Shown here piece after piece: positions 1-64,000 of a stretch of 64,000 nucleotides of DNA. The notes under the pieces are model-generated. The model ran no database searches and was not told where the DNA came from. It worked only from the letters and a program-made list of their open reading frames with translations. Both the position numbers and the translations under genes were made by a program. Position 1 is the first letter of the stretch. Each line of letters begins with the position of its first letter. The DNA is from Anaerolineae bacterium (lineage in GTDB: Bacteria > Chloroflexota > Anaerolineae > UBA3071), in the NCBI GenBank assembly GCA_029907105.1, contig JARYMM010000006.1, positions 1-64,000 on the forward strand. Direction: 5' to 3'.

Positions 1-74
1 GCAGCGAATGGGGGCGCGCCTCGCAATGACACAGGCCAGGCTGACTCTCGCTCTCGCCACTAAAGTGAAATACA
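1..74. repeat. Right end of a dispersed MITE-like repeat (copy A, cut by window start)
   Basis: Bases 1-73 match about 13590-13662 almost exactly (one clear mismatch, gactctcg versus ggctctcg). The inner terminal repeat CTCGCAATGACA lies at 20-31. In both copies the homology ends just upstream of a TTGACA promoter. Only part of the element is visible here. Confidence 0.85.
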
Positions 75-93
75 CCCCTCTGACCCCGGTCGG

Positions 94-122
94 TTGACAA
101 AAGCAGCCAGACGTGCTAACAT
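94..122 (+). promoter_or_regulatory. Sigma70-type promoter for the MttB-family gene
   Basis: TTGACA at 94-99, a 17-bp spacer, then TAACAT at 117-122. It lies about 90 bp upstream of the start codon, just past the dispersed repeat. Confidence 0.6.
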
Positions 123-211
123 GCGCGGCGCTGCCCTGCGTCAGGGATAGATTTCATCCGACCCCCTCAGAGCAAATCCACTGAGACTACCACTTTATCG
201 GAAGAAGAGAT

Positions 212-1678
212 ATGATCAGACCCAAACTGGAACTGTTGACGCCGGAAACTGTGGACCGGATTATCGCCGAGGCCCGCGAACTGCTACAGGACCCCGGCGT
301 GCGCATCCACTCCGACGAAGCACTGGAACTGCTGGCCGATGCCGGCGCAGTCGTGGACAGACAGAGCCGCGTGGCGCGCATCCCGCCCGACCTGGTGCAG
401 CAGGCGGTGGAGAGTGTCCCGTCGTCCTTCCACCTCTACAACACCGCGGGCCAACCCGTCGTGCACTACGGCGACGACGACGTGCACTTCGACCCCGGCT
501 CGGCGGCCATCAAGATCCTCGACCACGACAGCAGACAAGCGCGGCCGCCCGTCACCGCCGATGCTGTGCGTTACGTCAAGCTGGCGGAGATGCTGCCCCA
601 ACTCGACGCCGTGAGCACGGCCCTGGTCTGTGCCGACGTGCCCAAGGCCATGGCCGACCTCTACCGCCTCTACCTGGTGCTGCGCTACAGCACGAAGCCG
701 GTGGTCACCGGAGCTTTCGCCATCGAGACCTGGCCGGTCATGAAGGAGCTGCTGGTGGCCGTGGCCGGCAGCCAGGAGGCCCTGCTGGCCAGGCCCATCG
801 CCATCTTCGACGTCTGCCCCTCGCCGCCGCTACTGTGGAGCGACATCACCTGTCAGAACCTGATAGACTGCGCCCGCCACGGCGTGCCGGCAGAGCTGGT
901 CTCCATGCCTCTGGCCGGCGCCACCGGCCCGGCCACGCTGGTCGGCTCCGTCGTGCAGCATGCCGCCGAAAACTTGAGCGGCGTGACCATCCACCAGTTG
1001 GCGAAGGCCGGCAGCCCCATCGTTTGGGGCGGCTCGCCAGCGGCCTTCGACATGCGCACGGGCACGACGCCCATGGGGGCGATGGAAACGATGATGATGG
1101 ACATGGCCTACGCCCAGGTGGGCAAGCACCTGGGGCTGCCCACCCACGCCTACATGGGCATGAGCGATGCCAAGATCGTGGACACGCAGTGCGGCTTCGA
1201 GTCGGGCATCGGCACGGTGCTGGCGGCGCTGGCGGGGATCAACATGGTTTCCGGCGCGGGGATGCTGGACTTCGAGAGCTGCTTCAGCCTGGAGAAACTG
1301 GTGGTGGACTGCGAGATCATCGGCCAGGCGCGGCGGCTGCTGCGAGGGATGGACGTCAGCGAGGAGCCGCTGGCCCTCCACATCGTGCGACAGGTGGGCC
1401 ATGCCGGCAACTTCCTGGCCACCGAGCACACCCGGCGCTGGTTCCGCCGCGAGCTGACCATGCCCTCAGCAGTGATAGATCGCGATTTTCGCCGTACCTG
1501 GGAGGAGAAAGGCAGCCGGCCCGCCGCCCAGCGGGCACACGAGCGGGTGGAGGAGCTGATCGCCGCCTACGAGCCCCTGCCCCTGCCCACCGCCGTGGTG
1601 CGGGAATTGGAAGACATCACCCTGCGGGCGGCCAGGGCCTGTGGGCTGGACGCTTTGCCCGCCCTGCCCGAGGGCTGA
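212..1678 (+). CDS. MttB-family trimethylamine/glycine-betaine methyltransferase-like protein (non-pyrrolysine)
   Basis: A 488-residue protein along the whole length of the MttB family, whose members move a methyl group from a quaternary or tertiary amine to a corrinoid protein. Family landmarks include the N-terminal 'ELLQDPGVRIHSDEALELL' segment and the C-terminal GxGMLDFE / GHAGNFLATEHT region. The frame contains no in-frame TAG, so this is the pyrrolysine-free branch, where known members act on glycine betaine and similar compounds. The start follows 'ggaagaagagat'. No corrinoid protein or activase is adjacent, so the substrate cannot be inferred from neighbours. It converges with the GT2 gene 8 bp downstream. 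Confidence 0.85.
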   Translation: MIRPKLELLTPETVDRIIAEARELLQDPGVRIHSDEALELLADAGAVVDRQSRVARIPPDLVQQAVESVPSSFHLYNTAGQPVVHYGDDDVHFDPGSAAIKILDHDSRQARPPVTADAVRYVKLAEMLPQLDAVSTALVCADVPKAMADLYRLYLVLRYSTKPVVTGAFAIETWPVMKELLVAVAGSQEALLARPIAIFDVCPSPPLLWSDITCQNLIDCARHGVPAELVSMPLAGATGPATLVGSVVQHAAENLSGVTIHQLAKAGSPIVWGGSPAAFDMRTGTTPMGAMETMMMDMAYAQVGKHLGLPTHAYMGMSDAKIVDTQCGFESGIGTVLAALAGINMVSGAGMLDFESCFSLEKLVVDCEIIGQARRLLRGMDVSEEPLALHIVRQVGHAGNFLATEHTRRWFRRELTMPSAVIDRDFRRTWEEKGSRPAAQRAHERVEELIAAYEPLPLPTAVVRELEDITLRAARACGLDALPALPEG

Positions 1679-1686
1679 AGGGGCCA

Positions 1687-3222
1687 TCACCGCCTCGAAG
1701 CAGGCCAGACGGCCGATGGGGATGCGGCCAGCGGAGAGCCGGCGGGCCGCTGCACGAGAGGTGTTGCTTTCCTCGCCGCCCTGGCCGGAAATGCCGAAGC
1801 GATGGCCTGCCACAGGCCGACGATGGCCATCAGGCCGAAGCCGCCCAGGTAGAGGCAGAGAAAGGGAATGGCCCAGGTGTGGCCTCGCGTCCAGGCCACG
1901 GCGATGGTCAGCGCAGCATAGAGCGCCAGCAGCAGCTCGCCCAGGACCATCCAGTCCAGGCGCAAGGCGTAGCGCTGGCCCTGCCACTGGCCGTTTTTCC
2001 CCTCCAGGCGGAACTTGGGCGTGCGGCGGAAGCGGTTTTCCCGCCCCAGCAGTCCCTCCACTATGGCCACGCTGTTGCTGAGGGCAATCCCGCTGCCCAG
2101 CAGCACCAGCAGCGGCAGGTGACTGTAGCGCCGCCACCAGTTGGGATAGAGCGCCCGTTGTCCCACGGCGTAGAGCAGCGGCGGCCCCAGGCTGGCCAGG
2201 CTGAGGTAGGCCAGCGGCCAGCTCAGCCGCGCCCCGCTCAGCAGCAGCGGCAGCGTGCTCAGCAGCATCAAGACCATCAGCGGATGGGCCAGGTAGCCGC
2301 TCAGATGAACGAGCCCTTCCAGCCGGGCGGCCAGCGAACGGGACGACCGCCAGACCTCTCCCGCCAGTTTGCGCAAACACTGAATGGAGCCTTTAGCCCA
2401 GCGAAACTGCTGGCGCTTGAAGGCCGCCAACTGTGGCGGCACCTCGGCCGGGGCCACCACCTGGGGCAAATAGGCTGCCCGCCAGCCCCTGACCTGCGCC
2501 CGATAACTCAGGTCCAGGTCCTCGGAAAGGGTGTCCGCGCTCCAGCCACCGCTCTCCTCGATGCAGGCACGCCGCCACAGGCCGGCCGTGCCGTTGAAAT
2601 TCATGAACCAACCCGACCGCTGCCGTGCCGTCTGCTCGACGACGAAGTGACCATCGAGGGCCAGGGCCTGGGCGCGGGTCAGCGGCGAGTAGTCGGCGTT
2701 GAGATGGCCCCAGCGGGTCTGCAGGAAGCCCAGGCCAGGATCGGCCAGGAAGTAGGGCACGGTGCGGCGCAGGAAGTCGGGCGCCGGCACGAAGTCGGCA
2801 TCGAAGAGGGCGATCAACTCGCCCGTGGCATAGCGCAGGCCGTGGGCCAGCGCGCCGGCCTTGTACCCTTCCCGCCCCTGACGACGCAGCAGGGCAATGT
2901 TCACCCCCCTGGCGCGGTGGAATTCCACCCGCGCCCGGGCAAGGGCCGTGGTTTCGTCCGAGGAATCGTCCAGCACCTGGATTTGCAGGCACTCTGGCGG
3001 ATAGTCGAGTTGAGCTACGGCGTCAATGAGCCGCTCCACCACGTGCACCTCGTTGTAGATGGGGAGTTGCACGGTGACGCCGGGCAGGCGGCTCAGCGGT
3101 GGCTCGGCCGGCTGCCGCTGTCGCACCCGCCAGTAGACCGCGGTCAGCAGCAGGCTGTTGGCCCCGTAGAGCGCCAGAAGCAGCGCAGCGACGACGTAGA
3201 TGATTGCGAAGAGCGCAGTCAC
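1687..3222 (-). CDS. Membrane glycosyltransferase family 2 (cellulose/mannan synthase-like)
   Basis: Predicted 511 residues from a GTG start preceded by AGGAGG ten bases upstream; the ORF-track start at 3333 lies upstream of the promoter and is rejected. The N-terminus is one hydrophobic segment. The cytoplasmic GT-A domain has the processive GT2 motifs: VLDDSSDET, DADFVP, SEDLDLS and QQFRW. Several membrane segments follow (LMVLMLLSTLPLLLSG onward). This matches the CESA/CsLA-like group that polymerises beta-linked hexoses or makes glycolipids. The product is unknown. It is divergent from the ubiX-like gene and their promoters lie back to back. Confidence 0.88.
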   Translation of the reverse strand: MTALFAIIYVVAALLLALYGANSLLLTAVYWRVRQRQPAEPPLSRLPGVTVQLPIYNEVHVVERLIDAVAQLDYPPECLQIQVLDDSSDETTALARARVEFHRARGVNIALLRRQGREGYKAGALAHGLRYATGELIALFDADFVPAPDFLRRTVPYFLADPGLGFLQTRWGHLNADYSPLTRAQALALDGHFVVEQTARQRSGWFMNFNGTAGLWRRACIEESGGWSADTLSEDLDLSYRAQVRGWRAAYLPQVVAPAEVPPQLAAFKRQQFRWAKGSIQCLRKLAGEVWRSSRSLAARLEGLVHLSGYLAHPLMVLMLLSTLPLLLSGARLSWPLAYLSLASLGPPLLYAVGQRALYPNWWRRYSHLPLLVLLGSGIALSNSVAIVEGLLGRENRFRRTPKFRLEGKNGQWQGQRYALRLDWMVLGELLLALYAALTIAVAWTRGHTWAIPFLCLYLGGFGLMAIVGLWQAIASAFPARAARKATPLVQRPAGSPLAASPSAVWPASRR

Positions 3223-3287
3223 GCTCTGATGGCCTCCTCGAATTCCTGGCAGCCTGTCCGGCCGACGGGCTGCGGTAACAAAAGATG

Positions 3288-3316
3288 AGTATACCACCCC
3301 TCGCCCGTTCGGACAA
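3288..3316 (-). promoter_or_regulatory. Promoter of the GT2 gene
   Basis: On the minus strand TTGTCC (3311-3316), 17-bp spacer, TATACT (3288-3293). It supports the GTG start at 3222 and excludes the longer ORF start. Confidence 0.55.
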
Positions 3317-3326
3317 ATCACAGGGT

Positions 3327-3355
3327 TTGACAAGAGAGGCCGCTGATGGTAGGAT
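3327..3355 (+). promoter_or_regulatory. Promoter of the UbiX-like gene
   Basis: TTGACA (3327-3332), 17-bp spacer, TAGGAT (3350-3355). Transcription would begin near 3362, so the coding start must be the ATG at 3393 rather than the ORF-track start at 3285. Confidence 0.55.
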
Positions 3356-3392
3356 TGGCCAGCAGAGCCTGACTCCGGTTCGAGGTTCAGGG

Positions 3393-3986
3393 ATGAGCGA
3401 GGGAGAAACGATCCCCCGCCGCCTGGTGGTGGGCATCTCTGGTGCCAGCGGCACCATCTACGGCATCCGCCTGCTGCAGGTATTGCAGGCCAGGCCGGAC
3501 GTGGAGACCCATCTGGTGCTGAGCGCGGCGGCGCGGACGATCATGCGGTTGGAGACCGAGTGGGAGCCAGCGGCGGTGGAGGCGCTGGCCGACGTCGCCT
3601 ACGCGCCGGACGACCTGAGGGCGGCCATCGCCAGCGGCAGTTTCCGCACGCTGGGCATGGTCATCATCCCCTGCAGCATCAAAACCCTCTCGGCAGTGGC
3701 GCACAGCTATGCGGCCGACCTCATGGCCCGCGCCGCCGACGTCACGCTGAAGGAAGGGCGCCCGCTGGTGCTCGTGGTGCGGGAGACGCCGCTGCACCTG
3801 GGCCATCTGCGGCTGATGGTGCAGGTGGCGGAGATGGGGGGCATCATCTTCCCGCCGGTGCCGGCCCTCTACGCCCGCCCGCAGACGGTGGATGAGCTCG
3901 TGGACAACACCGTGGGGCGGGTGCTGGCGAGGCTGGGGATCGAGAACGAGCTGTATGCCCGTTGGAGGGGAAGTGAAGGGGGATGA
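3393..3986 (+). CDS. ubiX: UbiX/Pad1-family flavin prenyltransferase
   Basis: 197 residues, normal for the family. UbiX joins dimethylallyl phosphate to FMN to make the prenylated flavin used by UbiD decarboxylases. The N-terminal flavin/phosphate loop reads VVGISGASGTIYGIRLL, followed by the PCSIKTLSAVAHSYA segment and the VVRETPLHLGHLRLM stretch that define the family. No UbiD partner is in the window, but the next gene is a UbiA-type prenyltransferase, so a role in quinone biosynthesis is the natural reading. An alternative is a UbiX serving an aromatic decarboxylase elsewhere. Confidence 0.93.
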   Translation: MSEGETIPRRLVVGISGASGTIYGIRLLQVLQARPDVETHLVLSAAARTIMRLETEWEPAAVEALADVAYAPDDLRAAIASGSFRTLGMVIIPCSIKTLSAVAHSYAADLMARAADVTLKEGRPLVLVVRETPLHLGHLRLMVQVAEMGGIIFPPVPALYARPQTVDELVDNTVGRVLARLGIENELYARWRGSEGG

Positions 3987-4064
3987 GGGGGCTGAGGGGG
4001 GCTTGTCAGACCCATCAGTCCTTTAGACGCTTGCAAAATTCTGTAGCAAGGAGGACAGACAAAC

Positions 4065-4982
4065 GTGACTGACCGCATCAAACTCTGGATAGCGGAGACC
4101 CGAGCTCCGTTCTTCACCGCGACCATCGTGCCCATTTTGCTGGGTTCCATCATCGCCTGGGCGCGGGGCGAGCCTTTCCACTGGGGATGGTTCCTGCTGA
4201 CGCTGCTCGGCGGCCTGCTGATGCACGCCGGGGCCAACATGATCAACGACTACATGGACCACCTGCGGGGCACCGACGCCGCCAACGTGGAATTCGTCCG
4301 CCCCTTCACCGGCGGCAGCCGCATGATCCAGGAAGGGCTGCTGACGCCTCGACAGGTGCTGAGCGCATCGGTGCTCTGTCTGGCCCTGGGGAGTCTGGTG
4401 GGGCTGTACCTGGCCAGTGTGCGCGGCTGGGCCATCCTGGTGCTGGGGGCCATCGGCCTTTTCTCCGCCGTCTTCTACGTCACCCCCGGCTTCTCCCTCT
4501 CTGCCCTTGGCGTGGGAGAGCTCTTCATCGGCCTCAACTTCGGCGTGCTGATGACGCTGGGGGCTTACTACACCCAGACGGGGCGCTTCTCCTGGGAGCC
4601 GGTGGTGGCCTCGCTGCCCGTGGCCCTGCTCATCGCCGCCGTGTTGTACATCAACGAGTTCCAGGACGCCGCTGCCGACGCCGCTGTGGGCCGCACCCAT
4701 CTGGTCGTGCGTCTGGGCAAGCGGCTGGCCGCACAGGGCTATGCCGCGCTGATGGCCGCCGTCTACGTGACGCTGGCGTTGGGCGTGTTGCTCAACGGCG
4801 TCACCCCTGTGGCGCTGTTGGGCTTGTTGACCATGCCCATGGCGGCCAAAGCGGTGCAGGTGGCGCGGGTCCACTACGACGATTCGCAAAAGTTGGTTCC
4901 CGCTAATGCGCTCACGATTCAGGTGCACCTATTCACGGGATTGCTGATGTCCCTGGGCTATCTGTTGCAGGGATTGTCATAA
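4065..4982 (+). CDS. UbiA-family prenyltransferase (MenA-like)
   Basis: 305 residues with about eight to nine hydrophobic segments. The first aspartate-rich motif is NMINDYMDHLRGTD and the second is NEFQDAAADAAVG, which bind Mg2+-prenyl diphosphate. The sequence resembles 1,4-dihydroxy-2-naphthoate polyprenyltransferase (menaquinone pathway), which prenylates an aromatic acid at the membrane. The GTG start at 4065 is preceded by AAGGAGG. It follows the ubiX-like gene by 78 bp and probably shares its transcript. Assignment to MenA rather than another UbiA enzyme is inference. Confidence 0.85.
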   Translation: MTDRIKLWIAETRAPFFTATIVPILLGSIIAWARGEPFHWGWFLLTLLGGLLMHAGANMINDYMDHLRGTDAANVEFVRPFTGGSRMIQEGLLTPRQVLSASVLCLALGSLVGLYLASVRGWAILVLGAIGLFSAVFYVTPGFSLSALGVGELFIGLNFGVLMTLGAYYTQTGRFSWEPVVASLPVALLIAAVLYINEFQDAAADAAVGRTHLVVRLGKRLAAQGYAALMAAVYVTLALGVLLNGVTPVALLGLLTMPMAAKAVQVARVHYDDSQKLVPANALTIQVHLFTGLLMSLGYLLQGLS

Positions 4983-5015
4983 GACATAACACAAGAGGGG
5001 GCGCAGGGGGATAGG

Positions 5016-6302
5016 ATGGCAGCCATTATCGTCGTGGGCGCTCAGTGGGGGGATGAGGGGAAAGGGCGGGTAGTGGACCGGCTGGCGGCCCAGGCCGATC
5101 TGGTGGCTCGCTACAATGGCGGCGATAACGCTGGCCACACCGTCGTCGCCGAAGGCCATACTCTCAGACTGCACTTGGTGCCCTCCGGCATCCTCTATCC
5201 GCACGTGACCTGCCTGATCGGCGCTGGCGTGGTGGTTAACCCGGCCCGGCTGGTGCAGGAGATGGACGCACTGGCCGAACTGGGCCTCGATATCGGCCCC
5301 CGGCGGCTGAAGCTTAGCGCCGCTGCCCACATCATCCTGCCCAGTCATCAGGCATTGGACGGGGCGCGCGAGGCAGCACGCGGCCAGGCAGCCCTTGGCA
5401 CCACGCGACGGGGCATCGGCCCCGTCTACGCCGACAAAGCAGCCCGTGTTGGCATACGAGCCGGAGCCATGGCTGACCCCGAGGCCTTCGCCCGCTCTGT
5501 CCGTCACGCCATCGAGACCCACAATGATCTGCTGACCAGCATCTACAGTCAGCCTCCGCTCGATGCGCAGGCGATCGCCGCCGAGTTCCACGAATATGCC
5601 CGGCGGTTGGCACCCCACCTGACCGATGGCTCAGCGCTGGTGGGGGAAGCACTGGCGACTGGCCGGACGGTGCTCTGCGAGGGGGCACAGGGGACGCTCC
5701 TCGACCTCGACCACGGCACTTACCCCTTCGTGACCAGTTCATCGCCTGTGGCCGGCGGCGCGCTAACCGGGCTGGGCTTCGGTCCTGCTTATGTTGAAAG
5801 GGTCATCGGCGTGGCCAAAGCGTACACCACTCGCGTGGGAGCTGGCCCCTTCCCCACCGAGCTGACCGACGCCGTGGGCCAGCGGTTGCGGGAGGCAGGG
5901 GGCGAGTACGGCACCACCACCGGCCGTCCTCGCCGCTGCGGTTGGCTCGACCTGCCCATCCTGCGCTACGCTGCCCGCGTCAACGGCCTCACTGAACTGG
6001 CGTTGACCAAACTGGACGTGCTCAGCGGGTTAGAAGTGCTGAAGGCGGCCGTGGCCTATGAGCGGAATGGAGAACGCACTCAGTACTTCCCGGCCGAGTT
6101 GGGGATGGAGGCATTGGCCTTGTGGCGACCGGTCTACGAGCAGTGGCCTGGCTGGGCCGAGGACATCCGAGATGCGCACCGCCGGAGCGACCTGCCGACG
6201 GCGGCGCAAGCCTACGTGACCCGCATCGAGGAGCAAATTGGCCTGCCGGTGACCTTCATCGGCGTCGGGCCGGAGCGGGAGCAGGCGATCGTCTCTCAAT
6301 GA
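5016..6302 (+). CDS. purA: Adenylosuccinate synthetase
   Basis: 428 residues, the full family length. The enzyme makes adenylosuccinate from IMP, aspartate and GTP, the first step from IMP to AMP. The GTP/IMP loop GAQWGDEGKGRVVD and the NAGHTVV motif are at the N-terminus. The GIGP, RVGAGPFPTEL and GRPRRCGWLD motifs follow in order. Its TGA overlaps possible purB starts, so purA and purB are co-translated or nearly so. Confidence 0.98.
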   Translation: MAAIIVVGAQWGDEGKGRVVDRLAAQADLVARYNGGDNAGHTVVAEGHTLRLHLVPSGILYPHVTCLIGAGVVVNPARLVQEMDALAELGLDIGPRRLKLSAAAHIILPSHQALDGAREAARGQAALGTTRRGIGPVYADKAARVGIRAGAMADPEAFARSVRHAIETHNDLLTSIYSQPPLDAQAIAAEFHEYARRLAPHLTDGSALVGEALATGRTVLCEGAQGTLLDLDHGTYPFVTSSSPVAGGALTGLGFGPAYVERVIGVAKAYTTRVGAGPFPTELTDAVGQRLREAGGEYGTTTGRPRRCGWLDLPILRYAARVNGLTELALTKLDVLSGLEVLKAAVAYERNGERTQYFPAELGMEALALWRPVYEQWPGWAEDIRDAHRRSDLPTAAQAYVTRIEEQIGLPVTFIGVGPEREQAIVSQ

Positions 6303-6316
6303 TGACGAGGTTGTCA

Positions 6317-7615
6317 ATGCTTGAGCGTTATTCTCGCCCCCAGATGCGGGCCATCTGGACGCAGGAGAACCAGTACCGGCAGTGGCTGCGGGTCGAGCTG
6401 GCCGCCGCCGAGGTGATGGCTGAGCTAGGCCGGGTGCCCCAGGAAGCCTGGGCTCAGATTCGAGAACGAGCCGACTTCACCGTGGAAGGGGTGGCCGCAC
6501 GAGAAGCGGCGACCCGCCACGATCTGGTCGCTTTCCTGGAGGAGGTCATCGCCCACGTGGGAGAGGAGGCCGGCCGCTATCTCCACCTGGGGCTGACCTC
6601 CTCGGACGTGAAGGATACTGGTCTGGCCCTGCAACTGGTCGCCGCCCTGGACATCCTCCTGAACGAGGCCGACGATTGCGTTGCCGCGCTCAAAGCACGT
6701 GCCTTGGCCGAACGGAACACGATAATGGTCGGTCGCACCCACGGGGTGCACGCCGAACCGGTGACGTTGGGGTTGACGTTGGCGCTGTGGGCTTTCGAGA
6801 TGGCGCGGAACCGGGAGCGTCTGGCGCGGGCGCGGGAGATCGCCGCTGTGGGCAAGCTCTCCGGGCCGGTGGGGGCCTACACCAGCGTGGACCCTGAGAT
6901 CGAGCGACGAGTGTGCGAACGACTGGAGCTGCGGCCAGCCTCCATCAGCAGCCAGGTCCTGCAGCGGGACCGGCAGGCTGAGGTGATGTGGGCCTGCGCG
7001 ATAACGGCAGCGACGGTGGAAAAGATCGCCACCCAGGTGCGCATCTGGTCACGCACGGAACTCGGCGAGGTGGAGGAGCCGTTTCGCGCCGGGCAGCGGG
7101 GCTCCTCGGCCATGCCGCACAAGCGCAACCCCATCCTCAGTGAGCGGCTTTCGGGGCTGGCGCGGCTTTTCCGAGGCTGGTTGGTGGCAGCGCTGGAAGA
7201 TGTGGCCCTGTGGGATCAGCGGGACATGACCCACTCCTCGGTGGAACGCTTCATCCTGCCCGATGCCACCATCACGCTGGACTATATGCTCGATCGGCTG
7301 CGGGAGCTGATAGAGACGATGGTCGTGTATCCGGAGCGGATGGCGGCCAACCTGGCCCGCACGCAGGGGCTCATCGGCAGTCAGCAGGTGCTGCTGGCAT
7401 TGGTGGAGCGGGGGATGGGACGCCAGGAGGCATACGAACGGGTGCAGCGAGCGGCGATGGCAGCCTGGCGAGGGGAAGGTCACTTCGCCGCTCTGCTTGC
7501 TGACGACGAGGTCATTGCCAGCTTCATCTCGCCGGAGGAGCTGAACGGGCTGCTCGACCCGACGGCAATGCTGAGACATGTGAATGAAGTATTCGAGCGT
7601 TTGCAAGAGGTGTGA
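6317..7615 (+). CDS. purB: Adenylosuccinate lyase
   Basis: 432 residues. The enzyme splits adenylosuccinate to AMP and fumarate and also acts on SAICAR in purine synthesis. The N-terminus MLERYSRPQMRAIW is the usual start of the short bacterial PurB, with GAGG six bases upstream, so 6317 is preferred over ATGs at 6299 and 6302 that overlap the purA stop. The fumarase/aspartase superfamily signature is GSSAMPHKRNPILSE, and SSDVKDT and RTHGVHAEP are also present. The ORF track joins it to an unrelated upstream frame. Confidence 0.98.
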   Translation: MLERYSRPQMRAIWTQENQYRQWLRVELAAAEVMAELGRVPQEAWAQIRERADFTVEGVAAREAATRHDLVAFLEEVIAHVGEEAGRYLHLGLTSSDVKDTGLALQLVAALDILLNEADDCVAALKARALAERNTIMVGRTHGVHAEPVTLGLTLALWAFEMARNRERLARAREIAAVGKLSGPVGAYTSVDPEIERRVCERLELRPASISSQVLQRDRQAEVMWACAITAATVEKIATQVRIWSRTELGEVEEPFRAGQRGSSAMPHKRNPILSERLSGLARLFRGWLVAALEDVALWDQRDMTHSSVERFILPDATITLDYMLDRLRELIETMVVYPERMAANLARTQGLIGSQQVLLALVERGMGRQEAYERVQRAAMAAWRGEGHFAALLADDEVIASFISPEELNGLLDPTAMLRHVNEVFERLQEV

Positions 7616-7647
7616 GACCTCTCAACTATCGGGCGGCGAGGAAGACC

Positions 7648-8958
7648 ATGCAAGCTGAACTGATCATCGCTCATGCCGCTCAATTGCTTACCGTGGCCGG
7701 GGGACACGGCCCCAAACGGGGTACGGCCATGGCCGATGTGGGTATCATCGAGGATGGCGCGCTGGCGGTGCGGCGGGGGCGCATTGTCGCCGTGGGGCCG
7801 ACGAACGAGGTACTGGCCGACTTCGCCGCCGCGCGCGTCGTTGACGCCCGTGGCAAGGTGGTCCTGCCCGGCTTCGTGGACCCGCACACCCATCTGGTGT
7901 GGGCCGGCGACCGGGCCGGCGAGTTCGAGCAGCGGGTGGCCGGGGCCACGTACATGGAAATCATGGCCTCCGGCGGAGGCATCATGTCCACCGTGCGGGC
8001 CACCCGCGCCGCCCCGCTGGATGAACTGGTGGCCCAGAGCCGCGCCCGTCTTGACCGCATGCTGGCCCACGGCACGACCACCGCCGAGGTGAAGACCGGT
8101 TACGGGCTGGAGCTGCAGGCGGAGTTGAAGATGCTGGCCGCCATCGCCCTGCTCGACGCCCAACATCCGGTTGACCTGGTGCCCACCTTTCTGGGCGCCC
8201 ATGCGGTGCCTGCTGAATACGCCGGCCGCGCCGACGAATATGTGGACCTGGTTGTGGATGTGATGCTGCCTGCGATAGCACAAGGGGTTAAGGGTTACGG
8301 GTCAGGGGAAAACGATCTAACCCCCAACCCCTCCCCCATAACCCCTGTCTTCTGTGATGTCTTTTGCGATCAGGGAGCCTTCACGTTGGAGCAATCCCGA
8401 CGCGTCCTGGAGGCGGCCAGGGCCTATGGCATGGGGCTGAAAATCCACGCCGACGAGTTCGAACCCCTGGGCGGCACGCGGCTGGCCGTGGAGCTGGGTG
8501 CGATCTCCGCCGATCACCTGGTGTGCACGTCGCCGGAGGAGATCGAGCTGTTGGCCCAATCGGACACCATCGGGGTGGCGCTGCCGGGCACGCCCTTCGG
8601 GCTGGGGCATCACCAGTACACGCCGGCGCGGGCGTTCATCGAAGCGGGCGGCGCGTTGGCCCTGGCCACGGACCTCAACCCCGGCACCTGCTGGTGCGAG
8701 TCCATGCCCTTCATCATCGCCCTGGCCTGCCGATACATGCACCTGACGCCGGCCGAGGCCATCACCGCCGCCACGCGCAACGCGGCCTGCGCCGTAGGCC
8801 TGGGGGAGGAAACGGGGAGCCTGGAGGTAGGCAAGCGGGCCGACGTCATCATCCTGGAGGTGGACGATTACCGCCATCTGGGTTACCGCTTCGGCACCAA
8901 TCCGGTGCAGACGGTCATCAAACGAGGAGAGATTGTGAAGGAGGGAAGCACAGCATGA
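7648..8958 (+). CDS. hutI: Imidazolonepropionase with an in-frame repeat-like insertion
   Basis: 436 residues, slightly long for HutI. The enzyme opens the imidazolone ring in histidine breakdown. The metal site motifs of the amidohydrolase fold are visible (DPHTHLVWAGDR, FLGAHAVP, KIHADEF, LATDLNPGT). The ATG at 7648 has GAGGAAG upstream; the track start at 7612 overlaps purB. Between MLPAIAQ and VFCDVFCDQGAF lies an extra stretch of about 18 residues (GYGSGENDLTPNPSPI) encoded by an imperfect inverted repeat of the words GGGGTTA/TAACCCC. The catalytic motifs are intact. The pathway partner ftcD is 5 kb downstream. Confidence 0.96.
   Translation: MQAELIIAHAAQLLTVAGGHGPKRGTAMADVGIIEDGALAVRRGRIVAVGPTNEVLADFAAARVVDARGKVVLPGFVDPHTHLVWAGDRAGEFEQRVAGATYMEIMASGGGIMSTVRATRAAPLDELVAQSRARLDRMLAHGTTTAEVKTGYGLELQAELKMLAAIALLDAQHPVDLVPTFLGAHAVPAEYAGRADEYVDLVVDVMLPAIAQGVKGYGSGENDLTPNPSPITPVFCDVFCDQGAFTLEQSRRVLEAARAYGMGLKIHADEFEPLGGTRLAVELGAISADHLVCTSPEEIELLAQSDTIGVALPGTPFGLGHHQYTPARAFIEAGGALALATDLNPGTCWCESMPFIIALACRYMHLTPAEAITAATRNAACAVGLGEETGSLEVGKRADVIILEVDDYRHLGYRFGTNPVQTVIKRGEIVKEGSTA
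8285..8348. repeat. Inverted-repeat insertion inside hutI
   Basis: The left arm begins GGGGTTAAGGG and the right arm ends CCCATAACCCC, giving an imperfect palindrome of C/G-rich words. It keeps the reading frame and contains no stop. It falls in a surface position between two conserved HutI blocks. Confidence 0.7.
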
Positions 8959-10079
8959 GCACAGTCTACTTTGTACCGGCCCGGGTCAGGCGCTGGGACT
9001 ACAGCGCCAGCCTGGCAGCAGGGCTGGAGCGTCTCATTGAGAAACTGGACTTCAGCCAGGCCATCGGCAAAGACGAGGTTGTGGCCGTCAAAACCCATTT
9101 CGGCTCACACGGGGCCCACCGCATTGTGCGGCCGGTGTTCCTGCGCAAAATCGTCGAGGGCGTCAAAGCGGTCGGCGGCAAGCCCTTCGTCTGCGACACG
9201 GTGCGCATCAACGGCTGGGACTATCTGGAGGTGGCCAACCAGAACGGCATCAACCCGCAGTCGGTGGGCTGTCCGGTGATCCTGGCCGATGGGCTCTTTG
9301 GCTTCGACAGCATCGAGGTGAAGGCCGGCCCGGTGCTGGGCAGCGTGCGCGTGGCCACGGCCATCCACGATGCGCCGGCCATGATCGTGGTCAGCCACTG
9401 CAAGGGGCACATCGAGTCCGGCTATGGCGGCGCCATCAAGAACCTGGCCATGGGCGGCGTGGCCGGCCGGGATCGCGGCGGGGATTGGAGGCAGGCCCGC
9501 GGCCACCTGCACGCCGCTGCCGGGGAGTCTTCGGTCATCCGCGACCCCGAACTGTGCACCCTCTGCCTGCAATGTCTGCACGTCTGCCCCACAGAGGCCA
9601 TCTTCGAGGACGATACGGGGCTGCGGGTGGACGACGAGAAGTGTTGGCGCTGCGGCCGTTGCGAGCGCGTCTGTCCGGAGGGGGCCATCAAGCTGCAGAA
9701 GCGGGGGCAGAACGAGTTCCAGATGGCCCTGGCCGAGGGGGCCCAGGCCGTGTTAAGCACCTTCCAGCCGGGCAAGGTGCTCTTCTTCAACTTCGTGCTG
9801 GAGGTGCAGCCGGAGTGCGATTGCATGCCCGGGGCCGATACGCCCGTGGTGCAGGATCAGGGCATCCTGGCCTCCAGGGACATCGTGGCCATCGAACAGG
9901 CGGCGCTGGACCTGATCAACAACGCCTTGCCCCTGCCGGGGTCTTTGGCCGAAGAGCGGGGCGTGAAGGCCGGCCAGCGCGTCCTGGCCGCGGCGTTGGG
10001 CGTGGATGGGCAATTGCACATTGACGCCGCCGCCCGCATCGGGCTGGGCAGCCGGGAGTATGAGTTGGTGGAACTGTGA
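8955..10079 (+). CDS. DUF362 domain protein with two 4Fe-4S clusters
   Basis: 374 residues, starting at an ATG that overlaps the hutI stop (ATGA), so it is translationally coupled. The N-terminal two thirds is DUF362 (VVAVKTHFG, VSHCKGHIESGYGGAIKNLAMG). The C-terminal third has two ferredoxin motifs, CTLCLQCLHVCP and CWRCGRCERVCP. DUF362 proteins are iron-sulfur proteins of unsettled function, often annotated as ferredoxin-like. The coupling to hutI is not explained by known histidine metabolism. Confidence 0.9.
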   Translation: MSTVYFVPARVRRWDYSASLAAGLERLIEKLDFSQAIGKDEVVAVKTHFGSHGAHRIVRPVFLRKIVEGVKAVGGKPFVCDTVRINGWDYLEVANQNGINPQSVGCPVILADGLFGFDSIEVKAGPVLGSVRVATAIHDAPAMIVVSHCKGHIESGYGGAIKNLAMGGVAGRDRGGDWRQARGHLHAAAGESSVIRDPELCTLCLQCLHVCPTEAIFEDDTGLRVDDEKCWRCGRCERVCPEGAIKLQKRGQNEFQMALAEGAQAVLSTFQPGKVLFFNFVLEVQPECDCMPGADTPVVQDQGILASRDIVAIEQAALDLINNALPLPGSLAEERGVKAGQRVLAAALGVDGQLHIDAAARIGLGSREYELVEL

Positions 10080-10112
10080 AACCGAAGAGGCCGATTGCGA
10101 GGCATTGCCGGC

Positions 10113-11108
10113 CTATCCGCTCTCGTTTGCGTTACCGCCCGTTAACTCGTAGCGCCATATGCCGTTCACCCCGGTCACCCTCACCTTTCCCGCCGCCTCC
10201 ATCACGTCCAGGTGCCCCAGGACCTCGGAGACGGCCAGGAAAGTGTCTATGGCCCCCAGGCGGGGAAACAGCGCCTGCACGATGGCCCACACCGTCTGCG
10301 GGCCGGCGGATAGCACTGCCCGGATGTTGTCCAGCCGCTCCTGGTAGAAGGCAAACCGCCGCTCGATCAGCGCCCGGTGATCCTCGATCGGTTCGCCGTG
10401 CCCCGAAAGCACCAGGTCAACGTCCATCTCCGCCACCCGCCGCAGGCTGGCCCAGTACTCCACTAACGGACGGCGACGTTCTGCGCCCTCCCGCTCCGGC
10501 GGCTCGATGATGGCGTTGGAGCTGATGTGCTTGATGAGGTGGTCGCTGCCCAGCAGCAGCCGCGTCTCCCGCTGGTAGAGGCAGATGAGGCCGGCGGCGT
10601 GGCCCGCTGTGTGCAGCACCTCCCACCTCATCTCGCCCAGGCGGAGGGTGTCTCCCTCGTCCACCAGATGATCTACCCGCACAGTGCTGCTGTGGCGGTT
10701 GACGTGGCGGAAGCCGCCGGCCACGCGCAATTGTACGGCCAGCGGCACCCCCGCCGCTCTCAGCAGGCCGGCGTACCAGTTCAGGCTTCCCCCGCTTTCC
10801 TCGTCCCCGCTCAGGCGGGCTGCGCAGCGCGGATGGGCAAGGACCTGCGCCCCGCTGCGCTCGGCCAGCGTCGCCGCCAGGCCGTAGTGGTCGGCATGGT
10901 CGTGGGAGATGACGATACGCTGCAGATCACGCACGCCATAGCCCAGCGCCGCCAACCCCGCCTCCAGTTCCTGCAACGCTTCCGGCGTGCGCGGGCCGGT
11001 GTCCAGCAGGGTCAGTGGCTCCCCCTCCAGCAGGTAAACGTGCACCGGTCCCACGGGGAAGGGGGTGGGAAGAGTGATTTGATGGATTGATGCTGGCCAG
11101 TGGGTCAT
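10113..11108 (-). CDS. MBL-fold metallo-hydrolase
   Basis: 331 residues from the ATG at 11108; the longer ORF start lies in a repeat. The zinc-binding signature SHDHADHYG (HxHxDH) is near residue 70, with the later metal residues in TAGHAAGLICLY, GSDHL and LSGHGEPIEDH. The C-terminal about 100 residues resemble the winged-helix tail found in LACTB2-like and ribonuclease-like MBL proteins (SEVLGHLDVMEAAGKV). Substrate is unknown; thioester or RNA hydrolysis are possible. It is the last gene of a minus-strand group with MaoC and citryl-CoA-lyase-like genes, which slightly favours a thioesterase role. Confidence 0.85.
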   Translation of the reverse strand: MTHWPASIHQITLPTPFPVGPVHVYLLEGEPLTLLDTGPRTPEALQELEAGLAALGYGVRDLQRIVISHDHADHYGLAATLAERSGAQVLAHPRCAARLSGDEESGGSLNWYAGLLRAAGVPLAVQLRVAGGFRHVNRHSSTVRVDHLVDEGDTLRLGEMRWEVLHTAGHAAGLICLYQRETRLLLGSDHLIKHISSNAIIEPPEREGAERRRPLVEYWASLRRVAEMDVDLVLSGHGEPIEDHRALIERRFAFYQERLDNIRAVLSAGPQTVWAIVQALFPRLGAIDTFLAVSEVLGHLDVMEAAGKVRVTGVNGIWRYELTGGNANESG

Positions 11109-11114
11109 GATGCA

Positions 11115-11222
11115 AGAGACAGGAGACGGGGAGAGGGGGTGAGGGGGAGACAAGGAGACGGGGAGAGAAAGAGCGAGGTGTCTTTCTCCCCGTCTCCCAG
11201 TCTCCTTGTCACCTTGTCTCGC
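11115..11222. repeat. Purine-rich octamer repeat forming a hairpin
   Basis: The left arm contains repeated words of the form GGAGACAA and GGAGACGG, and the right arm (from 11181) is its complement, CTTTCTCCCCGTCTCC onward. It fills the gap between the MaoC gene and the MBL gene. It could act as an mRNA hairpin, but there is no T-run typical of a terminator. Confidence 0.75.
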
Positions 11223-11266
11223 ACCTTCCTTCCTCAAGTGCTGAGCATGGAAGCTCTGCTTTCCAT

Positions 11267-11740
11267 TCAGGCAGGCCGACTCTTGACCAGCGCCTGCCAG
11301 GTGCCCTTCTGCACCACCTCGCCGCGCTGGTTGATCACGCTGACCTCCAGGATCACCATGCCGCTGCCCAGCCGGGGCAGGGGGCGGGTCTCGCTCACCG
11401 TGGCCGTGGCGTGGATAGTGTCGCCGATGAAGACGGGGGCGCGGAACTTCCAGCTCAGCTCGCGGAAGGCTTCTGCTGTGCCCTCGATGAGGCCCAGGCG
11501 CGTGATCAGGCCGCTGGCGATGGAAAGAATGAGCAGGCCGTGGGCGATGCGCTGGCCGAAGACCGTCGTTTTAGCAAATTCGGCGTCGGTGTGCAACGGG
11601 TTCCAGTCGCCGGTCAGAGCGGCGAAGTTGACCACATCCGTCTCGGTGATCGTGCGCGCCGCAGTGGCCGCACTGAAGCCCACAGCAAACTCCTCGAAAT
11701 AGCGACCGCGGGTGAGTGACTGGTCGGTGGGTGAGGTCAT
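11267..11740 (-). CDS. MaoC-like (R)-specific enoyl-CoA hydratase
   Basis: 157 residues, a single hot-dog domain. The hydratase signature runs FAALTGDWNPLHTD, then FGQRIAHGLL, giving the catalytic Asp/His pair. MaoC proteins hydrate enoyl-CoA or mesaconyl-type CoA thioesters. The ATG at 11740 has AGGAG about eight bases upstream. It follows the citryl-CoA-lyase-like gene by 65 bp on the same strand. A hydratase beside a C-C lyase for CoA esters suggests a short acyl-CoA or dicarboxylate pathway; the actual substrate is not visible. Confidence 0.92.
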   Translation of the reverse strand: MTSPTDQSLTRGRYFEEFAVGFSAATAARTITETDVVNFAALTGDWNPLHTDAEFAKTTVFGQRIAHGLLILSIASGLITRLGLIEGTAEAFRELSWKFRAPVFIGDTIHATATVSETRPLPRLGSGMVILEVSVINQRGEVVQKGTWQALVKSRPA

Positions 11741-11805
11741 GGGATCAGCTCCTGGTCTGGGCAAGTTCGTCAGTCGCCTGCGCAGGTCCCGACATCCTCG
11801 GAGAC

Positions 11806-12594
11806 TCATACACTATCCGGCAGCGGACGCTCCTCCGGCCCGTCGTATTCGTGTGCCGTGGGGTCAATGCGGCGCATGGGCCGCTCGCGGGTCTGCTCCT
11901 CGTAGACGTGGGCCACCAGCCCCACCGTGCGGCTGATGGCGAAGAGCCCGTTGCCCAGCTCCGGCGGGAAGCCCATCTCACACAAGATGGTGGCGATGGC
12001 CCCATCCACGTTCATGGGCAGATCGCGGCCCAGGGCTTCGCGCATGGCCGCGCGCAGGGCCTGCGCCATCTGCACATAATCGCCGGCCACGCCCAGTTCT
12101 TCGGCCAGGGCGAAGAGGCGCCGCGTGCGCGGGTCATCCGTGTGCACGCGGTGGCCATAGCCAGGGAGGCGCTTGCCCTGCGCCCTGTACTCGGCCAGCA
12201 ATTCTGCCGCCACGGTCGGGGCGTCTTTGCCGCTCTGCCGTTGCCGTTCGACCGCTTCCAGCAAGACCCTCATGCAGTCCTCGATGGCCCCGCCGTGGTG
12301 GCGGCTGATGGCCATGATGCCGGCGGCCACGGCCGTGGTCAGCGGGGCGCCGCCGGAGGCCACGGTGCGTGCCGCCAGGGCCGAGGGCGGCGTCGCCCCG
12401 TGGTCCACGCTGGAGACGAGAATGGCATCCATCAGCCTGCCATGCGCTTGCGAGGGCAGCTCCCCCTTCAGCACCAGGTAGACCACCTGGCCGAAGGAGA
12501 GCCGGCCCATCAGCTCGTCAATACGCACCCCGCGCACGGCGACCTTGTTCGGTTCGATTTTGGTGATGGCCGTGCGCCATTTCTCTTCAGTCAT
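11806..12594 (-). CDS. Citryl-CoA lyase / short citrate-synthase-fold protein
   Basis: 262 residues from an ATG preceded by GGAGG. The sequence is the small catalytic domain of the citrate synthase superfamily: VDHGATPPSALAARTVAS and PGYGHRVHTDDPRTRRLF carry the conserved histidines, and the C-terminus has the NVDGAIATILCEMGFP segment. The large N-terminal part of ordinary citrate synthase is absent, as in citryl-CoA lyases and the ATP-citrate-lyase tail. It probably cleaves or forms a citryl-CoA-like thioester. Neighbouring MaoC supports a CoA-ester pathway. Exact substrate is uncertain. Confidence 0.85.
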   Translation of the reverse strand: MTEEKWRTAITKIEPNKVAVRGVRIDELMGRLSFGQVVYLVLKGELPSQAHGRLMDAILVSSVDHGATPPSALAARTVASGGAPLTTAVAAGIMAISRHHGGAIEDCMRVLLEAVERQRQSGKDAPTVAAELLAEYRAQGKRLPGYGHRVHTDDPRTRRLFALAEELGVAGDYVQMAQALRAAMREALGRDLPMNVDGAIATILCEMGFPPELGNGLFAISRTVGLVAHVYEEQTRERPMRRIDPTAHEYDGPEERPLPDSV

Positions 12595-12823
12595 GCTTTC
12601 CTCCGCTTGCATCTGCGTTCCTGGCTGAGATTGACGTATGCCTCATGGACAGCTTTTGGCTGATCACCTCGAGCAGTTCTTGCGCAACGTTTAGAACATG
12701 GTCTGCTTCTTGCCTGGTTGCCCTGTATTGACCGTAGACGGTGCGGTGTCGCTTCCTCCGTGCCCGGTCAAACTCGTCCACCAGGCGAGAGTATGGCTGT
12801 CCCAGGCAGGTTGATGAGCTCAC
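12587..12823 (-). pseudogene. Remnant of a HEPN-domain protein (C-terminal part only)
   Basis: The frame encodes 'FDRARRKRHRTVYG' and 'EADHVLNVAQELLEVI', which look like the last two helices of a HEPN domain. The N-terminal half is missing, and the only start (GTG at 12823) falls inside the preceding gene. It overlaps the lyase start by a few bases. HEPN proteins are usually toxin or nucleotidyltransferase partners; no partner is present. I read this as a decayed fragment. Confidence 0.55.
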
Positions 12824-13175
12824 CTTCTGTCAGTTGGAAGTCAAACCACTGGTCACATTGCCACTCTGCTCCCACGCGGCGACATTCCACCCTTGCTTCT
12901 CGCTCTTCCCAGGGCACCGTGCGGCCGGGCCGGAACCAGGCCACTACCTGCACCGTGGCGAAGTAGCCATCATTCTCCTCTTCGCGCACGCTCACGTCCC
13001 GGTACGGCTCCCCCTGCGCCTGAGCCCATTGCTCGAAGACCCCCTGCACAGCTCCCGCCACCTCCGCCGAGGGCGTGGGCGTGAGCCGAGCCTCGGCGGT
13101 GAGGGCGGCCAGGAAGACCAGGAGACCGACGGCACCGATCAGAGCCAGCAGTCGGATAACCTTGCGGGTTGACAT
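12768..13175 (-). CDS. Small exported protein of unknown function
   Basis: 135 residues from an ATG with AGGAGGT upstream. The N-terminus (KVIRLLALIGAVGLLVFLAAL) is a signal peptide or single membrane anchor. The rest has EVAGAVQGVFEQWAQAQGEPYRDV and a short pair of cysteines (CRRVGAEWQC). No family is recognised. The C-terminus (GTAILSPGGRV) runs into the HEPN remnant in another frame, so the end may have been replaced during rearrangement. Confidence 0.6.
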   Translation of the reverse strand: MSTRKVIRLLALIGAVGLLVFLAALTAEARLTPTPSAEVAGAVQGVFEQWAQAQGEPYRDVSVREEENDGYFATVQVVAWFRPGRTVPWEEREARVECRRVGAEWQCDQWFDFQLTEGELINLPGTAILSPGGRV

Positions 13176-13463
13176 GGCGCACCTCCTGCGCTTCGCTTCG
13201 GAGAGCCCTCGATACAACGTTCACCTCAACTTCAGGTTTCCTCCCCGGCTGGCCAATTGGAGTACGAATGGGTGACTGCTCAGGCCTGGAGAAATAGCGC
13301 GCTGATTCCGCAGATGTCACGCAGATGAACGCAGACAAATCGGAGAAAAATCAGCGTCAATCAGCGTGCTTCTGCGCGAATCTGCGTTCTATTTGCCTAC
13401 TGGCTGAGCAGTTACCCCAATTCTACATGCTCAGGGTGGAGATGTCAAACTCCTTCCGGTGAC
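13176..13463. other. Intergenic region with 'ATCTGCG' type repeat
   Basis: No gene. It contains the words CGCAGATG..ACGCAGATGAACGC and, facing them, GCGAATCTGCG, which together make an imperfect inverted repeat (about 13308-13388). Sequences of this kind (repeats of ATCAGCG and ATCTGCG) occur as dispersed repeats in many environmental bacteria. Confidence 0.6.
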
Positions 13464-13668
13464 CGGGTGCATTTCAGTTTTTTGGAAATGTCATTGCGAG
13501 CCGAAGGCGAAGCAATCTCCTGCCAGCTAGTGGGAGATTGCCCTTCGGCAAAGCTCAGGGCAGGCTTCGGCACAAACCATGCCCTGAGCGCAGCGAATGG
13601 GGGCGCGCCTCGCAATGACACAGGCCAGGCTGGCTCTCGCTCTCGCCACTAAAGTGAAATACGCCCGC
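13464..13668. repeat. MITE-like dispersed element (copy B)
   Basis: The inner perfect terminal repeats are TGTCATTGCGAG (13489-13500) and CTCGCAATGACA (13609-13620). Outside them lies a second, imperfect pair: GGGTGCATTTCAG on the left and, on the right, the complement of GGGCGTATTTCAC. The right part matches window positions 1-73. The core includes CCCTTCGGCAAAGCTCAGGG, which also occurs with two changes inside treS. No transposase is encoded. Confidence 0.8.
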
Positions 13669-13682
13669 TTGCCTTCCGCGCC

Positions 13683-13711
13683 TTGACAGCAGCCTGGCCT
13701 GGTGCTAGAAT
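13683..13711 (+). promoter_or_regulatory. Promoter of ftcD
   Basis: TTGACA (13683-13688), 17-bp spacer, TAGAAT (13706-13711), directly after the MITE-like element. Confidence 0.65.
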
Positions 13712-13766
13712 ATGGCCCATCACAACACAGCGAACACCGAACTCCGAACCCTTACAGGAGGAATAG

Positions 13767-14660
13767 GTGAAGAAAATCGTCGAATGTGTGCCCAACTTCA
13801 GCGAGGGACGGCGGCAGCCGGTCATTGACGCCATCGCCAAGGCCATCGCCTCCGTGCAGGGCGTGCGCATCCTCGACGTGCAATCGGATGCCGACCACAA
13901 CCGCACGGTGGTGACCTTCGTAGGCGACCCGGAGGCGGTGACCGAAGGCGCTTTTCAGGGGATCGCCACCGCGACGCGGTTGATTGACCTGAACCACCAT
14001 CGCGGGGAGCATCCCCGCATCGGCGCCGCCGACGTGGTGCCCCTGGTGCCCGTGCGCGGCGTGACCATGGAGGAGTGCGTGGCCCTGGCGCGGCAGCTCG
14101 GCCAGCGCGTGGGCGAGGAGCTGAACATCCCCGTCTACCTCTACGAGGAGGCGGCCACGCGGCCCGACCGCCGCAACCTGGCCGACATCCGCCGCGGGGA
14201 GTACGAAGGGCTGAAGGAGGAAATCCTCACCAACCCCGACCGGGCGCCCGATTTCGGCCCGGCGCGGCTGGGGCCGGCCGGCGCCACCGTCATCGGCGCC
14301 CGGCCCTTCCTCATCGCCTACAATGTCTTCCTGACCACCGACAACGTGGAAATCGCTCGCCAGATCGCCCGCGCCGTGCGCCATTCCAGCGGCGGCCTGC
14401 GTTATGTCAAGGCACTGGGGTTGTTGGTCAACGGCAAGGCGCAGGTGTCCATGAACCTGACCGACTTCCGCCATACGCCCGTGCACCGCGTGGTGGAGAT
14501 GATCCGCCGCGAGGCGGCCCGCTACGGCGTGGCCATAGAGCGCAGCGAGCTCATCGGCCTGATCCCCCAGCAGGCGCTGTTCGACGCCGCCCAGTGGTAT
14601 CTGCAACTCGACGGCTTCACCCCCGACCAGGTGCTGGAGAACCGACTGCAAGAGGCGTGA
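13767..14660 (+). CDS. ftcD: Glutamate formimidoyltransferase
   Basis: 297 residues: both formiminotransferase subdomains, without the cyclodeaminase domain found in animal FTCD. It transfers the formimino group from N-formiminoglutamate to tetrahydrofolate at the end of histidine degradation. Motifs seen are VECVPNFSEGR at the N-terminus, DHNRTVVTFVG, and HPRIGAADVVP. The GTG start has AGGAGG upstream. With hutI it indicates histidine catabolism, though hutH and hutU are not in the window. Confidence 0.95.
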   Translation: MKKIVECVPNFSEGRRQPVIDAIAKAIASVQGVRILDVQSDADHNRTVVTFVGDPEAVTEGAFQGIATATRLIDLNHHRGEHPRIGAADVVPLVPVRGVTMEECVALARQLGQRVGEELNIPVYLYEEAATRPDRRNLADIRRGEYEGLKEEILTNPDRAPDFGPARLGPAGATVIGARPFLIAYNVFLTTDNVEIARQIARAVRHSSGGLRYVKALGLLVNGKAQVSMNLTDFRHTPVHRVVEMIRREAARYGVAIERSELIGLIPQQALFDAAQWYLQLDGFTPDQVLENRLQEA

Positions 14661-14663
14661 GCA

Positions 14664-14712
14664 AGAGGCAGGAAGCAAGAAGCAAGAGGCAAGAGGCAAG
14701 AAGCAAGAAGAA
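14664..14712. repeat. Heptamer tandem repeat (AAGARGC)n
   Basis: Consecutive seven-base units AAGAGGC, AGGAAGC, AAGAAGC, AAGAGGC fill the space after ftcD. The same heptamer family recurs at about 51157-51214 after the FGGY kinase gene. Confidence 0.85.
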
Positions 14713-14740
14713 CGGGCGTTTGAGCTTTGGAGTTTGAGCT

Positions 14741-15214
14741 TTGGAGTTTCTGGTAGATGGCCACAACCTCATCGGCAGCGGCCAGTTGCCGGGCATCTCC
14801 CTGGCCGATGAGGACGACGAGCGGAAGCTGGTGCATTTGCTGCGCCGTTACCGCAGCCACGGGCGCAAGAAGATCACCGTGTTCTTCGACGCCGGGCTGC
14901 CCGGCGGCCTCTCCCGTGAGCTTTCCGGCGGCGGCGTGAAGGTCATCTTCGCCAGTGCCGAGCGGCGCAGCGCCGACGAGCTCATCGCCGCACGGCTGCG
15001 CCAGGCCGCCCGGCCGCGCGAATTGACCGTGGTCACCTCCGACCACTCCCTGGCCGCGCTGGCCCAGGCGCGGGGCGCTCAGGTCATGTCCGCCGCCGAG
15101 TTCGCCGCCCGGCTCACCGCCCCGCTCCCCTCCTCGGTACGGCTCCGTGAAGAGCCCCTGCTGTCGCCGCAGGAGGTGGAGGAGTGGTTGGCCTTTTTCG
15201 AGGAAACGGAGTAG
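14741..15214 (+). CDS. NYN-domain (YacP-like) RNase
   Basis: 157 residues. The PIN-like fold motifs are FLVDGHNLIGS, then FFDAGLPGG, RSADELIAARL and VVTSDHSLAALA, which supply the conserved acidic residues for metal-dependent RNA cleavage. This matches the NYN/YacP (Rae1-like) group. The start is uncertain: TTG at 14741 gives the shortest plausible N-terminus, and the upstream sequence is a TTTGAGCTTTGGAG repeat lacking a clear ribosome site. Confidence 0.82.
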   Translation: MEFLVDGHNLIGSGQLPGISLADEDDERKLVHLLRRYRSHGRKKITVFFDAGLPGGLSRELSGGGVKVIFASAERRSADELIAARLRQAARPRELTVVTSDHSLAALAQARGAQVMSAAEFAARLTAPLPSSVRLREEPLLSPQEVEEWLAFFEETE

Positions 15215-15233
15215 GGCAGGGCTGAGAGCTGTC

Positions 15234-16082
15234 CTACTGTGCCGCCTCACGCAGCCGGCGCAGGCAGCGCCGCGGCACGTAGACGCTGCCCAGATCGGCC
15301 TTTTCGGGCAGAGGGCCGTGATAGTCGCTGCCACCGGTGGGGATGAGGTCGAAGCGGCGGGCCAGCGCCAGCAGTTGATCGGTCATCGCCGCCGTGTGGC
15401 GAGGGTAGTAAGCCTCCAGTCCCACCAGGTCCGCCGCGCACAGGGTGGCCAGTCGCGTCTCCAGGTCGGCGATGGCCGCCACCCCATCGGTCATGTCGCC
15501 CAGGGGGTGAGCCAGCACAGGCAGGCCACCGGCGCGGGCGATGGCGCGGCAAGCCTCGACCGGTGAGAGTTTGAAGCGCTCGGCATAGGCCGGGCCGTGA
15601 CGGTCAATGTAACGCTCGAAAGCCTCCCGCCGCGTGGCCACATGGCCCGCCTCCACCAGGGCCATGGCCACATGCAGCCGGCCGATGATCTCCCCACCGG
15701 CCAGCTCCCGCACCCGCTGGAAGGAGACGGGCGCCCCTAAATCGGCCAGTTTTTGCACCATCTGCTGTGCCCGGACGACCCTGCCCGCCTCGATGCGGCG
15801 CAGGAGCGCCCCCAGCTCTGCATCCCGCCAGCCGTCGTGGAAGAAGTAGCCCAGGATATGCACCTCGCCCTCGGGCACATCGGTGTTGATCTCCACGCCG
15901 GGGATGACCTCGATGCCCCAACGGGCAGCGGCGGCCAGGGCCCCGGCGATGCCGTCCACCGTGTCGTGGTCGGTGATGGCGATGGTTTCCAGGCCCAGGC
16001 GGGCAGCATAAGCCACCACCTCGGCCGGGGGCAGCAGGCCATCGGAGGCGTTGGTGTGGCAATGCAGGTCAATGGCGTTCAT
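15234..16082 (-). CDS. PHP-domain phosphoesterase
   Basis: 282 residues from ATG 16082; ATG 16103 is an equally possible start given the promoter. PHP motifs are IDLHCHTNASDG, ITDHDTVDG, GVEINTD and, near the C-terminus, LAHPLG and GGSDYHG. These are the metal ligands of the YciV/TrpH-type 3',5'-nucleotide or RNA 5'-end phosphatase family. It converges with the NYN nuclease gene. Confidence 0.9.
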   Translation of the reverse strand: MNAIDLHCHTNASDGLLPPAEVVAYAARLGLETIAITDHDTVDGIAGALAAAARWGIEVIPGVEINTDVPEGEVHILGYFFHDGWRDAELGALLRRIEAGRVVRAQQMVQKLADLGAPVSFQRVRELAGGEIIGRLHVAMALVEAGHVATRREAFERYIDRHGPAYAERFKLSPVEACRAIARAGGLPVLAHPLGDMTDGVAAIADLETRLATLCAADLVGLEAYYPRHTAAMTDQLLALARRFDLIPTGGSDYHGPLPEKADLGSVYVPRRCLRRLREAAQ

Positions 16083-16122
16083 GGGCAGGCCGCCGTTCAA
16101 CATGTGTGTCCATCTCGCCACC

Positions 16123-16151
16123 ATTCTACCCCACCCGGCGCGGGAGGACAA
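16123..16151 (-). promoter_or_regulatory. Promoter of the PHP gene
   Basis: On the minus strand TTGTCC (16146-16151), 17-bp spacer, TAGAAT (16123-16128). Confidence 0.55.
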
Positions 16152-16215
16152 GTTGGCAGGGGCACTTGGGCGCGCGCGGCGAAAGACCGGGGAGTAGGAG
16201 GGGGACCTCTATCGT

Positions 16216-16244
16216 TTGACGAACGGCTATGGCTGTGGTAGAAT
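16216..16244 (+). promoter_or_regulatory. Promoter of the yjbQ-M29 pair
   Basis: TTGACG (16216-16221), 17-bp spacer, TAGAAT (16239-16244). It shows that the ORF-track start at 16216 is not the coding start. Confidence 0.6.
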
Positions 16245-16302
16245 GATCACAGCCCCGGAAGCACAGGGCCTTGTTCCCCATCTACTCACACCGGAGGAGT
16301 TC

Positions 16303-16722
16303 ATGAAGAGTTACCGCAAGGAGCTTTGGTTCCACGCCCCCACCCGCCGCGCCTTCATCAACATCACGCCTCAGGTGGAAGAATGCCTGCGCGAAAGCGG
16401 CATCCAGGAGGGCCTGTGCCTGGTCAACGCCATGCACATCACCGCCTCGGTCTTCATCAACGACGACGAGCGCGGCCTGCACCAGGACTACGACGATTGG
16501 CTGGAGCAACTGGCCCCCCACGAGCCGGTCAGCAAGTACCGTCACAACCGCACCGGAGAGGACAACGCCGACGCCCACCTCAAGCGGCAGATCATGGGGC
16601 GGGAAGTGGTGGTCGCCATCACCGGGGGTCGGCTGGACTTCGGCCCCTGGGAGCAAATCTTCTACGGCGAGTTCGACGGACGCCGCAGGAAGCGGGTGCT
16701 GGTGAAGATCATCGGCGAGTAA
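16303..16722 (+). CDS. YjbQ/UPF0047 family protein
   Basis: 139 residues, full family length. UPF0047 proteins are trimers with a weak thiamine-phosphate synthase activity reported for E. coli YjbQ. Conserved blocks are [20 protein letters not shown], then [21 protein letters not shown] and [13 protein letters not shown]. The ATG follows CGGAGGAG. Twelve bases separate it from the aminopeptidase gene, so they form one transcript. Biological role is not settled. Confidence 0.92.
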
Positions 16723-16734
16723 AGGAGATTGACG

Positions 16735-18000
16735 ATGCCACGCGATTTCCAGCAGAACCTGGACAAGTACGCCGAAGTGATCCTGAAAGTGGGCGTCAAC
16801 CTGCAAGCCGGCCAACGGCTGCTCATCGGCTGGCCGGCCGCCGGGCTCTACGGCACGCCCATCGAGCTGGCCCCCCTGGTGCGCATCATCGCCAGGAAGG
16901 CCTACGAGATGGGTGCCCGACTGGTAGAGGTGCTCTGGAGCGACGATCAGATCCGCTTGATCCGCTTCCAGCACGCGGCCAGGGATACCTTCGCCGAGAT
17001 CCCCCGCTGGCGGGCGCAGGCAGCGATCGAAGCTGCCCAGGCCGGCGATGCCCTGCTGCGCCTCAGCGCCGAGGACCCGGACCTGCTCAGCGGGCAAGAC
17101 CCTGAGCTGATCGCCCTGGTCAACGCCACCAACGCCGAACACCTCACGCCCTTCTACCAGATGCTGACCAGAAACGCCATGAACTGGAGCATCGCCACCG
17201 CACCGGTCAGCGGCTGGACGGAGAAGCTTTTCCCCGATCTGCCTGCCGACGAAGCCCAGGCCCGCTTCTGGGATGCCCTCTTCCAGATTTGTCGCATCAC
17301 CGCCGACGACCCCATCGCCGCCTGGCAGGAGCACGTCCGCCAGTTGGTGGCCAGGAGCGAGACCCTCAACCGCAAGCAGTACGCAGCCCTGCACCTGACT
17401 GCGCCAGGCACCGATCTGACCATCGGCCTGCCCAAGCGGCACATCTGGTCGGGCGCCCGCATGCGCACCCAGGCCGGCATCGCTTTCACCGCCAACATCC
17501 CCACCGAAGAGGTCTTCACCATGCCCCACGCCGGCCAGACCGAGGGCATAGTCACCATGAGCAAGCCGCTGGCCTACGGCGGCGCGCTGATCGAGGGCAT
17601 CCGCATGACCTTTTCCGGGGGACGGCTGACCCGGCTGACCGCCGACAAGGGCGAACAGTACCTGCGCAAAGTGCTGGAGATAGACGAGGGCGCCCGGCGC
17701 CTGGGCGAGGTGGCGTTGGTGCCGCACAGCTCGCCCATCTCGCAGATGGGCAGGCTGTTCTACAACACCCTCATTGACGAAAACGCGGCCAGCCACATCG
17801 CCGTGGGGCGCGGGTTCCGTTTCGCTGTGCAGAACGGAGCAGCGATGTCCGACGAGGAGTTCGCCGCCATCGGCGGGAACTCCAGCAAGATCCACATTGA
17901 CTGCATGGTCGGTTCGGGCGAGATGGACGTGGACGGCCTGACCGCGGAGGGCATGGCCGAGCCGCTGATGCGCGCGGGGGAATGGGCGTTCGAGGTGTGA
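16735..18000 (+). CDS. M29 family aminopeptidase (AmpS/aminopeptidase T)
   Basis: 421 residues. Cytosolic metallo-aminopeptidase of the thermophilic M29 group, which removes N-terminal residues with a two-metal site. Ligand regions are visible: IPTEEVFTMPHAGQTEG, LGEVALVPHSSP, FYNTLIDENAASHIAVG and HIDCMVGSGEMDVDG. The ATG at 16735 has AAAGGAG seven bases upstream; the TTG at 16729 is a weaker choice. It ends six bases before the convergent trpS stop. Confidence 0.95.
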   Translation: MPRDFQQNLDKYAEVILKVGVNLQAGQRLLIGWPAAGLYGTPIELAPLVRIIARKAYEMGARLVEVLWSDDQIRLIRFQHAARDTFAEIPRWRAQAAIEAAQAGDALLRLSAEDPDLLSGQDPELIALVNATNAEHLTPFYQMLTRNAMNWSIATAPVSGWTEKLFPDLPADEAQARFWDALFQICRITADDPIAAWQEHVRQLVARSETLNRKQYAALHLTAPGTDLTIGLPKRHIWSGARMRTQAGIAFTANIPTEEVFTMPHAGQTEGIVTMSKPLAYGGALIEGIRMTFSGGRLTRLTADKGEQYLRKVLEIDEGARRLGEVALVPHSSPISQMGRLFYNTLIDENAASHIAVGRGFRFAVQNGAAMSDEEFAAIGGNSSKIHIDCMVGSGEMDVDGLTAEGMAEPLMRAGEWAFEV

Positions 18001-18005
18001 GAGTC

Positions 18006-19064
18006 TCAGTCCTGTTCCAGCTTCTTGCGCCGCCTTTCGGCGCGGCGGCTGATGCGGGTGAAGACGCGGCTTAAGCCCATGGCCTCCTTGGCCAGCCGCA
18101 ACGTCTCCGCCGCCTCCTCCCGCGTGCGCAACGTCCCTGCGTAGATGATCTCGTCCACCAGGCCGGCCTGGCCCTCATAGCAGGCACGCCGCTGGCGCAG
18201 GGGATCGAGAAAGGCGTTCAACGCCCGCGCCAGCTTCTCCTTCACCTCCACGTCCCCCACCTTCCCCTGCTGATAGCGCCGTTTCAAGTCCTCCACCTCC
18301 TCCCGGTCGGGGTTGAAGATGTCATGGTAGATGAAGACCGGGTTGCCCTCCACCGTGCCGGGGATGTGGGCATGGATACGCTTGGGATCGGTGTACATGC
18401 TGAAGACCTTCTTGCGCACCGTGGCCGCATCATCGGAAAGGAAGATGGCGTTGCCCAGGCTCTTGCTCATCTTGGCCTGACCATCGGTGCCGACCAGAGT
18501 GGGCACCTCCCCCACCATGCCCTGGGGAATGGGGAAGACCTCGCCGTAGAGGTAGTTGAAGCGGCGGGCGATCTCCGCCGCCAGCTCGACATGGGGCAGG
18601 TTGTCCTTGCCCACGGGCACCAGGTGCGCCCGCGGGGTGAGGATATCGGCAGCCTGCAACACCGGATAGCCCAGCAGGCCGAAGGGCATTTCCGTGAGCC
18701 CGGCGTCGCGGGCCATGTCCTTAAGGCTGGGCATCCGGCTCAGCCGCGGCACGGTGACCAGCATCTCGAAGAGCAGATTCAGCTCGTACACCTCGTGCAC
18801 CGCCGATTGCAGGTAGATGGTGGACTTCTCCGGGTCAATGCCCGAGGCCAGATAGTCCAGCACCATCTCCCGTGCCGTCTGGTCAATCTGCTCGATGGAC
18901 GCCTTGTCCGGTTTCGTGGTCAGCATGTTCAGGTCGGCGATGATGAAAAAGCATTCGTATTCGTCCTGCAGGGCCACGCGGTTCTTCAGGCTGCCCACGT
19001 AATGGCCCAGATGCATCTTGCCCGTCGGCCGGTCGCCGGTCAGTATGCGTTTTCGAGCTTCCAT
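18006..19064 (-). CDS. trpS: Tryptophanyl-tRNA synthetase
   Basis: 352 residues. Class I synthetase that charges tRNA-Trp. The HIGH-like motif is [13 protein letters not shown] and the KMSKS motif is [30 protein letters not shown] is the tryptophan/adenylate pocket region. It is transcribed alone behind a 340-bp leader that carries a T-box with a UGG specifier, so it should be induced by uncharged tRNA-Trp. Confidence 0.98.
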
Positions 19065-19168
19065 TCTAGCCTCCCATCAGTATCTAATGCCCGGTATCCG
19101 ACACCCAGGCGGGGGGCAAGCAGCCCAAAATCCGCTGCCCATTTACGCCGGGTTGTCAGGCAGATACC

Positions 19169-19405
19169 AAAAGACCCCGCGTGCGACACGCGGTGTCTTT
19201 GCAGCCAGTCTCACTCGGCCTGGGCCAGATAACGGTGGCCTGTCCGGGAACGCCTACTGCGACCCACGTCGGTTCAGCGCCCAACTCCCCGGGCCATTCG
19301 CCGCCTGCGCTGGTGCCCCACTTCCACCTCGCAGGGGCTCTCTGCACCTCGCTTTGGCGGTTACTCGTCCGGTTCACAGTCGTTGCCGGGATCGGTTGTC
19401 CAGGC
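19169..19405 (-). ncRNA. T-box leader, specifier UGG (Trp)
   Basis: Read on the minus strand, the leader has GGACGAGTA and AGAGAGCC of stem I, then GAA-TGG-CCCGGGGAG, where TGG (19294-19296) takes the position of the specifier codon. AGTAGGCG and GGACAGGCCACCGTTATC of the stem II/III part follow. It ends in GACACCGCG, which fits the T-box ACCGCG core, inside a hairpin with a GGGGTCTTTT terminator end (19169-19200). The tryptophan specifier agrees with the gene downstream. Confidence 0.9.
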
Positions 19406-19407
19406 AC

Positions 19408-19436
19408 ATTATGCCACAAAACCCGATGCCTGTCAA
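19408..19436 (-). promoter_or_regulatory. Promoter of the trpS T-box leader
   Basis: On the minus strand TTGACA (19431-19436), 17-bp spacer, CATAAT (19408-19413). The transcript start would fall a few bases before the T-box. Confidence 0.8.
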
Positions 19437-19466
19437 ACAGAGCCATGCGCGGCACAGGCGCACCGT

Positions 19467-20087
19467 TTACAGTTTGCAGTTCGGAGTTCGAGGTTTGGAT
19501 TTTCTCCGCCGATCGTAGGCCGGCAACTGGGTGAGATGGCGGAGGAAGATCACGCCCAGGCCGCCGATGCCCAGCGCCATCGCCTGCGGAGAGACAAGGT
19601 GCAGCCGGTCGAACAGCCAGAAGACAGGCACCATGAGCACGGCCATGAGCATCACCGCCCGCGGGCTATCGCGCAATGGCAGATAAGCCAGACCCCACAG
19701 GGCGGCGCCGACGAAGGGCAGCAATGGCTGCTGCCAGAAGAACAGGCCCACCAGCGTGCCCAGCCCCATCCCGCCGTGGAAGCCGATGTAGACGGGCCAG
19801 CAATGTCCGGCCACGGCGGCCATGCCCGCTGCCGGCAATGCCCACGGCGTCCCTGCGAGCCGCAGCGCCAGCCAGGCGGCCAGCACACCCTTGCCCATGT
19901 CCACCAGGGCAGTGATAGCGCCGGCAACCACGCCGGCCAGGCGGTACACGTTGAGGCCACCGATGTGCCCGCTGCCGCTGAAGCGCACGTCCGGCTTCTT
20001 CAGCAGCCGCGTCACCACCACACCGGTGGGAAACGCACCGATGAGGTAACCGAGAACGGCGGCAACGAGCAGGCGACCGACGAGCAT
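19467..20087 (-). CDS. plsY: Glycerol-3-phosphate acyltransferase
   Basis: 206 residues from an ATG with AGGAGG upstream. PlsY acylates glycerol-3-phosphate from acyl-phosphate at the membrane. The three motifs are visible: SGSGHIGGLNVYRLAG (usually SGNIGATN), GMAAVAGHCWPVYIGFHGGMGLGT and the C-terminal membrane part. The first motif is atypical (IGGLNVYR in place of IGATNVLR). The last residues, KSKPRTPNCKL, are encoded by a CGAACTCCGAACTGCAAAC repeat and look acquired. It is followed upstream by a lipid kinase, so the two make a phospholipid pair. Confidence 0.85.
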   Translation of the reverse strand: MLVGRLLVAAVLGYLIGAFPTGVVVTRLLKKPDVRFSGSGHIGGLNVYRLAGVVAGAITALVDMGKGVLAAWLALRLAGTPWALPAAGMAAVAGHCWPVYIGFHGGMGLGTLVGLFFWQQPLLPFVGAALWGLAYLPLRDSPRAVMLMAVLMVPVFWLFDRLHLVSPQAMALGIGGLGVIFLRHLTQLPAYDRRRKSKPRTPNCKL

Positions 20088-20095
20088 TGTGCCTC

Positions 20096-21028
20096 CTAGC
20101 ACGCCACCCGCAACCGGCGGCGCAGCACGCTCACCTCCAGCCGGTGGGCGTCGGTGCGCATGATTTCCCCGTCCACGTGCACGGGCAGCCCCTGCGGCGA
20201 GGAGACAACGACGTGAGCGGCCCGATCCACCATCACCGTGGGCTGGGTGGCGTGAGTGCCGCGAATGAAGTAGGGGAGCAGGCGGAACATGGCGGGGCGG
20301 CTCACCTGGCGAGCCAGCGTTATGTCCAGCAAGCCGTCGTCCTGCACGGCCTGCGGGGCGATCATGAACATGCCGCCGGTGCGGCGGCCATTGGCCACCG
20401 AGGCCATGAGCAGCGGCAGCGTGCGCTCCTGCTCGTTGTAACACACGGTCACCACAGGCGCTTTGTAGTACAGGAAGATGGTTTTGAGCGCCGCCACCAG
20501 GAAGACCAGGGCCCCGCGCAGGTAGCGCAGCTTGTAGCTTTCCACCGTGGTGGCAGCATCGAAGCCGGCACCGAAGTTGTTACAGAAGTAGCGCACGTTC
20601 CCCAGCTCGTCCTGGACACGGCCCACATCCACCACTCTCGTCCGCCCGGCGGTCAGCACCCGACAGGCGGCGGGCACGTCGCCCACAGGCACGCCCATGC
20701 ACCAGGCGAAGTCGTTGCCCGTGCCGATAGGAATGAAGCCGAGGGTTCCGGCCGGCTCTCCCGCCTCCCAGGCCGGCGTGCCCAGGCTGGCCTCCATGAT
20801 ACCGTTGAGCACCTCATTGGCCATCCCATCGCCGCCCACGGCGGCGACGACCTCCCAGCCCTCCCGCACGGCCTGCGCCGCCTGGGCCACGGCCGACAGC
20901 GGCCCCGTCGTCTCGGCGATCTCGAACGTGGCTCCTGCTTCCCTCAGCGTCCGGCGGACGGCCTCTCCTGCCCGCCGCCCCGCTCCGCTGCCTGAGACGG
21001 GGTTGAGGATGACTTTGATCGTGGGCAT
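20096..21028 (-). CDS. Diacylglycerol/lipid kinase (YegS-DagK family)
   Basis: 310 residues. The catalytic domain has ILNPVSGSG, AVGGDGMANEVLNG and IPIGTGNDFAWCMGVP, which bind nucleotide and phosphate. The family phosphorylates diacylglycerol, phosphatidylglycerol or sphingoid lipids at the inner membrane face. Its stop is eight bases before the plsY start, so the two are one operon. Lipid specificity cannot be read from the sequence. Confidence 0.92.
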   Translation of the reverse strand: MPTIKVILNPVSGSGAGRRAGEAVRRTLREAGATFEIAETTGPLSAVAQAAQAVREGWEVVAAVGGDGMANEVLNGIMEASLGTPAWEAGEPAGTLGFIPIGTGNDFAWCMGVPVGDVPAACRVLTAGRTRVVDVGRVQDELGNVRYFCNNFGAGFDAATTVESYKLRYLRGALVFLVAALKTIFLYYKAPVVTVCYNEQERTLPLLMASVANGRRTGGMFMIAPQAVQDDGLLDITLARQVSRPAMFRLLPYFIRGTHATQPTVMVDRAAHVVVSSPQGLPVHVDGEIMRTDAHRLEVSVLRRRLRVAC

Positions 21029-21065
21029 ATTCCCCTCCGCTGCACGATGCGCTCGGCTGTTTTGA

Positions 21066-21122
21066 CGATAACAACACCACCGACGGCCTGGAGTTGCTGA
21101 CCTTCTCCCCAGGCCGTCGGTG
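21066..21122 (-). terminator. Terminator of the trehalose/sucrose operon
   Basis: A perfect 14-bp stem, CACCGACGGCCTGG (21078-21091) against CCAGGCCGTCGGTG (21109-21122), followed on the minus strand by the T-rich GTGTTGTTATCG. It lies between the second kinase and the lipid kinase. Confidence 0.7.
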
Positions 21123-21150
21123 ATGTGCAGAGGGGGCGAACAGCGCGCTC

Positions 21151-22134
21151 TCAGGCCATCTCCTCGTTCGCCAGGCGATTTATCGTGTCATATACAGCCT
21201 GCCGGTCAATGGAATCCGGCAAGGGGCCAACCGTGGTCAGCTTGCGCTCGACGATCTCGCGGGCGAACAGCGCACTGCGTTGCAGGGAATTCCCATCGAG
21301 CAGCGCCACCAGAAAGCCGGCCCAGAAGGCATCGCCGGCGCCGGTGGCATCCACAACCTGGACAGGCCGCGCCGGAATAGGCGTGATCCTTCCCTCCTCG
21401 GAGAGAAGGATGCCCCTGGCTCCCATGGTGAAAACCACAACCTTCGGACCCATCTCATGGAGCAGCGCAATGCTCTCTTCCGGCGCCCTGTCGCTGCCAA
21501 AGATGCGCCTGGCATCGTCCAGTGAGGGCTTGGTGATGGTGGCATAGCCCAGCATCCGGCGCAGGACGTCCTTCGCCTCCCGATAATCGGGCCAGATCTG
21601 AGGGCTGTAATTGGGATCGAGGGAGATGATCTTGCCATGTTGGTGGGCCAGTTGAAAGGCTCTCTCCACTGCTGCACGGGAGGGCTGCCGTGAAAGGGGC
21701 CAGGTAGAGGCATGGATCACCTTTGCCCGCTTGATGGCCCCCTCATCCACCTCCTGGGGCTCCAGGCGATAGTCGCCGCTGCGAAAGGCCTCGAAATCGG
21801 GCGTGCCCTGGGTGCGGGAAACGAACACAATGCTCGTGTGGACGCGGTGATCCATGATCAGGTAGTCGGTCACCACGCCGGCCCGCTGCAACTCCGCCTT
21901 GAGGAACTGACCGAAGGCTCCGATACCCGTCTTAGAGATGACTGCGGCGCGGCCGCCCAGCTTGGCCACGTTCACGGCGATGTTGGCCGGCGAGCCGCCC
22001 TGCACCTTGCGGAACGTACAGGCGTGACGCAGCGAGTCGGTCTCTTCGACAGAGATGAAATCAATCAGTGTCTCGCCGATGGCCAGAACGTCCAGATCAC
22101 CTTTCAGGACACTCAGCTTTGGCAATGCTCCCAT
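21151..22134 (-). CDS. PfkB-family sugar kinase (fructokinase-like)
   Basis: 327 residues from an ATG with GGAGG upstream, overlapping the end of the SPS fusion by 38 bp. Ribokinase/fructokinase fold: GETLIDFI, GGSPANIAVNVAKLG, ISLDPNYSPQIWPD and the catalytic VVDATGAGDAFWAG. It is clearly paralogous to the kinase domain fused to SPS next door, but keeps the normal catalytic motif. In this context it probably phosphorylates fructose released from sucrose. Sugar choice is inference. Confidence 0.9.
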   Translation of the reverse strand: MGALPKLSVLKGDLDVLAIGETLIDFISVEETDSLRHACTFRKVQGGSPANIAVNVAKLGGRAAVISKTGIGAFGQFLKAELQRAGVVTDYLIMDHRVHTSIVFVSRTQGTPDFEAFRSGDYRLEPQEVDEGAIKRAKVIHASTWPLSRQPSRAAVERAFQLAHQHGKIISLDPNYSPQIWPDYREAKDVLRRMLGYATITKPSLDDARRIFGSDRAPEESIALLHEMGPKVVVFTMGARGILLSEEGRITPIPARPVQVVDATGAGDAFWAGFLVALLDGNSLQRSALFAREIVERKLTTVGPLPDSIDRQAVYDTINRLANEEMA

Positions 22135-24577
22135 TTCGCAGGGCCTCCAATTGCCGGTAGATGGCCTGACGATCAATCAGACGCTGAACGTGGCCGACCT
22201 CGCGCAGTTTGAGCGCCGCCACCTCATGGGCAAAGCGCACACAGAAGGGCCAGGATCGGCCATCGAGACGGGCGACGAGCAACCCCGCCCAGAAGGCATC
22301 GCGCCCTCCGGTCACACTGACCACCTGCACCAGCGGCAGCGGCCCTACCCGTTCAACTGTTGTGCCCTCAGAGACGGTCACCAAGCCGCCGCTGCGGGTG
22401 ACGATAACCACCTTCGCCCCCAGGCTGTGGAACTGGCGCAGGCAGGCGGCCTCCAGATCGTCTTCCTCCATATTGGGATCGAACAGCCGCCGTGCGTCTT
22501 TCAGAGAGGGCTTGACGATGGTTACATAGGGCAGTATCTGCGCCAGCACCTCCCAGGCCTCCACTTTGTCCGGCCAAACTCGGGAGCTATAGTTCGGGTC
22601 CAGCGAGACCAGCTTGCCTTCCCGATGAGCCAGCCGCAGCGCCCGGCGGATGGCCGAACGCGCTGGCTCATGCGCCAGCGCAAAACAGGAGGTATGCACC
22701 GCTCGGGCGCGAGCGATCAACTCCTCGGAGACATCGTGCAAGGTCAACAGCACGTCAGCACCCCGATTGACCTGAAAGTCAGGCACACCGGTCGTTTGGG
22801 TCGAGAACACACTGGTCGTCGGCTTCTCGGTGGTGTGGAGCAGGGCCTCTGTGCTCACGCCGTGGCGCTGAAGCTGTTCCTCCAGGAACTCGCCAAAACG
22901 GTCCACACCGACCTTGGAGAGCACCGCCGATCGGGCCCCAAGCTTGGCCACGTAGACGGCCACGTTGGCTGGCTGCCCGCCCAGATAGCGAGTGAAGCGG
23001 TGAGCTGAGCGCAGCGAATTGACCCGCTCGTGAGAGATGAAATCCACCAGCGTCTCTCCCACAGCCAGCACGTCGAGCTTGAAGTAGAGATCATCCAATT
23101 CGTTGAGCGTCACATCGTTCTCCACACGCGGGTCGAGGAAATAGGGATGGATGGGGAGAGGAGGAGAAAGGTGGCTTCTCCTTGCCCCCTTGTCTTCCCG
23201 CCCCCTTGTCAGAGCCTGCAGGTAGCCCTCTGCCGTGCGCTGCCAGGTGTAACAGGCCAGGACGCGCTGACGGCCTGCCTCGGCGTAGTGCTGCCAGAGA
23301 CCGGGGTTGCTGACCAGAGCAAACAGACTGGCGCTAACCTCCTCAAGATCGGTAGGGTCAATCAAAAGCCCATATTCCTCGTCACCCTGGCGCAGGCTCT
23401 CGCTGGGGCCGCCAAACTTGGTGACCACTGCTGGTAAACCAGCAGCCATGGCCTCAAGCGGAGCCAGCCCAAAGGGCTCATAGAGCGCCGGCAGGACAAA
23501 TATCGAGCGCAACCTGGCAAAAAAGCGGTAACCCGCCGCCAGGGCGCCCTGCCCCTGCAATGCGAACATGGAGACCTGGCCGCGCAGCTGCTCCCGTTCG
23601 ATGACCTCCATCAGGCTATCCAACACCGCCCGTTCCGTGTCTCCAGCATCCCGATAATCTCGGAGCGGATCTTCCAGGTCGCCGGTGATGATCACCAGGT
23701 TCGCCTGCTGGCGCAGCTCTGGACTGGAGGCAAAGGCCTTCACCAATCCAAGGTGGTTCTTCTTGGCATCCAGACGGCTGGAGGCGATGATACAGGGCAG
23801 ACGCAAACGCTCAGGCCACAGATCGCGGGCCAGAGCCGCTCTGATATGGGCGTGGACGGCCTCCTCTTCGCAATGGCGAGCGGCACGATCGAAGATGTCC
23901 ATGTTCACGCCCGGTGGCACAACGGCAAACCGTGCGTCATCTGTCCAGTCCACCGCACCCCGATAGGCGTTATGGCTGTACTGGCTGTAACGCTCCTGGG
24001 CAGTGCTGGTAATGTTGACTACGGAACGGTTCATGGCCAGCCGTTCGGCCGCCAGGCGGCGCGCAAAGTGATAGCGAGCATCCATCTCGGCCAGGTTGCC
24101 GCGCGTGACGTGTAGTTTGTCCATCTTCTGGGCACACAGCGAATGGGCAGTGAAGGTGAAGGGCACGCCGGTTTCCGCCTCTATGAGCACGCCGCACAGC
24201 CCGCCATCGCCGTAGTGCGTGGTCAAGGCATCCGGCAGACGGCCTTCTTGGCGGTAGAAGGCCAGGATGTTGGGAACCCAGTCCCGCACCAGGTGCGGCC
24301 ACAGCTCTTCTTTGGGCAGGAAATGAGGGGGGCCGGCCGGCAAGCGCACGATACGCACGTCGGGCACGCCGGGATAAGCGTCGAACGGTTCGGCGAACTC
24401 CGGCCACTGCGGGTCTACGATCTGCCGCGTCAGGATGTCCACCCGATGGCCCATCTCAGCCATGGCCAGCGCCAGTTGTTTCACGTAGACAAGCTGCCCG
24501 CCAAAGTCAGGATGCGCCGTCCAGTAGCTGTCCTGAGGATCGAAATTACCCTGGGGGTTGACAAAAGCGATGTGCAT
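22097..24577 (-). CDS. Sucrose-phosphate synthase (GT4) fused to a degenerate PfkB kinase domain
   Basis: 826 residues from ATG 24577 with GAAGGGA upstream. Residues 1-460 match bacterial sucrose-phosphate synthase of the Halothermothrix type: FVNPQGNFDPQDSYWTAHPD, FGGQLVYVKQL, THYGDGGL, SSRLDAKKNH and the GT4 EPFGLAPLEAMAAGLPAVV. Residues from about 505 to the end are a PfkB kinase with LDVLAVGETLVDFI and GGQPANVAVYVAKLG. The usual GAGDAF is here TGGRDAF, keeping only the final Asp. The linker (REDKGARRSHLSPPLPIHP) is encoded by a palindromic low-complexity stretch. No sucrose-phosphatase domain is present. The kinase part may be regulatory or altered in specificity. Confidence 0.9.
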   Translation of the reverse strand: MHIAFVNPQGNFDPQDSYWTAHPDFGGQLVYVKQLALAMAEMGHRVDILTRQIVDPQWPEFAEPFDAYPGVPDVRIVRLPAGPPHFLPKEELWPHLVRDWVPNILAFYRQEGRLPDALTTHYGDGGLCGVLIEAETGVPFTFTAHSLCAQKMDKLHVTRGNLAEMDARYHFARRLAAERLAMNRSVVNITSTAQERYSQYSHNAYRGAVDWTDDARFAVVPPGVNMDIFDRAARHCEEEAVHAHIRAALARDLWPERLRLPCIIASSRLDAKKNHLGLVKAFASSPELRQQANLVIITGDLEDPLRDYRDAGDTERAVLDSLMEVIEREQLRGQVSMFALQGQGALAAGYRFFARLRSIFVLPALYEPFGLAPLEAMAAGLPAVVTKFGGPSESLRQGDEEYGLLIDPTDLEEVSASLFALVSNPGLWQHYAEAGRQRVLACYTWQRTAEGYLQALTRGREDKGARRSHLSPPLPIHPYFLDPRVENDVTLNELDDLYFKLDVLAVGETLVDFISHERVNSLRSAHRFTRYLGGQPANVAVYVAKLGARSAVLSKVGVDRFGEFLEEQLQRHGVSTEALLHTTEKPTTSVFSTQTTGVPDFQVNRGADVLLTLHDVSEELIARARAVHTSCFALAHEPARSAIRRALRLAHREGKLVSLDPNYSSRVWPDKVEAWEVLAQILPYVTIVKPSLKDARRLFDPNMEEDDLEAACLRQFHSLGAKVVIVTRSGGLVTVSEGTTVERVGPLPLVQVVSVTGGRDAFWAGLLVARLDGRSWPFCVRFAHEVAALKLREVGHVQRLIDRQAIYRQLEALRNGSIAKAECPER
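23150..23216. repeat. Low-complexity inverted repeat encoding the SPS-PfkB linker
   Basis: GGAGAGGAGGAGAAAGG faces CTTCTCCTTGCCCCCTTGTC; GCCCCCTTGTC occurs twice. It has the same style as the purine-rich intergenic repeat at 11.1 kb. It lies exactly between the two domains. Confidence 0.65.
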
Positions 24578-24707
24578 TCTGTCCCTTCCATGGGACATGG
24601 ACGAACACGGATCGGGATTAAGGTGACAGTCACCTGGTCAGCCAGATGTTGCGTCTCTCTGCAAAAAGCCTCCCGCATTTAGGCCAGGAAGTGACTGTCA
24701 CCACGTT
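24578..24707. repeat. Inverted repeat GGTGACAGTCAC between treS and the SPS gene
   Basis: GGTGACAGTCAC at 24622-24633 and GTGACTGTCACC at 24691-24702 are perfect 12-bp inverted copies about 57 bp apart. The space between has no gene. This resembles REP-type or non-autonomous elements and would fold the intercistronic mRNA. Confidence 0.7.
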
Positions 24708-26360
24708 CTATATCTTCAGCCACAAATACTGATAGGGGCGTAGGGCCAGTGCCAGTTGTCCTTCCTGAATGGGCGACAGATACTCACCACTCAACAGGTC
24801 GAACGGGGCGGCTGACAGGAGATCGGGCGATGTCAAAAGCACGGATTGTGGCTCGGAGGATAGGCTGTTGACGACCAGCAACTGCTCGTCGCCGTGCCTG
24901 CGCAGGTAGGCGGCCACCGCCTTCGAGTCAGTCTTCACCCAGGCGAAGTCACCCCGCCCGAAGGCGCTGTGCTCTTTGCGCACGCCGATCATGCGGCGCA
25001 TGGTATGGAGCAGGGAAGCGGGGTCGGCTTGCTGATCGGCGACGTTGACCCGGGATGGACCATAGACGGGGTCGTCAACGACGGGCGCGTAGAGCGTATC
25101 GGGAGAGGCGGTGGAGAACCCGGCGTTAAGGCCGCTGTCCCATTGCATGGGCGTGCGCACCCCATCCCGGTCGTCCAGCCAGATGTTGTCGCCCATGCCG
25201 ATTTCGTCGCCATAGTAGATGACCGGCGAGCCAGGCAGGGTGAAGAGCAGCGAGTTGGCCAGCTCGATGCGCGCCCGGTCGTTGTCCAACAGCGGGGCCA
25301 GGCGGCGGCGGATGCCCAGGTTGAGACGCATGCGCGGCTCAGGGGCATAGAAGTCCCACATGAACTGCCGCTCTTCGTCGGTGACCATCTCCAGGGTCAG
25401 CTCGTCGTGGCAACGGAGAAAGGTGGCCCACTGGCAGCACTGGGGAAGAGGCGGCGTGCGGGCCAGGATCTCCACCAGGGGCGTGCGGTCGGCGCGGGCC
25501 AGGGCCATGAAGATACGGGGCATGAGCGGGAAGTGGAAGTTCATGTGGAACTCATCGCCGCCTGCCCTGAGCCCTGCCGAAGGGTCGCCGAAATAGGGGC
25601 GCACATCTTCGGGCCACTGGTTGGCTTCCGAAAGCAGCATCGTGCCCGGCGCGTAAGCATCCACGAACTTGCGCAGCCGCTTGAGGTAGGCGTGGGTTTC
25701 CGGCAGGTTCTCGCAGTTGGTGCCTTCCCGCTCGTAGAGGTAGGGCGTGGCATCCACGCGGAAGCCATCCACGCCCAGGTCCATCCAGAACTGCACCACC
25801 CGCAGCATGGCCCGCTGCACTTCAGGATTGTCGTAGTTGAGATCCGGCTGATGATGGAAGAAGCGATGCCAGTAGTACTGGCCGCGAAGCGGGTCGTAGG
25901 TCCAGTTAGAGGGCTCATAATCCAGGAAGATGATGCGCGCCTCTGCGTACTTCTGATCGGTATCGCTCCAGACATACCAGTCGCGGTACTTCGCGTGTTC
26001 CGGATGCCCAGGATCACGGGAGGCCTGGAACCAGGGATGCTGGTCAGAGGTGTGATTGGGGATCAGCTCCACGATGATGCGCAGACCTCGCCTGTGCGCC
26101 TCCTCGATCAGCGTGCGCACATCGGCCAGCGTGCCGTAGTCGGGATGGACGTCGAAGGTGTCGCTTACGTCGTAGCCATCGTCGCGCAGCGGCGAGGGGC
26201 AGATGGGCAGCATCCAGATGGCATCTACGCCCAGCCACTGCAGGTAGTCCAGCCTGGAGATCAGACCAGGCAGGTCACCGATGCCATCGCCATTGCTGTC
26301 GGCAAAGGCGCGCACGAAGACCTCGTAGAAGACGGCGTCTTTGTACCAATCGTGGGACAT
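24708..26360 (-). CDS. treS: Trehalose synthase (maltose alpha-D-glucosyltransferase), GH13
   Basis: 550 residues from ATG 26360. It interconverts maltose and trehalose. GH13 regions are clear: [53 protein letters not shown] (nucleophile Asp), [11 protein letters not shown] (acid Glu) and [12 protein letters not shown]. No maltokinase domain is fused. At [20 protein letters not shown] about eight residues are extra; they are encoded by a 25-bp copy of the dispersed-repeat core. It follows the second permease by 11 bp and is part of the LacI-controlled operon. Confidence 0.95.
25560..25584. repeat. Dispersed-repeat fragment inserted in frame in treS
   Basis: This 25-bp stretch differs at only two bases from the complement of 13541-13565 in the MITE-like element. 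It adds PSAGLRAG before the conserved [12 protein letters not shown] block. Confidence 0.8.
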
Positions 26361-26371
26361 GGCGCTAACAT

Positions 26372-27274
26372 CTACCCCTTCACTGAACCGGCCAGGAGGC
26401 CACGCACGAAGAAGCGCTGCAGCGAGAAGAAGACGATAAGCGGCAAGAGCATGGAGATGAATGCTCCGGCGGTAAGCAAATGCCAATCGGTGCCGAAGGT
26501 TCCCAGCATGCCCAGGAGCCGCTGTGTGAGCACTTCGTTCTGAGCGCCGAGGAACACCAAAGCTACCAACAGATCGTTCCACACCCACAGGAACTGGAGG
26601 ATGGCGAAAGAAGCCAGAGCTGGCACGGCCAACGGCAGGATCAGGCGTACGAAGATGGTGAAGTGCGAGGCCCCGTCAATGAAGGCCGATTCCAGGATGT
26701 CGCGGGGCAACGTGCTGATGTAGTTGTACAGAAGGTAGACGGCCAACGGCAGGCCGAAGCCGGTGTGGGCCAGCCAGATGCCCAGGAACGTGCCGTTCAG
26801 ATCAAGCTTGATGTAGTCCCTCAGGATAGGAATCAGGGCGATCTGCAATGGCACTACCATGATGGCCACCACGCCGATGAAGAAGGTCCTGCGCCCAGGA
26901 AAGCTGATCCAGGCAAAACCATAGGCGGCAAAGGCGGCGATCAAAATGGGAATCACCGTCGCCGGAATGGTGACCGTCAGACTGTTCAAAACAGCACTCC
27001 ACAGCTTGATGTTCTCCTGTCCACGCCTGATCTTCTCCTGCAACCGGGAGTTACCGCCAGCACTGCCTATGACGATCCGATAATTGTCCAGACTGAGCTC
27101 TGCTTTGGCCGGGTTGCGCAAAACGGTCCACCAACCTGAAGCAAGGACAGCATCGCCGGAGCGGAAGGAACTGACCAACAGGCCCATCGTCGGCAACGTC
27201 CAGACGAAGGCGATGATGAGCAATGTGCCGTACACGAACGCTTTCGAGCCCCATGTTTGTCGCCGGCCAACCAT
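26372..27274 (-). CDS. Sugar ABC transporter permease (MalG type)
   Basis: 300 residues, six membrane segments. The cytoplasmic EAA loop reads [26 protein letters not shown]. It has the CUT1 family C-terminus ending [12 protein letters not shown]. It pairs with the MalF-type permease upstream, whose stop overlaps this start by one base, and with the binding protein at 28.6 kb. The operon has no ATPase, so a shared MsmK/UgpC-like ATPase is probably used. Confidence 0.94.
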
Positions 27275-28401
27275 TAGAATGCCTCCGTTTGCTGGGCGAA
27301 CTGGCGCAGGTTGTAGTACATCACCGGGATGACGGCCAGCAAGAGCACAACGGCAATGGCCGCGCCTCGCCCAAAGTTGAAGGCCCGGAACATCTGACTG
27401 TATTGCTCGTTGGCAATCACCTGCGTGCCGAAGTTGCCACCGGTCATGGACTGCACGACGTCAAAGATCTTCAGCGTAAAGAGAATAATGGTCGTCGAGA
27501 CGGTGATCAGCGTGCCTCGGATGTAGGGTACGGTGATCTTGAAGAACGCCTGAAACTCGTTGGCGCCGTCAATCCTTCCGGCTTCCAGAAGCTCAGCAGG
27601 AATGCCCTTGATCGCCGCCGAAATGATCACCATCGCATATCCCGTCTGCAGCCAGATGACGATGACGACCAGGAACAGGGTATTCCAGGGCTGCTTCAGC
27701 AGCCAGGCCTGAGGCGGCGCGCCAAGAGCGGTCACAATGGCGTTGAGCAAACCGATTTGCTCGGCGCCCGGGGGCCTGAATTCGTAGATGAACTTCCAGA
27801 TCACCGAGGCCCCCACCATGGAAATCGCCATAGGCATGAAGATCAATGCCTTTATGATCGTCTCAAAGGCCGGATGCGTGCGATCGGCCAGCACGGCGAT
27901 AATCAGCCCGAAGCCGACGCTGAACGCGGTGACGACCACCAGCCAGATCAGGTTGTTGCGGAAGGATTCCAGCATGGCCTTACTGGTAAAGGCATAGACG
28001 TAGTTCTGGAACCCTACGAACTTCTCCCCCCTGGCGTCAAATAGACTCGCCCAAAGGGTTCTCAGCGTGGGGATGAAGAGATACCAGGCCAGGATGGCCA
28101 AGGCCGGCCCGACGAAGACAAAGGGTGTCAGTCGCCTCTTCCACTGTGCCGGGAACCGCTCGATGATCAGGTTGGCCATGAGGAATAGCGCCAGAACCCC
28201 GCCCACGCCCCAGATGATGGCCACAATGGCCGTCACCCATTGCGGTGCCTGCCCATCGCGCAGAAAGCGGAAGACCACCAAAAGAACGTAGAAGGTCACG
28301 GCGGGAACGAACAGGGAGACGAACAAGCGGCTGAGGTTAGTGCCCAACCATGGCAAGATCCCTGTTAGCCTACCCACCTCTTCAGTTGATGTCTGTTTCA
28401 T
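27274..28401 (-). CDS. Sugar ABC transporter permease (MalF type)
   Basis: 375 residues from ATG 28401 with GAGGAG upstream. It has about eight membrane segments: an extra N-terminal pair precedes the six of the permease domain. The EAA loop is LLEAGRIDGANEFQAFFKITVPYIRGTL. The start of the permease domain includes LTPFVFVGPALAILAWYLFIPTLRTLWASLFD. It is the CUT1-type partner of the gene downstream. Confidence 0.94.
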   Translation of the reverse strand: MKQTSTEEVGRLTGILPWLGTNLSRLFVSLFVPAVTFYVLLVVFRFLRDGQAPQWVTAIVAIIWGVGGVLALFLMANLIIERFPAQWKRRLTPFVFVGPALAILAWYLFIPTLRTLWASLFDARGEKFVGFQNYVYAFTSKAMLESFRNNLIWLVVVTAFSVGFGLIIAVLADRTHPAFETIIKALIFMPMAISMVGASVIWKFIYEFRPPGAEQIGLLNAIVTALGAPPQAWLLKQPWNTLFLVVIVIWLQTGYAMVIISAAIKGIPAELLEAGRIDGANEFQAFFKITVPYIRGTLITVSTTIILFTLKIFDVVQSMTGGNFGTQVIANEQYSQMFRAFNFGRGAAIAVVLLLAVIPVMYYNLRQFAQQTEAF

Positions 28402-28568
28402 GCTGTGTGTCTCCTCTGGAGAGCGCACGATCTATTCACAAGCACTGATAACGAGAGGGCAAGGCGGATACAACAGTCTGATGCTCCGTACCCACCTTGC
28501 CCTTCTGATCATTGTGTTCTCATCGCCCAAAACGACTCGGGCCGCCCCTGGATAGCTTTTGCCGGGCC

Positions 28569-29921
28569 CTATTTGACAGCAGCGTCAATGTCCGCTATAG
28601 CCTCATCCAGGGTTCGCGCGCCGCTGACCCAATCGGTGACCCCCTTCCAGAAGGCCAGATTGAGTTCCGAGGCCATCATGTCCGAACCATCAAAGCGGGC
28701 GGCGGTAGCCTTGGTGATGGCTTCGGCCATCGTCCGCTCCAGCTCAGTCGGATACCAGGTGAGGTCCTGCTTCACATGCGGGAACAGCGAGCCACCCTGT
28801 CTCGCCCAAGGCTCCACCGAGGCGGGGGTGCCCAGGAACTCGATGAACTTCTTGACCTCAGGCCGCTCCTTACCCTTGAAGACGACGTACTGATCGCCAC
28901 CGACCTCCAGGGTGAACGGCAGCGCCGGATCAATGGGCGGCAGCATGAAGACGCCTACCATCTCGTCCAGATTTGCCTGTACATCGCTGGGGAAGAAGTT
29001 GGTGACGAAGCTGCCCTGCATGTGCAGCCAACACGTGCGATTGTCGCCAAACATCCACGTGGGCGGAACCTTGAAGTCCGTCAAGGCGATGGTCTGGGGG
29101 CCGCCGTAGAACAACTCGGGATCCATCCACAACCCCTCCAGGATCTCCCACGCTTTCCTGACTTCAGGAGAATCGAACTTGATCTCGTGGGTGACCCATT
29201 TGTCGTAGACCTCCACCGGCTGAGTGCGCAGAAGCAGGTTCTCGATCCAGTCCGTTCCCTTCCAGCCCGTGGCTGCACCAGACTCGATGCCATCACACCA
29301 GGGGGCGATGCCCGTGGCCTTCAGCTCCTCTGTGAGGGCCATGAGTTCATCCCACGTGGTCGGGACCTTGTACCCACCAGCCTCGAAGGCCGGTTTGTTG
29401 TACCAGACCCATCCCTTGGCGTTGACCCGGTGGAACATACCGTACGGAACCCCGTCCACCGAAGACAGCTCCTTCCAGGCCGGGGTGTACTGCTCGTCGT
29501 ACACCTCCAGCGCTTCAGGCCACAGGGGAACCAGACGACCCTCTCGGGCAAACTTGGCCACCGCGCCGGGCTGGGGGAAAGCCGCGATGTCCGGTGGGTC
29601 GCCAGCCTCGACGCGCACCGTGATCAACGTCTCGAACTCAGCAGTGCCCATGTAGATCACGTCAATATCTGGGTTCTGCTCCTCAAAGACCTTGATCACG
29701 TTGTTGAAGGCTGTCTCTTCCTCAGCGCGGAAGGGCCCCATGACGAAGACCTTCCCGGTGTTCGCGCCGGCGACGAGAGGCGCAGGCGTGGCCGTCACCA
29801 CAACCTCCACCGGCACCTCTTTCACCACTTCCTTCTCCACCACCTGCGGTACGGCGGCAGGACAACCGCTCAGTACCAGAGCGACAATGGCCAAAAGGCC
29901 GAGAATACGCAGCGTTTTCAT
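28569..29921 (-). CDS. Sugar-binding lipoprotein of the ABC importer
   Basis: 450 residues. The lipobox is LVLSGC at residues 15-20, followed by the charged VVEKEVVKEV spacer and a Thr/Pro stretch. The remainder is a class I extracellular solute-binding protein (MalE/AglE-like), with YGMFHRVNAKGWVWYNKPAFEAGG. It should present alpha-glucosides such as trehalose, maltose or sucrose, judged by treS and SPS in the operon. Start has AAAGGAGAG upstream. Confidence 0.93.
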   Translation of the reverse strand: MKTLRILGLLAIVALVLSGCPAAVPQVVEKEVVKEVPVEVVVTATPAPLVAGANTGKVFVMGPFRAEEETAFNNVIKVFEEQNPDIDVIYMGTAEFETLITVRVEAGDPPDIAAFPQPGAVAKFAREGRLVPLWPEALEVYDEQYTPAWKELSSVDGVPYGMFHRVNAKGWVWYNKPAFEAGGYKVPTTWDELMALTEELKATGIAPWCDGIESGAATGWKGTDWIENLLLRTQPVEVYDKWVTHEIKFDSPEVRKAWEILEGLWMDPELFYGGPQTIALTDFKVPPTWMFGDNRTCWLHMQGSFVTNFFPSDVQANLDEMVGVFMLPPIDPALPFTLEVGGDQYVVFKGKERPEVKKFIEFLGTPASVEPWARQGGSLFPHVKQDLTWYPTELERTMAEAITKATAARFDGSDMMASELNLAFWKGVTDWVSGARTLDEAIADIDAAVK

Positions 29922-30054
29922 CGTCTCTCTCCTTTATTGAGTATTGGAGGCACAAGACGGTGCCCATACGTTCGCAAGCGAGCTCGAGCCAGGCTCTGCA
30001 TCATTATGTATGATGCTGGTCATCACCTCCTATTCGCCTATCTGCAAAAAGGCA
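29922..30054 (-). promoter_or_regulatory. Leader between lacI and the binding-protein gene
   Basis: On the minus strand an extended ribosome-site-like AGGAGGTGATGACC (about 30018-30031) stands 100 bases before the real start. It is followed by the palindrome GCATCAT-N5-ATGATGC (29998-30016). Similar AGGAGGTGRT sequence precedes the two other binding-protein genes in the window. Confidence 0.45.
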
Positions 30055-31053
30055 CTATCCCACTGTTGTCTGACGCACAACCAATTCCAGCGGGAGCTCT
30101 ACGCGCATGGGAGACCGCTCAGGGTCATCAATCTGTTTCAGAAGAAGCTCGACTCCCAGCGCCCCTGTCTCATAAAGGGGCTGATGAACAGTGCTCAGCC
30201 CCAGATATTCAGCCACCTCGATGTCGTCGTAGCCAATGACCGCCACGTCATCAGGCACTTTGAGCCCCCGGGCTTTCAGCGCCTCCAGCACACCCATGGC
30301 CCGGGTATCGCTGGCAACAAAGATAGCCGTAGGCGGATCATCCAGGCTCAGCAAACGCTCGGTCGCGGCTCTGGTCTGCGCACGGCTGTGGTCACTCTCC
30401 TGATGGTACTCCGGTTGAAAGGGAAGGCCAAAATCGGCGAGGGCCTGGCGATAGCCGCGGTAACGGTAGCGGCTGGAAGTGAAGCCGAAAGGATTGTCCA
30501 AGGGGTTGCTGATGTAGGCGATCTTACGGTGGCCCAACTCGATCAGGTGTCGCGTGGCCTTGTATCCCCCGGCCACATCGTCCGTCACCACCCGGGTGAG
30601 CAACGGATGGTCGGCATCCACCAATATCACGGGCACACCCGCTTCCGCCCATCTGGCCACGTCCTCATCGCCCGGCGAAAGCGAGATGATGATCAGCCCA
30701 TCAACACGATGGCTAGTTGGCACTTCCTGGAAACAGATGTCTCGCCTGGCCACGGTCTCGACGTTGTAGATGATGAGGTCGTATTCGCTTTCGGCGATGA
30801 CCGCCTCTACCCCCCGCAGTCGCTCAACGAAGGAAGGCCGGGTGAAGAAGGGCGTGATCACACCGATGGCAAGGGTTTTGCGTAGCGAGAGGCGCTGGGC
30901 AATGGGGCTGGGACGATAGTTGAATTCTTCGATCGCCGCCAACACCCGCTGCCGCGTCTTCTCCCGTACCTGGGGGCTATCATTGAGCACCCGGGATACG
31001 GTGCCAATCCCCACACCAGCGCGCTCGGCCACATCGTAGATGGTAACAGCCAC
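30055..31053 (-). CDS. LacI-family repressor of the trehalose/sucrose operon
   Basis: 332 residues from a GTG at 31053; the track start at 31233 lies inside the promoter. The N-terminal helix-turn-helix is VTIYDVAERAGVGIGTVSRVLNDS with hinge FNYRPSPIAQRLSL. The C-terminal periplasmic-binding-like domain has VRQTTVG at its end. It heads the co-directional transport/treS/SPS cluster. Two operators lie at its own start site, so it is autorepressed and probably released by a sugar from the pathway. Confidence 0.95.
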   Translation of the reverse strand: MAVTIYDVAERAGVGIGTVSRVLNDSPQVREKTRQRVLAAIEEFNYRPSPIAQRLSLRKTLAIGVITPFFTRPSFVERLRGVEAVIAESEYDLIIYNVETVARRDICFQEVPTSHRVDGLIIISLSPGDEDVARWAEAGVPVILVDADHPLLTRVVTDDVAGGYKATRHLIELGHRKIAYISNPLDNPFGFTSSRYRYRGYRQALADFGLPFQPEYHQESDHSRAQTRAATERLLSLDDPPTAIFVASDTRAMGVLEALKARGLKVPDDVAVIGYDDIEVAEYLGLSTVHQPLYETGALGVELLLKQIDDPERSPMRVELPLELVVRQTTVG

Positions 31054-31175
31054 GGCTTGGTCTCCGCCGATCAGGCTCCTCTGCCCACGATTCAACGGCC
31101 CTTCGCCTGCGCTCAAGACAGGCATATAAGCCGTTCCGTCGGGCTTTTGGAGAGAGAGGCTCAGAACAGGCAATA

Positions 31176-31205
31176 TGGAAGCGCTTCCAAATGGAAGCGC
31201 TTCCA
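31176..31205. promoter_or_regulatory. Tandem LacI operators
   Basis: Two perfect palindromes TGGAAGCGCTTCCA at 31176-31189 and 31192-31205, 16 bp centre to centre. They lie immediately downstream of the -10 box of lacI, so binding would block initiation. The pattern is the LacI/CcpA operator type with central CG. Confidence 0.9.
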
Positions 31206-31233
31206 TTATACCACGGCCGGAAGAGGCTGTCAA
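31205..31233 (-). promoter_or_regulatory. Promoter of the lacI gene
   Basis: Consensus TTGACA (31228-31233), 17-bp spacer, TATAAT (31205-31210) on the minus strand. The -10 touches the first operator. Confidence 0.88.
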
Positions 31234-31267
31234 ATCCGCGTTCGAGGATTTGATGATTCTCCGCCAT

Positions 31268-31296
31268 TTGGCCAGCGACGGAAGGTGTGATACAAT
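31268..31296 (+). promoter_or_regulatory. Promoter of holB
   Basis: TTGGCC (31268-31273), 17-bp spacer, TACAAT (31291-31296), about 50 bp before the ATG. Confidence 0.5.
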
Positions 31297-31346
31297 GAGC
31301 GGGTAAATGAGAGGCGAGTTGTCCAGACAACAAGGGGAAGAAGAGC

Positions 31347-32348
31347 ATGGACTGGCCGGTCGTCGGACATGAGTGGGCAGTCAAGCTGTTGCAGCAGGCC
31401 CTGGCCACGGGGCAATTGAGCCACGCCTACCTGATCAGCGGGCCGCCGCAGGTGGGCAAGACCACGCTGGCCCGCGCCTGCGCCCAGGCCCTGCTCTGCA
31501 CCGCCGCAGAACCGCCCTGCGGCCAGTGCCTGGCCTGCCGCAAGGTGCAGAAGGGTATCCACCCTGACCTGTACGTCGTCGCCCCGCAGACAGCCAACCT
31601 GCTCATTGACCAGGTGCGAGAGCTGCAGCGACAGGCGGCCCTTTCGCCCGTCGAAGCACGGCACAAGGTCTTCATCCTGCGCCAGATCGAGCAGGCCACT
31701 GCCCCGGCGGCCAATGCCCTGCTCAAGACGCTGGAAGAGCCGCCGGCGCACGTGGTGCTCTTCCTCACCCTGACCGAAGGGGAACAGACCCTGCCCACCG
31801 TCGCCTCCCGCTGCCAGCAGATCACGCTGCGCCCACTGCCCACCGCACAGGTGGCCCAGGCCTTGCAGGAGAAGTGGCAGGTGCCCCCGCAGCGGGCGGA
31901 GCTGCTGGCGCGGCTCTCGCAGGGGCGGCTGGGTTGGGCGGTGACCATGCTCACCGATGCCAGGGCCTGGTCACAGCGCACCCAACGCCTGGACGACCTG
32001 TTGACCCTCAGCAGCCAGAACCGCGTGGAGCGCATGCGCTACGCCGAACGCTTGAGCCGCCAGGACGACGCCATCAGCGTGCTTCAGCTCTGGTCGAGTT
32101 GGTGGCGCGACGTGCTCCTGCTGCAACACGGCTGCGAGGACCAGGTGGCCAACATTGACCGCCTGGAGGTGTTGCGCGGCCAGGCCGGCCGCTACGACGA
32201 GCAGCAGGCGCGGGCTTTCCTGGAGGCGCTGACGAGCACCGGCCGTTATCTGGAGCAAAACGCCAACGCCCAATTGGCCCTGGAGGTGCTACTGCTGCGG
32301 CTGCCGCGGCCGGCAGCTCCACAAGGGGAATCCAACTTATCGAGGTGA
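31347..32348 (+). CDS. holB: DNA polymerase III delta-prime subunit
   Basis: 333 residues. Clamp-loader AAA+ subunit. The P-loop GPPQVGKTTLA, the zinc-binding cysteines (CTAAEPPCGQCLAC) and the sensor/SRC motif (ANALLKTLEEPP, VASRCQ) are all present. The SRC arginine finger is kept. The next gene is ricT, the same order as in Firmicutes, which supports a delta-prime assignment rather than DnaX. Confidence 0.95.
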   Translation: MDWPVVGHEWAVKLLQQALATGQLSHAYLISGPPQVGKTTLARACAQALLCTAAEPPCGQCLACRKVQKGIHPDLYVVAPQTANLLIDQVRELQRQAALSPVEARHKVFILRQIEQATAPAANALLKTLEEPPAHVVLFLTLTEGEQTLPTVASRCQQITLRPLPTAQVAQALQEKWQVPPQRAELLARLSQGRLGWAVTMLTDARAWSQRTQRLDDLLTLSSQNRVERMRYAERLSRQDDAISVLQLWSSWWRDVLLLQHGCEDQVANIDRLEVLRGQAGRYDEQQARAFLEALTSTGRYLEQNANAQLALEVLLLRLPRPAAPQGESNLSR

Positions 32349-32456
32349 GAGAAGAAGTCGCACTATCGCATTTGCCGCGCACCAACAACCTTGCCGCTGC
32401 CCGTCGTGGCGCTGCAGCGCATTCCACAAGCCAAAAACGGAGGAAGATAACAAATC

Positions 32457-33344
32457 ATGCCAACGGTGGTGGGTATCAGCCTAAAACCCGTTTCAAAGAT
32501 CTACTATTTCAGCCCCGGTCGCCTGGACGACCTGACAGCAGGGGAGTATGTGATCGTCGAGACCGCCCGCGGACAGGCCCTGGGCCAGGTGGTCATGCCG
32601 CCGCGCGAGGTGCCCGAGACGGAGATCCCGGCGGACCTGAAGCCGGTGCTGCGGCGAGCCACCGCCTGGGATGCCATCCAGCAGGATCAGTACCATCAGC
32701 GCGAAGCGGAGACGCTGGCCCGCACGCGCGAAATCGTGGCCCAGCAGAACCTGCCCATGAAGGTGGTCGGCGTGGAGTACAGCTTTGACGGCAGCCGCCT
32801 CACCGTCTACTTTTCGGCCGAAAAGCGCGTTGATTTCCGCAACCTGGTCAAGGAACTGTCCAAGACTTTCCGGACGGCGGTGGAGATGCGGCAGATCGGC
32901 GCGCGCGACGAGGCCAGGCTGCTCAATGGCTACGGCCGCTGCGGCTATCGGCTGTGCTGCGCGGCCTGGATGCGGGAATTCGCGCCTGTCTCCATCCGCC
33001 TGGCCAAGTTGCAGGACCTGCCCTTGAACCCTGAGGAGATTTCCGGCTGCTGTGGACGGCTTCTCTGTTGCCTGCGTCACGAGAGCGATGTCTATGCCGA
33101 AGCGCTGGCCCGCCTGCCGCAGAAACGCAGCAAGGTGCTCACCAAACACGGCGAGGCGATTGTGGAAAGGGTAAACCCGCTGAAGGAGACGGTCGTGGCC
33201 AGGTTGGAGGGCAGTGAAACCCTGATCGAAGTGGAGATGAGCGAACTGGTCACGGCCGAGGCCGACAAGCAAGCGCCGCGCCCACGCCGCGCCCGAGGCC
33301 GTCGTCGCTCATCCTCGCGCCGACGAGCAAAGCCCCAGGCGTAA
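32457..33344 (+). CDS. ricT: PSP1-domain protein RicT (YaaT)
   Basis: 295 residues. The PSP1 domain includes EYVIVETARGQALGQV and the C-terminal cysteine-rich region CGYRLCCAAWMREF and SGCCGRLLCCLRHE. In Bacillus RicT is part of the RicA-RicF-RicT complex that holds Fe-S clusters and assists mRNA processing. The tail is Arg/Ser rich (RRSSSRRRAK). Location after holB matches the usual yaaT neighbourhood. RicA/RicF are not in view. Confidence 0.93.
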   Translation: MPTVVGISLKPVSKIYYFSPGRLDDLTAGEYVIVETARGQALGQVVMPPREVPETEIPADLKPVLRRATAWDAIQQDQYHQREAETLARTREIVAQQNLPMKVVGVEYSFDGSRLTVYFSAEKRVDFRNLVKELSKTFRTAVEMRQIGARDEARLLNGYGRCGYRLCCAAWMREFAPVSIRLAKLQDLPLNPEEISGCCGRLLCCLRHESDVYAEALARLPQKRSKVLTKHGEAIVERVNPLKETVVARLEGSETLIEVEMSELVTAEADKQAPRPRRARGRRRSSSRRRAKPQA

Positions 33345-33492
33345 GTGGTAACTGCCTACCCTCGGCCTTGCAACGTGAGATATGGCGGTGGGTTGGCGTC
33401 ATTGCGAGCCCCGAAGGGGCTCGCAGTGACAGGGCAGGTAGTTACCATAAGCGCCTGATCACTGTTCCGCCGTGGGGTAGCTCCACATCCTG
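33345..33492. repeat. Convergent intergenic region with 'TCATTGCGAG' palindrome
   Basis: GTCATTGCGAGCCCC-GAA-GGGGCTCGCAGTGAC at 33398-33430 is a near-perfect hairpin belonging to the same word family as the MITE termini (TCATTGCGAG). It sits between the ends of ricT and lipA and could terminate both transcripts, though without a T-run. CTGTCATGCTGAGCG follows at the lipA end. Confidence 0.65.
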
Positions 33493-34464
33493 TCATGCTG
33501 AGCGGGGTTCAGGCGTCAAACTTCGTTGCCCGGCCGACTCCAGCGAAGCATCCCCTTGCCTGCATGGCGAGGCGAGAACCTGTCTCTGTTGCCCGGCATG
33601 GTACGACGAGCGCACCAGCGGCCCCGCCTCCACCCAGGCAAAGCCCCTGGCCTCGCCCGCCGCGCGCAACTGCTCGAACTCCTCGGGGGTGTAATAGCGG
33701 GCAATGGGCAGATGGTAGCGGGAAGGTTGCAGGTACTGGCCCAGGGTCAGGATATCACAGCCGACGGCCCGCAGGTCGTCCATCACCGCCAGCAGTTCCT
33801 CCCAGCTCTCCCCCAGCCCCACCATCAGCCCTGACTTGGTCAGCCCCTGGGGATGCATCTCCCTGGCCCGGCGGAGGACCTGCAGCGAGCGCTCGTAGTT
33901 GGCCTGGGGGCGCACCGTCGGATAAAGCCGGGGCACCGTCTCCAGGTTATGGTTGAGGATGTCGGGAGCGGCGTCCATGACCAGTTGCAGCGCGGCGCGC
34001 TGGCCGCCGAAGTCGGGGATCAGCACCTCCACGGTGCAGTCGGGCAGGCGTTTCCGGATCTCGCCCACCGTGCGGGCGAAGATGGCCGCTCCGCCGTCGG
34101 GCAGGTCGTCGCGGGTGACGGAAGTGAGCACGGCATGGCTCAGGCCCATCAGGGCCACCGTCTCCGCCACCCGGAGCGGCTCGTCCTCGTCCGGCGGCGA
34201 GGGGCGTCCCGTCTTCACGTTGCAGAAACCACAGTTGCGGGTGCAGATTTCCCCCAGCAACAGGAAGGTGGCCGTGCCCTGGCCCCAGCATTCGCCGATG
34301 TTGGGGCAGGCGGCCTCCTCGCAGACGGTATGCAGCCGGTGGCCGCGCATCAGCGCTTTGAGACGGAGATAGTCGTCGCTGGTGGGGGCGCGCACCCGCA
34401 GCCAGGCCGGACGGCGGCCCGGCGTCAAGTGTTCTTCTGCACTGCGACTGCGGACACCATTCAC
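33493..34464 (-). CDS. lipA: Lipoyl synthase
   Basis: 323 residues. Radical-SAM enzyme that inserts two sulfurs into octanoyl groups. The auxiliary cluster motif [13 protein letters not shown] and the radical-SAM motif [10 protein letters not shown] are complete, and the conserved RSSYHA near the end holds the Ser ligand. About 30 residues after RSSYHA ([17 protein letters not shown]..) are encoded by repeat sequence (GCGAAGCATCCC and CTGAGCGG words) and are not part of the usual enzyme. ATG overlaps the upstream lipoprotein stop (ATGA). Confidence 0.96.
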
Positions 34465-35009
34465 CTGACCTGCTCCCTGGCCACAAAGCGCAGGCCGGCC
34501 AAAAACTCATCCCACAGCGGCCCCAATTCCTGCTGACGCCGCGGCGGCGCCTGGCCGCTGAGATCGTACAATCTCCCTTCCACGTCCACCAGCAGCCGTC
34601 GCTCGCCGGGGCAGGTGAAGCGCACCGCCTGGTGGCCCTGGAAGGTCACCCCCTCCTCGACGAGGCACTCCGGGGCGCGCCGATAGGGTGGGGACAGAAC
34701 CTGCACCGCCTCGGCCAGCGAGGCGTAGCCGGACAATAGCAGCACGCTTAGGCGCAATGCCTCCCCCTGCTGCGAGCGCTGCTGGGCGGTCAGCGGTTCC
34801 CGCAGCCACACGGCCGGTGGCCCCTCCGCCGAATCCGGGCGGCTATACACCTCCCAGCCCGCCGGCAGGCGCAGGCTCACCCCCAGCACCTCGCTCTGGA
34901 AAACGCCCGTCTGCGGCCCGGCAGGCGGCGTGAAAGGCGGCTGGCAGGCTGAAAGCAGCACACTCAGCCACAGCAGCCCGCACAGCAGCCGTGTCACTTT
35001 GTCTCCCAC
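34461..35009 (-). CDS. Lipoprotein of unknown function
   Basis: 182 residues from GTG 35009. Signal peptide [15 protein letters not shown] with lipobox LSAC (Cys 22). The mature part resembles PsbP-like or DUF1795-type stress proteins in style ([16 protein letters not shown]), with no certain family. The ribosome site GAGGAG is supplied by an octamer repeat (GCTCCTCT words, 35011-35046), and the first residues MGDKVTR also read from repeat-like sequence. It is coupled to lipA. Confidence 0.75.
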
Positions 35010-35046
35010 GTCCCGCTCCTCTGCTCCTCCGCTCCCCTGCTCCCTG
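35010..35046. repeat. Octamer repeat (GCTCCYCT)n
   Basis: GCTCCTCT, GCTCCTCC, GCTCCCCT, GCTCCCTG follow each other between the carboxylase stop and the lipoprotein start. On the minus strand it provides a GAGGAG ribosome site. Confidence 0.75.
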
Positions 35047-36591
35047 TTACACCGGCATCAGGCCGTGCTTCTTGGCCGGGTTGGTGGCCACCTTGCCGCG
35101 CAGGATGTCCAGGGCGGCGATCAGCCGCGGCCGCGTCTCCCGCGGCTCGATGACCTCGTCAATCTGGCCCATGTCGGCGGCGGCATAGGGGTTGTGGAAG
35201 CGAGCCTTGTACTCGGCCACGAACTGCGCCCGCAGTGCAGCGGGGTCTTCGGCTTCTTGCAGCTCGCGGCGGTAGAGGATATTCACCGCGCCGTCGGGCC
35301 CCATGACGGCGATCTCCGCTGTGGGCCAGGCGAAGGCCAGGTCGCTGCGCATCTGCTTGCTGCTCATGGCGATGTAGGCCCCGCCAATGGCCTTGCGCGT
35401 GACCACGGAGATCTTGGGCACGGTGGCCTCGCAGTAGGCGTAGATCACCTTGGCCCCGTGACGGATGATGCCGCCGTGCTCCTGGTCCACGCCGGGCAGG
35501 TAGCCGGGGCAGTCCACGAAGGTGATGACGGGGATGTTGAAGGCGTCGCAGATGCGCACGAAGCGGGCGATTTTGTCGCTGCTGTCAATGTCCAGCACGC
35601 CGGCCAGGTGCAGCGGCTGGTTGGCCACGATGCCCACCACGTACCCGTCGAGGCGGGCCAGGCCGACGATGGCGTTGCGCGCGTAGTGGGCCTGCACCTC
35701 CAGGAAGCTGCCGCGGTCAAAGACGCGAGCGATGACTTCCTGCATGTCGTAGGGGGCCGTTTCGTCGAGGGGGACGATGTCGTTCAGCTCCTCATCCATG
35801 CGCTGCGGGTCGTCGTCCGGCTCCACACGACGGGGGTCCTCCACGTTGTTGGGCGGCAGGTAGCTGAGCAGTTGCTTGACCAGCAAGAAGGCCTGCTGCT
35901 CGCTCTCGGCGACGAAGTGGGCCACGCCGCTCTTGACGTTATGGGCCATCGCTCCGCCCAGCTCGCCGAAGGTCACCTCTTCGCCGGTGACCGTCTTGAT
36001 CACATCCGGGCCGGTGATGAACATGTAGCTGGTGCGCCGCACCATGATGACGAAGTCGGTGAGGGCCGGGGAGTAGACGGAGCCGCCGGCGCAGGGCCCC
36101 AGCATGAGCGAGATCTGGGGGATGACGCCGGAGGCCAGCACGTTGCGGGTGAACAGCTCGCCATAGGCGGCCAGGCTTTTCACCCCTTCCTGGATGCGCG
36201 CCCCGCCCGAATCCAAAAGGCCGATGACAGGGATGCCGCAGTCCAGGGCCAGGTCCATGATGCGGCAGATTTTCTGGGACTGCACCTCGGAGAAGGAACC
36301 GCCCAGCACGGTGAAATCCTGGGCGTAGATGGCCACTTTACGGCCGTTGATCGTGCCGAAGCCTGTGACCACTCCATCGCCGGGGAAGCGTTTATCGGCC
36401 ATGCCGAAGGCCGTGCAGTCGTGGGTAGCCAGCGCGCCCAGTTCCTGGAAGCTGCCTTCGTCCAGCAGCGCGGCCAGCCGTTCACGGGCGGTGAGCTTGC
36501 CCTTGTCGTGTTGCGCCGCCACCCGTTCCGGGCCGCCGCCGGCCACGGCCCTGGCGCGCATTTCCCGCAGTTTCTCGATGTGATCAGGCAT
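35047..36591 (-). CDS. Acyl-CoA carboxylase beta (carboxyltransferase) subunit
   Basis: 514 residues. Propionyl-CoA carboxylase / methylmalonyl-CoA decarboxylase alpha family. Starts MPDHIEKLREMRARAVAGGG; the first half has IYAQDFTVLGGSFSEVQSQK and LLDSGGARIQEGV, the second half FVDCPGYLPGVDQEHGGIIRHGAK and RKAIGGAYIAMSSKQM. Both oxyanion-type Gly-rich loops are intact. The biotin carboxylase and carrier are not adjacent. Substrate is probably propionyl- or acetyl-CoA. Confidence 0.94.
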   Translation of the reverse strand: MPDHIEKLREMRARAVAGGGPERVAAQHDKGKLTARERLAALLDEGSFQELGALATHDCTAFGMADKRFPGDGVVTGFGTINGRKVAIYAQDFTVLGGSFSEVQSQKICRIMDLALDCGIPVIGLLDSGGARIQEGVKSLAAYGELFTRNVLASGVIPQISLMLGPCAGGSVYSPALTDFVIMVRRTSYMFITGPDVIKTVTGEEVTFGELGGAMAHNVKSGVAHFVAESEQQAFLLVKQLLSYLPPNNVEDPRRVEPDDDPQRMDEELNDIVPLDETAPYDMQEVIARVFDRGSFLEVQAHYARNAIVGLARLDGYVVGIVANQPLHLAGVLDIDSSDKIARFVRICDAFNIPVITFVDCPGYLPGVDQEHGGIIRHGAKVIYAYCEATVPKISVVTRKAIGGAYIAMSSKQMRSDLAFAWPTAEIAVMGPDGAVNILYRRELQEAEDPAALRAQFVAEYKARFHNPYAAADMGQIDEVIEPRETRPRLIAALDILRGKVATNPAKKHGLMPV

Positions 36592-36912
36592 AGGTCATCC
36601 TCCGCTCCGAAAATGTCACCCTGAGCGCAGCGAAGGGTCTGAGTGCAGCGAAGGGTCTACCTCGAAAATAGACGCCTGGACCATTTTCGTCCCTGGTGGT
36701 GTCCGCAGGGACGTGACAACTCCTCTCATGTTGGAAGAGATTCTTCGCTCCCTGCGGTCGCTCAGAATGACACTCCGAGCGACATATAGTTGTAGTAATG
36801 AAGGAGAATCTCCCTCAGACTCCTCAGTTCCCTCTATCCCTGGCCTAGCTGACATCACCGGGAGCAGGCAATTTGGCCGCACGGGGGCATTGATGTATAA
36901 TTCCCCTGGCTC
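36592..36912. other. Intergenic repeats upstream of tRNA-Ser
   Basis: It holds TGTCACCCTGAGCGCAGCG words and a 60-bp segment (36658-36720) whose inverted copy lies at 60868-60931. A second facing word (GCGGTCGCTCAGAATGACA) makes the whole an imperfect inverted repeat. A TATAAT at 36896-36901 with a weak TTGGCC 17 bp upstream is the likely promoter of the tRNA. Confidence 0.65.
36658..36720. repeat. Dispersed repeat, copy inverted at 60.87 kb
   Basis: Its complement reads GTTGTCACGTCCCTGCGGAC.. and ends ..TATTTTCGAGGTAGA. The copy at 60868-60931 differs at about two positions within 60. Confidence 0.9.
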
Positions 36913-37165
<253 letters not shown>

Positions 37166-38200
37166 TCACATCTCTACCAGCGCCTTGATCACCCCGTCCG
37201 CCCGTGCCTCAACCAGGGCAAAGGCTGCCGCCGCCTCCGCCAGCGGGAAGCGGTGGGTGATCAGCGAGCGCACGTCCACCAGCCCTTGTTGCACCAGGGC
37301 CATGGCGCGGGGATAGGTGTGTTTCATCCGCCGCACCAGCTTGAGGGTCAGTCCCTTGCGCCGCGCCGTGCTGGCCGGGAAGGTCAGGGTGTCCTGCAGC
37401 GACGGGATGCCGGCCACGATCACGCGGCCACCCGGCCTGGCTATGGCCACGGCCTGCGCCACCGTCTCCGCCGCCCAGGCCGCCTCGAAGACCACGTCCA
37501 CGCCACGGCCGCCGGTCAGCTCCTCGATCCAGGCCACCGGATCGGCCAGGTTGGCCTGACACACTCCATCGGCCCCCAGCCGTCCGGCCATAGCCAGCCG
37601 TTCGGGAACCAGGTCGGTGGCGTAGACGCGGCGTGCGCCGCCCAGCCGCGCCACCTGCAGGATCAGCAGCCCGATGGGCCCGCACCCCAGCACGGCGACG
37701 GTGTCGCCAGGCTTCAGCTTGGCCAGGTTCACCGAATGAAGGGCCACGCCCAGCGGCTCCAGCATGGCCCCGTCGGCGAAGCTCAACTCGTCCGGCAGGG
37801 GGAAGACCAGCCGGGCGGGATGGGCGATGAACTCGCGCAGGCTGCCCCTGGTGGGCGGCATGCTGACGAAGAGGATATGCGGACAGAGGTTGGGATGGCC
37901 GGCCAGGCAGAACTCGCAGTGGCCGCAGTTGATGGCCGGCTCCACAGCCACCGGCGTGCCTAGCGGCGGGCCTTCCACCCCCGCGCCCAGGGCAACGATC
38001 TGGCCGGCGAACTCGTGTCCCAGCTCGTGCGGCCCGGTAACCTTATCGGAGCCGATGCCGCCGTCCTGGAAGTAGTGCACATCGGAGCCGCAGATGCCCA
38101 CGGCGCGCACCCGGATGAGCACTTCCCCCGCCTGCGGCTCGGGACAGGGCACCTCTTCCACGCGCAGGTCGTGCCGGCTGTACAGGCGTGCAGCTTTCAT
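37166..38200 (-). CDS. Zinc-dependent medium-chain dehydrogenase (sorbitol dehydrogenase-like)
   Basis: 344 residues from ATG 38200. Catalytic zinc ligands are in VGICGSDVHYFQDG and GHEFAGQI; the structural zinc site is CGHCEFCLAGHPNLC. The Rossmann fold reads VAVLGCGPIGLLILQVARL. Best fit is the polyol (sorbitol/xylitol) dehydrogenase group that oxidises a secondary alcohol with NAD. The track ORF is extended upstream out of frame context. It precedes the M24 peptidase gene on the same strand with an 11-bp gap. Confidence 0.9.
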   Translation of the reverse strand: MKAARLYSRHDLRVEEVPCPEPQAGEVLIRVRAVGICGSDVHYFQDGGIGSDKVTGPHELGHEFAGQIVALGAGVEGPPLGTPVAVEPAINCGHCEFCLAGHPNLCPHILFVSMPPTRGSLREFIAHPARLVFPLPDELSFADGAMLEPLGVALHSVNLAKLKPGDTVAVLGCGPIGLLILQVARLGGARRVYATDLVPERLAMAGRLGADGVCQANLADPVAWIEELTGGRGVDVVFEAAWAAETVAQAVAIARPGGRVIVAGIPSLQDTLTFPASTARRKGLTLKLVRRMKHTYPRAMALVQQGLVDVRSLITHRFPLAEAAAAFALVEARADGVIKALVEM

Positions 38201-38211
38201 GCGTTCCCTTC

Positions 38212-39303
38212 TCAATCCAGCACCAGGATCGCCGGCCGGGGGATGATCTGGCCGTCCACTTCCGCCTCTATCACAGGCCAGCCGGGGATGGCCGTCAGGA
38301 TCTCGTTGGCATGGGCGCCGACCAGGATGGTGTCCTCCGACTTGGTGCCGGTGATGGAAGGGTTCCAGGCGAAGGCCTGCCCCTCGTAGACCACCTCGTC
38401 CGATGCCGCCGTGGCCACATGCTCGCGCGGCTCGTAGGCCGCCGAGCCGCCCTGATGGTGCAGTTTCCATTCCTCGGCGTAGCCGGCCGCGGCGTAGGTA
38501 GCCACGGCCTGGGAGAAGACGTCGCCCAGGCGGGCACCAGGGCGGGTGGCGGCGATGAAGGTGGCATCCACGCGGGCGCAGGCTTCCTGCTTGCGCTGGA
38601 GCTCTTGCGGCAGGGGCCCGAAATGCACCAGCCGGGTGATGGAGCAGACCAGCCCCCACCTGCGGCCGCAGAGCACGAGCATGGCGTAACGTTCCAGGGC
38701 CTTGTCTGCGGGCAGGGGATGGCGGAAGCTGAAGATGCGCCGGTCGGTGGCGATGAGGTTGACAATGGGCTGCACGCCGCGCGCCTGCGTCTCACTGGCC
38801 AGCAGAGCAGCGATCTGGTACTCGCTTTGCCCGGGCTGCACCTGGCCGATGGCGGCGTCCATGGCCTCGGCGCAGAGCCGGCCCAGTTGGCGGAAGCGTT
38901 CCCCTTCCTCCGGCAGGAGGCGGGCGCGCAGTTGTGCGATCTCCGCCGAGAGGTCGGTAGCGCCGGGGTAGGGGACATCCGCGCCCAGGCGCAGGCCACC
39001 GGCCAGTTCGGCCACCGGGTTGGCGCCCTCGTACCAGAAGGGAGCCACGATCTGGAAGCCCTGCTGGTCGAGCTTCTCCTCCTGGGCCAGCCGCGTGGCC
39101 TCGATGTTGTTGGTCAGGACGTAGTCGCCCTGGGGGGTGAAGAGCAGGGAGGCGGCGCCCAGGTCGGAGGCCGTGTTAACGTAGGAGGCCGCCCCGCAGG
39201 TCGCCCAGGCGAAGCTGCTGACTCGCTGCAGGAGCAGGGCGTCCAGCCCATGCCTCTCCAGCAGCTCTTTGATCCGCTGTTGCTTTAGCTGTCGTTCGTT
39301 CAT
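38212..39303 (-). CDS. M24-family (creatinase/Xaa-Pro-like) protein
   Basis: 363 residues with the pita-bread fold: an N-terminal creatinase-type domain (ALLLQRVSSFAWATCGAASYVNTA) and the C-terminal peptidase-like part. Typical M24 metal ligands (two Asp, one His, two Glu) are not fully recognisable; the positions read KLHHQGGSAAYEPREH and AFAWNPSITGTKSED. It may therefore be an inactive or non-peptidase member. The ATG at 39303 follows a GAGGTGG ribosome site. Confidence 0.8.
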   Translation of the reverse strand: MNERQLKQQRIKELLERHGLDALLLQRVSSFAWATCGAASYVNTASDLGAASLLFTPQGDYVLTNNIEATRLAQEEKLDQQGFQIVAPFWYEGANPVAELAGGLRLGADVPYPGATDLSAEIAQLRARLLPEEGERFRQLGRLCAEAMDAAIGQVQPGQSEYQIAALLASETQARGVQPIVNLIATDRRIFSFRHPLPADKALERYAMLVLCGRRWGLVCSITRLVHFGPLPQELQRKQEACARVDATFIAATRPGARLGDVFSQAVATYAAAGYAEEWKLHHQGGSAAYEPREHVATAASDEVVYEGQAFAWNPSITGTKSEDTILVGAHANEILTAIPGWPVIEAEVDGQIIPRPAILVLD

Positions 39304-39402
39304 GATTCCACCTCGTCGAGAGTATTGCCTGCTTGAAAGCAAGCGCAATATACCCGCGAAGCGGCGAAAAGTCAAACCCGCGCCCTCCAGCGCGCGGCTG
39401 AT

Positions 39403-39430
39403 TTGCCCATGCCAGGCCTTGTGTGTATAA
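39403..39430 (+). promoter_or_regulatory. Promoter of tRNA-Ser(GGA)
   Basis: TTGCCC (39403-39408), 16-bp spacer, TATAAT (39425-39430), ending nine bases before the tRNA. Confidence 0.6.
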
Positions 39431-39438
39431 TCCCATCC

Positions 39439-39529
39439 GGAGAGGTCGCATAGCCTGGTCTAGTGCGCGCGCCTGGAGAGCGCGTAGGGTCGTTGGCCCT
39501 CGTGGGTTCAAATCCCACCCTCTCCGCCA
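39439..39529 (+). tRNA. tRNA-Ser (anticodon GGA)
   Basis: Acceptor GGAGAGG/CCTCTCC, long variable arm, anticodon loop CT-GGA-GA between CGCGC and GCGCG, encoded CCA (39527-39529). Very similar to the CGA isoacceptor 2.5 kb upstream. Confidence 0.97.
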
Positions 39530-39530
39530 A

Positions 39531-39563
39531 AGCGGTGGCCCTCCGCCACCGCTTCTCTTTTTT
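39531..39563 (+). terminator. Terminator of tRNA-Ser(GGA), merging into the next promoter
   Basis: AGCGGTGGC-N5-GCCACCGCT stem (39531-39553), then TCTCTTTTTT. The end of the T-run is the first bases of the SRP RNA -35 box. Confidence 0.88.
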
Positions 39564-39590
39564 GACAAAATCCCCAAGGTCGAGTACTAT
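39562..39590 (+). promoter_or_regulatory. Promoter of the SRP RNA
   Basis: TTGACA (39562-39567), 17-bp spacer, TACTAT (39585-39590), seven bases before the predicted RNA 5' end. Confidence 0.85.
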
Positions 39591-39596
39591 ACCGGC

Positions 39597-39864
39597 GGCC
39601 GTGCTAGATGGGGAGCTAGCGGTGCCCTGTACCCGAAATCCGCTATAGCGGGGTCGAATTCCCCCTCGAGGGCTTTGCGCGGGCAGCACTGCCCTGTTAA
39701 GTGGCGTTGAAGGCTGGGTCCTGCGCGGCAGGAGCCTGTGAACCCCGTCAGGTCCGGAAGGAAGCAGCGGTAAGCGGTCCCTCCTGGGTGCCGCAGGGTC
39801 GCCTGGCCGGAGCCGGCTGGCAGGGACAGGCTGCTAACGGCGGCTCGACAGGGGGTGCACGGCC
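39597..39864 (+). ncRNA. ffs: Signal recognition particle RNA, long (Bacillus) type with Alu domain
   Basis: About 268 nt. The S domain has GTCAGGTCCGGAAGGAAGCA and GCGGTAAGCGG, the universal SRP54-binding helix 8. The 5' part GGGGAGCTAGCGGTGCCCTG TACCC matches the Alu domain of the 6S-scRNA type. The 5' end GGCCGTGC pairs with the 3' end GCACGGCC. The size equals the Bacillus scRNA rather than the 110-nt 4.5S type. Confidence 0.93.
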
Positions 39865-39891
39865 AGCACTTATGACAAGAGGCGAATCATT

Positions 39892-40899
39892 TTGAGGAAT
39901 TTACTGGTCACCGGCGGGGCCGGCTTCATCGGCTCCAACTTCGTCCGCTACCTGCTGGACAAATACCCCGATTATCGTGTCGTCGTCTACGACAAGCTGA
40001 CTTACGCCGGCAACCTGGATAACCTGCTGGACATCCAGGACGACCCGCGCTACACCTTCGTGCGCGGCGATATCTGCGACGTGGCGAGGGTGGAAGCGGT
40101 CGTGCAAGAGTACGACATTGACGCCATCGTCAACTTTGCTGCCGAGACACATGTGGACCGTTCCCTCATGCAGCCGGGCAGTTTCATCCAGACCGACGTC
40201 TACGGCACCTACGTGCTGCTGGAAGCGGCGCGCAAGTTCGGCCTGGAACGCGTCCACCAGGTGAGCACGGATGAGGTCTACGGCCAGGTGCTGGAGGGGG
40301 CCTCCCTGGAAACGGATCCCCTGATCACCCGCTCGCCCTACTCCGCTTCCAAGGCCGCCGGCGATCTGATGTGCCTGGCCTACTTCACCAGTTTCGGCGT
40401 GCCGGTGACCATCACCCGCGGCTCCAATAACATCGGCCCCTACCAATACCCGGAGAAGGCCGTCCCTCTCTTCATTACCAACGCCATTGACGATATCCCC
40501 CTGCCCCTCTACGGCGACGGACGGCAGATGCGGGATTATCAGTACGTGCTGGATCACTGCGAGGGGATCGACGTGGTGCTGCACCAGGGTGTGCCCGGCG
40601 AGATCTACAACCTGGGCACCAGTGTGGAGACGGAGAACATCGTCATGGCCCGGTTGATCCTCGACCTGCTGGGCAAGCCGCACAGTCTCATCCAACACGT
40701 CACCGACCGTCCCGGGCACGACCGCCGTTACTCCCTCAACTGCGACAAGATCGCCGCGCTGGGCTGGCGCAGTCGCCACTCCTTCGAGGAGGCGCTGGAA
40801 AAGACCGTGCGCTGGTATGTGGACAACGAGTGGTGGTGGCGCAAGATCAAGACGGGGGAGTACTGGGAGTACTATAGACGGCAGTACGAAGGCCGGTAA
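39892..40899 (+). CDS. rfbB: dTDP-glucose 4,6-dehydratase
   Basis: 335 residues from a TTG start. SDR fold with NLLVTGGAGFIGSNFVRYLL at the N-terminus; catalytic triad in VSTDEVYG and SPYSASKAAGDLM. It converts dTDP-glucose to the 4-keto-6-deoxy sugar used for rhamnose and related glycans. RGSNNIGPYQYPEK and PGHDRRYSLNCDKI are family motifs. No rfbA, C or D is adjacent. The TTG is chosen because no ATG precedes the nucleotide-binding loop. Confidence 0.95.
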   Translation: MRNLLVTGGAGFIGSNFVRYLLDKYPDYRVVVYDKLTYAGNLDNLLDIQDDPRYTFVRGDICDVARVEAVVQEYDIDAIVNFAAETHVDRSLMQPGSFIQTDVYGTYVLLEAARKFGLERVHQVSTDEVYGQVLEGASLETDPLITRSPYSASKAAGDLMCLAYFTSFGVPVTITRGSNNIGPYQYPEKAVPLFITNAIDDIPLPLYGDGRQMRDYQYVLDHCEGIDVVLHQGVPGEIYNLGTSVETENIVMARLILDLLGKPHSLIQHVTDRPGHDRRYSLNCDKIAALGWRSRHSFEEALEKTVRWYVDNEWWWRKIKTGEYWEYYRRQYEGR

Positions 40900-40944
40900 T
40901 CGAGATCAAAATCCAAAGCTCAAAATGCTCCTGGATTTTCCCCT

Positions 40945-40973
40945 TTGACTTTGCCGCCGAGTCGGATTATAAT
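40945..40973 (+). promoter_or_regulatory. Promoter of yvcK
   Basis: TTGACT (40945-40950), 17-bp spacer, TATAAT (40968-40973). Leader to the ATG is about 10 bases. Confidence 0.75.
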
Positions 40974-40989
40974 CTGGCCCGGAGGAAAG

Positions 40990-42294
40990 ATGAAGCCTGG
41001 CATCCGCCGAGGGTTGCTGCGATGGCTGTTGCCCGGCATGCACGTCAAGCGCTGGCTGCTCCTGCTCATCGCCGGCATCACCCTCTTCAGCCTGGGTTGC
41101 GCCTACCTTCTGCGGGCCCTCTATGACGTGCGGCCGCTGCCCTCGTTCTTCTATTATCTGACGTTGCAATTCATCCCCCGCTGGGGCCGGGCGCTGCTGC
41201 TGGGCGCGGTGGGGGGCGTGTTGATGGCCGTGGGGCTGGTGCGTCTGAACCGGGCGCTGCTGGCCCCCTTCCTGCGCCCCGGCCAGGAGAAGGTGGTGGA
41301 TGCGCTCTACCGCCATCGCCAGCGGCAGCGGGGGCCGAAGGTGGTGGCCATCGGCGGCGGCACGGGGCTCTCGGTGCTGCTGCGCGGCCTCAAGGAGTAC
41401 ACCGACCACCTCACGGCCATCGTCACCGTGGCCGATGACGGCGGGAGTTCGGGGCGCTTGCGGCGGGAACTGGGCGTGCTGCCGCCGGGCGATTTCCGCA
41501 ACTGCCTTGCCGCCCTTTCCGAAGCGGAAGGATTGACCACCCGTCTGTTCCAGTACCGCTTTGGTGAAGGGGCCGGGCTCGACGGCCACAGCTTCGGCAA
41601 CCTCTTCATCACGGCCATGGCCGGCGTCACCGGCAGCTTCGAGCAGGCCCTGGTGGAATCAAGCCGCGTGCTGGCCGTGCGCGGGCGAGTGCTCCCCTCG
41701 ACGTTGCAGGACGTCACCCTCTGCGCCGACCTGCGGGAGGAGAGGGAAGGGATGGAGGCCGGCTGGCGGCGGGTGGAGGGGGAATCGAGCATCCCCAGGC
41801 AGGCAGGCACCATCGAGCGGGTGTTTCTGGAGCCGGAGGAAGTGTCGGCCTATCCGGAGGCAGTCAAGGCCATCCTGGAGGCCGACCTGATCGTCGCCGG
41901 GCCGGGCAGCCTCTACACCAGCGTGCTGCCCAACCTGCTGGTGCCGGACGTGACCCAGGCCATCCGCACATCGAGGGCCATGAAGGTGTACGTCTGCAAC
42001 GTGGCCACGCAACCTGGGGAAACCGGCGGTTACAGCGTGAGCGATCACCTGCGGGCCCTGCAAAAGCACGTGGGGCCTGGCCTCTTCCATCTGGTGCTGG
42101 CCAATGACCGTTTTCTGGGGGCCATGGCCGGCCCATCGTGGGGATTGGAATGGGTGCGCCTTTCGCCGCAGGATGAGGTGGACTGTCGGCTGCTCACGGC
42201 GGACCTGGTGGATGAGACCTTCCCCTGGCGGCACGATTCGCACAAGCTGGCCCGCTGCCTGATAGAGCTGTACGAGACGCATTCGAGGGAGTAG
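40990..42294 (+). CDS. yvcK: YvcK/CofD-family gluconeogenesis factor with membrane anchor
   Basis: 434 residues from an ATG with GGAGGAAA upstream. Two hydrophobic N-terminal segments (WLLLLIAGITLFSLGCAYLL; ALLLGAVGGVLMAVGL) precede the YvcK domain: VVAIGGGTGLSVLLRGLKEY, VTVADDGGSSGRLRRELGV, PPGDFRNCLAALSE, HSFGNLFITAM. YvcK binds UDP-sugars and controls carbon flow to the cell wall. Membrane-anchored versions occur outside the Firmicutes. A strong terminator follows. Confidence 0.93.
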   Translation: MKPGIRRGLLRWLLPGMHVKRWLLLLIAGITLFSLGCAYLLRALYDVRPLPSFFYYLTLQFIPRWGRALLLGAVGGVLMAVGLVRLNRALLAPFLRPGQEKVVDALYRHRQRQRGPKVVAIGGGTGLSVLLRGLKEYTDHLTAIVTVADDGGSSGRLRRELGVLPPGDFRNCLAALSEAEGLTTRLFQYRFGEGAGLDGHSFGNLFITAMAGVTGSFEQALVESSRVLAVRGRVLPSTLQDVTLCADLREEREGMEAGWRRVEGESSIPRQAGTIERVFLEPEEVSAYPEAVKAILEADLIVAGPGSLYTSVLPNLLVPDVTQAIRTSRAMKVYVCNVATQPGETGGYSVSDHLRALQKHVGPGLFHLVLANDRFLGAMAGPSWGLEWVRLSPQDEVDCRLLTADLVDETFPWRHDSHKLARCLIELYETHSRE

Positions 42295-42307
42295 TGTCCG
42301 TTAAGCG

Positions 42308-42340
42308 AACGGGGCGGGGAGTGTTCCCCGCCCCGTTTTT
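42308..42340 (+). terminator. Rho-independent terminator of yvcK
   Basis: AACGGGGCGGGGA-GTG-TTCCCCGCCCCGTT with a TTTTT run. Very strong stem. It lies before the convergent tRNA-Lys. Confidence 0.93.
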
Positions 42341-42356
42341 CGTGCCCTGTTTCAGG

Positions 42357-42429
42357 TGAGCCGCGAGGGAGTCGAACCCCCAACCCACGGATTAAGAGTC
42401 CGTTGCTCTGCCAGTTGAGCTAGCGGCCC
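42357..42429 (-). tRNA. tRNA-Lys (anticodon CTT)
   Basis: Minus-strand cloverleaf of 73 bases. Acceptor GGGCCGC/GCGGCTC, D-arm AGCTCAACTGGCAGAGC, anticodon stem-loop CGGACTCTTAATCCG, T-arm GGGTTCGACTCCC. CCA is not encoded. Confidence 0.96.
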
Positions 42430-42440
42430 ATCTGATATAC

Positions 42441-42468
42441 ATTATACCAGGCTCGCCGTTTTTGTCAA
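42441..42468 (-). promoter_or_regulatory. Promoter of tRNA-Lys
   Basis: On the minus strand TTGACA (42463-42468), 16-bp spacer, TATAAT (42441-42446). Confidence 0.82.
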
Positions 42469-42514
42469 ACTGACCATGCCCACAATTGTCATTTGCGGCT
42501 CTGCCGAGCTATGC

Positions 42515-42520
42515 TATAAT
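42515..42520 (+). promoter_or_regulatory. -10 box of the M23 peptidase gene, implying a near-leaderless mRNA
   Basis: CTATAAT ends at 42520, ten bases before the ATG at 42530, leaving a leader of about three bases. The -35 (TTTGCG or TTGCGG, 16-17 bp upstream) is weak. No ribosome site is seen. Confidence 0.55.
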
Positions 42521-42529
42521 TGGCTCGCT

Positions 42530-43693
42530 ATGCGACGATCAGGACCTTGCCCGGCTTGGCTTCGGGCCAGCCTGTTGCTGTCCGCCATCTGGGCCTTGCT
42601 TCTCGGATACCCCAGTGCTGTATATCCGCCCACGGCCACGCCCCAGGGGGCGGAGATGATGTCCCCAACCCCAACCATCGTGCCGCCGGCCTCGCCAACC
42701 GCTACGGTCACCGCGGCCTCTTCGCCGGCCGCGCCCACCGCAACAGCGGCCCTCACCCGTCTGTTGTCCACACGCACCCCCACCCTTACCGTCACCACCC
42801 CTCTGCCCACAGCCAGGCCTTCGGCTACGGCCCGGCTCTCGCCTTCGCCCACGGCGACGCCACGTCCGCCCACCGCCACGCCCGCACCCATCCAGCCTGG
42901 CCGTCTCTGGCCCACGGCGGATACCACCCAGGTTGCCGACCACTACTGGCTGGCCCGGCCCTTCGCTCCTGATGTCCGACAGTGGCCTGACCCCACCTAT
43001 CTCTACGGTTCCACGGCCCGGGGACGCCTCCGTGCCCACCACGGTATAGACATTCCCAATGCACAGGACACGCCGGTGCTGGCTGTGGCTCCTGCTGTTG
43101 TGCTCTTCGCCGGCCGCGACGCCGACATCGCCTTTGGCCCCCAGACCGATTTCTACGGCCAGCTCGTCATCCTGCGGCTTGACCAGCGCTATGGCGACCG
43201 ACCTCTTTACGTCCCCTACGGTCATCTTTCGGCAATCTACGTCAGAGAGGGAGAGCACGTGGACACAGGACAGCCGCTCGGCGCGGTGGGCATGACCGGC
43301 ATCGCCATGGGGCCACACCTGCATCTGGAGGTGCGGCTGGGGGCCAACGACTACGAAAGCACGCGCAATCCGGGGCTGTGGCTGGAACCCCTGCCGGGGC
43401 ATGGCACCCTGGCCGGGCGGTTGCTCGACGCCGAAGGGCGCACCCTCCCGGAGGCCTCGGTGCTGATCTACAGCGGCGGGGATGAGGAGCATCTCTGGCG
43501 GGTGGTCACCGTGTACGCTGACGATCCGGGGCTCCACCCCGATGACCGGTGGGGGGAGAACTTCCTCCTCGCCGACGTGCCGGCCGGACGCTACCGGCTG
43601 GCCGCCCAGGTGGATGGACGGGTGGTCAGCCAGCAAGCGGTCGTTGAGGAAGGGCAGACGACATTCGTTGACCTGACCCTGAGGCGGGAATGA
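42530..43693 (+). CDS. M23-family peptidase (LytM domain) with Pro/Thr linker
   Basis: 387 residues from ATG 42530. Signal peptide ASLLLSAIWALLLG, then about 90 residues of Thr/Pro/Ala repeats (TPTIVPPASPTATV..). The LytM domain has RAHHGIDIPN, YGHLSAIYVREGEHV and MGPHLHLEVR, with the zinc ligands His, Asp and the HLH pair intact. A C-terminal carboxypeptidase-regulatory-like beta domain (LAGRLLDAEGRTLPEASV) follows. It should cleave peptidoglycan cross-links outside the cell, or modulate surface layers. The linker is of the kind common in Chloroflexota. Confidence 0.88.
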   Translation: MRRSGPCPAWLRASLLLSAIWALLLGYPSAVYPPTATPQGAEMMSPTPTIVPPASPTATVTAASSPAAPTATAALTRLLSTRTPTLTVTTPLPTARPSATARLSPSPTATPRPPTATPAPIQPGRLWPTADTTQVADHYWLARPFAPDVRQWPDPTYLYGSTARGRLRAHHGIDIPNAQDTPVLAVAPAVVLFAGRDADIAFGPQTDFYGQLVILRLDQRYGDRPLYVPYGHLSAIYVREGEHVDTGQPLGAVGMTGIAMGPHLHLEVRLGANDYESTRNPGLWLEPLPGHGTLAGRLLDAEGRTLPEASVLIYSGGDEEHLWRVVTVYADDPGLHPDDRWGENFLLADVPAGRYRLAAQVDGRVVSQQAVVEEGQTTFVDLTLRRE

Positions 43694-43739
43694 GCCTGCT
43701 GCCCACCGGCCCTTCCTGTGTTAACCCCCTGGCGAATTC

Positions 43740-43768
43740 TTGACGTCTGGCGAGAAATCTGGTATCAT
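43740..43768 (+). promoter_or_regulatory. Promoter of the truncated lacI / ABC operon
   Basis: TTGACG (43740-43745), 17-bp spacer, TATCAT (43763-43768). Confidence 0.7.
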
Positions 43769-43781
43769 ATTATGGCAATGC

Positions 43782-43806
43782 GAAAACGATACATGACATC
43801 GTTTTC
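43782..43806. promoter_or_regulatory. Operator-like palindrome
   Basis: GAAAACGAT-N7-ATCGTTTTC, perfect nine-base arms, about 14 bp past the -10 box. It matches LacI-type half-sites (AAAACG), and the first gene of the transcript is a LacI DNA-binding domain. Confidence 0.8.
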
Positions 43807-43854
43807 ATGAGTCGGTTCCATTGTTTCGCCCTCTGTATCCCCAAGGAGCGACCG

Positions 43855-44100
43855 TTGCCAGGCATCAGCGATGTCGCCAGGCAGACAGGTGCCTCCCCGG
43901 CTACGGTTTCGCGTGTCATCCAGGGCGCGAAGAATGTGCGTCTGGCCACCCGCGAGAGGGTGGAACGCGCCATCCAGGAGCTGGGCTACGCGCCCGCTGC
44001 TGTGGCACAGAGCCTGCGCTCCAGGCACACTCGCTCGCCGGCCCTGGCGGTCTCCGACATCACCAATAGAGAGAGGAGGTGGTCCGCAGCAACAAGATGA
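43855..44100 (+). pseudogene. LacI-family gene truncated to the DNA-binding domain
   Basis: 81 residues from a TTG with AAGGAG upstream. The helix-turn-helix and hinge are complete (ISDVARQTGASPATVSRVIQGAKN to YAPAAVAQSLRSRHTRSPALAVSDITN), ending where the ligand-binding domain should start. The remaining about 250 codons are absent; no matching frame lies before the binding-protein gene at 44224. LacI domains normally need the lost part to dimerise, so it is a pseudogene or a minimal regulator. The operator upstream is intact. Confidence 0.75.
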
Positions 44101-44223
44101 CAGACTGTCCAACGTGGACGAGGCAGGGATCGGGAAACGCCCCATCCGCTCCTGCCTGTTTTCCGAGGGGCATAGCCCAAAGGGGTGCTCACCCCGCCCT
44201 TTCCACAACGAAGGAGGACAAAG

Positions 44224-45792
44224 ATGTACCGCAAATTGTTTGCTGCATTGGTGGCCTTCAGCCTGCTCGTGGTCCTGGCCGGCTGCCCGGTGCCGCAGGT
44301 GGTCGAGAAAGAGGTGGTCAGGACCGTCGAGGTGGTGAAGGAAGTGCCGGTAGAGAAAGAGGTGATCAAGGAGGTCGTCGTCACCCCTACTCCCCTGGCC
44401 AAGCCCTTCGAGGGAGTGGAGGTCAACATCCTGACCTTCACCGGCCCCCAGATCGCTGAACCGCTGCAGCGGCGCGGCCCCGACTTCACCGCCCTGACCG
44501 GGGCCAAGATCAACGTGATCATCGTGCCCTTCAGCGACCTGTATCAGAAGATCCTGACCGACCTGGCTACAGGGACGAATGCCTTCGACGGTTTTGTGTT
44601 CGCGCCACAGTGGATGGTGGACTACATTGTCCCCGGTTACCTGGAGGATCTGACCGACCGGGTGGCCAATGACCCGGCCATCGAGTGGGAAGACATTGCC
44701 CCCTTCTTCCGCGATTTCAGCGCTACCTATGAAGGCCGCATCTACACCATCCCCCTCGACGGCGACTTCCACATGGGCTACTACCGCACCGACCTGATTG
44801 ACACACCGCCGAAGACATGGGACGAGTACCTCGCCCTCGCCGCGCAGTTCCACGGCCAGGATCTCAACGGTGACGGCGATCCCGACTATGGCTCCTGCAT
44901 CTCCAAGAAGCGCGGCGCTCAGGCCTACTGGTTCATCACCTCCATCGCCAGCGCCTTCATCCAGAGCCAGGGCACGTCGCAGGGCGCTTTCTTCGACACC
45001 GAGACGATGAAGCCTCTGTACAACAACGAGGCCTTCGCCAAGGCGTTGGAGATTTACAATGAGACCACGAAGTATGGCCCGCCGGATGAGCTCAACCTGG
45101 ACGTGGGCGACACGCGCAGCCTGTTCACCTCCGGCCGCTGCGCGCTCTCCCTGGACTGGGGGGACATCGGCACGCTGGCCATTGACCCCACCATCTCCGT
45201 GGTGCAGGACAAGACCGGTGCCTTCATCCTCCCCGGCGCGACAGAGGTGCTGGACCGGGCGACCGGCAAGCTGGTTCCTTGCGATGAGACCACCTGTCCC
45301 TACGCGATTGACGGCGTGAACCACGCCCCATTCGCAGCCTATGGCGGTTGGTCGGGCGGCATCAACGCCGCTGCCGATCCCATCGTCAAGGACGCGGCCT
45401 ACGCCTTCTTCTCCTACATGTGCCAGCCGGCGCAGTCCAATGTGGACGTGACCATTGGCAAGACGGGCTTCAACCCTTACCGCACCTCGCAGTTCCTGAA
45501 CCGCCAGCAGTGGGTGGAGGCGGGCATGAGCCCTGAGGCCGCGGCCAACTACCTCGGCGCTATCGAGGATAGCCTCAACAGCCCGAACATGGTGCTGGAC
45601 CTGCGCATCCCGCAGAACCAGCGCTATCAGCAGGTGGTGCTGGACACGGCCGTCAGCCAGTTCCTGGCCGGAGAGATCACTCTGGAACAGTGCATGCAGC
45701 AGATCTACGACGGCTGGGAGGAGATCACCGAAGAACTGGGACGCGCGGAGCAGCTCGCCGCCTATCGCGGCACTCTGGGCGTGAAGAAGTAG
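44224..45792 (+). CDS. Sugar-binding lipoprotein of ABC importer
   Basis: 522 residues from ATG 44224 with AAGGAGGA upstream. Lipobox LVVLAGC, then VVEKEVVRTVEVVKEVPVEKEV charged spacer. Class I solute-binding protein with DFHMGYYRTDLIDTPPKTWDEYLALA. It contains a short Asp-rich stretch (DLNGDGDPDYG) of EF-hand type. The substrate is a carbohydrate; downstream genes suggest a sugar or sugar acid that needs isomerase and dehydrogenase steps. Confidence 0.92.
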   Translation: MYRKLFAALVAFSLLVVLAGCPVPQVVEKEVVRTVEVVKEVPVEKEVIKEVVVTPTPLAKPFEGVEVNILTFTGPQIAEPLQRRGPDFTALTGAKINVIIVPFSDLYQKILTDLATGTNAFDGFVFAPQWMVDYIVPGYLEDLTDRVANDPAIEWEDIAPFFRDFSATYEGRIYTIPLDGDFHMGYYRTDLIDTPPKTWDEYLALAAQFHGQDLNGDGDPDYGSCISKKRGAQAYWFITSIASAFIQSQGTSQGAFFDTETMKPLYNNEAFAKALEIYNETTKYGPPDELNLDVGDTRSLFTSGRCALSLDWGDIGTLAIDPTISVVQDKTGAFILPGATEVLDRATGKLVPCDETTCPYAIDGVNHAPFAAYGGWSGGINAAADPIVKDAAYAFFSYMCQPAQSNVDVTIGKTGFNPYRTSQFLNRQQWVEAGMSPEAAANYLGAIEDSLNSPNMVLDLRIPQNQRYQQVVLDTAVSQFLAGEITLEQCMQQIYDGWEEITEELGRAEQLAAYRGTLGVKK

Positions 45793-45813
45793 GACTCTGG
45801 CCCATCGCACTTA

Positions 45814-45849
45814 CCTCAAGGCCCGGCTGGTAAGGGCCGGGCCTTGAGG
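45814..45849 (+). other. Intercistronic mRNA hairpin
   Basis: CCTCAAGGCCCGGC-TGGTAA-GGGCCGGGCCTTGAGG, a stem of about 14 bp with no T-run, between the binding protein and first permease. Such stems usually raise the ratio of binding protein to permease. Confidence 0.8.
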
Positions 45850-45942
45850 TACTGCACCTTTGCGCCCCCTGCTCCCTTGCGATTTTGCGACCCTGCTCCC
45901 GCCGGACAGCCATGTCCTCGGATGGGTATTGGGGGAGGCGTT

Positions 45943-47079
45943 ATGCAGGCTGAACGAGCATTGGAAAACCCCAACGGGCGATGGCACAGGCTGAGCGAAT
46001 GGGCTGAACGCATGGCCGGCAATGTCTTCATCTGGCCGGCCGTTCTGGTCGTCCTCTTCCTGTCCATCTTCCCGCTCATTATCTCTCTCTATCTATCGTT
46101 ATCGCGCTTCAAGTTCGTCAAGGGCGGGTTCGAGATCAAGTTTGTCGGTCTGGCCAACTACGCCAAGTTGCTGTTCGGCAGCGAACGGACGCATTTTCTG
46201 GGCCTCCTGGCTACTCCCTCTCCTCTGGGCTGGCTCGTGCTGGCTGTCGTGGCCGCATTTCTGCTCCGCTCCCTGGTGCGCTATGCCCGCCGCGAAACCC
46301 GCTCCCTCGGCGGCCTGGTCGGCCGCATCCTGTCGGCGGCCATCTTGAGCTTCGGCGTCTGGCTGCTGGTGTGCACCCTCAGCAAGGGCGGCCGGCCCGG
46401 CACATTGGTCGTCACGCTGATCTACGTCTTTGTGGGCATTATCGTGCAATATCTTCTGGGGCTTGGCCTGGCCGTGCTGACCACGCAGCAACTGCCGGGC
46501 CGCCGCTTCTTCCGCGTCGTCTTCCTGCTGCCGATGATGATCACGCCGGTGGGAGTGGCCTACGTGTTCCGCATGTTGACCGATACCGACAAGGGGCCGT
46601 TCCGGCCCATCTGGCAGGCGATGGGGTTGGGGCTTTTCTCCTGGGTTAACGACCCCTGGGGGGCGCGGGCGGCGGTGATGATCGGCGACATCTGGCAGTG
46701 GACGCCCTTCATGTTCATCGTGCTGCTGGCCGCTCTGGAAGGCCAATCCGTCGAGTTGATCGAAGCAGCATTGGTAGACGGCGCCAATCGCTGGCAGATT
46801 TTCTGGAGCATCACCCTGCCCCAGATCCTGCCCGTCAGCACGACGCTGATCCTGATCCGCATGATCGAGGCCTTCAAAATCGTGGACCTGCCCAACGTGC
46901 TCACCAACGGCGGGCCGGGCACGGCCACCGAGTCCCTGACTTTACAGGCTTATATCAGTTGGCGGTCTCTCGACCTGGGCGGCTCGGCGGCCATCGCCTA
47001 CCTCCTGTTATTGATGGTCACCTTCATCGGCATGGCCTACGTTAACCTGATCCGCAGCCGCGTGGCGGAGGGGGGATGA
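45943..47079 (+). CDS. Sugar ABC transporter permease (MalF type)
   Basis: 378 residues from ATG 45943 with GGGGGAGG upstream. N-terminal membrane segment VFIWPAVLVVLFLSIFPLII, then a non-standard membrane pair before the permease domain (SPLGWLVLAVVAAFLL; LSAAILSFGVWLLV). EAA loop: LIEAALVDGANRWQIFWSITLPQILP. Its stop overlaps the next start (ATGA). Confidence 0.93.
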   Translation: MQAERALENPNGRWHRLSEWAERMAGNVFIWPAVLVVLFLSIFPLIISLYLSLSRFKFVKGGFEIKFVGLANYAKLLFGSERTHFLGLLATPSPLGWLVLAVVAAFLLRSLVRYARRETRSLGGLVGRILSAAILSFGVWLLVCTLSKGGRPGTLVVTLIYVFVGIIVQYLLGLGLAVLTTQQLPGRRFFRVVFLLPMMITPVGVAYVFRMLTDTDKGPFRPIWQAMGLGLFSWVNDPWGARAAVMIGDIWQWTPFMFIVLLAALEGQSVELIEAALVDGANRWQIFWSITLPQILPVSTTLILIRMIEAFKIVDLPNVLTNGGPGTATESLTLQAYISWRSLDLGGSAAIAYLLLLMVTFIGMAYVNLIRSRVAEGG

Positions 47080-48116
47080 TGGAAGCAATGCAAAGGCTGT
47101 TCCAGCGCCGATCACTGCACAGGCCCTCTCCTGTGGGGATGGCCTTGTCATACACCATGCTGGGGACATGGGCCCTGGTCGTGCTGTTCCCCCTGTACTG
47201 GCTGCTGGTGACCTCTTTCAAGCTGCCCGTTGATGTGAATATGGGGCCCTTTTATCTGCCCGGCGTGGATTTCAAGCCCTCGCTGCACGCCTGGGAGTAT
47301 ATCTTGGTGGGCGATCTCAGCAATGATACCATCCGCCCTTACATCAACACGGTGATCGTGGCCCTCACCAGCGCCTCGCTGGCGCTGATATTGGGCACTG
47401 CCGCCGCCTATGGTCTGACCCGCTTTCAGTATCGGCCGCGCCTGGGGGCTATCCTGTGCTTCATCGGCTGTCTGGCCCTGGCCATCATCGCCGTGACCCT
47501 GGGAGCGCCCTGGCAGATCGCGCTGGTCGTGGCCCTGGTCCTGTTCGTCATCCTGTTGCAGACCATCGGCAAGCGCTTCCAGCGCTCCCTGGGCAACAGG
47601 GACATCGCCTTCTGGCTGATCTCGCAGCGCATGTTGCCACCGGTGGCCGTGGTGATCCCCATCTACGTGCTGTTCCAGCGGCTGCATCTGCTGGACACAC
47701 GCACGGCCTTGATCATCACCTATCTGGCTTCTAACCTGCCCATCGTCGTCTGGCTGATGCGCGATTACTTCCAGACCATCCCCATCGAGCTGGAGGAGTG
47801 TGCGGCCATTGACGGTGCCTCGCGCTATCGCATCTTCTGGGCTATTGTGGTGCCCCTGGCCCTGCCCGGGCTGGTGGCCACGTTCCTGTTCGTGCTGGTG
47901 TTCGCCTGGAACGAGTACCTGTTGTCGTTATTCCTGTCCAGCTCGCGTGCGCAGACGTTGCCGCTGACCGTGGCGGCGCAGAACGCCACCCGCGGGCCGC
48001 AGTGGTGGTACATGTCGGTGCTCATCCTGATCATGATCGTCCCCGTCATCGCCATGGCCATCGCCCTGGAGCGCTACATCGCCCGCGGGCTGTTGGTGGG
48101 CGCCATCAAGGGCTGA
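47076..48116 (+). CDS. Sugar ABC transporter permease (MalG type)
   Basis: 346 residues. Permease domain with six segments plus an extra pair in the middle (LGAILCFIGCLALAIIAVTL; IALVVALVLFVILL). EAA loop: LEECAAIDGASRYRIFWAIVVPLALPGL. It ends IARGLLVGAIKG, like the trehalose-cluster permease. The importer again has no ATPase gene. Confidence 0.93.
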   Translation: MMEAMQRLFQRRSLHRPSPVGMALSYTMLGTWALVVLFPLYWLLVTSFKLPVDVNMGPFYLPGVDFKPSLHAWEYILVGDLSNDTIRPYINTVIVALTSASLALILGTAAAYGLTRFQYRPRLGAILCFIGCLALAIIAVTLGAPWQIALVVALVLFVILLQTIGKRFQRSLGNRDIAFWLISQRMLPPVAVVIPIYVLFQRLHLLDTRTALIITYLASNLPIVVWLMRDYFQTIPIELEECAAIDGASRYRIFWAIVVPLALPGLVATFLFVLVFAWNEYLLSLFLSSSRAQTLPLTVAAQNATRGPQWWYMSVLILIMIVPVIAMAIALERYIARGLLVGAIKG

Positions 48117-48192
48117 GGCCGAGGAAGGACGAATTTAATGAGGGGAAACGTCGGTCATGCTCGAAACGGAGCACGTTGCCCGGAGGCTGGCC

Positions 48193-49644
48193 ATGGCCTT
48201 GATGAGCAGAGACGACTATATTGAATCTCTGCGCGGTATGAACAAGCGGGTGTTTATCATGGGCCAGGAGGTCACGAACCCGGTTGACCATCCCCTGGTG
48301 CGGCCGTCGCTCAACGCCTGCGCCATGACCTACGAACTCGCCCGGCAACCCGAGTACGCCGGCCTGATGCTGGCCACCTCCAACCTGACAGGGCAGACGG
48401 TCAACCGGTTCACACACCTGCACCAGAGCACAGCAGACCTGGTGGCCAAGGTGAAGATGCAGCGCCTGCTCGGACAGATGACAGGGTGTTGCTTCCAGCG
48501 CTGCGTGGGCCTGGACGCGCTGAACGCCCTGGATTCGGTGACCTATGACATGGACCAGGCCCTGGGGACCAGGTACCATGCCACCTTTCGCCACTACCTG
48601 CGGCAGGTGCAGGAACGCGACCTGGTGGTGGACGGCGCCATGACCGACGCCAAAGGCGACCGCCAACTGCGCCCTTCACAGCAGGCAGACCCGGACCTGT
48701 TCGTGCACATCGTGGAGAAGACATCCGATGGCCTGGTGGTGCGCGGCGCCAAGCTCCACCAGACCGGAGCGCTGAATTCGCACGAGATCATCGTTATGCC
48801 CACACAGACGCTCTCGGAGAAGGAGCGGGACTACGCCGTCGCCTTCGCCGTCCCGGCCGACGCCCCCGGCATCGTGATGGTCTACGGCCGGCAGCCTTCG
48901 GACACGCGCCGGCTGGAAGACAGCCAGCTCGATGTGGGCAACCCCCAGTTCGGCGGGCACGAGGCGGTGATCATCCTGGATGACGTGTTCGTCCCCTGGG
49001 AGCGGGTGTTCATGGCCGGCGAATACGCCTTCAGCGGGCTGCTCGTCGAACGCTTTGCCGGCTATCACCGCCAGAGCTATGGCGGCTGCAAGACGGGCGT
49101 GGGCGATGTGTTGATCGGAGCGGCGCAGGCGGTGGCTCAGGCCCAGGGCACGGACAAGGCATCGCACATCAAAGACAAGATCGTGGAGATGATCCACCTC
49201 AACGAGACGATGTATGCCTGCGGCATCGCCTGCTCGGCGGAGGGCCAGGCGACGGCTTCAGGCACCTATCTGGTCAACCTTTTGCTGGCCAATGTGTGCA
49301 AGCTCAACGTGACCCGTTTCCCTTACGAGATCGCGCGCCTGGCCCAGGACATCGCCGGCGGCCTGCTGGTCACGTTGCCATCGGAGAAGGACCTGGCTCA
49401 TCCCGAAGTGGGGCCTTACCTGAAGAAGTATCTGCACAGTGTGGATCGCTATACGACGGAAGAACGCTGCCGGATGCTCCGGCTGATGGAGAACCTCACC
49501 CTGGGGCCGGGGGCGGCGGCCTATCTCACGGAATCCATGCATGGCGCCGGCTCGCCGCAGGCGCAGAGGATTATGCTGGCGCGGCTGGCCGACCTGGAGG
49601 AGAAGGTGCGCCTGGCGCGCAGGCTGGCAGGAATTGAGCAATGA
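48193..49644 (+). CDS. abfD: 4-Hydroxybutyryl-CoA dehydratase (AbfD-like)
   Basis: 483 residues (AbfD about 490) from ATG 48193 with GGAGG six bases upstream; the track start at 48157 is longer than the family. The sequence follows AbfD along its length: SNLTGQTVNRFTHLHQSTADL, CCFQRCVGLDALNA (C-x3-C cluster ligands), VDGAMTDAKGDR, and ERFAGYHRQSYGGCK with the His and third Cys. FAD and [4Fe-4S] radical chemistry converts 4-hydroxybutyryl-CoA to crotonyl-CoA. HpaB-type monooxygenases lack these cysteines. Its stop overlaps the FGGY kinase start (ATGA), and it follows sugar permeases, an unusual setting. Confidence 0.93.
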   Translation: MALMSRDDYIESLRGMNKRVFIMGQEVTNPVDHPLVRPSLNACAMTYELARQPEYAGLMLATSNLTGQTVNRFTHLHQSTADLVAKVKMQRLLGQMTGCCFQRCVGLDALNALDSVTYDMDQALGTRYHATFRHYLRQVQERDLVVDGAMTDAKGDRQLRPSQQADPDLFVHIVEKTSDGLVVRGAKLHQTGALNSHEIIVMPTQTLSEKERDYAVAFAVPADAPGIVMVYGRQPSDTRRLEDSQLDVGNPQFGGHEAVIILDDVFVPWERVFMAGEYAFSGLLVERFAGYHRQSYGGCKTGVGDVLIGAAQAVAQAQGTDKASHIKDKIVEMIHLNETMYACGIACSAEGQATASGTYLVNLLLANVCKLNVTRFPYEIARLAQDIAGGLLVTLPSEKDLAHPEVGPYLKKYLHSVDRYTTEERCRMLRLMENLTLGPGAAAYLTESMHGAGSPQAQRIMLARLADLEEKVRLARRLAGIEQ

Positions 49645-51152
49645 CCAGGGAAACCTATATCCTGGCCCACGATCTGGGCACCACGGGCAATAAAGCCAAT
49701 CTCTTCAACGGACGGGGACAGCCGGTGGCCAGCAGTTTCGTCGGCTACGAGACGGCCTACCCTCACCCCGGCTGGGCGGAGCAGGAGGCCGCCGGCTGGT
49801 GGCGGGCGGTGTGCCAGTCAACACGGCGACTGCTGGCGCAAAGCGGGGTTGCCGCAGGTGACATCGCCGTCATCAGCTTCAGCGGGCAGATGATGGGCGC
49901 GCTGCCCGTGGACGGGGAAGGCAGGCCACTGCGCCCGTCCATCATCTGGGCCGACCAGCGGGCCACGGCCGAGGCCGGGCTCCTGGCCGAACGCTGCGGC
50001 TTCCAGGAGGTCTATCGCCGTACAGGGCACCGCGCTGGCGCTTCCTATAGCGCGGCCAAGATGCTGTGGATCCAACGCCATCAGCCGGAACTGTATGCCC
50101 GCGCCCACAAGTTCCTGCAGGCCAAGGACTACGCCGCCTACAAGCTCACCGGCGTCTTCGCCACCGACTATTGCGATGCCTCGGGCACCAATCTCTTCGA
50201 CCTGGCGCGGCGCGACTGGGCGCTGGATATCGTGGAGGCTATCGGGCTGGACCCGCACAAGCTGCCGCCGGTACATCCGTCCACGGCTGTCATCGGCCGG
50301 GTGACGCCACAGGCAGCAGCGGAGACGGGCCTTCTGGCGGGCACGCCGGTGGTCATCGGCGGCGGCGACGGCGGCTGCGCCACCGTGGGGGCGGGTTCCG
50401 TGCAGCCGGGCGACGCCTACAACTACGTCGGTTCCTCGTCCTGGATCGCCGTGACCGCCGAGCAACCCCTCTACGATGCGCAGATGCGCACCTTCACCTT
50501 CGCCCATCTGGACCCGCAGCTCTGTTTCCCCACCGGCACGATGCAGTGCGCCGGCGGTTCCTTCGACTGGCTGGAGCGGCTGCTGCGCGGCGATGGCCAG
50601 GGCCAACTGTACGAGGAACTGAGCGCTGCGGCGGCGGAGGTACCGCCGGGGGCCGGTGGGCTCCTCTTCCTGCCCTATCTTATCGGCGAACGCAGCCCGC
50701 ACTGGAACCCGCGGGCGCGCGGGGCCTTTGTCGGGCTGACCATGACGCACGGCCGCGCCGAGATGGCCCGTGCCGTGCTGGAAGGCGTGGCCTTCAACCT
50801 CAAGATCATCCTCGATGCCTTCCTGGAGCAGGGGGCGGAGATCACCGCCATGCGGCTCATCGGCGGCGGGGCGCGCAGCCCCGTGTGGCGGCAGATCCTG
50901 GCCGATGTCTACGGGCTGCCCATCCTGCGGCCGGCGCTGCTGGCCGAGGCCACGGCGCTGGGCGCGGCCATCGCCGGCGGCGTAGGGGTGGGGCTGTTCC
51001 CCGACTTCAGCGTGGCCCACGAGTTCGTGCAGGTAGAAGAGGCAGAGCGGCCCAATGGCGCAGCGCAGGCGCGCTATGCCGAGGTCTATCCGCTGTTCCG
51101 GGAGGCCTATCGGCTGCTGGAGCCGATGTTCGAGAGATTGGGGCAGGTGTGA
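49641..51152 (+). CDS. FGGY-family carbohydrate kinase (xylulokinase-like)
   Basis: 503 residues. ATP-binding DLGTTGNKANLFN at the start and phosphate-2 region VVIGGGDGGCATVGAG; the C-terminal FGGY region GARSPVWRQILADVYGLPI. Conserved Asp in VISFSGQMMG...WADQRATAEA. It resembles xylulokinases but sugar specificity is not certain. Start overlaps the abfD stop, so the kinase and dehydratase are made together. Confidence 0.93.
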   Translation: MTRETYILAHDLGTTGNKANLFNGRGQPVASSFVGYETAYPHPGWAEQEAAGWWRAVCQSTRRLLAQSGVAAGDIAVISFSGQMMGALPVDGEGRPLRPSIIWADQRATAEAGLLAERCGFQEVYRRTGHRAGASYSAAKMLWIQRHQPELYARAHKFLQAKDYAAYKLTGVFATDYCDASGTNLFDLARRDWALDIVEAIGLDPHKLPPVHPSTAVIGRVTPQAAAETGLLAGTPVVIGGGDGGCATVGAGSVQPGDAYNYVGSSSWIAVTAEQPLYDAQMRTFTFAHLDPQLCFPTGTMQCAGGSFDWLERLLRGDGQGQLYEELSAAAAEVPPGAGGLLFLPYLIGERSPHWNPRARGAFVGLTMTHGRAEMARAVLEGVAFNLKIILDAFLEQGAEITAMRLIGGGARSPVWRQILADVYGLPILRPALLAEATALGAAIAGGVGVGLFPDFSVAHEFVQVEEAERPNGAAQARYAEVYPLFREAYRLLEPMFERLGQV

Positions 51153-51156
51153 GGGA

Positions 51157-51214
51157 GGCAAGAGGCAAGAAGCAAGAGGCAGGAAGCAAGAAGCAAGAGG
51201 CAAGAGGCAGGGAG
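51157..51214. repeat. Heptamer tandem repeat (AAGARGC)n
   Basis: AAGAGGC, AAGAAGC, AAGAGGC, AGGAAGC, AAGAAGC units follow the kinase gene. Same family as 14664-14712. Confidence 0.85.
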
Positions 51215-51277
51215 TAGGGCGGGCGGTGGCCCGTTTGTAAACATCGTGCACACAAGACCAGAAAGGAGCATGTCATC

Positions 51278-51586
51278 ATGAGAAGGCTCACGCACATCAG
51301 TCCAGGATCAGCATTCAAGGTCGGTCTCGTCGTCTATGGGTTGCTTTTCGCCATCTTCGGGCTCATTGCCCTCCTGTTCACCTCCATGGGCATACGCGCC
51401 CTGCGCAGCTTCATCAACATCGGAGGCATCGGCTTCTTCCGAGGTCTGCTGGCGTACATCCTCGGCGTGGTGCTCTACGGTGTGGTGGGCGGTGTGATCT
51501 CCGCCCTGGTCGCGGCCATCTACAACGGCGTGGCCAGTTGGACCGGCGGCCTGGAGATCCAGCTCAGCCCAGAAGCCAAGGAGTGA
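51278..51586 (+). CDS. Small membrane protein of unknown function
   Basis: 102 residues with AAAGGAG upstream. Two membrane segments: VGLVVYGLLFAIFGLIALLF and LAYILGVVLYGVVGGVISALVAAIYN, then VASWTGGLEIQL. Related small proteins of this pattern occur in Chloroflexota and Archaea. Stop abuts the next GTG start. It may be part of the same transcript as the ACT protein. Confidence 0.75.
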   Translation: MRRLTHISPGSAFKVGLVVYGLLFAIFGLIALLFTSMGIRALRSFINIGGIGFFRGLLAYILGVVLYGVVGGVISALVAAIYNGVASWTGGLEIQLSPEAKE

Positions 51587-51982
51587 GTGAAGAGCCTGGC
51601 CCTCACCGTGCTGCCGGGGCGGCTGGCCATCTGTCGTCTGGCGGCAGATGCGCCCCTGCCCGCAGGGCTTGATCGCGCCCACTTCTGCTCGGTCACCCGC
51701 ACTCCGGAGGAGCTTTCGCTTGTCCTGCCGGAGGAGATGGTGGAGGCCGGCTGGCAGGCTGAGACAGGTTATCGCGCCCTGCAGGTGCTGGGGCCGCTCG
51801 ATCTCAGCCTGACCGGCGTGCTGGCCGCCCTGGCCGCACCGCTGGCCGCGGCCGGCGTGAGCATTTTCGCCATTTCCACCTACGACACGGACTATGTCCT
51901 GGTCAGGGAGGGCGACCTGGGGAAAGCACAGCGGGCGCTGGTGGCGGCAGGGCATGAGGTGACCGAGTGGCCGGGGCAATGA
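51587..51982 (+). CDS. ACT-domain protein (CASTOR-like)
   Basis: 131 residues from a GTG that touches the previous stop. Two ACT-like halves: LALTVLPGRLAICRL / FCSVTRTPEELSLV and LQVLGPLDLSLTGVLAALAAPLAAAGVSIFAISTYDTDYVLVRE. Proteins of this kind bind amino acids as sensors. No partner enzyme is adjacent, so what it senses is unknown. Confidence 0.85.
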   Translation: MKSLALTVLPGRLAICRLAADAPLPAGLDRAHFCSVTRTPEELSLVLPEEMVEAGWQAETGYRALQVLGPLDLSLTGVLAALAAPLAAAGVSIFAISTYDTDYVLVREGDLGKAQRALVAAGHEVTEWPGQ

Positions 51983-52080
51983 GGCAGCGAGGCACCGGGG
52001 CACAATGAGGCACCGAGGCACCGGGGCACCGAGGCACCGAGGCACCGGGGCACCGAGGCACCGGGGCACTGAGGCACCGG
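51981..52080. repeat. Octamer tandem repeat (GRGGCACC)n
   Basis: About ten consecutive octamers GAGGCACC and GGGGCACC after the ACT gene. No spacer structure, so not a CRISPR. Confidence 0.9.
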
Positions 52081-52125
52081 GTAACTTCGCTTGCTTTGAG
52101 TAAGCTGGACAGAAGAGGAGATGCG

Positions 52126-53214
52126 ATGGAGGAGCTCATCATCCACCTGCTGCCTGAGGTTTTCGGCGAGGGAGAGCGAGTTCTCGTCAAGGCCGGGGAA
52201 TTGTCTGCCGTGGCTTTCCGCTACGACAGCGGCGTGTGCGGGCTGCGGCTGCAAAACGAGCGCGGCCACATCATCCTGCTGCCCTTCCAGGGCCAGCAAA
52301 TCTGGGACGCCGTCTTCGGGGGCCGCACGCTGACCATGCGCTCCATGTTCACCGAACCGCGGCCGACGCAAGTCTACCTGGAGACCTACGGCGGCTTCCT
52401 GCTGCACTGCGGGGTCACAGCCATGGGCGTCCCTTCGGCCGAGGACACCCACCCGCTGCACGGCGAGCTGCCCAACGCGCCCTACCAGCGGGCCTGGCTG
52501 GCCATCGGCGAGGACGAGCGGGGCGTCTACATGGCCCTGAGCGGCGAGTATCAACACACCGTAGCCTTCCAGACCAACTACATCGCCCGGCCGGAGGTGC
52601 GGCTGTACGCCGGTTCGACGCGCATGCCCATTTCCATCACCATCGAGAACCTCAAGCGCACGGAGATGGAGCTCATGTACCTGGCGCACGTCAACTTCCG
52701 GCCCGTGGACGGTGGCCGGCTGGTCTATAGCGCCCCCTGCACGCCCGAGCACGTGCGCGTGCGCTCCAGCATCCCTTCGCACATCCGCCCACCGGCGGGA
52801 TATGCCGGGTTCCTGCAGGAACTGGCCGGGCATCCCGAGCGGCACAACGTGCTATCGCCAGGGCTGGCCTTCGATCCCGAGGTGGTCTTCTTTATTGACT
52901 ACCTGGCCGATGAGGCGGGGTGGGCGCACTCCATGCAGGTACATCCCGACGGCTCGGCCGATTTCATCAGCCATCGCCCTGAGCAGTTGGACCACGGCAT
53001 CCGCTGGATTTCGCGCACGCCGGATCAGGACGCCCTGGGCATCGTGCTGCCGGCCACCGCCGAGCCGGAGGGCTACCACGCCGAAAAGGCCAAAGGCAAT
53101 GTCCGCACTCTGCCCGGCGGCACTTCCGTTCGTTTCGACATGGAAGCTGGCTACCTGACGCCAGAAGAAGCACGGGATATGGAAGTCAAAATCAAACGCA
53201 TACTGGCCTGCTGA
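52126..53214 (+). CDS. DUF4432 (aldose 1-epimerase-like) protein
   Basis: 362 residues from ATG 52126 with AGAGGAG upstream. Galactose-mutarotase-like fold: GHIILLPFQGQQIWDAVFGGRTLTM, HPLHGELPNAPYQRAWL (conserved His), MYLAHVNFRPVDGGRLVYSAP. DUF4432 proteins accompany sugar catabolic genes and are thought to equilibrate anomers. In this context it probably works on the imported sugar. Confidence 0.85.
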   Translation: MEELIIHLLPEVFGEGERVLVKAGELSAVAFRYDSGVCGLRLQNERGHIILLPFQGQQIWDAVFGGRTLTMRSMFTEPRPTQVYLETYGGFLLHCGVTAMGVPSAEDTHPLHGELPNAPYQRAWLAIGEDERGVYMALSGEYQHTVAFQTNYIARPEVRLYAGSTRMPISITIENLKRTEMELMYLAHVNFRPVDGGRLVYSAPCTPEHVRVRSSIPSHIRPPAGYAGFLQELAGHPERHNVLSPGLAFDPEVVFFIDYLADEAGWAHSMQVHPDGSADFISHRPEQLDHGIRWISRTPDQDALGIVLPATAEPEGYHAEKAKGNVRTLPGGTSVRFDMEAGYLTPEEARDMEVKIKRILAC

Positions 53215-53546
53215 TCTCGCAGAAGTGGCGGCTGCTGCCAGTATGTCGGAGACACAAGTGCCGCTGGTGGAAATCTTCCCACCTGTGCGGTTGGTAGGTA
53301 GAGTAGTAGGACAACTGCGAGCAGTTGTCCTACTATTGCTCGCCTCCGGCGGCCGCTCCCTCTGTGCTCCGCGGCAAAAACAGAGCTGGTAGCCAGCAGC
53401 GCCCGTCGCAACCGCACAGGTAGCCAACTTTGCCTGTGAGTTTTGTGGTGTCACAGAGGCAGATTCTTTGGCAAGAGTGGGAGTTACTAAGATGGCTTCT
53501 CAGGCAGAGAGAATGAAATCGTCTTCATCGGAGTGGAGGGATTGGG
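53215..53546. repeat. Structured intergenic element with nested inverted repeats
   Basis: ACCTGTGCGGTTG (53281-53293) is inverted as CAACCGCACAGGT (53409-53421), and between them is the palindrome TAGTAGGACAACTGC-GA-GCAGTTGTCCTACTA (53304-53335). Imperfect outer arms add to it. No ORF. A half-copy of the core (TGTCCTACT) occurs at 15230. A palindrome ATGAAATC-GTCTTCAT (53513-53528) near the next gene may be an operator. Confidence 0.7.
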
Positions 53547-54575
53547 ATGAGAACTCTATGGGGCAAGGCAGGCTTTCGGTTTGAGATGCGGGAGGTGCCG
53601 ACGCCGGAGCCGGGGCCAGGCGAGGTAGTGGTCAAGATCGCCGCCTGCGGCATCTGCGGCACCGACCGGCACTTCCTGCGCCATAACCAGGAGTGGACGC
53701 CGCTGGGCCATGAGGTGGTGGGCACTATCGCCGCCGTAGGGCCGCACGTGGAACGCTGGCAGGGCGGCGAAACGGTCATCGTGGAGAACCACACCGGCTG
53801 CGGCGTCTGCGAGCAGTGCAAGAACGGCCGCGCCCTCTATTGCCAGAACCTGACCACTTACATGGAGGATCGCGCCGGCTTCGCCGATTACCTGCGGGTG
53901 CGGGCGGACATGGTGCAGGCTTATGATGCGGGGACGCTGAGCCCGCAGCAGGCGGCGCTGGCCGAGCCACTGACCGTGGCCCTCGACCTCCTGCAGCGCA
54001 CCGATCCGGACCTCAACGACGAGGTGGCCGTCTTCGGCCCGGGGGCTATCGGGCTGATGGTCACCCGGCTGGCCAAGCTGCGCGGGGCGCGGCGCGTCTT
54101 CCTGGCCGGCTCCAACCGCTCCACGCCGCGTGGCCGTCACCGGCTGGAGGTGGGCCGGCAGATGGGTGCCGACGTTGTGCTGGCCGAGGCCGAGGACGAC
54201 ATCGTGGCCGAAATCAAAGCCGCCGTGCCGCAGGGGGTGGACCGGGTGCTGGTCACGGCGCCGCCGCGCACACTGCCTGCAGCCTTCGAGATCGCCCGCT
54301 TCGGGGCCATCGTCGGCTTCATCGGCATCGAGTTCGGCGAGGGAGCGAACGTGACCTTCGATGCCAACGCCTTCCACTTCCAGAAGCTGCAACTGCGGGC
54401 CTCCCACGCCATCCCCAACCACTACTTCCCCATGGCGCTGGACTTGCTGGCCCGCCGCGTGGTGGATCCCGATTTGCTCCTCAGCCACGTCTTTTCTCTC
54501 GACGAGTACGAGGAGGCGTTTCGGGTTCTGACCGACCCGCAGCAGACGGCGATCAAAGTCGTATTGGTGCCCTGA
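53547..54575 (+). CDS. Zinc-dependent sugar/polyol dehydrogenase (MDR family)
   Basis: 342 residues. Catalytic zinc: ACGICGTDRHFLRH and GHEVVG; structural zinc: CGVCEQCKNGRALYC. Rossmann loop: VAVFGPGAIGLMVTRLAKL. Typical of sorbitol/threonine/galactitol dehydrogenases that work in sugar pathways. It precedes the isomerase-like gene, with about 100 bp between. Substrate unknown. Confidence 0.92.
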   Translation: MRTLWGKAGFRFEMREVPTPEPGPGEVVVKIAACGICGTDRHFLRHNQEWTPLGHEVVGTIAAVGPHVERWQGGETVIVENHTGCGVCEQCKNGRALYCQNLTTYMEDRAGFADYLRVRADMVQAYDAGTLSPQQAALAEPLTVALDLLQRTDPDLNDEVAVFGPGAIGLMVTRLAKLRGARRVFLAGSNRSTPRGRHRLEVGRQMGADVVLAEAEDDIVAEIKAAVPQGVDRVLVTAPPRTLPAAFEIARFGAIVGFIGIEFGEGANVTFDANAFHFQKLQLRASHAIPNHYFPMALDLLARRVVDPDLLLSHVFSLDEYEEAFRVLTDPQQTAIKVVLVP

Positions 54576-54677
54576 AACAACAGGGATTGCGGAATGTGGA
54601 ACGCAGGACGAGAAATGAGGATTTCCATTCCGCAATTTGCAATGGTCGTTAAGGATGTCACAAAAGGAGACGTATCC
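54576..54677. repeat. Short inverted repeat ATTGCGGAAT
   Basis: GATTGCGGAATGTGGAA faces TTCCATTCCGCAATTTGCAA in the space between the dehydrogenase and the isomerase-like gene. Same word (ATTCCGCAATC) as at 37.13 kb. Confidence 0.65.
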
Positions 54678-56396
54678 ATGACAGAAGCGATTCGTCTGGG
54701 AGAAACGGTGAGCGCAGAGGCGCGCACGCCGGCCATCGGCGTGTTCGTCGCCGGCGACCCGCGCATTGATGAGGAGAGCCGCCAGCGCTGCCGTAACATC
54801 GTCAAGATGGCTGCCGACATCCTGGCCCAGCGGGTGAAGCTGCCCGATGGCTCGCCGGCCAGGGTGGTCTGGTCGCCGGTGCTGGTGGACGGCGAAGCGC
54901 AGGCGGACCTGGTGGCCCGGCAGTTTCTGGATGCCGGCGTGCGGGTGCTGGTCTGCACACCGGACACCTGGGCCTTTCCACAGCTCAGCGTCATCTCCCT
55001 GCTGCAGCAGTTCCCCAAGGACACGCCGATCAACTTCACCTGCGGCAACAGCGGCCCTAAGCCGGGCGTGGTCTTCTCCCACGCCATCAACGGCGCGCTG
55101 GCCCAGTATGGCCGACTGGCCCATCTCAACGTGGGCACCTGGCCAGACACAGGGATGCATCCGGTGATGACCGAGGCCACCGCCCAGGCCATGGTGGACT
55201 GGGCCTTCGCCGCCGTGACCACGCAGGCGCTGAAGGGCCGCCGGGTGGTCATCTTCGGCCACGATTCCATGGGCATGGAGACCGCCCTGGCCCACGTCAT
55301 CCCCACGCGACGCCAGTTCGGCCTGGAGATCACCCGTCTGGACATGAAGCTCCTGGCCGACATGTTGCAGAAGGGGGCCTACGACGCCGAGGAACTGAAG
55401 GCTTTCCGGGCCTGGGTGGACCGGCATCTGGGCCCGCGGCTGGAGCTGCGCGACGAGGCCGATTCCCGGCGCTTCGATCAGAGCCTGGCCCTGTATCTCA
55501 TCGTGCGCGACCTGCTGAAGGACCTCAACGCGGTGGGCGGCGGCTTCATGAGCCAGTTGGAGTGGGGCTCCGACCCGCGGGGCATCCCGCTGCCGGTGGC
55601 CGACGCCATGGAGTCCTTCTTCAACTCCACCTTCGACCACAACGGGCGCAAGGTGCCCCTGCCCTTCGCCACGGAAGCGGACGTGCAAGGGCTGTTGACC
55701 ATGCTCTTCTTCTCCGCTTTGACTGGCGGCAATCCGCCGCTGTTCATGGACTTCCGCAAGGTGTGGGAGCGGTGGGAGCTGGAAGCTCTGGCTGCCGAGA
55801 TAGGGATGGAGCTGCCGGCAGACGAGCTGTGGGCGCAGAAGGGTCTGGTGGACGGCGACAACTCCGGCAGCGCTTCGCTGGACTGGGCAGCCGCGCCGGG
55901 GGCCAGCGTCGAGGAGATCATGGCCCGGGTGGGCTTCCCGCTGGCCGACGAGCACTACTTCCCTGGCCTGGGCAACTCGGTCACCTTCGTCTCCCCCGGC
56001 GGGCTGGAGGGCATCGCCGGCCGGCTGACCTACAGCAGCCTTTCGGGACTGTTCGGCCTGACCTGGGACGAGGCGACGACGGCGGAGGTGCCGGAACCGT
56101 TGGCCCGGGCGCTTTGCCAGGCGACGACGGCCACCTGGCCGCACACCTTCGTCGTGCCCAGGTACGCCACCATGGGCGAGTACAAGCACTTCGCCCCGGC
56201 CAACCACTTCCACATGATCCAGGGGCTGAGCCCAGCCCGGCTGGAGTACTGGATGGACTTGAACAACGTGCTTTCCCAGACCCCCTGGGCAGCCCGGCCA
56301 GCCTATATCGAGGGTGTGGACCGGCCGATCCCGCTGCTCTATCTCATGAACGGCGGCGAGACAAATGCCAAGCTCATGCTGGGCCGGGGGCTGTAG
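54678..56396 (+). CDS. L-fucose/L-arabinose isomerase-family protein
   Basis: 572 residues from ATG 54678 with AAAGGAGA upstream; the track start is in repeat sequence. FucI-type: VVFSHAINGALAQYGRLAHLNVG, FFNSTFDHNGRKVPLPFATEADVQGLLTMLFFSALTGGNPPLFMDFRKVW, and ANHFHMIQG near the end. These correspond to the metal-binding Glu/Asp/His of the family. It should isomerise an aldose to a ketose, perhaps a deoxy sugar, but paralogues in this group are uncharacterised. It follows dehydrogenase and precedes a LacI gene. Confidence 0.88.
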   Translation: MTEAIRLGETVSAEARTPAIGVFVAGDPRIDEESRQRCRNIVKMAADILAQRVKLPDGSPARVVWSPVLVDGEAQADLVARQFLDAGVRVLVCTPDTWAFPQLSVISLLQQFPKDTPINFTCGNSGPKPGVVFSHAINGALAQYGRLAHLNVGTWPDTGMHPVMTEATAQAMVDWAFAAVTTQALKGRRVVIFGHDSMGMETALAHVIPTRRQFGLEITRLDMKLLADMLQKGAYDAEELKAFRAWVDRHLGPRLELRDEADSRRFDQSLALYLIVRDLLKDLNAVGGGFMSQLEWGSDPRGIPLPVADAMESFFNSTFDHNGRKVPLPFATEADVQGLLTMLFFSALTGGNPPLFMDFRKVWERWELEALAAEIGMELPADELWAQKGLVDGDNSGSASLDWAAAPGASVEEIMARVGFPLADEHYFPGLGNSVTFVSPGGLEGIAGRLTYSSLSGLFGLTWDEATTAEVPEPLARALCQATTATWPHTFVVPRYATMGEYKHFAPANHFHMIQGLSPARLEYWMDLNNVLSQTPWAARPAYIEGVDRPIPLLYLMNGGETNAKLMLGRGL

Positions 56397-56455
56397 ACAG
56401 ATGGGAGACGGCGCGCGGAGGGGCCTCACGACTTGCGCAAACCGGCCACCGTTTC

Positions 56456-56483
56456 TTGACTTTTCGCCGCTTTCGCATATAAT
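56456..56483 (+). promoter_or_regulatory. Promoter of the second lacI
   Basis: TTGACT (56456-56461), 16-bp spacer, TATAAT (56478-56483). Confidence 0.85.
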
Positions 56484-56490
56484 GGCGGCA

Positions 56491-56513
56491 GGGTCTTAAA
56501 ACGTTTTAGACCC
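56491..56513. promoter_or_regulatory. LacI operator
   Basis: Palindrome GGGTCTTAAAA-CG-TTTTAGACCC, near perfect with the central CG, starting at the predicted transcript start. It implies autorepression. Confidence 0.9.
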
Positions 56514-56576
56514 GCCCTCTTTTCCCTGGACTCCGTCGCCGGAAAGCAGGCGGCTTTCTCCCCTGGGGGGTCAGAA

Positions 56577-57602
56577 GTGGGAAGAGTGACCATCAAGGAT
56601 GTGGCGCGGCGCGCCGGCGTATCCACAGGCACCGTCTCTAATACCCTGAGCGGCAAGCAGCCCGTGTCGGAGGCGACACGGCAGCGGGTGCTGGAGGCTA
56701 TCGAGGAGTTAGGCTATCATCCCAACGAGGTGGCGCGCAGCCTGGTCACGCAGCGCAGCCACACACTCGGCGTCGTGGCCATGGGTTTCGATTACTTCGG
56801 CCCTTCTCAGACTGTGACCGGCATCGAGAGAGAAGCCAGACGTCAGGGATACCTCGTCACCCTCAGTGTTGTCAGCCCTGACGATACAGACGCCGATGAG
56901 GTGCTGCAAGCCCTGGTGGACCGCCGCATGGATGGCATCATCTGGGCCGTGCCGGAGATTGGCGACAATCATGCCTGGATCGAGAACGGCATCCCCCTGG
57001 AATTACCCGTGGTGTTCACGAACATGGAGAGACGATCGGACGTCGCCGCGACGGTCGTTGACAACTTCGCCGGGGGGAAGACGGCCACGGAGCATTTGCT
57101 GAGCCAGGGGCGTCGTCGGATCGGGCACATCACCGGCCCCCTTGTCTGGTGGGAGGCCCGCGAGCGGCGACGGGGCTGGCAGGCGGCGCTGCGCGCCGCC
57201 GGCCTGGCCGATCAGACGACCTGGTGGGAAGAGGGAGACTGGTCGGCCAGGAGCGGCAGAGAAGCCATGGAGCGGCTGCTGGCCCGCTGCCCGCAGGTGG
57301 ATGCCGTCTTCGTACAGAATGATCAGATGGCCCTGGGAGCCATCACGGCCCTGCGTGGTCGTGGCCTGCGGGTGCCGGAAGACGTTGCCCTGGTAGGCTT
57401 TGACGATATCCCCGAGGCGGCCTACTTCGAGCCTCCCCTGACCACGATACGGCAGGACCTCTATGAGCTTGGCCGTGCCACTGTGCAAACGCTGCTGGAA
57501 CTCATTGAGACCCCTGATGCCCGACAGTGCTACATCTCACTAAAGCCCCAACTGATCGTGCGGGAGAGCTGTGGCGGTGTCATCTCCCGCGCACCGTCGT
57601 GA
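56577..57602 (+). CDS. LacI-family repressor
   Basis: 341 residues from GTG 56577 (GTG 56586 also possible). Helix-turn-helix VTIKDVARRAGVSTGTVSNTLSGK, hinge YHPNEVARSLV, and a full sugar-binding domain ending QLIVRESCGG. It precedes the ribose-type ABC cassette, which it probably controls through the operator at its own promoter and a shared transcript. Confidence 0.95.
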   Translation: MGRVTIKDVARRAGVSTGTVSNTLSGKQPVSEATRQRVLEAIEELGYHPNEVARSLVTQRSHTLGVVAMGFDYFGPSQTVTGIEREARRQGYLVTLSVVSPDDTDADEVLQALVDRRMDGIIWAVPEIGDNHAWIENGIPLELPVVFTNMERRSDVAATVVDNFAGGKTATEHLLSQGRRRIGHITGPLVWWEARERRRGWQAALRAAGLADQTTWWEEGDWSARSGREAMERLLARCPQVDAVFVQNDQMALGAITALRGRGLRVPEDVALVGFDDIPEAAYFEPPLTTIRQDLYELGRATVQTLLELIETPDARQCYISLKPQLIVRESCGGVISRAPS

Positions 57603-57843
57603 TGAAAGGCGACAGAAGCGTGGTTGACGATTGGGCGTTTTGAGGATACGATGGAGTTTGTGCTGACCCTGTTAACCCCAGGACTGGTCCTGGGGACCTC
57701 TTTGAGCGTTTATGAAGGGAGGTGATAGCCGCCTGAGCATGTGGTTCTCCGCGTGTCGCTTCGTTGTCCAATTGGGGACAACACAACCTTCACACAGGGG
57801 GATCTGGCAAAGAAGCCCCATTGGTTTTGCGAGGAGGAATGAC
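57603..57843 (+). promoter_or_regulatory. Leader between lacI and the second binding-protein gene
   Basis: It holds the perfect palindrome CCCCAGGAC-TG-GTCCTGGGG (57676-57695), then GGGAGGTGATAGCC (57718-57731) about 115 bases before the real start, then the hairpin GTTGTCC-N6-GGACAAC (57763-57782). Little T-run, so termination is uncertain. The GGAGGTGAT element recurs before the two other binding-protein genes. Confidence 0.5.
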
Positions 57844-58881
57844 ATGAACCTCAGAAGACTCAGTTTGTCCATTGGTGCGCTGGTCGTGTTGGTGCTGCTG
57901 ATCACGGCCTGCGCGCCGCCAGCGGCGGCACCGGCCGCGCCGGAAGCGGCAGCCCCCACTACTACCGGCAAGACCTGCGAAGGCGTGAAGATCATCTTCT
58001 TCCCAGGTGGCCCACCAGGGTGCCCCTTCGCCACCGTCGTTTACAACGGAGCCGTAGCGGCAGCGGCAGACCTGGGCGCCGATGTGGAATACATGTGGTC
58101 GGACTGGAACCCCGAGAAGATGGTCAGCCAATTCAAAGGGGCTATGGCCACCAAGCCTGACGGCATTGCCATCATGGGCCATCCAGGAGATGATGCCTTC
58201 GAGGCGGCCGTGGACGAGGCCAGGGCCAAGGGGATCATCGTTACCAGCCAGAACACGACCCTGCCCAGACTCGAAGCGCGGTACAAGGCCGATGGGTTCG
58301 GCTATGTTGGCCAGGAGCTCTACGAGTCCGGCTACATGCTGGGCCAGGAAGCCATCAGGAGAACAGGCTTCGGCAAGGGCGATCGGGCCATGGTCTGGGG
58401 GCTGTTGTCCGAGCCCACCCGCGGGTTGAGGACCAAGGGCGTCATTGACGCTCTGGAAGAGGCCGGGATGACGGTGGACTACATCGAGATTGACAAGGCC
58501 ACCGATGCTGATGCCACGGCAGGCACCCCGGTCTTCACCGGCTATGTGACGTCCAACCCCGATGTGAAGCTGGTCTGCACCGACCATGGCGGCCTGACCG
58601 CTACTCTGGAGACCTACTTGAAGGCGGCGGGCAAGGGCCCGGACGACATCTACGGCATCGGCTTCGATCTCTCGCCGGCCACGCTGGAGGCGATCCGCGG
58701 CGGATGGACGGACCTGGTGCTTGATCAGCAACCCTTCCTGCAAGGCTATCTGCCCATCGTGCAGATCTGCCTGACCAAGAAGTACCAGTTCTCCGGCCTG
58801 CACATTGACACGGGGTCCGGCTTTGCCCACAAGGACAACGTTGAGGCTCTGGCCCCGCTCGTGGAGAAGCAGATCCGGTAA
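57844..58881 (+). CDS. Ribose-type sugar-binding lipoprotein
   Basis: 345 residues from ATG 57844 with GAGGAGG upstream. Lipobox LITAC (about residue 22), Ala/Pro linker, then a type I periplasmic-binding fold (RbsB/Peripla_BP_4): PDGIAIMGHPGDDAFEAAVDEARAKGI, RAMVWGLLSEPTRGLRTKG, VKLVCTDHGGLTATLETYLKAAG. Partner of the RbsA/RbsC-like genes downstream. Confidence 0.93.
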   Translation: MNLRRLSLSIGALVVLVLLITACAPPAAAPAAPEAAAPTTTGKTCEGVKIIFFPGGPPGCPFATVVYNGAVAAAADLGADVEYMWSDWNPEKMVSQFKGAMATKPDGIAIMGHPGDDAFEAAVDEARAKGIIVTSQNTTLPRLEARYKADGFGYVGQELYESGYMLGQEAIRRTGFGKGDRAMVWGLLSEPTRGLRTKGVIDALEEAGMTVDYIEIDKATDADATAGTPVFTGYVTSNPDVKLVCTDHGGLTATLETYLKAAGKGPDDIYGIGFDLSPATLEAIRGGWTDLVLDQQPFLQGYLPIVQICLTKKYQFSGLHIDTGSGFAHKDNVEALAPLVEKQIR

Positions 58882-59012
58882 TCGGGAGACAGGTAGATTG
58901 GTAGATTGGGAAACTGGTAGATTGGGAAACCGGTAGATCGGTAGATTGGGGCCAGGAAGCCCAACGTACCAATGTACCAATGTACCAATGTACCAATCTA
59001 CCAATCTGCCAA
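58882..59012. repeat. Octamer inverted repeat between binding protein and ATPase genes
   Basis: GGTAGATTGGTAGATTGGG and further copies face CCAATGTACCAATGTACC and CCAATCTACCAATC. The arms are complementary, giving a long mRNA hairpin. Like the stem at 45.8 kb it probably separates binding-protein from transporter expression. Confidence 0.8.
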
Positions 59013-59027
59013 CCAGGAGATGGCTGT

Positions 59028-59783
59028 ATGGATTACATGCTTGAAATGAGAAATATCTCCAAACGCTTCGGGGAAGTGCAGGCGCTGCGCGACGTGAATT
59101 TTGTCGTCGCTCCCCAGGAGGTCGTGGGGTTGGTAGGCGACAACGGCGCGGGCAAGTCCACGCTCATCAAAATCGTCACCGGCTATTATCAGCAGGACAG
59201 CGGCGAGGTCTACTTCAAGGGCCAGAAGCTGGAAGACCTGTCGGTGGCCAAAGCCCGGCAGCTAGGGATCGAGACCGTCTATCAGGAACGGGCCCTGGCC
59301 GATCAGCAGACCCTGTGGCGGAACATTTTCATGGGGCGGGAGCTGACGACGCGCAACGGCTTCCTGGACGTGAGGAAGATGAAGCGGGAGACGGAGAAAT
59401 TGATGGTCGGCTCCATGGGCTTCACCTCGGCGGCGGTGGCACCCGACTCCGTAGTGCGCACCTTTTCGGGCGGTGAGAAGCAGGGCGTCGCCATCGTGCG
59501 GGCGCTGTACTTCGACGCCGAACTGATCATCCTGGACGAGCCGACAATGGGCCTGTCGCTGTCGGAGACCAGGAAATTGCTGGACTTCGTCGGCGGGATC
59601 AAAGAGGCCGGCAAGAGCTGCATCTTCATTGACCACAACGTTTTTCACGTCTACTCCGTTGCGGACAGGGTTGTAGTGCTGGACAGAGGTATGGTGGCAG
59701 GCGAATTCTTAACCAAAGATATCGCGCTGGACCAGCTCATGGACAAGATGTACCGGGTCGCTCAGACCGGACATCTGGATTGA
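59028..59783 (+). CDS. Sugar ABC transporter ATPase, half-size (RbsA-like single domain)
   Basis: 251 residues from ATG 59028. Walker A VGDNGAGKSTLIK, signature FSGGEKQGVAI, Walker B LIILDEPTMGLS, switch His in FIDHNVFHV. Ribose-type RbsA proteins have two fused ATPase domains of about 500 residues; this has one, so it must act as a homodimer. The signature Phe replaces the usual Leu. It lies between binding protein and permease. Confidence 0.94.
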   Translation: MDYMLEMRNISKRFGEVQALRDVNFVVAPQEVVGLVGDNGAGKSTLIKIVTGYYQQDSGEVYFKGQKLEDLSVAKARQLGIETVYQERALADQQTLWRNIFMGRELTTRNGFLDVRKMKRETEKLMVGSMGFTSAAVAPDSVVRTFSGGEKQGVAIVRALYFDAELIILDEPTMGLSLSETRKLLDFVGGIKEAGKSCIFIDHNVFHVYSVADRVVVLDRGMVAGEFLTKDIALDQLMDKMYRVAQTGHLD

Positions 59784-59830
59784 TGACTCATGGAGAGTCG
59801 GGCTTCTCCAGGGGGAAAAGGAGCCATCCC

Positions 59831-60868
59831 ATGCCCAATCACGCTGCAGAGGGAGTTGAAATGACCTCTACCGCCTCTCAAGCCCGGGTGCAGGCACGCC
59901 ATTTGCCCGCTCTGGCCCGCTTTGCCCGCACGTATGGCCTGCAGATAGGCATCATTTGTGTCCTGCTGGCCATATGGGGGCTTTTCACCATTGGGGCACC
60001 CAAGACCTTCCTCTCATCCGAAATCTACGCTGCCTACATGTCCACCATCCCGTTCTTTGCGGTGATGGCTTTGCCCCTGACCATGGTGGTGATCGCCGGC
60101 GAGATGGATCTCTCATTCCCTTCCATCATGGCCATGGGCATGCTAGTGTTTGTCAGGGTTTTTGAAACCACCGGCAGCGTGCTCCTCTCTTTTATCCTGT
60201 GCCTGGCCGCCGGATTCGCCATCGGGTTACTGAATGGAGTCATCGTGGTCAGGACAGGCATTCCCTCGCTTGTGGCCACCATCGGCACACAGTTCTTCTG
60301 GCGCGGTGCGGTTCTGGTCATCACCGGCGGGAGGCCCGCCTCCCTGGTCCCGATCAAAGGGACGCTCCTGTATAACGCCCTGGTGGGCAGGTGGGGCGGT
60401 TATGTGCCCGCGCAGATGATCTGGACCGTGGTGGTGGCTATCCTCGTGTGGGTCTTGTTGAACCGTCATCAATTCGGCGCGCACGTGTACCTGGTCGGGG
60501 ACAACGAAGACAGTGCCAGGTTAATGGGTGTCAACGCTGACCGGACGAAAATCATGGTCTTTGCCGTCGTTGGCCTTGCCGCGGCCTTCGCCGGCGTCCT
60601 GGCCAGCCTGGAAGTGAATTACTTCTGGGTGACCCTGGGGGAAGGATACATGCTGCGCACGCTGGCCGCCGTGTTCCTGGGCGGCACCTCGGTGTTCGGC
60701 GGCACGGGGACCGTCCTGGGCACTTTCGTCGGCTGCTTCATTATCGGGGCCATCGAAGCCGGCATTGTAGCCGTCGGCCTGACCGGCTTCTGGACGCAAC
60801 TGCTGTATGGCCTGATCATCATCCTCTCCGTGTCCATGCACGCCATGGTAAGGCGAAAATTAGAGTAG
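59831..60868 (+). CDS. Ribose-type ABC transporter permease (RbsC family)
   Basis: 345 residues from ATG 59831 with AAGGAG upstream; the TTG at 59780 overlapping the previous gene is less likely. Eight to ten membrane segments of the BPD_transp_2 type. Motifs MVVIAGEMDLSFPSIMAMG, GLLNGVIVVRTGIPSLVATIGT, GDNEDSARLMGVNADRTKIMVF and AVFLGGTSVFGGTGTVLGTFVG are characteristic of the ribose/xylose permease family. Confidence 0.94.
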   Translation: MPNHAAEGVEMTSTASQARVQARHLPALARFARTYGLQIGIICVLLAIWGLFTIGAPKTFLSSEIYAAYMSTIPFFAVMALPLTMVVIAGEMDLSFPSIMAMGMLVFVRVFETTGSVLLSFILCLAAGFAIGLLNGVIVVRTGIPSLVATIGTQFFWRGAVLVITGGRPASLVPIKGTLLYNALVGRWGGYVPAQMIWTVVVAILVWVLLNRHQFGAHVYLVGDNEDSARLMGVNADRTKIMVFAVVGLAAAFAGVLASLEVNYFWVTLGEGYMLRTLAAVFLGGTSVFGGTGTVLGTFVGCFIIGAIEAGIVAVGLTGFWTQLLYGLIIILSVSMHAMVRRKLE

Positions 60869-60931
60869 TTGTCACGTCCCTGCGGACACCACCAGGGACG
60901 AAAATGGTCAAGGCATCTATTTTCGAGGTAG
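60868..60931. repeat. Dispersed repeat, inverted copy of 36658-36720
   Basis: GTTGTCACGTCCCTGCGGAC and on to TATTTTCGAGGTAGA, overlapping the permease stop. It lies in the 109-bp gap before the first URO-D gene. Confidence 0.9.
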
Positions 60932-60977
60932 AACCCGCTGCGAAGCGGGATGCGGAGCTGCCTTTTGGGGGAGGGGG

Positions 60978-62093
60978 ATGAAGCATCGGGATCGAGTGCA
61001 GATGGCGCTCAGCCACGAGGAGCCCGACAGATGCCCCATGCAGATCAGCTTTACGCCGGAGTTCGCTGCCCGCCTCAAGGATGAGCTGGGGCTGACGGAC
61101 GACAATCTGCACAATCCCCACGGCGGCGGCAACACCTACATGCTGGAGCGCATCCTGGACGAGGACATGCTCCTGACCTCGGTAGGCTGGGCCAATTCCT
61201 ATTACGCCACCGAAACGTACAGCGAGGATGGTGTCACCTATACCGACGAATGGGGCGTGGGCTGGAGGAACGTGGCCTACGAGACCCGCTTCGGCACGGG
61301 CCATTACACGGAGATGGTAGTGCATCCCCTGGCTGACGACGCAGCCATCGCTTCCTATGTGCCGCCCGACCCGCAGCGGCCGGAGCTGTACACCGAAGCG
61401 GCCAGGGTTATCGAGGAGTTCAGGGAGGAGTACTGGATCGTCGGCGTGACGGTCACCACCATCTGGGAGACGGCCTGGGCGCTGCGCGGATACGAACAGG
61501 CGCTGATGGACCTGGCCCTCAACCCCGACCTGATGGAGCAGATTCTGGACATCCCTTTCAACTATCACCTGGCCGCCGCCCAGAAGCTGGTGCAGATGGG
61601 CGTGGACATGATCTGGATCGGGGACGATGTGGGCGCGCAGCAGCGCATGCTCATCTCCCCCGCGACTTGGCGACGCTTTTTCAAGCCGCGCATGGCGGCC
61701 TTCATCTCCACGCTGAAGCGCACCAACCCTGCCGTCAAGGTCGCTTATCATTCCGACGGAGCCATTGAGCCCATCATCCCTGACCTGATCGAGATCGGAT
61801 TGGACGTGCTCAATCCCATCCAGCCGCGATGCATGGACCCTGTCCGGCTGAAGAAGATGTACGGAGACAGGCTGTGCTTCTGGGGCTCCATTGACGAGCA
61901 ACACACATTGCCCTTCGGGACGCCGGTGGAGGTACGGCAGGAAGTGATGGCCCGGCTGCAGACGCTGGGCAGGGGCGGTGGCCTGATCATCGGGCCGACC
62001 CATCATGTGCAGTTGGATACACCGCTGGAGAACTTCTGGGCCATGGTCCACGCCATCCGGGACACGCCCTACGCTTCTTTGTGGCACGGCTGA
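60978..62093 (+). CDS. URO-D superfamily protein (MtaA/HemE-like), copy 1
   Basis: 371 residues. Begins MKHRDRVQMALSHEEPDRCPMQ, the hallmark of URO-D-like proteins. C-terminal half: VKVAYHSDGAIEPIIPDLIEIGLDVLNPIQP. Methylcobamide:CoM methyltransferases of this fold have a HxC...C zinc site; here the first part reads HSD, so it is not a standard zinc methyltransferase. It is also unlikely to be HemE given context in a sugar operon. Function unknown; demethylation of a methylated sugar is a possible idea only. Confidence 0.85.
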   Translation: MKHRDRVQMALSHEEPDRCPMQISFTPEFAARLKDELGLTDDNLHNPHGGGNTYMLERILDEDMLLTSVGWANSYYATETYSEDGVTYTDEWGVGWRNVAYETRFGTGHYTEMVVHPLADDAAIASYVPPDPQRPELYTEAARVIEEFREEYWIVGVTVTTIWETAWALRGYEQALMDLALNPDLMEQILDIPFNYHLAAAQKLVQMGVDMIWIGDDVGAQQRMLISPATWRRFFKPRMAAFISTLKRTNPAVKVAYHSDGAIEPIIPDLIEIGLDVLNPIQPRCMDPVRLKKMYGDRLCFWGSIDEQHTLPFGTPVEVRQEVMARLQTLGRGGGLIIGPTHHVQLDTPLENFWAMVHAIRDTPYASLWHG

Positions 62094-62423
62094 GTCAGGC
62101 TGCCTTCCGTGCGTCGAAGGGCAAGGCTGATGACGAAAGACGAGTTGAGTTCGGTGTTCAGGGTTCGGATTTCGGAGTGCGTTGTGGTCGCCGTCGAACT
62201 CCGAACTCCGAACACTTCAGCGTTGGTCATCCGTCCTTCGTCGAGTCCTTTGTTGAAGCTCCCTTCTTCTCTACTTTCCGCTAAGTTGGGGTTTTGAGCC
62301 ATTTTGGGCCATTTTGCGCTCCGATGACCTACTACATGCGGTAGCCTGAATCAACAAAGCTACTACATGTAGTGGCAAAACAAGTTAGCGGAAACTAAAG
62401 TTCTTGGGAAGAGGGAATAAGGA
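62094..62423. other. Intergenic region with repeats and operator-like pair
   Basis: GAACTCCGAACTCCGAACA faces TTCGGTGTTCAGGGTTCGG, an inverted word pair. GAGCCATTTTGGGCCATTTTG is a short direct repeat. CTACTACATGCGGTAG (62329-62344) and CTACTACATGTAGTGG (62360-62375) are near-identical, 31 bp apart. No gene. Confidence 0.7.
62329..62375. promoter_or_regulatory. Paired operator-like sites before the second URO-D gene
   Basis: Two copies of CTACTACATGYRGTRG with a palindromic CTACATGTAG core. Start-to-start distance 31 bp, about three helical turns, so both face the same side of DNA. The GTG start is 50 bp downstream. Confidence 0.55.
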
Positions 62424-63572
62424 GTGAAGCCACGAGACAGGGTCATGCTGGCCCTCAACCACCAGGAGCCCGACCGCATTCCCATTGACCTGGGCGGGAC
62501 GATTTGCTCCTCCATCCACAGGGATGCCTACATCGCGCTCAAGCAGCACCTGGGCCTGGAGGTGGAGGAGCTCCGGATGGTGGACTACATCCAGCAGTTG
62601 CCCTACCTGGACGAGGCCCTCCTGGAGCGGTTGGGGGCGGATTTCCGCATGGTGCAGTTGCCGGCAGCCACAGCGCCGGATGTGGCCATCTTCGAGGAAG
62701 GGAAGTACTACGCTCTTATTGACCGCTGGGGTTCCAAATTGCACATGCCCAAAGAAGGCGGACTGTACTTCGATTGGGTGGAGTTCCCCATCAGGGAGGC
62801 CAGCATGGAGGCCCTGGACAGCTACACCTGGCCAGAGCCCGATCCTCCCGAGGCCATCGCCGAGCTTCGCCAGCAGGCCAAATATCTCTATGAGCACACG
62901 GACTACGCCCTGGTGGGCAACGCCATCATCGGCGGGGGCATTTTCGAGCAGCCGGCCCGCGTCATGGGGCTGGAGAACTTCCTCATCGCCCTGGTGCGGG
63001 AGCCTCGCTTCGCCGACCGCCTGATGGAGCAGATCACCGACATCTACATCGAATCCTGCAACAACTACCTGGATCAAATCGGCGAGTACCTGCAGGTGTT
63101 CTGCTACTGGGATGACCTGGCGGGCCAGGATGGCTGGCTGATCTCGCCGGAGCTCTATCGCCGCATGGTCAAGCCCAAGCAACGCCGCCTGCTGGAGGCC
63201 ATCAAGCGCAAGACAGAGGCCAAAATCTACTATCACGGCTGCGGCGCGGTCTTCGACCTGATCCCCGATCTGATCGAGTTGGGCTTCGACATTCTCAATC
63301 CCGTGCAGGTCTCCGCCCGTGGCATGGACACCCGGCGGCTCAAGCAAGAGTATGGCCGGGACATCACTTTCTGGGGCGGCGGGGTGGACACTCAGCACGT
63401 GCTGCCTTTCGGCACGCCGGCCGAGGTGGCCGACGAGGTCAGGCGGCGCATTGATGATCTGGCCCCGGGCGGCGGTTTCGTCTTCGCCGCCGTGCACAAC
63501 ATTCAGGCTCGCGTGCCACCACAGAACATCGTGGCGGCATTCGAGACGGCGCTGGGGTATGGGCGGTATTAG
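62424..63572 (+). CDS. URO-D superfamily protein (MtaA/HemE-like), copy 2
   Basis: 382 residues from GTG 62424. Starts MKPRDRVMLALNHQEPDRIPIDLGGT. Unlike copy 1 it has YYHGCGAVFDLIPDLIELGFDILNPVQ, with a HxC pair as in MtaA-type enzymes, but no obvious third Cys ligand later (FVFAAVHNIQ). Closer to known corrinoid methyltransferases than copy 1. No corrinoid protein gene is visible before the window ends. It probably works with the FucI-like gene downstream. Confidence 0.87.
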   Translation: MKPRDRVMLALNHQEPDRIPIDLGGTICSSIHRDAYIALKQHLGLEVEELRMVDYIQQLPYLDEALLERLGADFRMVQLPAATAPDVAIFEEGKYYALIDRWGSKLHMPKEGGLYFDWVEFPIREASMEALDSYTWPEPDPPEAIAELRQQAKYLYEHTDYALVGNAIIGGGIFEQPARVMGLENFLIALVREPRFADRLMEQITDIYIESCNNYLDQIGEYLQVFCYWDDLAGQDGWLISPELYRRMVKPKQRRLLEAIKRKTEAKIYYHGCGAVFDLIPDLIELGFDILNPVQVSARGMDTRRLKQEYGRDITFWGGGVDTQHVLPFGTPAEVADEVRRRIDDLAPGGGFVFAAVHNIQARVPPQNIVAAFETALGYGRY

Positions 63573-63612
63573 CCAATCAGCAAATCATAAATCGGCAAAG
63601 GAGAAAAGGTTC

Positions 63613-64000
63613 ATGGAAGAGGTGACTATCGGGTTCGTGCCGGCTCACCGCGTGCCTTTTGACGAGGAGTGGGCCGTGGACATGCGGCGCCGCACGCTGC
63701 AGGCGCTGGACAAGGTGGAGGGGCTGGATCTGGTCGTCCCCGACGAGAACTGGACGCAGAATGGCCTGGTGCGCGACGACAACGACGCCGAGGCGGTGAT
63801 TGACCTCTTCAGCTCGGCGGACGTGGCGGGCGTGATCATCGGCGCCATGACTTTCGGCGACGAGATTTCCGCCGTCAGCGTGGCCGAAGCGCTGGGCGTG
63901 CCTGTCTTGCTCTTTGGCACCAAAGAGGGCGAGTTCACCGCCGACGGCAACCGCCGCTCCGATTCCTTCTGTGGCACGCTGTCCATCTCCTCCGGGCTCT
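63613..64000 (+). CDS. L-fucose/arabinose isomerase-like protein (partial, continues beyond window)
   Basis: 129 codons from ATG 63613 to the window end, no stop. The N-terminus is VTIGFVPAHRVPFDEEWAVDMRRRTLQAL, then GVIIGAMTFGDEISAVSVAEALGVPVLLFGTKEG and RRSDSFCGTLSISSGL, characteristic of the FucI-like family. It is related to, but not the same as, the gene at 54.7 kb. Not in the ORF track because it is truncated. Confidence 0.85.
   Translation, partial: MEEVTIGFVPAHRVPFDEEWAVDMRRRTLQALDKVEGLDLVVPDENWTQNGLVRDDNDAEAVIDLFSSADVAGVIIGAMTFGDEISAVSVAEALGVPVLLFGTKEGEFTADGNRRSDSFCGTLSISSGL

Follow-up and report, generated by a model that had tools for sequence, protein, structure and literature searches.

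The window, the whole stretch of 64,000 nucleotides analyzed here from an Anaerolineae genome, carries an abfD-like 4-hydroxybutyryl-CoA dehydratase gene lying between the second permease gene of an ABC sugar transporter and an FGGY carbohydrate kinase gene on the same strand. As the original prediction had it, the dehydratase follows sugar permeases and overlaps the kinase by four bases: the two reading frames (48193-49644 and 49641-51152) share an ATGA at 49641-49644. The gene run comprises:

44185..45792, + strand: MalE-like extracellular solute-binding protein of an ABC sugar transporter (Pfam SBP_bac_1, E 1e-27)
45844..47079, + strand: ABC sugar permease 1 (57-81% identical orthologues in abfD-free operons)
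47076..48116, + strand: ABC sugar permease 2 (FGGY kinase directly 3' in 12 relatives)
48182..49644, + strand: abfD-like 4-hydroxybutyryl-CoA dehydratase ORF with its ribosome-binding site (RBS) (PF11794, E 7e-101; PF03241, E 3e-75; PDB 1u8v, E 1.7e-203)
49641..51152, + strand: FGGY carbohydrate kinase, xylulokinase-like (TIGR01312)
51587..51982, + strand: small ACT-domain protein (PF13840, E 5e-21; 70% identical orthologue after FGGY in genome G018)
52123..53214, + strand: DUF4432 protein, a conserved kinase partner (PF14486)
53547..54575, + strand: zinc-dependent alcohol/polyol dehydrogenase (PF08240/PF00107; 88% identical orthologue in the G018 operon)
54594..56396, + strand: L-fucose isomerase-like protein, divergent (PF07881, E 1e-31)
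56577..57602, + strand: LacI-type repressor (PF00356/PF13377)

Permease 1 probably starts downstream of 45844. The kinase scores 418 bits against the xylulokinase (XylB-type) model TIGR01312, passing its curated cut-off of 380, and has an 83% identical orthologue in G018, a sister genome with no detectable abfD. With 130 bits, the L-fucose isomerase-like protein falls short of the equivalog cut-off of 775. In both the window and G018, the kinase and DUF4432 genes flank one for an ACT-domain protein, and DUF4432 is found near FGGY in G018, G058, G176, G083, G031, G130, G127, G239 and G055. No CoA-transferase or other CoA-activating enzyme is present among the annotated operon genes of the window. 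The earlier remark that no 4-hydroxybutyrate-CoA transferase or ligase is in view holds for this annotated stretch; a 4-hydroxybutyrate-type CoA-transferase is encoded elsewhere in the genome, on contig C43. The codon divergence of abfD (0.090) is within the range of its neighbors and its GC3 likewise matches theirs; a foreign-looking gene was considered and rejected, there being no signal of recent transfer.

The dehydratase gene and its product

The abfD frame is intact and remains open up to 49644 from either 48157 or 48193. The latter is likely the true start, because a GGAGG lies ~6 nt 5' of its ATG, a similar GGAGG-spacer-ATG layout precedes the abfD genes of the closest relatives, and DNA similarity to the abfD regions of L029/L191, L109, L030, L112 and L113 begins at 48182, the RBS. 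HpaB_N and HpaB domains span the product from end to end. Its best PDB match is the crystallized AbfD of Clostridium aminobutyricum (1u8v; E 1.7e-203 over residues 15-493, 61% identity over 480 columns), which bears out the end-to-end likeness proposed earlier. The two AbfD-type ligand motifs that had been named are also present, as CCFQRC and as HRQSYGGC within HRQSYGGCK. In an alignment of 112 sequences, all nine residues checked (1u8v numbering) are retained in the window protein and in about 100 relatives. Four of these, C99, C103, H292 and C299, are the predicted [4Fe-4S] ligands (three cysteines and one histidine). The others, T190, E257, Y296, K300 and E455, we take from the literature to be the catalytic positions, and their letters were confirmed on the 1u8v sequence.

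Some differences from characterized members of the fold family are apparent. 1u8v carries a short insert near residue 405 that is absent from the window protein, and, unlike C. aminobutyricum AbfD, the window gene sits in a sugar operon and not beside a CoA-transferase or 4-hydroxybutyrate dehydrogenase gene. PDB 6vjr, deposited as a vinylacetyl-CoA Delta-isomerase, belongs to the same family (59% identity) and has the same nine residues, but is one residue shorter from Y296 to C299 (YVCK versus YGGCK in the window protein) and groups in the tree with class genes L121 and L123-L125, away from the window protein. HpaB flavin monooxygenases such as 4-hydroxyphenylacetate 3-hydroxylase (2yyg) share the PF11794/PF03241 fold family but match far more weakly (E 6.5e-42; 177 bits against the NCBIfam HpaB-1 cut-off of 480).

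The tree suggested as a check nests the window gene within true AbfD. L109, L029 and L030 share a supported clade (96*) with it, and 1u8v belongs to the same broad group. Taken with the PDB scores, the tree groups the window protein with AbfD and not with HpaB monooxygenases or a divergent AbfD-like subfamily. These comparisons support an AbfD-family 4-hydroxybutyryl-CoA dehydratase, a near-orthologue that adds to the family from this bacterial class. A new substrate accommodated by an altered active site was also considered; no changed residue was found at the nine positions checked, and nothing in the sequence evidence supports such a role. The gene is the single copy of the HpaB/AbfD family in this genome.

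The sugar operon and abfD in related genomes

Searches of 298 genomes of the class with the kinase, permease 2 and the DUF4432 protein were followed by a reading of the neighborhoods of the matches. The order permease 1-permease 2-FGGY, on one strand and with abfD absent, occurs in at least 12 genomes (L190, L195, L207 and L249-L257), with the kinase gene following permease 2 after a gap of 13-389 bp. A binding-protein gene lies within the stretch read in 11 of the 12, and such binding proteins, 65-84% identical to that of the window, head the operon. In G058 (L190), the binding protein, both permeases and the kinase are 81-83% identical to their window counterparts, and the permease 2-kinase gap is 13 bp. 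G018, of a sister family and 73% complete, has the kinase, ACT protein, DUF4432 protein and dehydrogenase at 70-88% identity, and abfD was not detected in it; G083, 95% complete, has the entire sugar operon and lacks abfD. The binding protein-permease-permease-FGGY-DUF4432 operon of the class, as in G058, G176 and G083, therefore matches the gene order of the window, with parts 59-84% identical, but only in the window does abfD separate permease 2 from the kinase. Among the genomes compared, no other has this insertion. Upstream of the kinase operon in G018, a LacI-type regulator is apparently fused to a URO-D-like domain (L189:5638-7854, 738 aa).

The closest abfD genes (82-86% identical) stand alone, with unrelated housekeeping or orphan genes as neighbors: thymidylate kinase (tmk) and a glyoxalase-like (VOC) gene in L191, a PIN-domain gene in L109, a Fic protein gene in L030, minD/ftsW in L110, and argS in L111 and L112. 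Nothing recognizable from the sugar operon is present in the neighborhoods read around these relatives. At the DNA level, the window resembles L029/L191 and L109 over about 48182-49634, a stretch that takes in the RBS and ORF and nothing beyond. G006 (93% complete) has abfD at 86% identity and no close FGGY or DUF4432 protein, and in G058 abfD (85%) and the kinase gene (83%) lie on separate contigs. Even within genus g40 abfD changes place, as it lies by argS in two genomes (L111, L112) and by minD/ftsW in a third (L110). The abfD gene of L112 ends in GCAATGA, with the same ATGA overlap but onto an unrelated gene, and the overlap is for this reason not evidence of shared function.

More distant abfD relatives adjoin CoA-transferase and 4-hydroxybutyrate dehydrogenase (iron-dependent alcohol dehydrogenase, Fe-ADH) genes, and never lie in a sugar operon. 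A 4-hydroxybutyrate/butyryl-type CoA-transferase gene lies within 3 kb of abfD in 17 of 97 relatives' loci and an Fe-ADH gene in 10 of 97, both lower bounds as many contigs are short; other loci have crotonase, hydroxybutyryl-CoA dehydrogenase, thiolase or acyl-CoA dehydrogenase genes nearby. Neighboring genomes thus place abfD alone or with 4-hydroxybutyrate genes, against the sugar-gene association that had been envisaged.

The abfD-FGGY pair was sought in the class, in 298 and then 396 genomes, and in a wider set of genome contigs (best 80 loci). It was found outside the window neither in the class abfD genomes whose surroundings were read nor among the best 80 contig loci, and a conserved module was rejected given the 12 operons that lack abfD. 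Other FGGY genes near abfD were set aside as operon partners: that of L113 is 3.6 kb distant on the opposite strand, and those of the Jordarchaeia loci L042 and L049 are convergent and 29-30% identical. Nor do the families co-occur positively across the 298 genomes, with abfD and the FGGY kinase together in 4 (6.3 expected) and abfD and DUF4432 in 3 (4.4 expected). A post hoc count points in the opposite direction, as abfD is present somewhere in three (G000, G058 and G192, but not G018) of the four genomes whose FGGY kinases are closest (≥74%), compared with 24 of the 298 overall. The titles and abstracts searched contain no report of abfD in a sugar operon; one paper mentions 4-hydroxybutyryl-CoA dehydratase solely as a carbon-fixation pathway step (PMC9802188). 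With the pair found in this genome only and the active site unchanged, the sugar-derived acid pathway or new substrate read from the kinase pairing loses its footing.

A probable insertion of a lone gene into a pre-existing operon

Because relatives have the sugar operon without abfD, and abfD without sugar genes, the pairing looks accidental and not like a new pathway. Very probably, judging from these comparisons, the window encodes an ordinary 4-hydroxybutyryl-CoA dehydratase whose lone gene landed in a sugar operon already present in this lineage. In such a scenario, abfD, with its own RBS, would have come to separate the FGGY kinase gene from permease 2, would be co-transcribed with the sugar genes solely owing to its landing place, and translation of the kinase would now probably restart at the ATGA overlap.

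The protein families suggest how the enzyme could function. Firstly, 4-hydroxybutyrate would be activated by a CoA-transferase. Contig C43 of the same genome encodes a 435-aa CoA-transferase that, in the PDB, matches 4-hydroxybutyrate CoA-transferases best (E 9e-164 to 5e-123). Its family is broad, also including acetate and butyrate transferases, and is common (180 of 298 class genomes), so that its presence is compatible with a 4-hydroxybutyrate route without proving one. A 2-oxoacid oxidoreductase pair, recognized by reading of the sequences, lies near it. Secondly, AbfD would convert 4-hydroxybutyryl-CoA to crotonyl-CoA. Finally, enzymes encoded on contig C111 would take crotonyl-CoA to acetyl-CoA. 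This contig carries genes for a thiolase, a 3-hydroxybutyryl-CoA dehydrogenase, a crotonase, two acyl-CoA dehydrogenases and EtfBA, a predicted set that is enough for this use of crotonyl-CoA; it also carries a TetR gene, and TetR and both Etf subunits were assigned by reading of the sequences. The genome has three Fe-ADH matches, the stronger two just 28-34% identical to abfD-linked Fe-ADHs, and none of them could be assigned with confidence as a 4-hydroxybutyrate dehydrogenase.

A functional abfD-sugar pairing, if true, would extend AbfD to a new role in metabolism. The enzyme might have been co-opted for a pathway of sugar or polyol metabolism, in which the operon makes a 4-hydroxy acid that is activated elsewhere and dehydrated by AbfD while the kinase acts on a parallel sugar. 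The co-directional placement with the ATGA overlap, the zinc-dependent dehydrogenase and isomerase-like protein in the same gene run, and the lack of a further abfD copy would fit such recruitment. We nevertheless regard it as very unlikely, in view of the full operon that 12 genomes conserve without abfD, the nearest abfD relatives without sugar genes, the unchanged AbfD active site, and an annotated operon free of CoA-activating enzymes. There is a similarly slim chance that AbfD is normal and its insertion was selected, such that 4-hydroxybutyrate use is induced along with sugar uptake through regulatory coupling and no shared pathway. The gene is indeed well integrated in its reading frame, its stop-start overlap and its codon usage, but an equal overlap with an unrelated gene exists in L112, and the arrangement occurs in no second species, which makes selection indistinguishable from chance. 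More generally, capture in this single lineage, whether of a radical 4-hydroxyacyl-CoA dehydratase now acting on a sugar-derived 4-hydroxyacyl-CoA or of 4-hydroxybutyrate use tied to the sugar regulon, appears very improbable. A chimera, in which assembly or binning had joined a piece of abfD to a contig of the sugar operon, is very unlikely. In its favor, the genome is a draft assembly of 133 contigs, and abfD similarity ends at the breakpoints. Against it, two exact junctions would be required within 1.5 kb, one placing an RBS-led gene behind permease 2 and the other creating the ATGA overlap with the kinase gene, and the codon usage of abfD agrees with that of the operon.

For the preferred reading, a lone abfD gene in a pre-existing operon, the abfD-free relatives offer a clear empty-site comparison for the insertion. 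Together with the overlap in L112, they illustrate how a place in an operon can be misleading, even where the genes overlap by ATGA. As abfD is the sole copy in the genome, its placement could still matter for regulation.

Divergent AbfD-like proteins

A second AbfD-like subfamily (L033:5098-6621, L023, L026 and L027; G125, G136 and G090) is 43-47% identical to the window protein. Its members retain C99, C103, H292, Y296, C299 and K300, have alanine in place of E455 (AG[VL]HGGGSP versus ESMHGAGSP), and carry KxHNTxAPY where KxHQTGxxN is otherwise found. G136, G090 and the genome of L033 each encode this subfamily alongside true AbfD, and it may act on another substrate. Two further proteins are divergent: L025 (G199) has lost ligands, and L028 (G271) retains the cluster ligands, with serine, aspartate and glycine at T190, E257 and E455.
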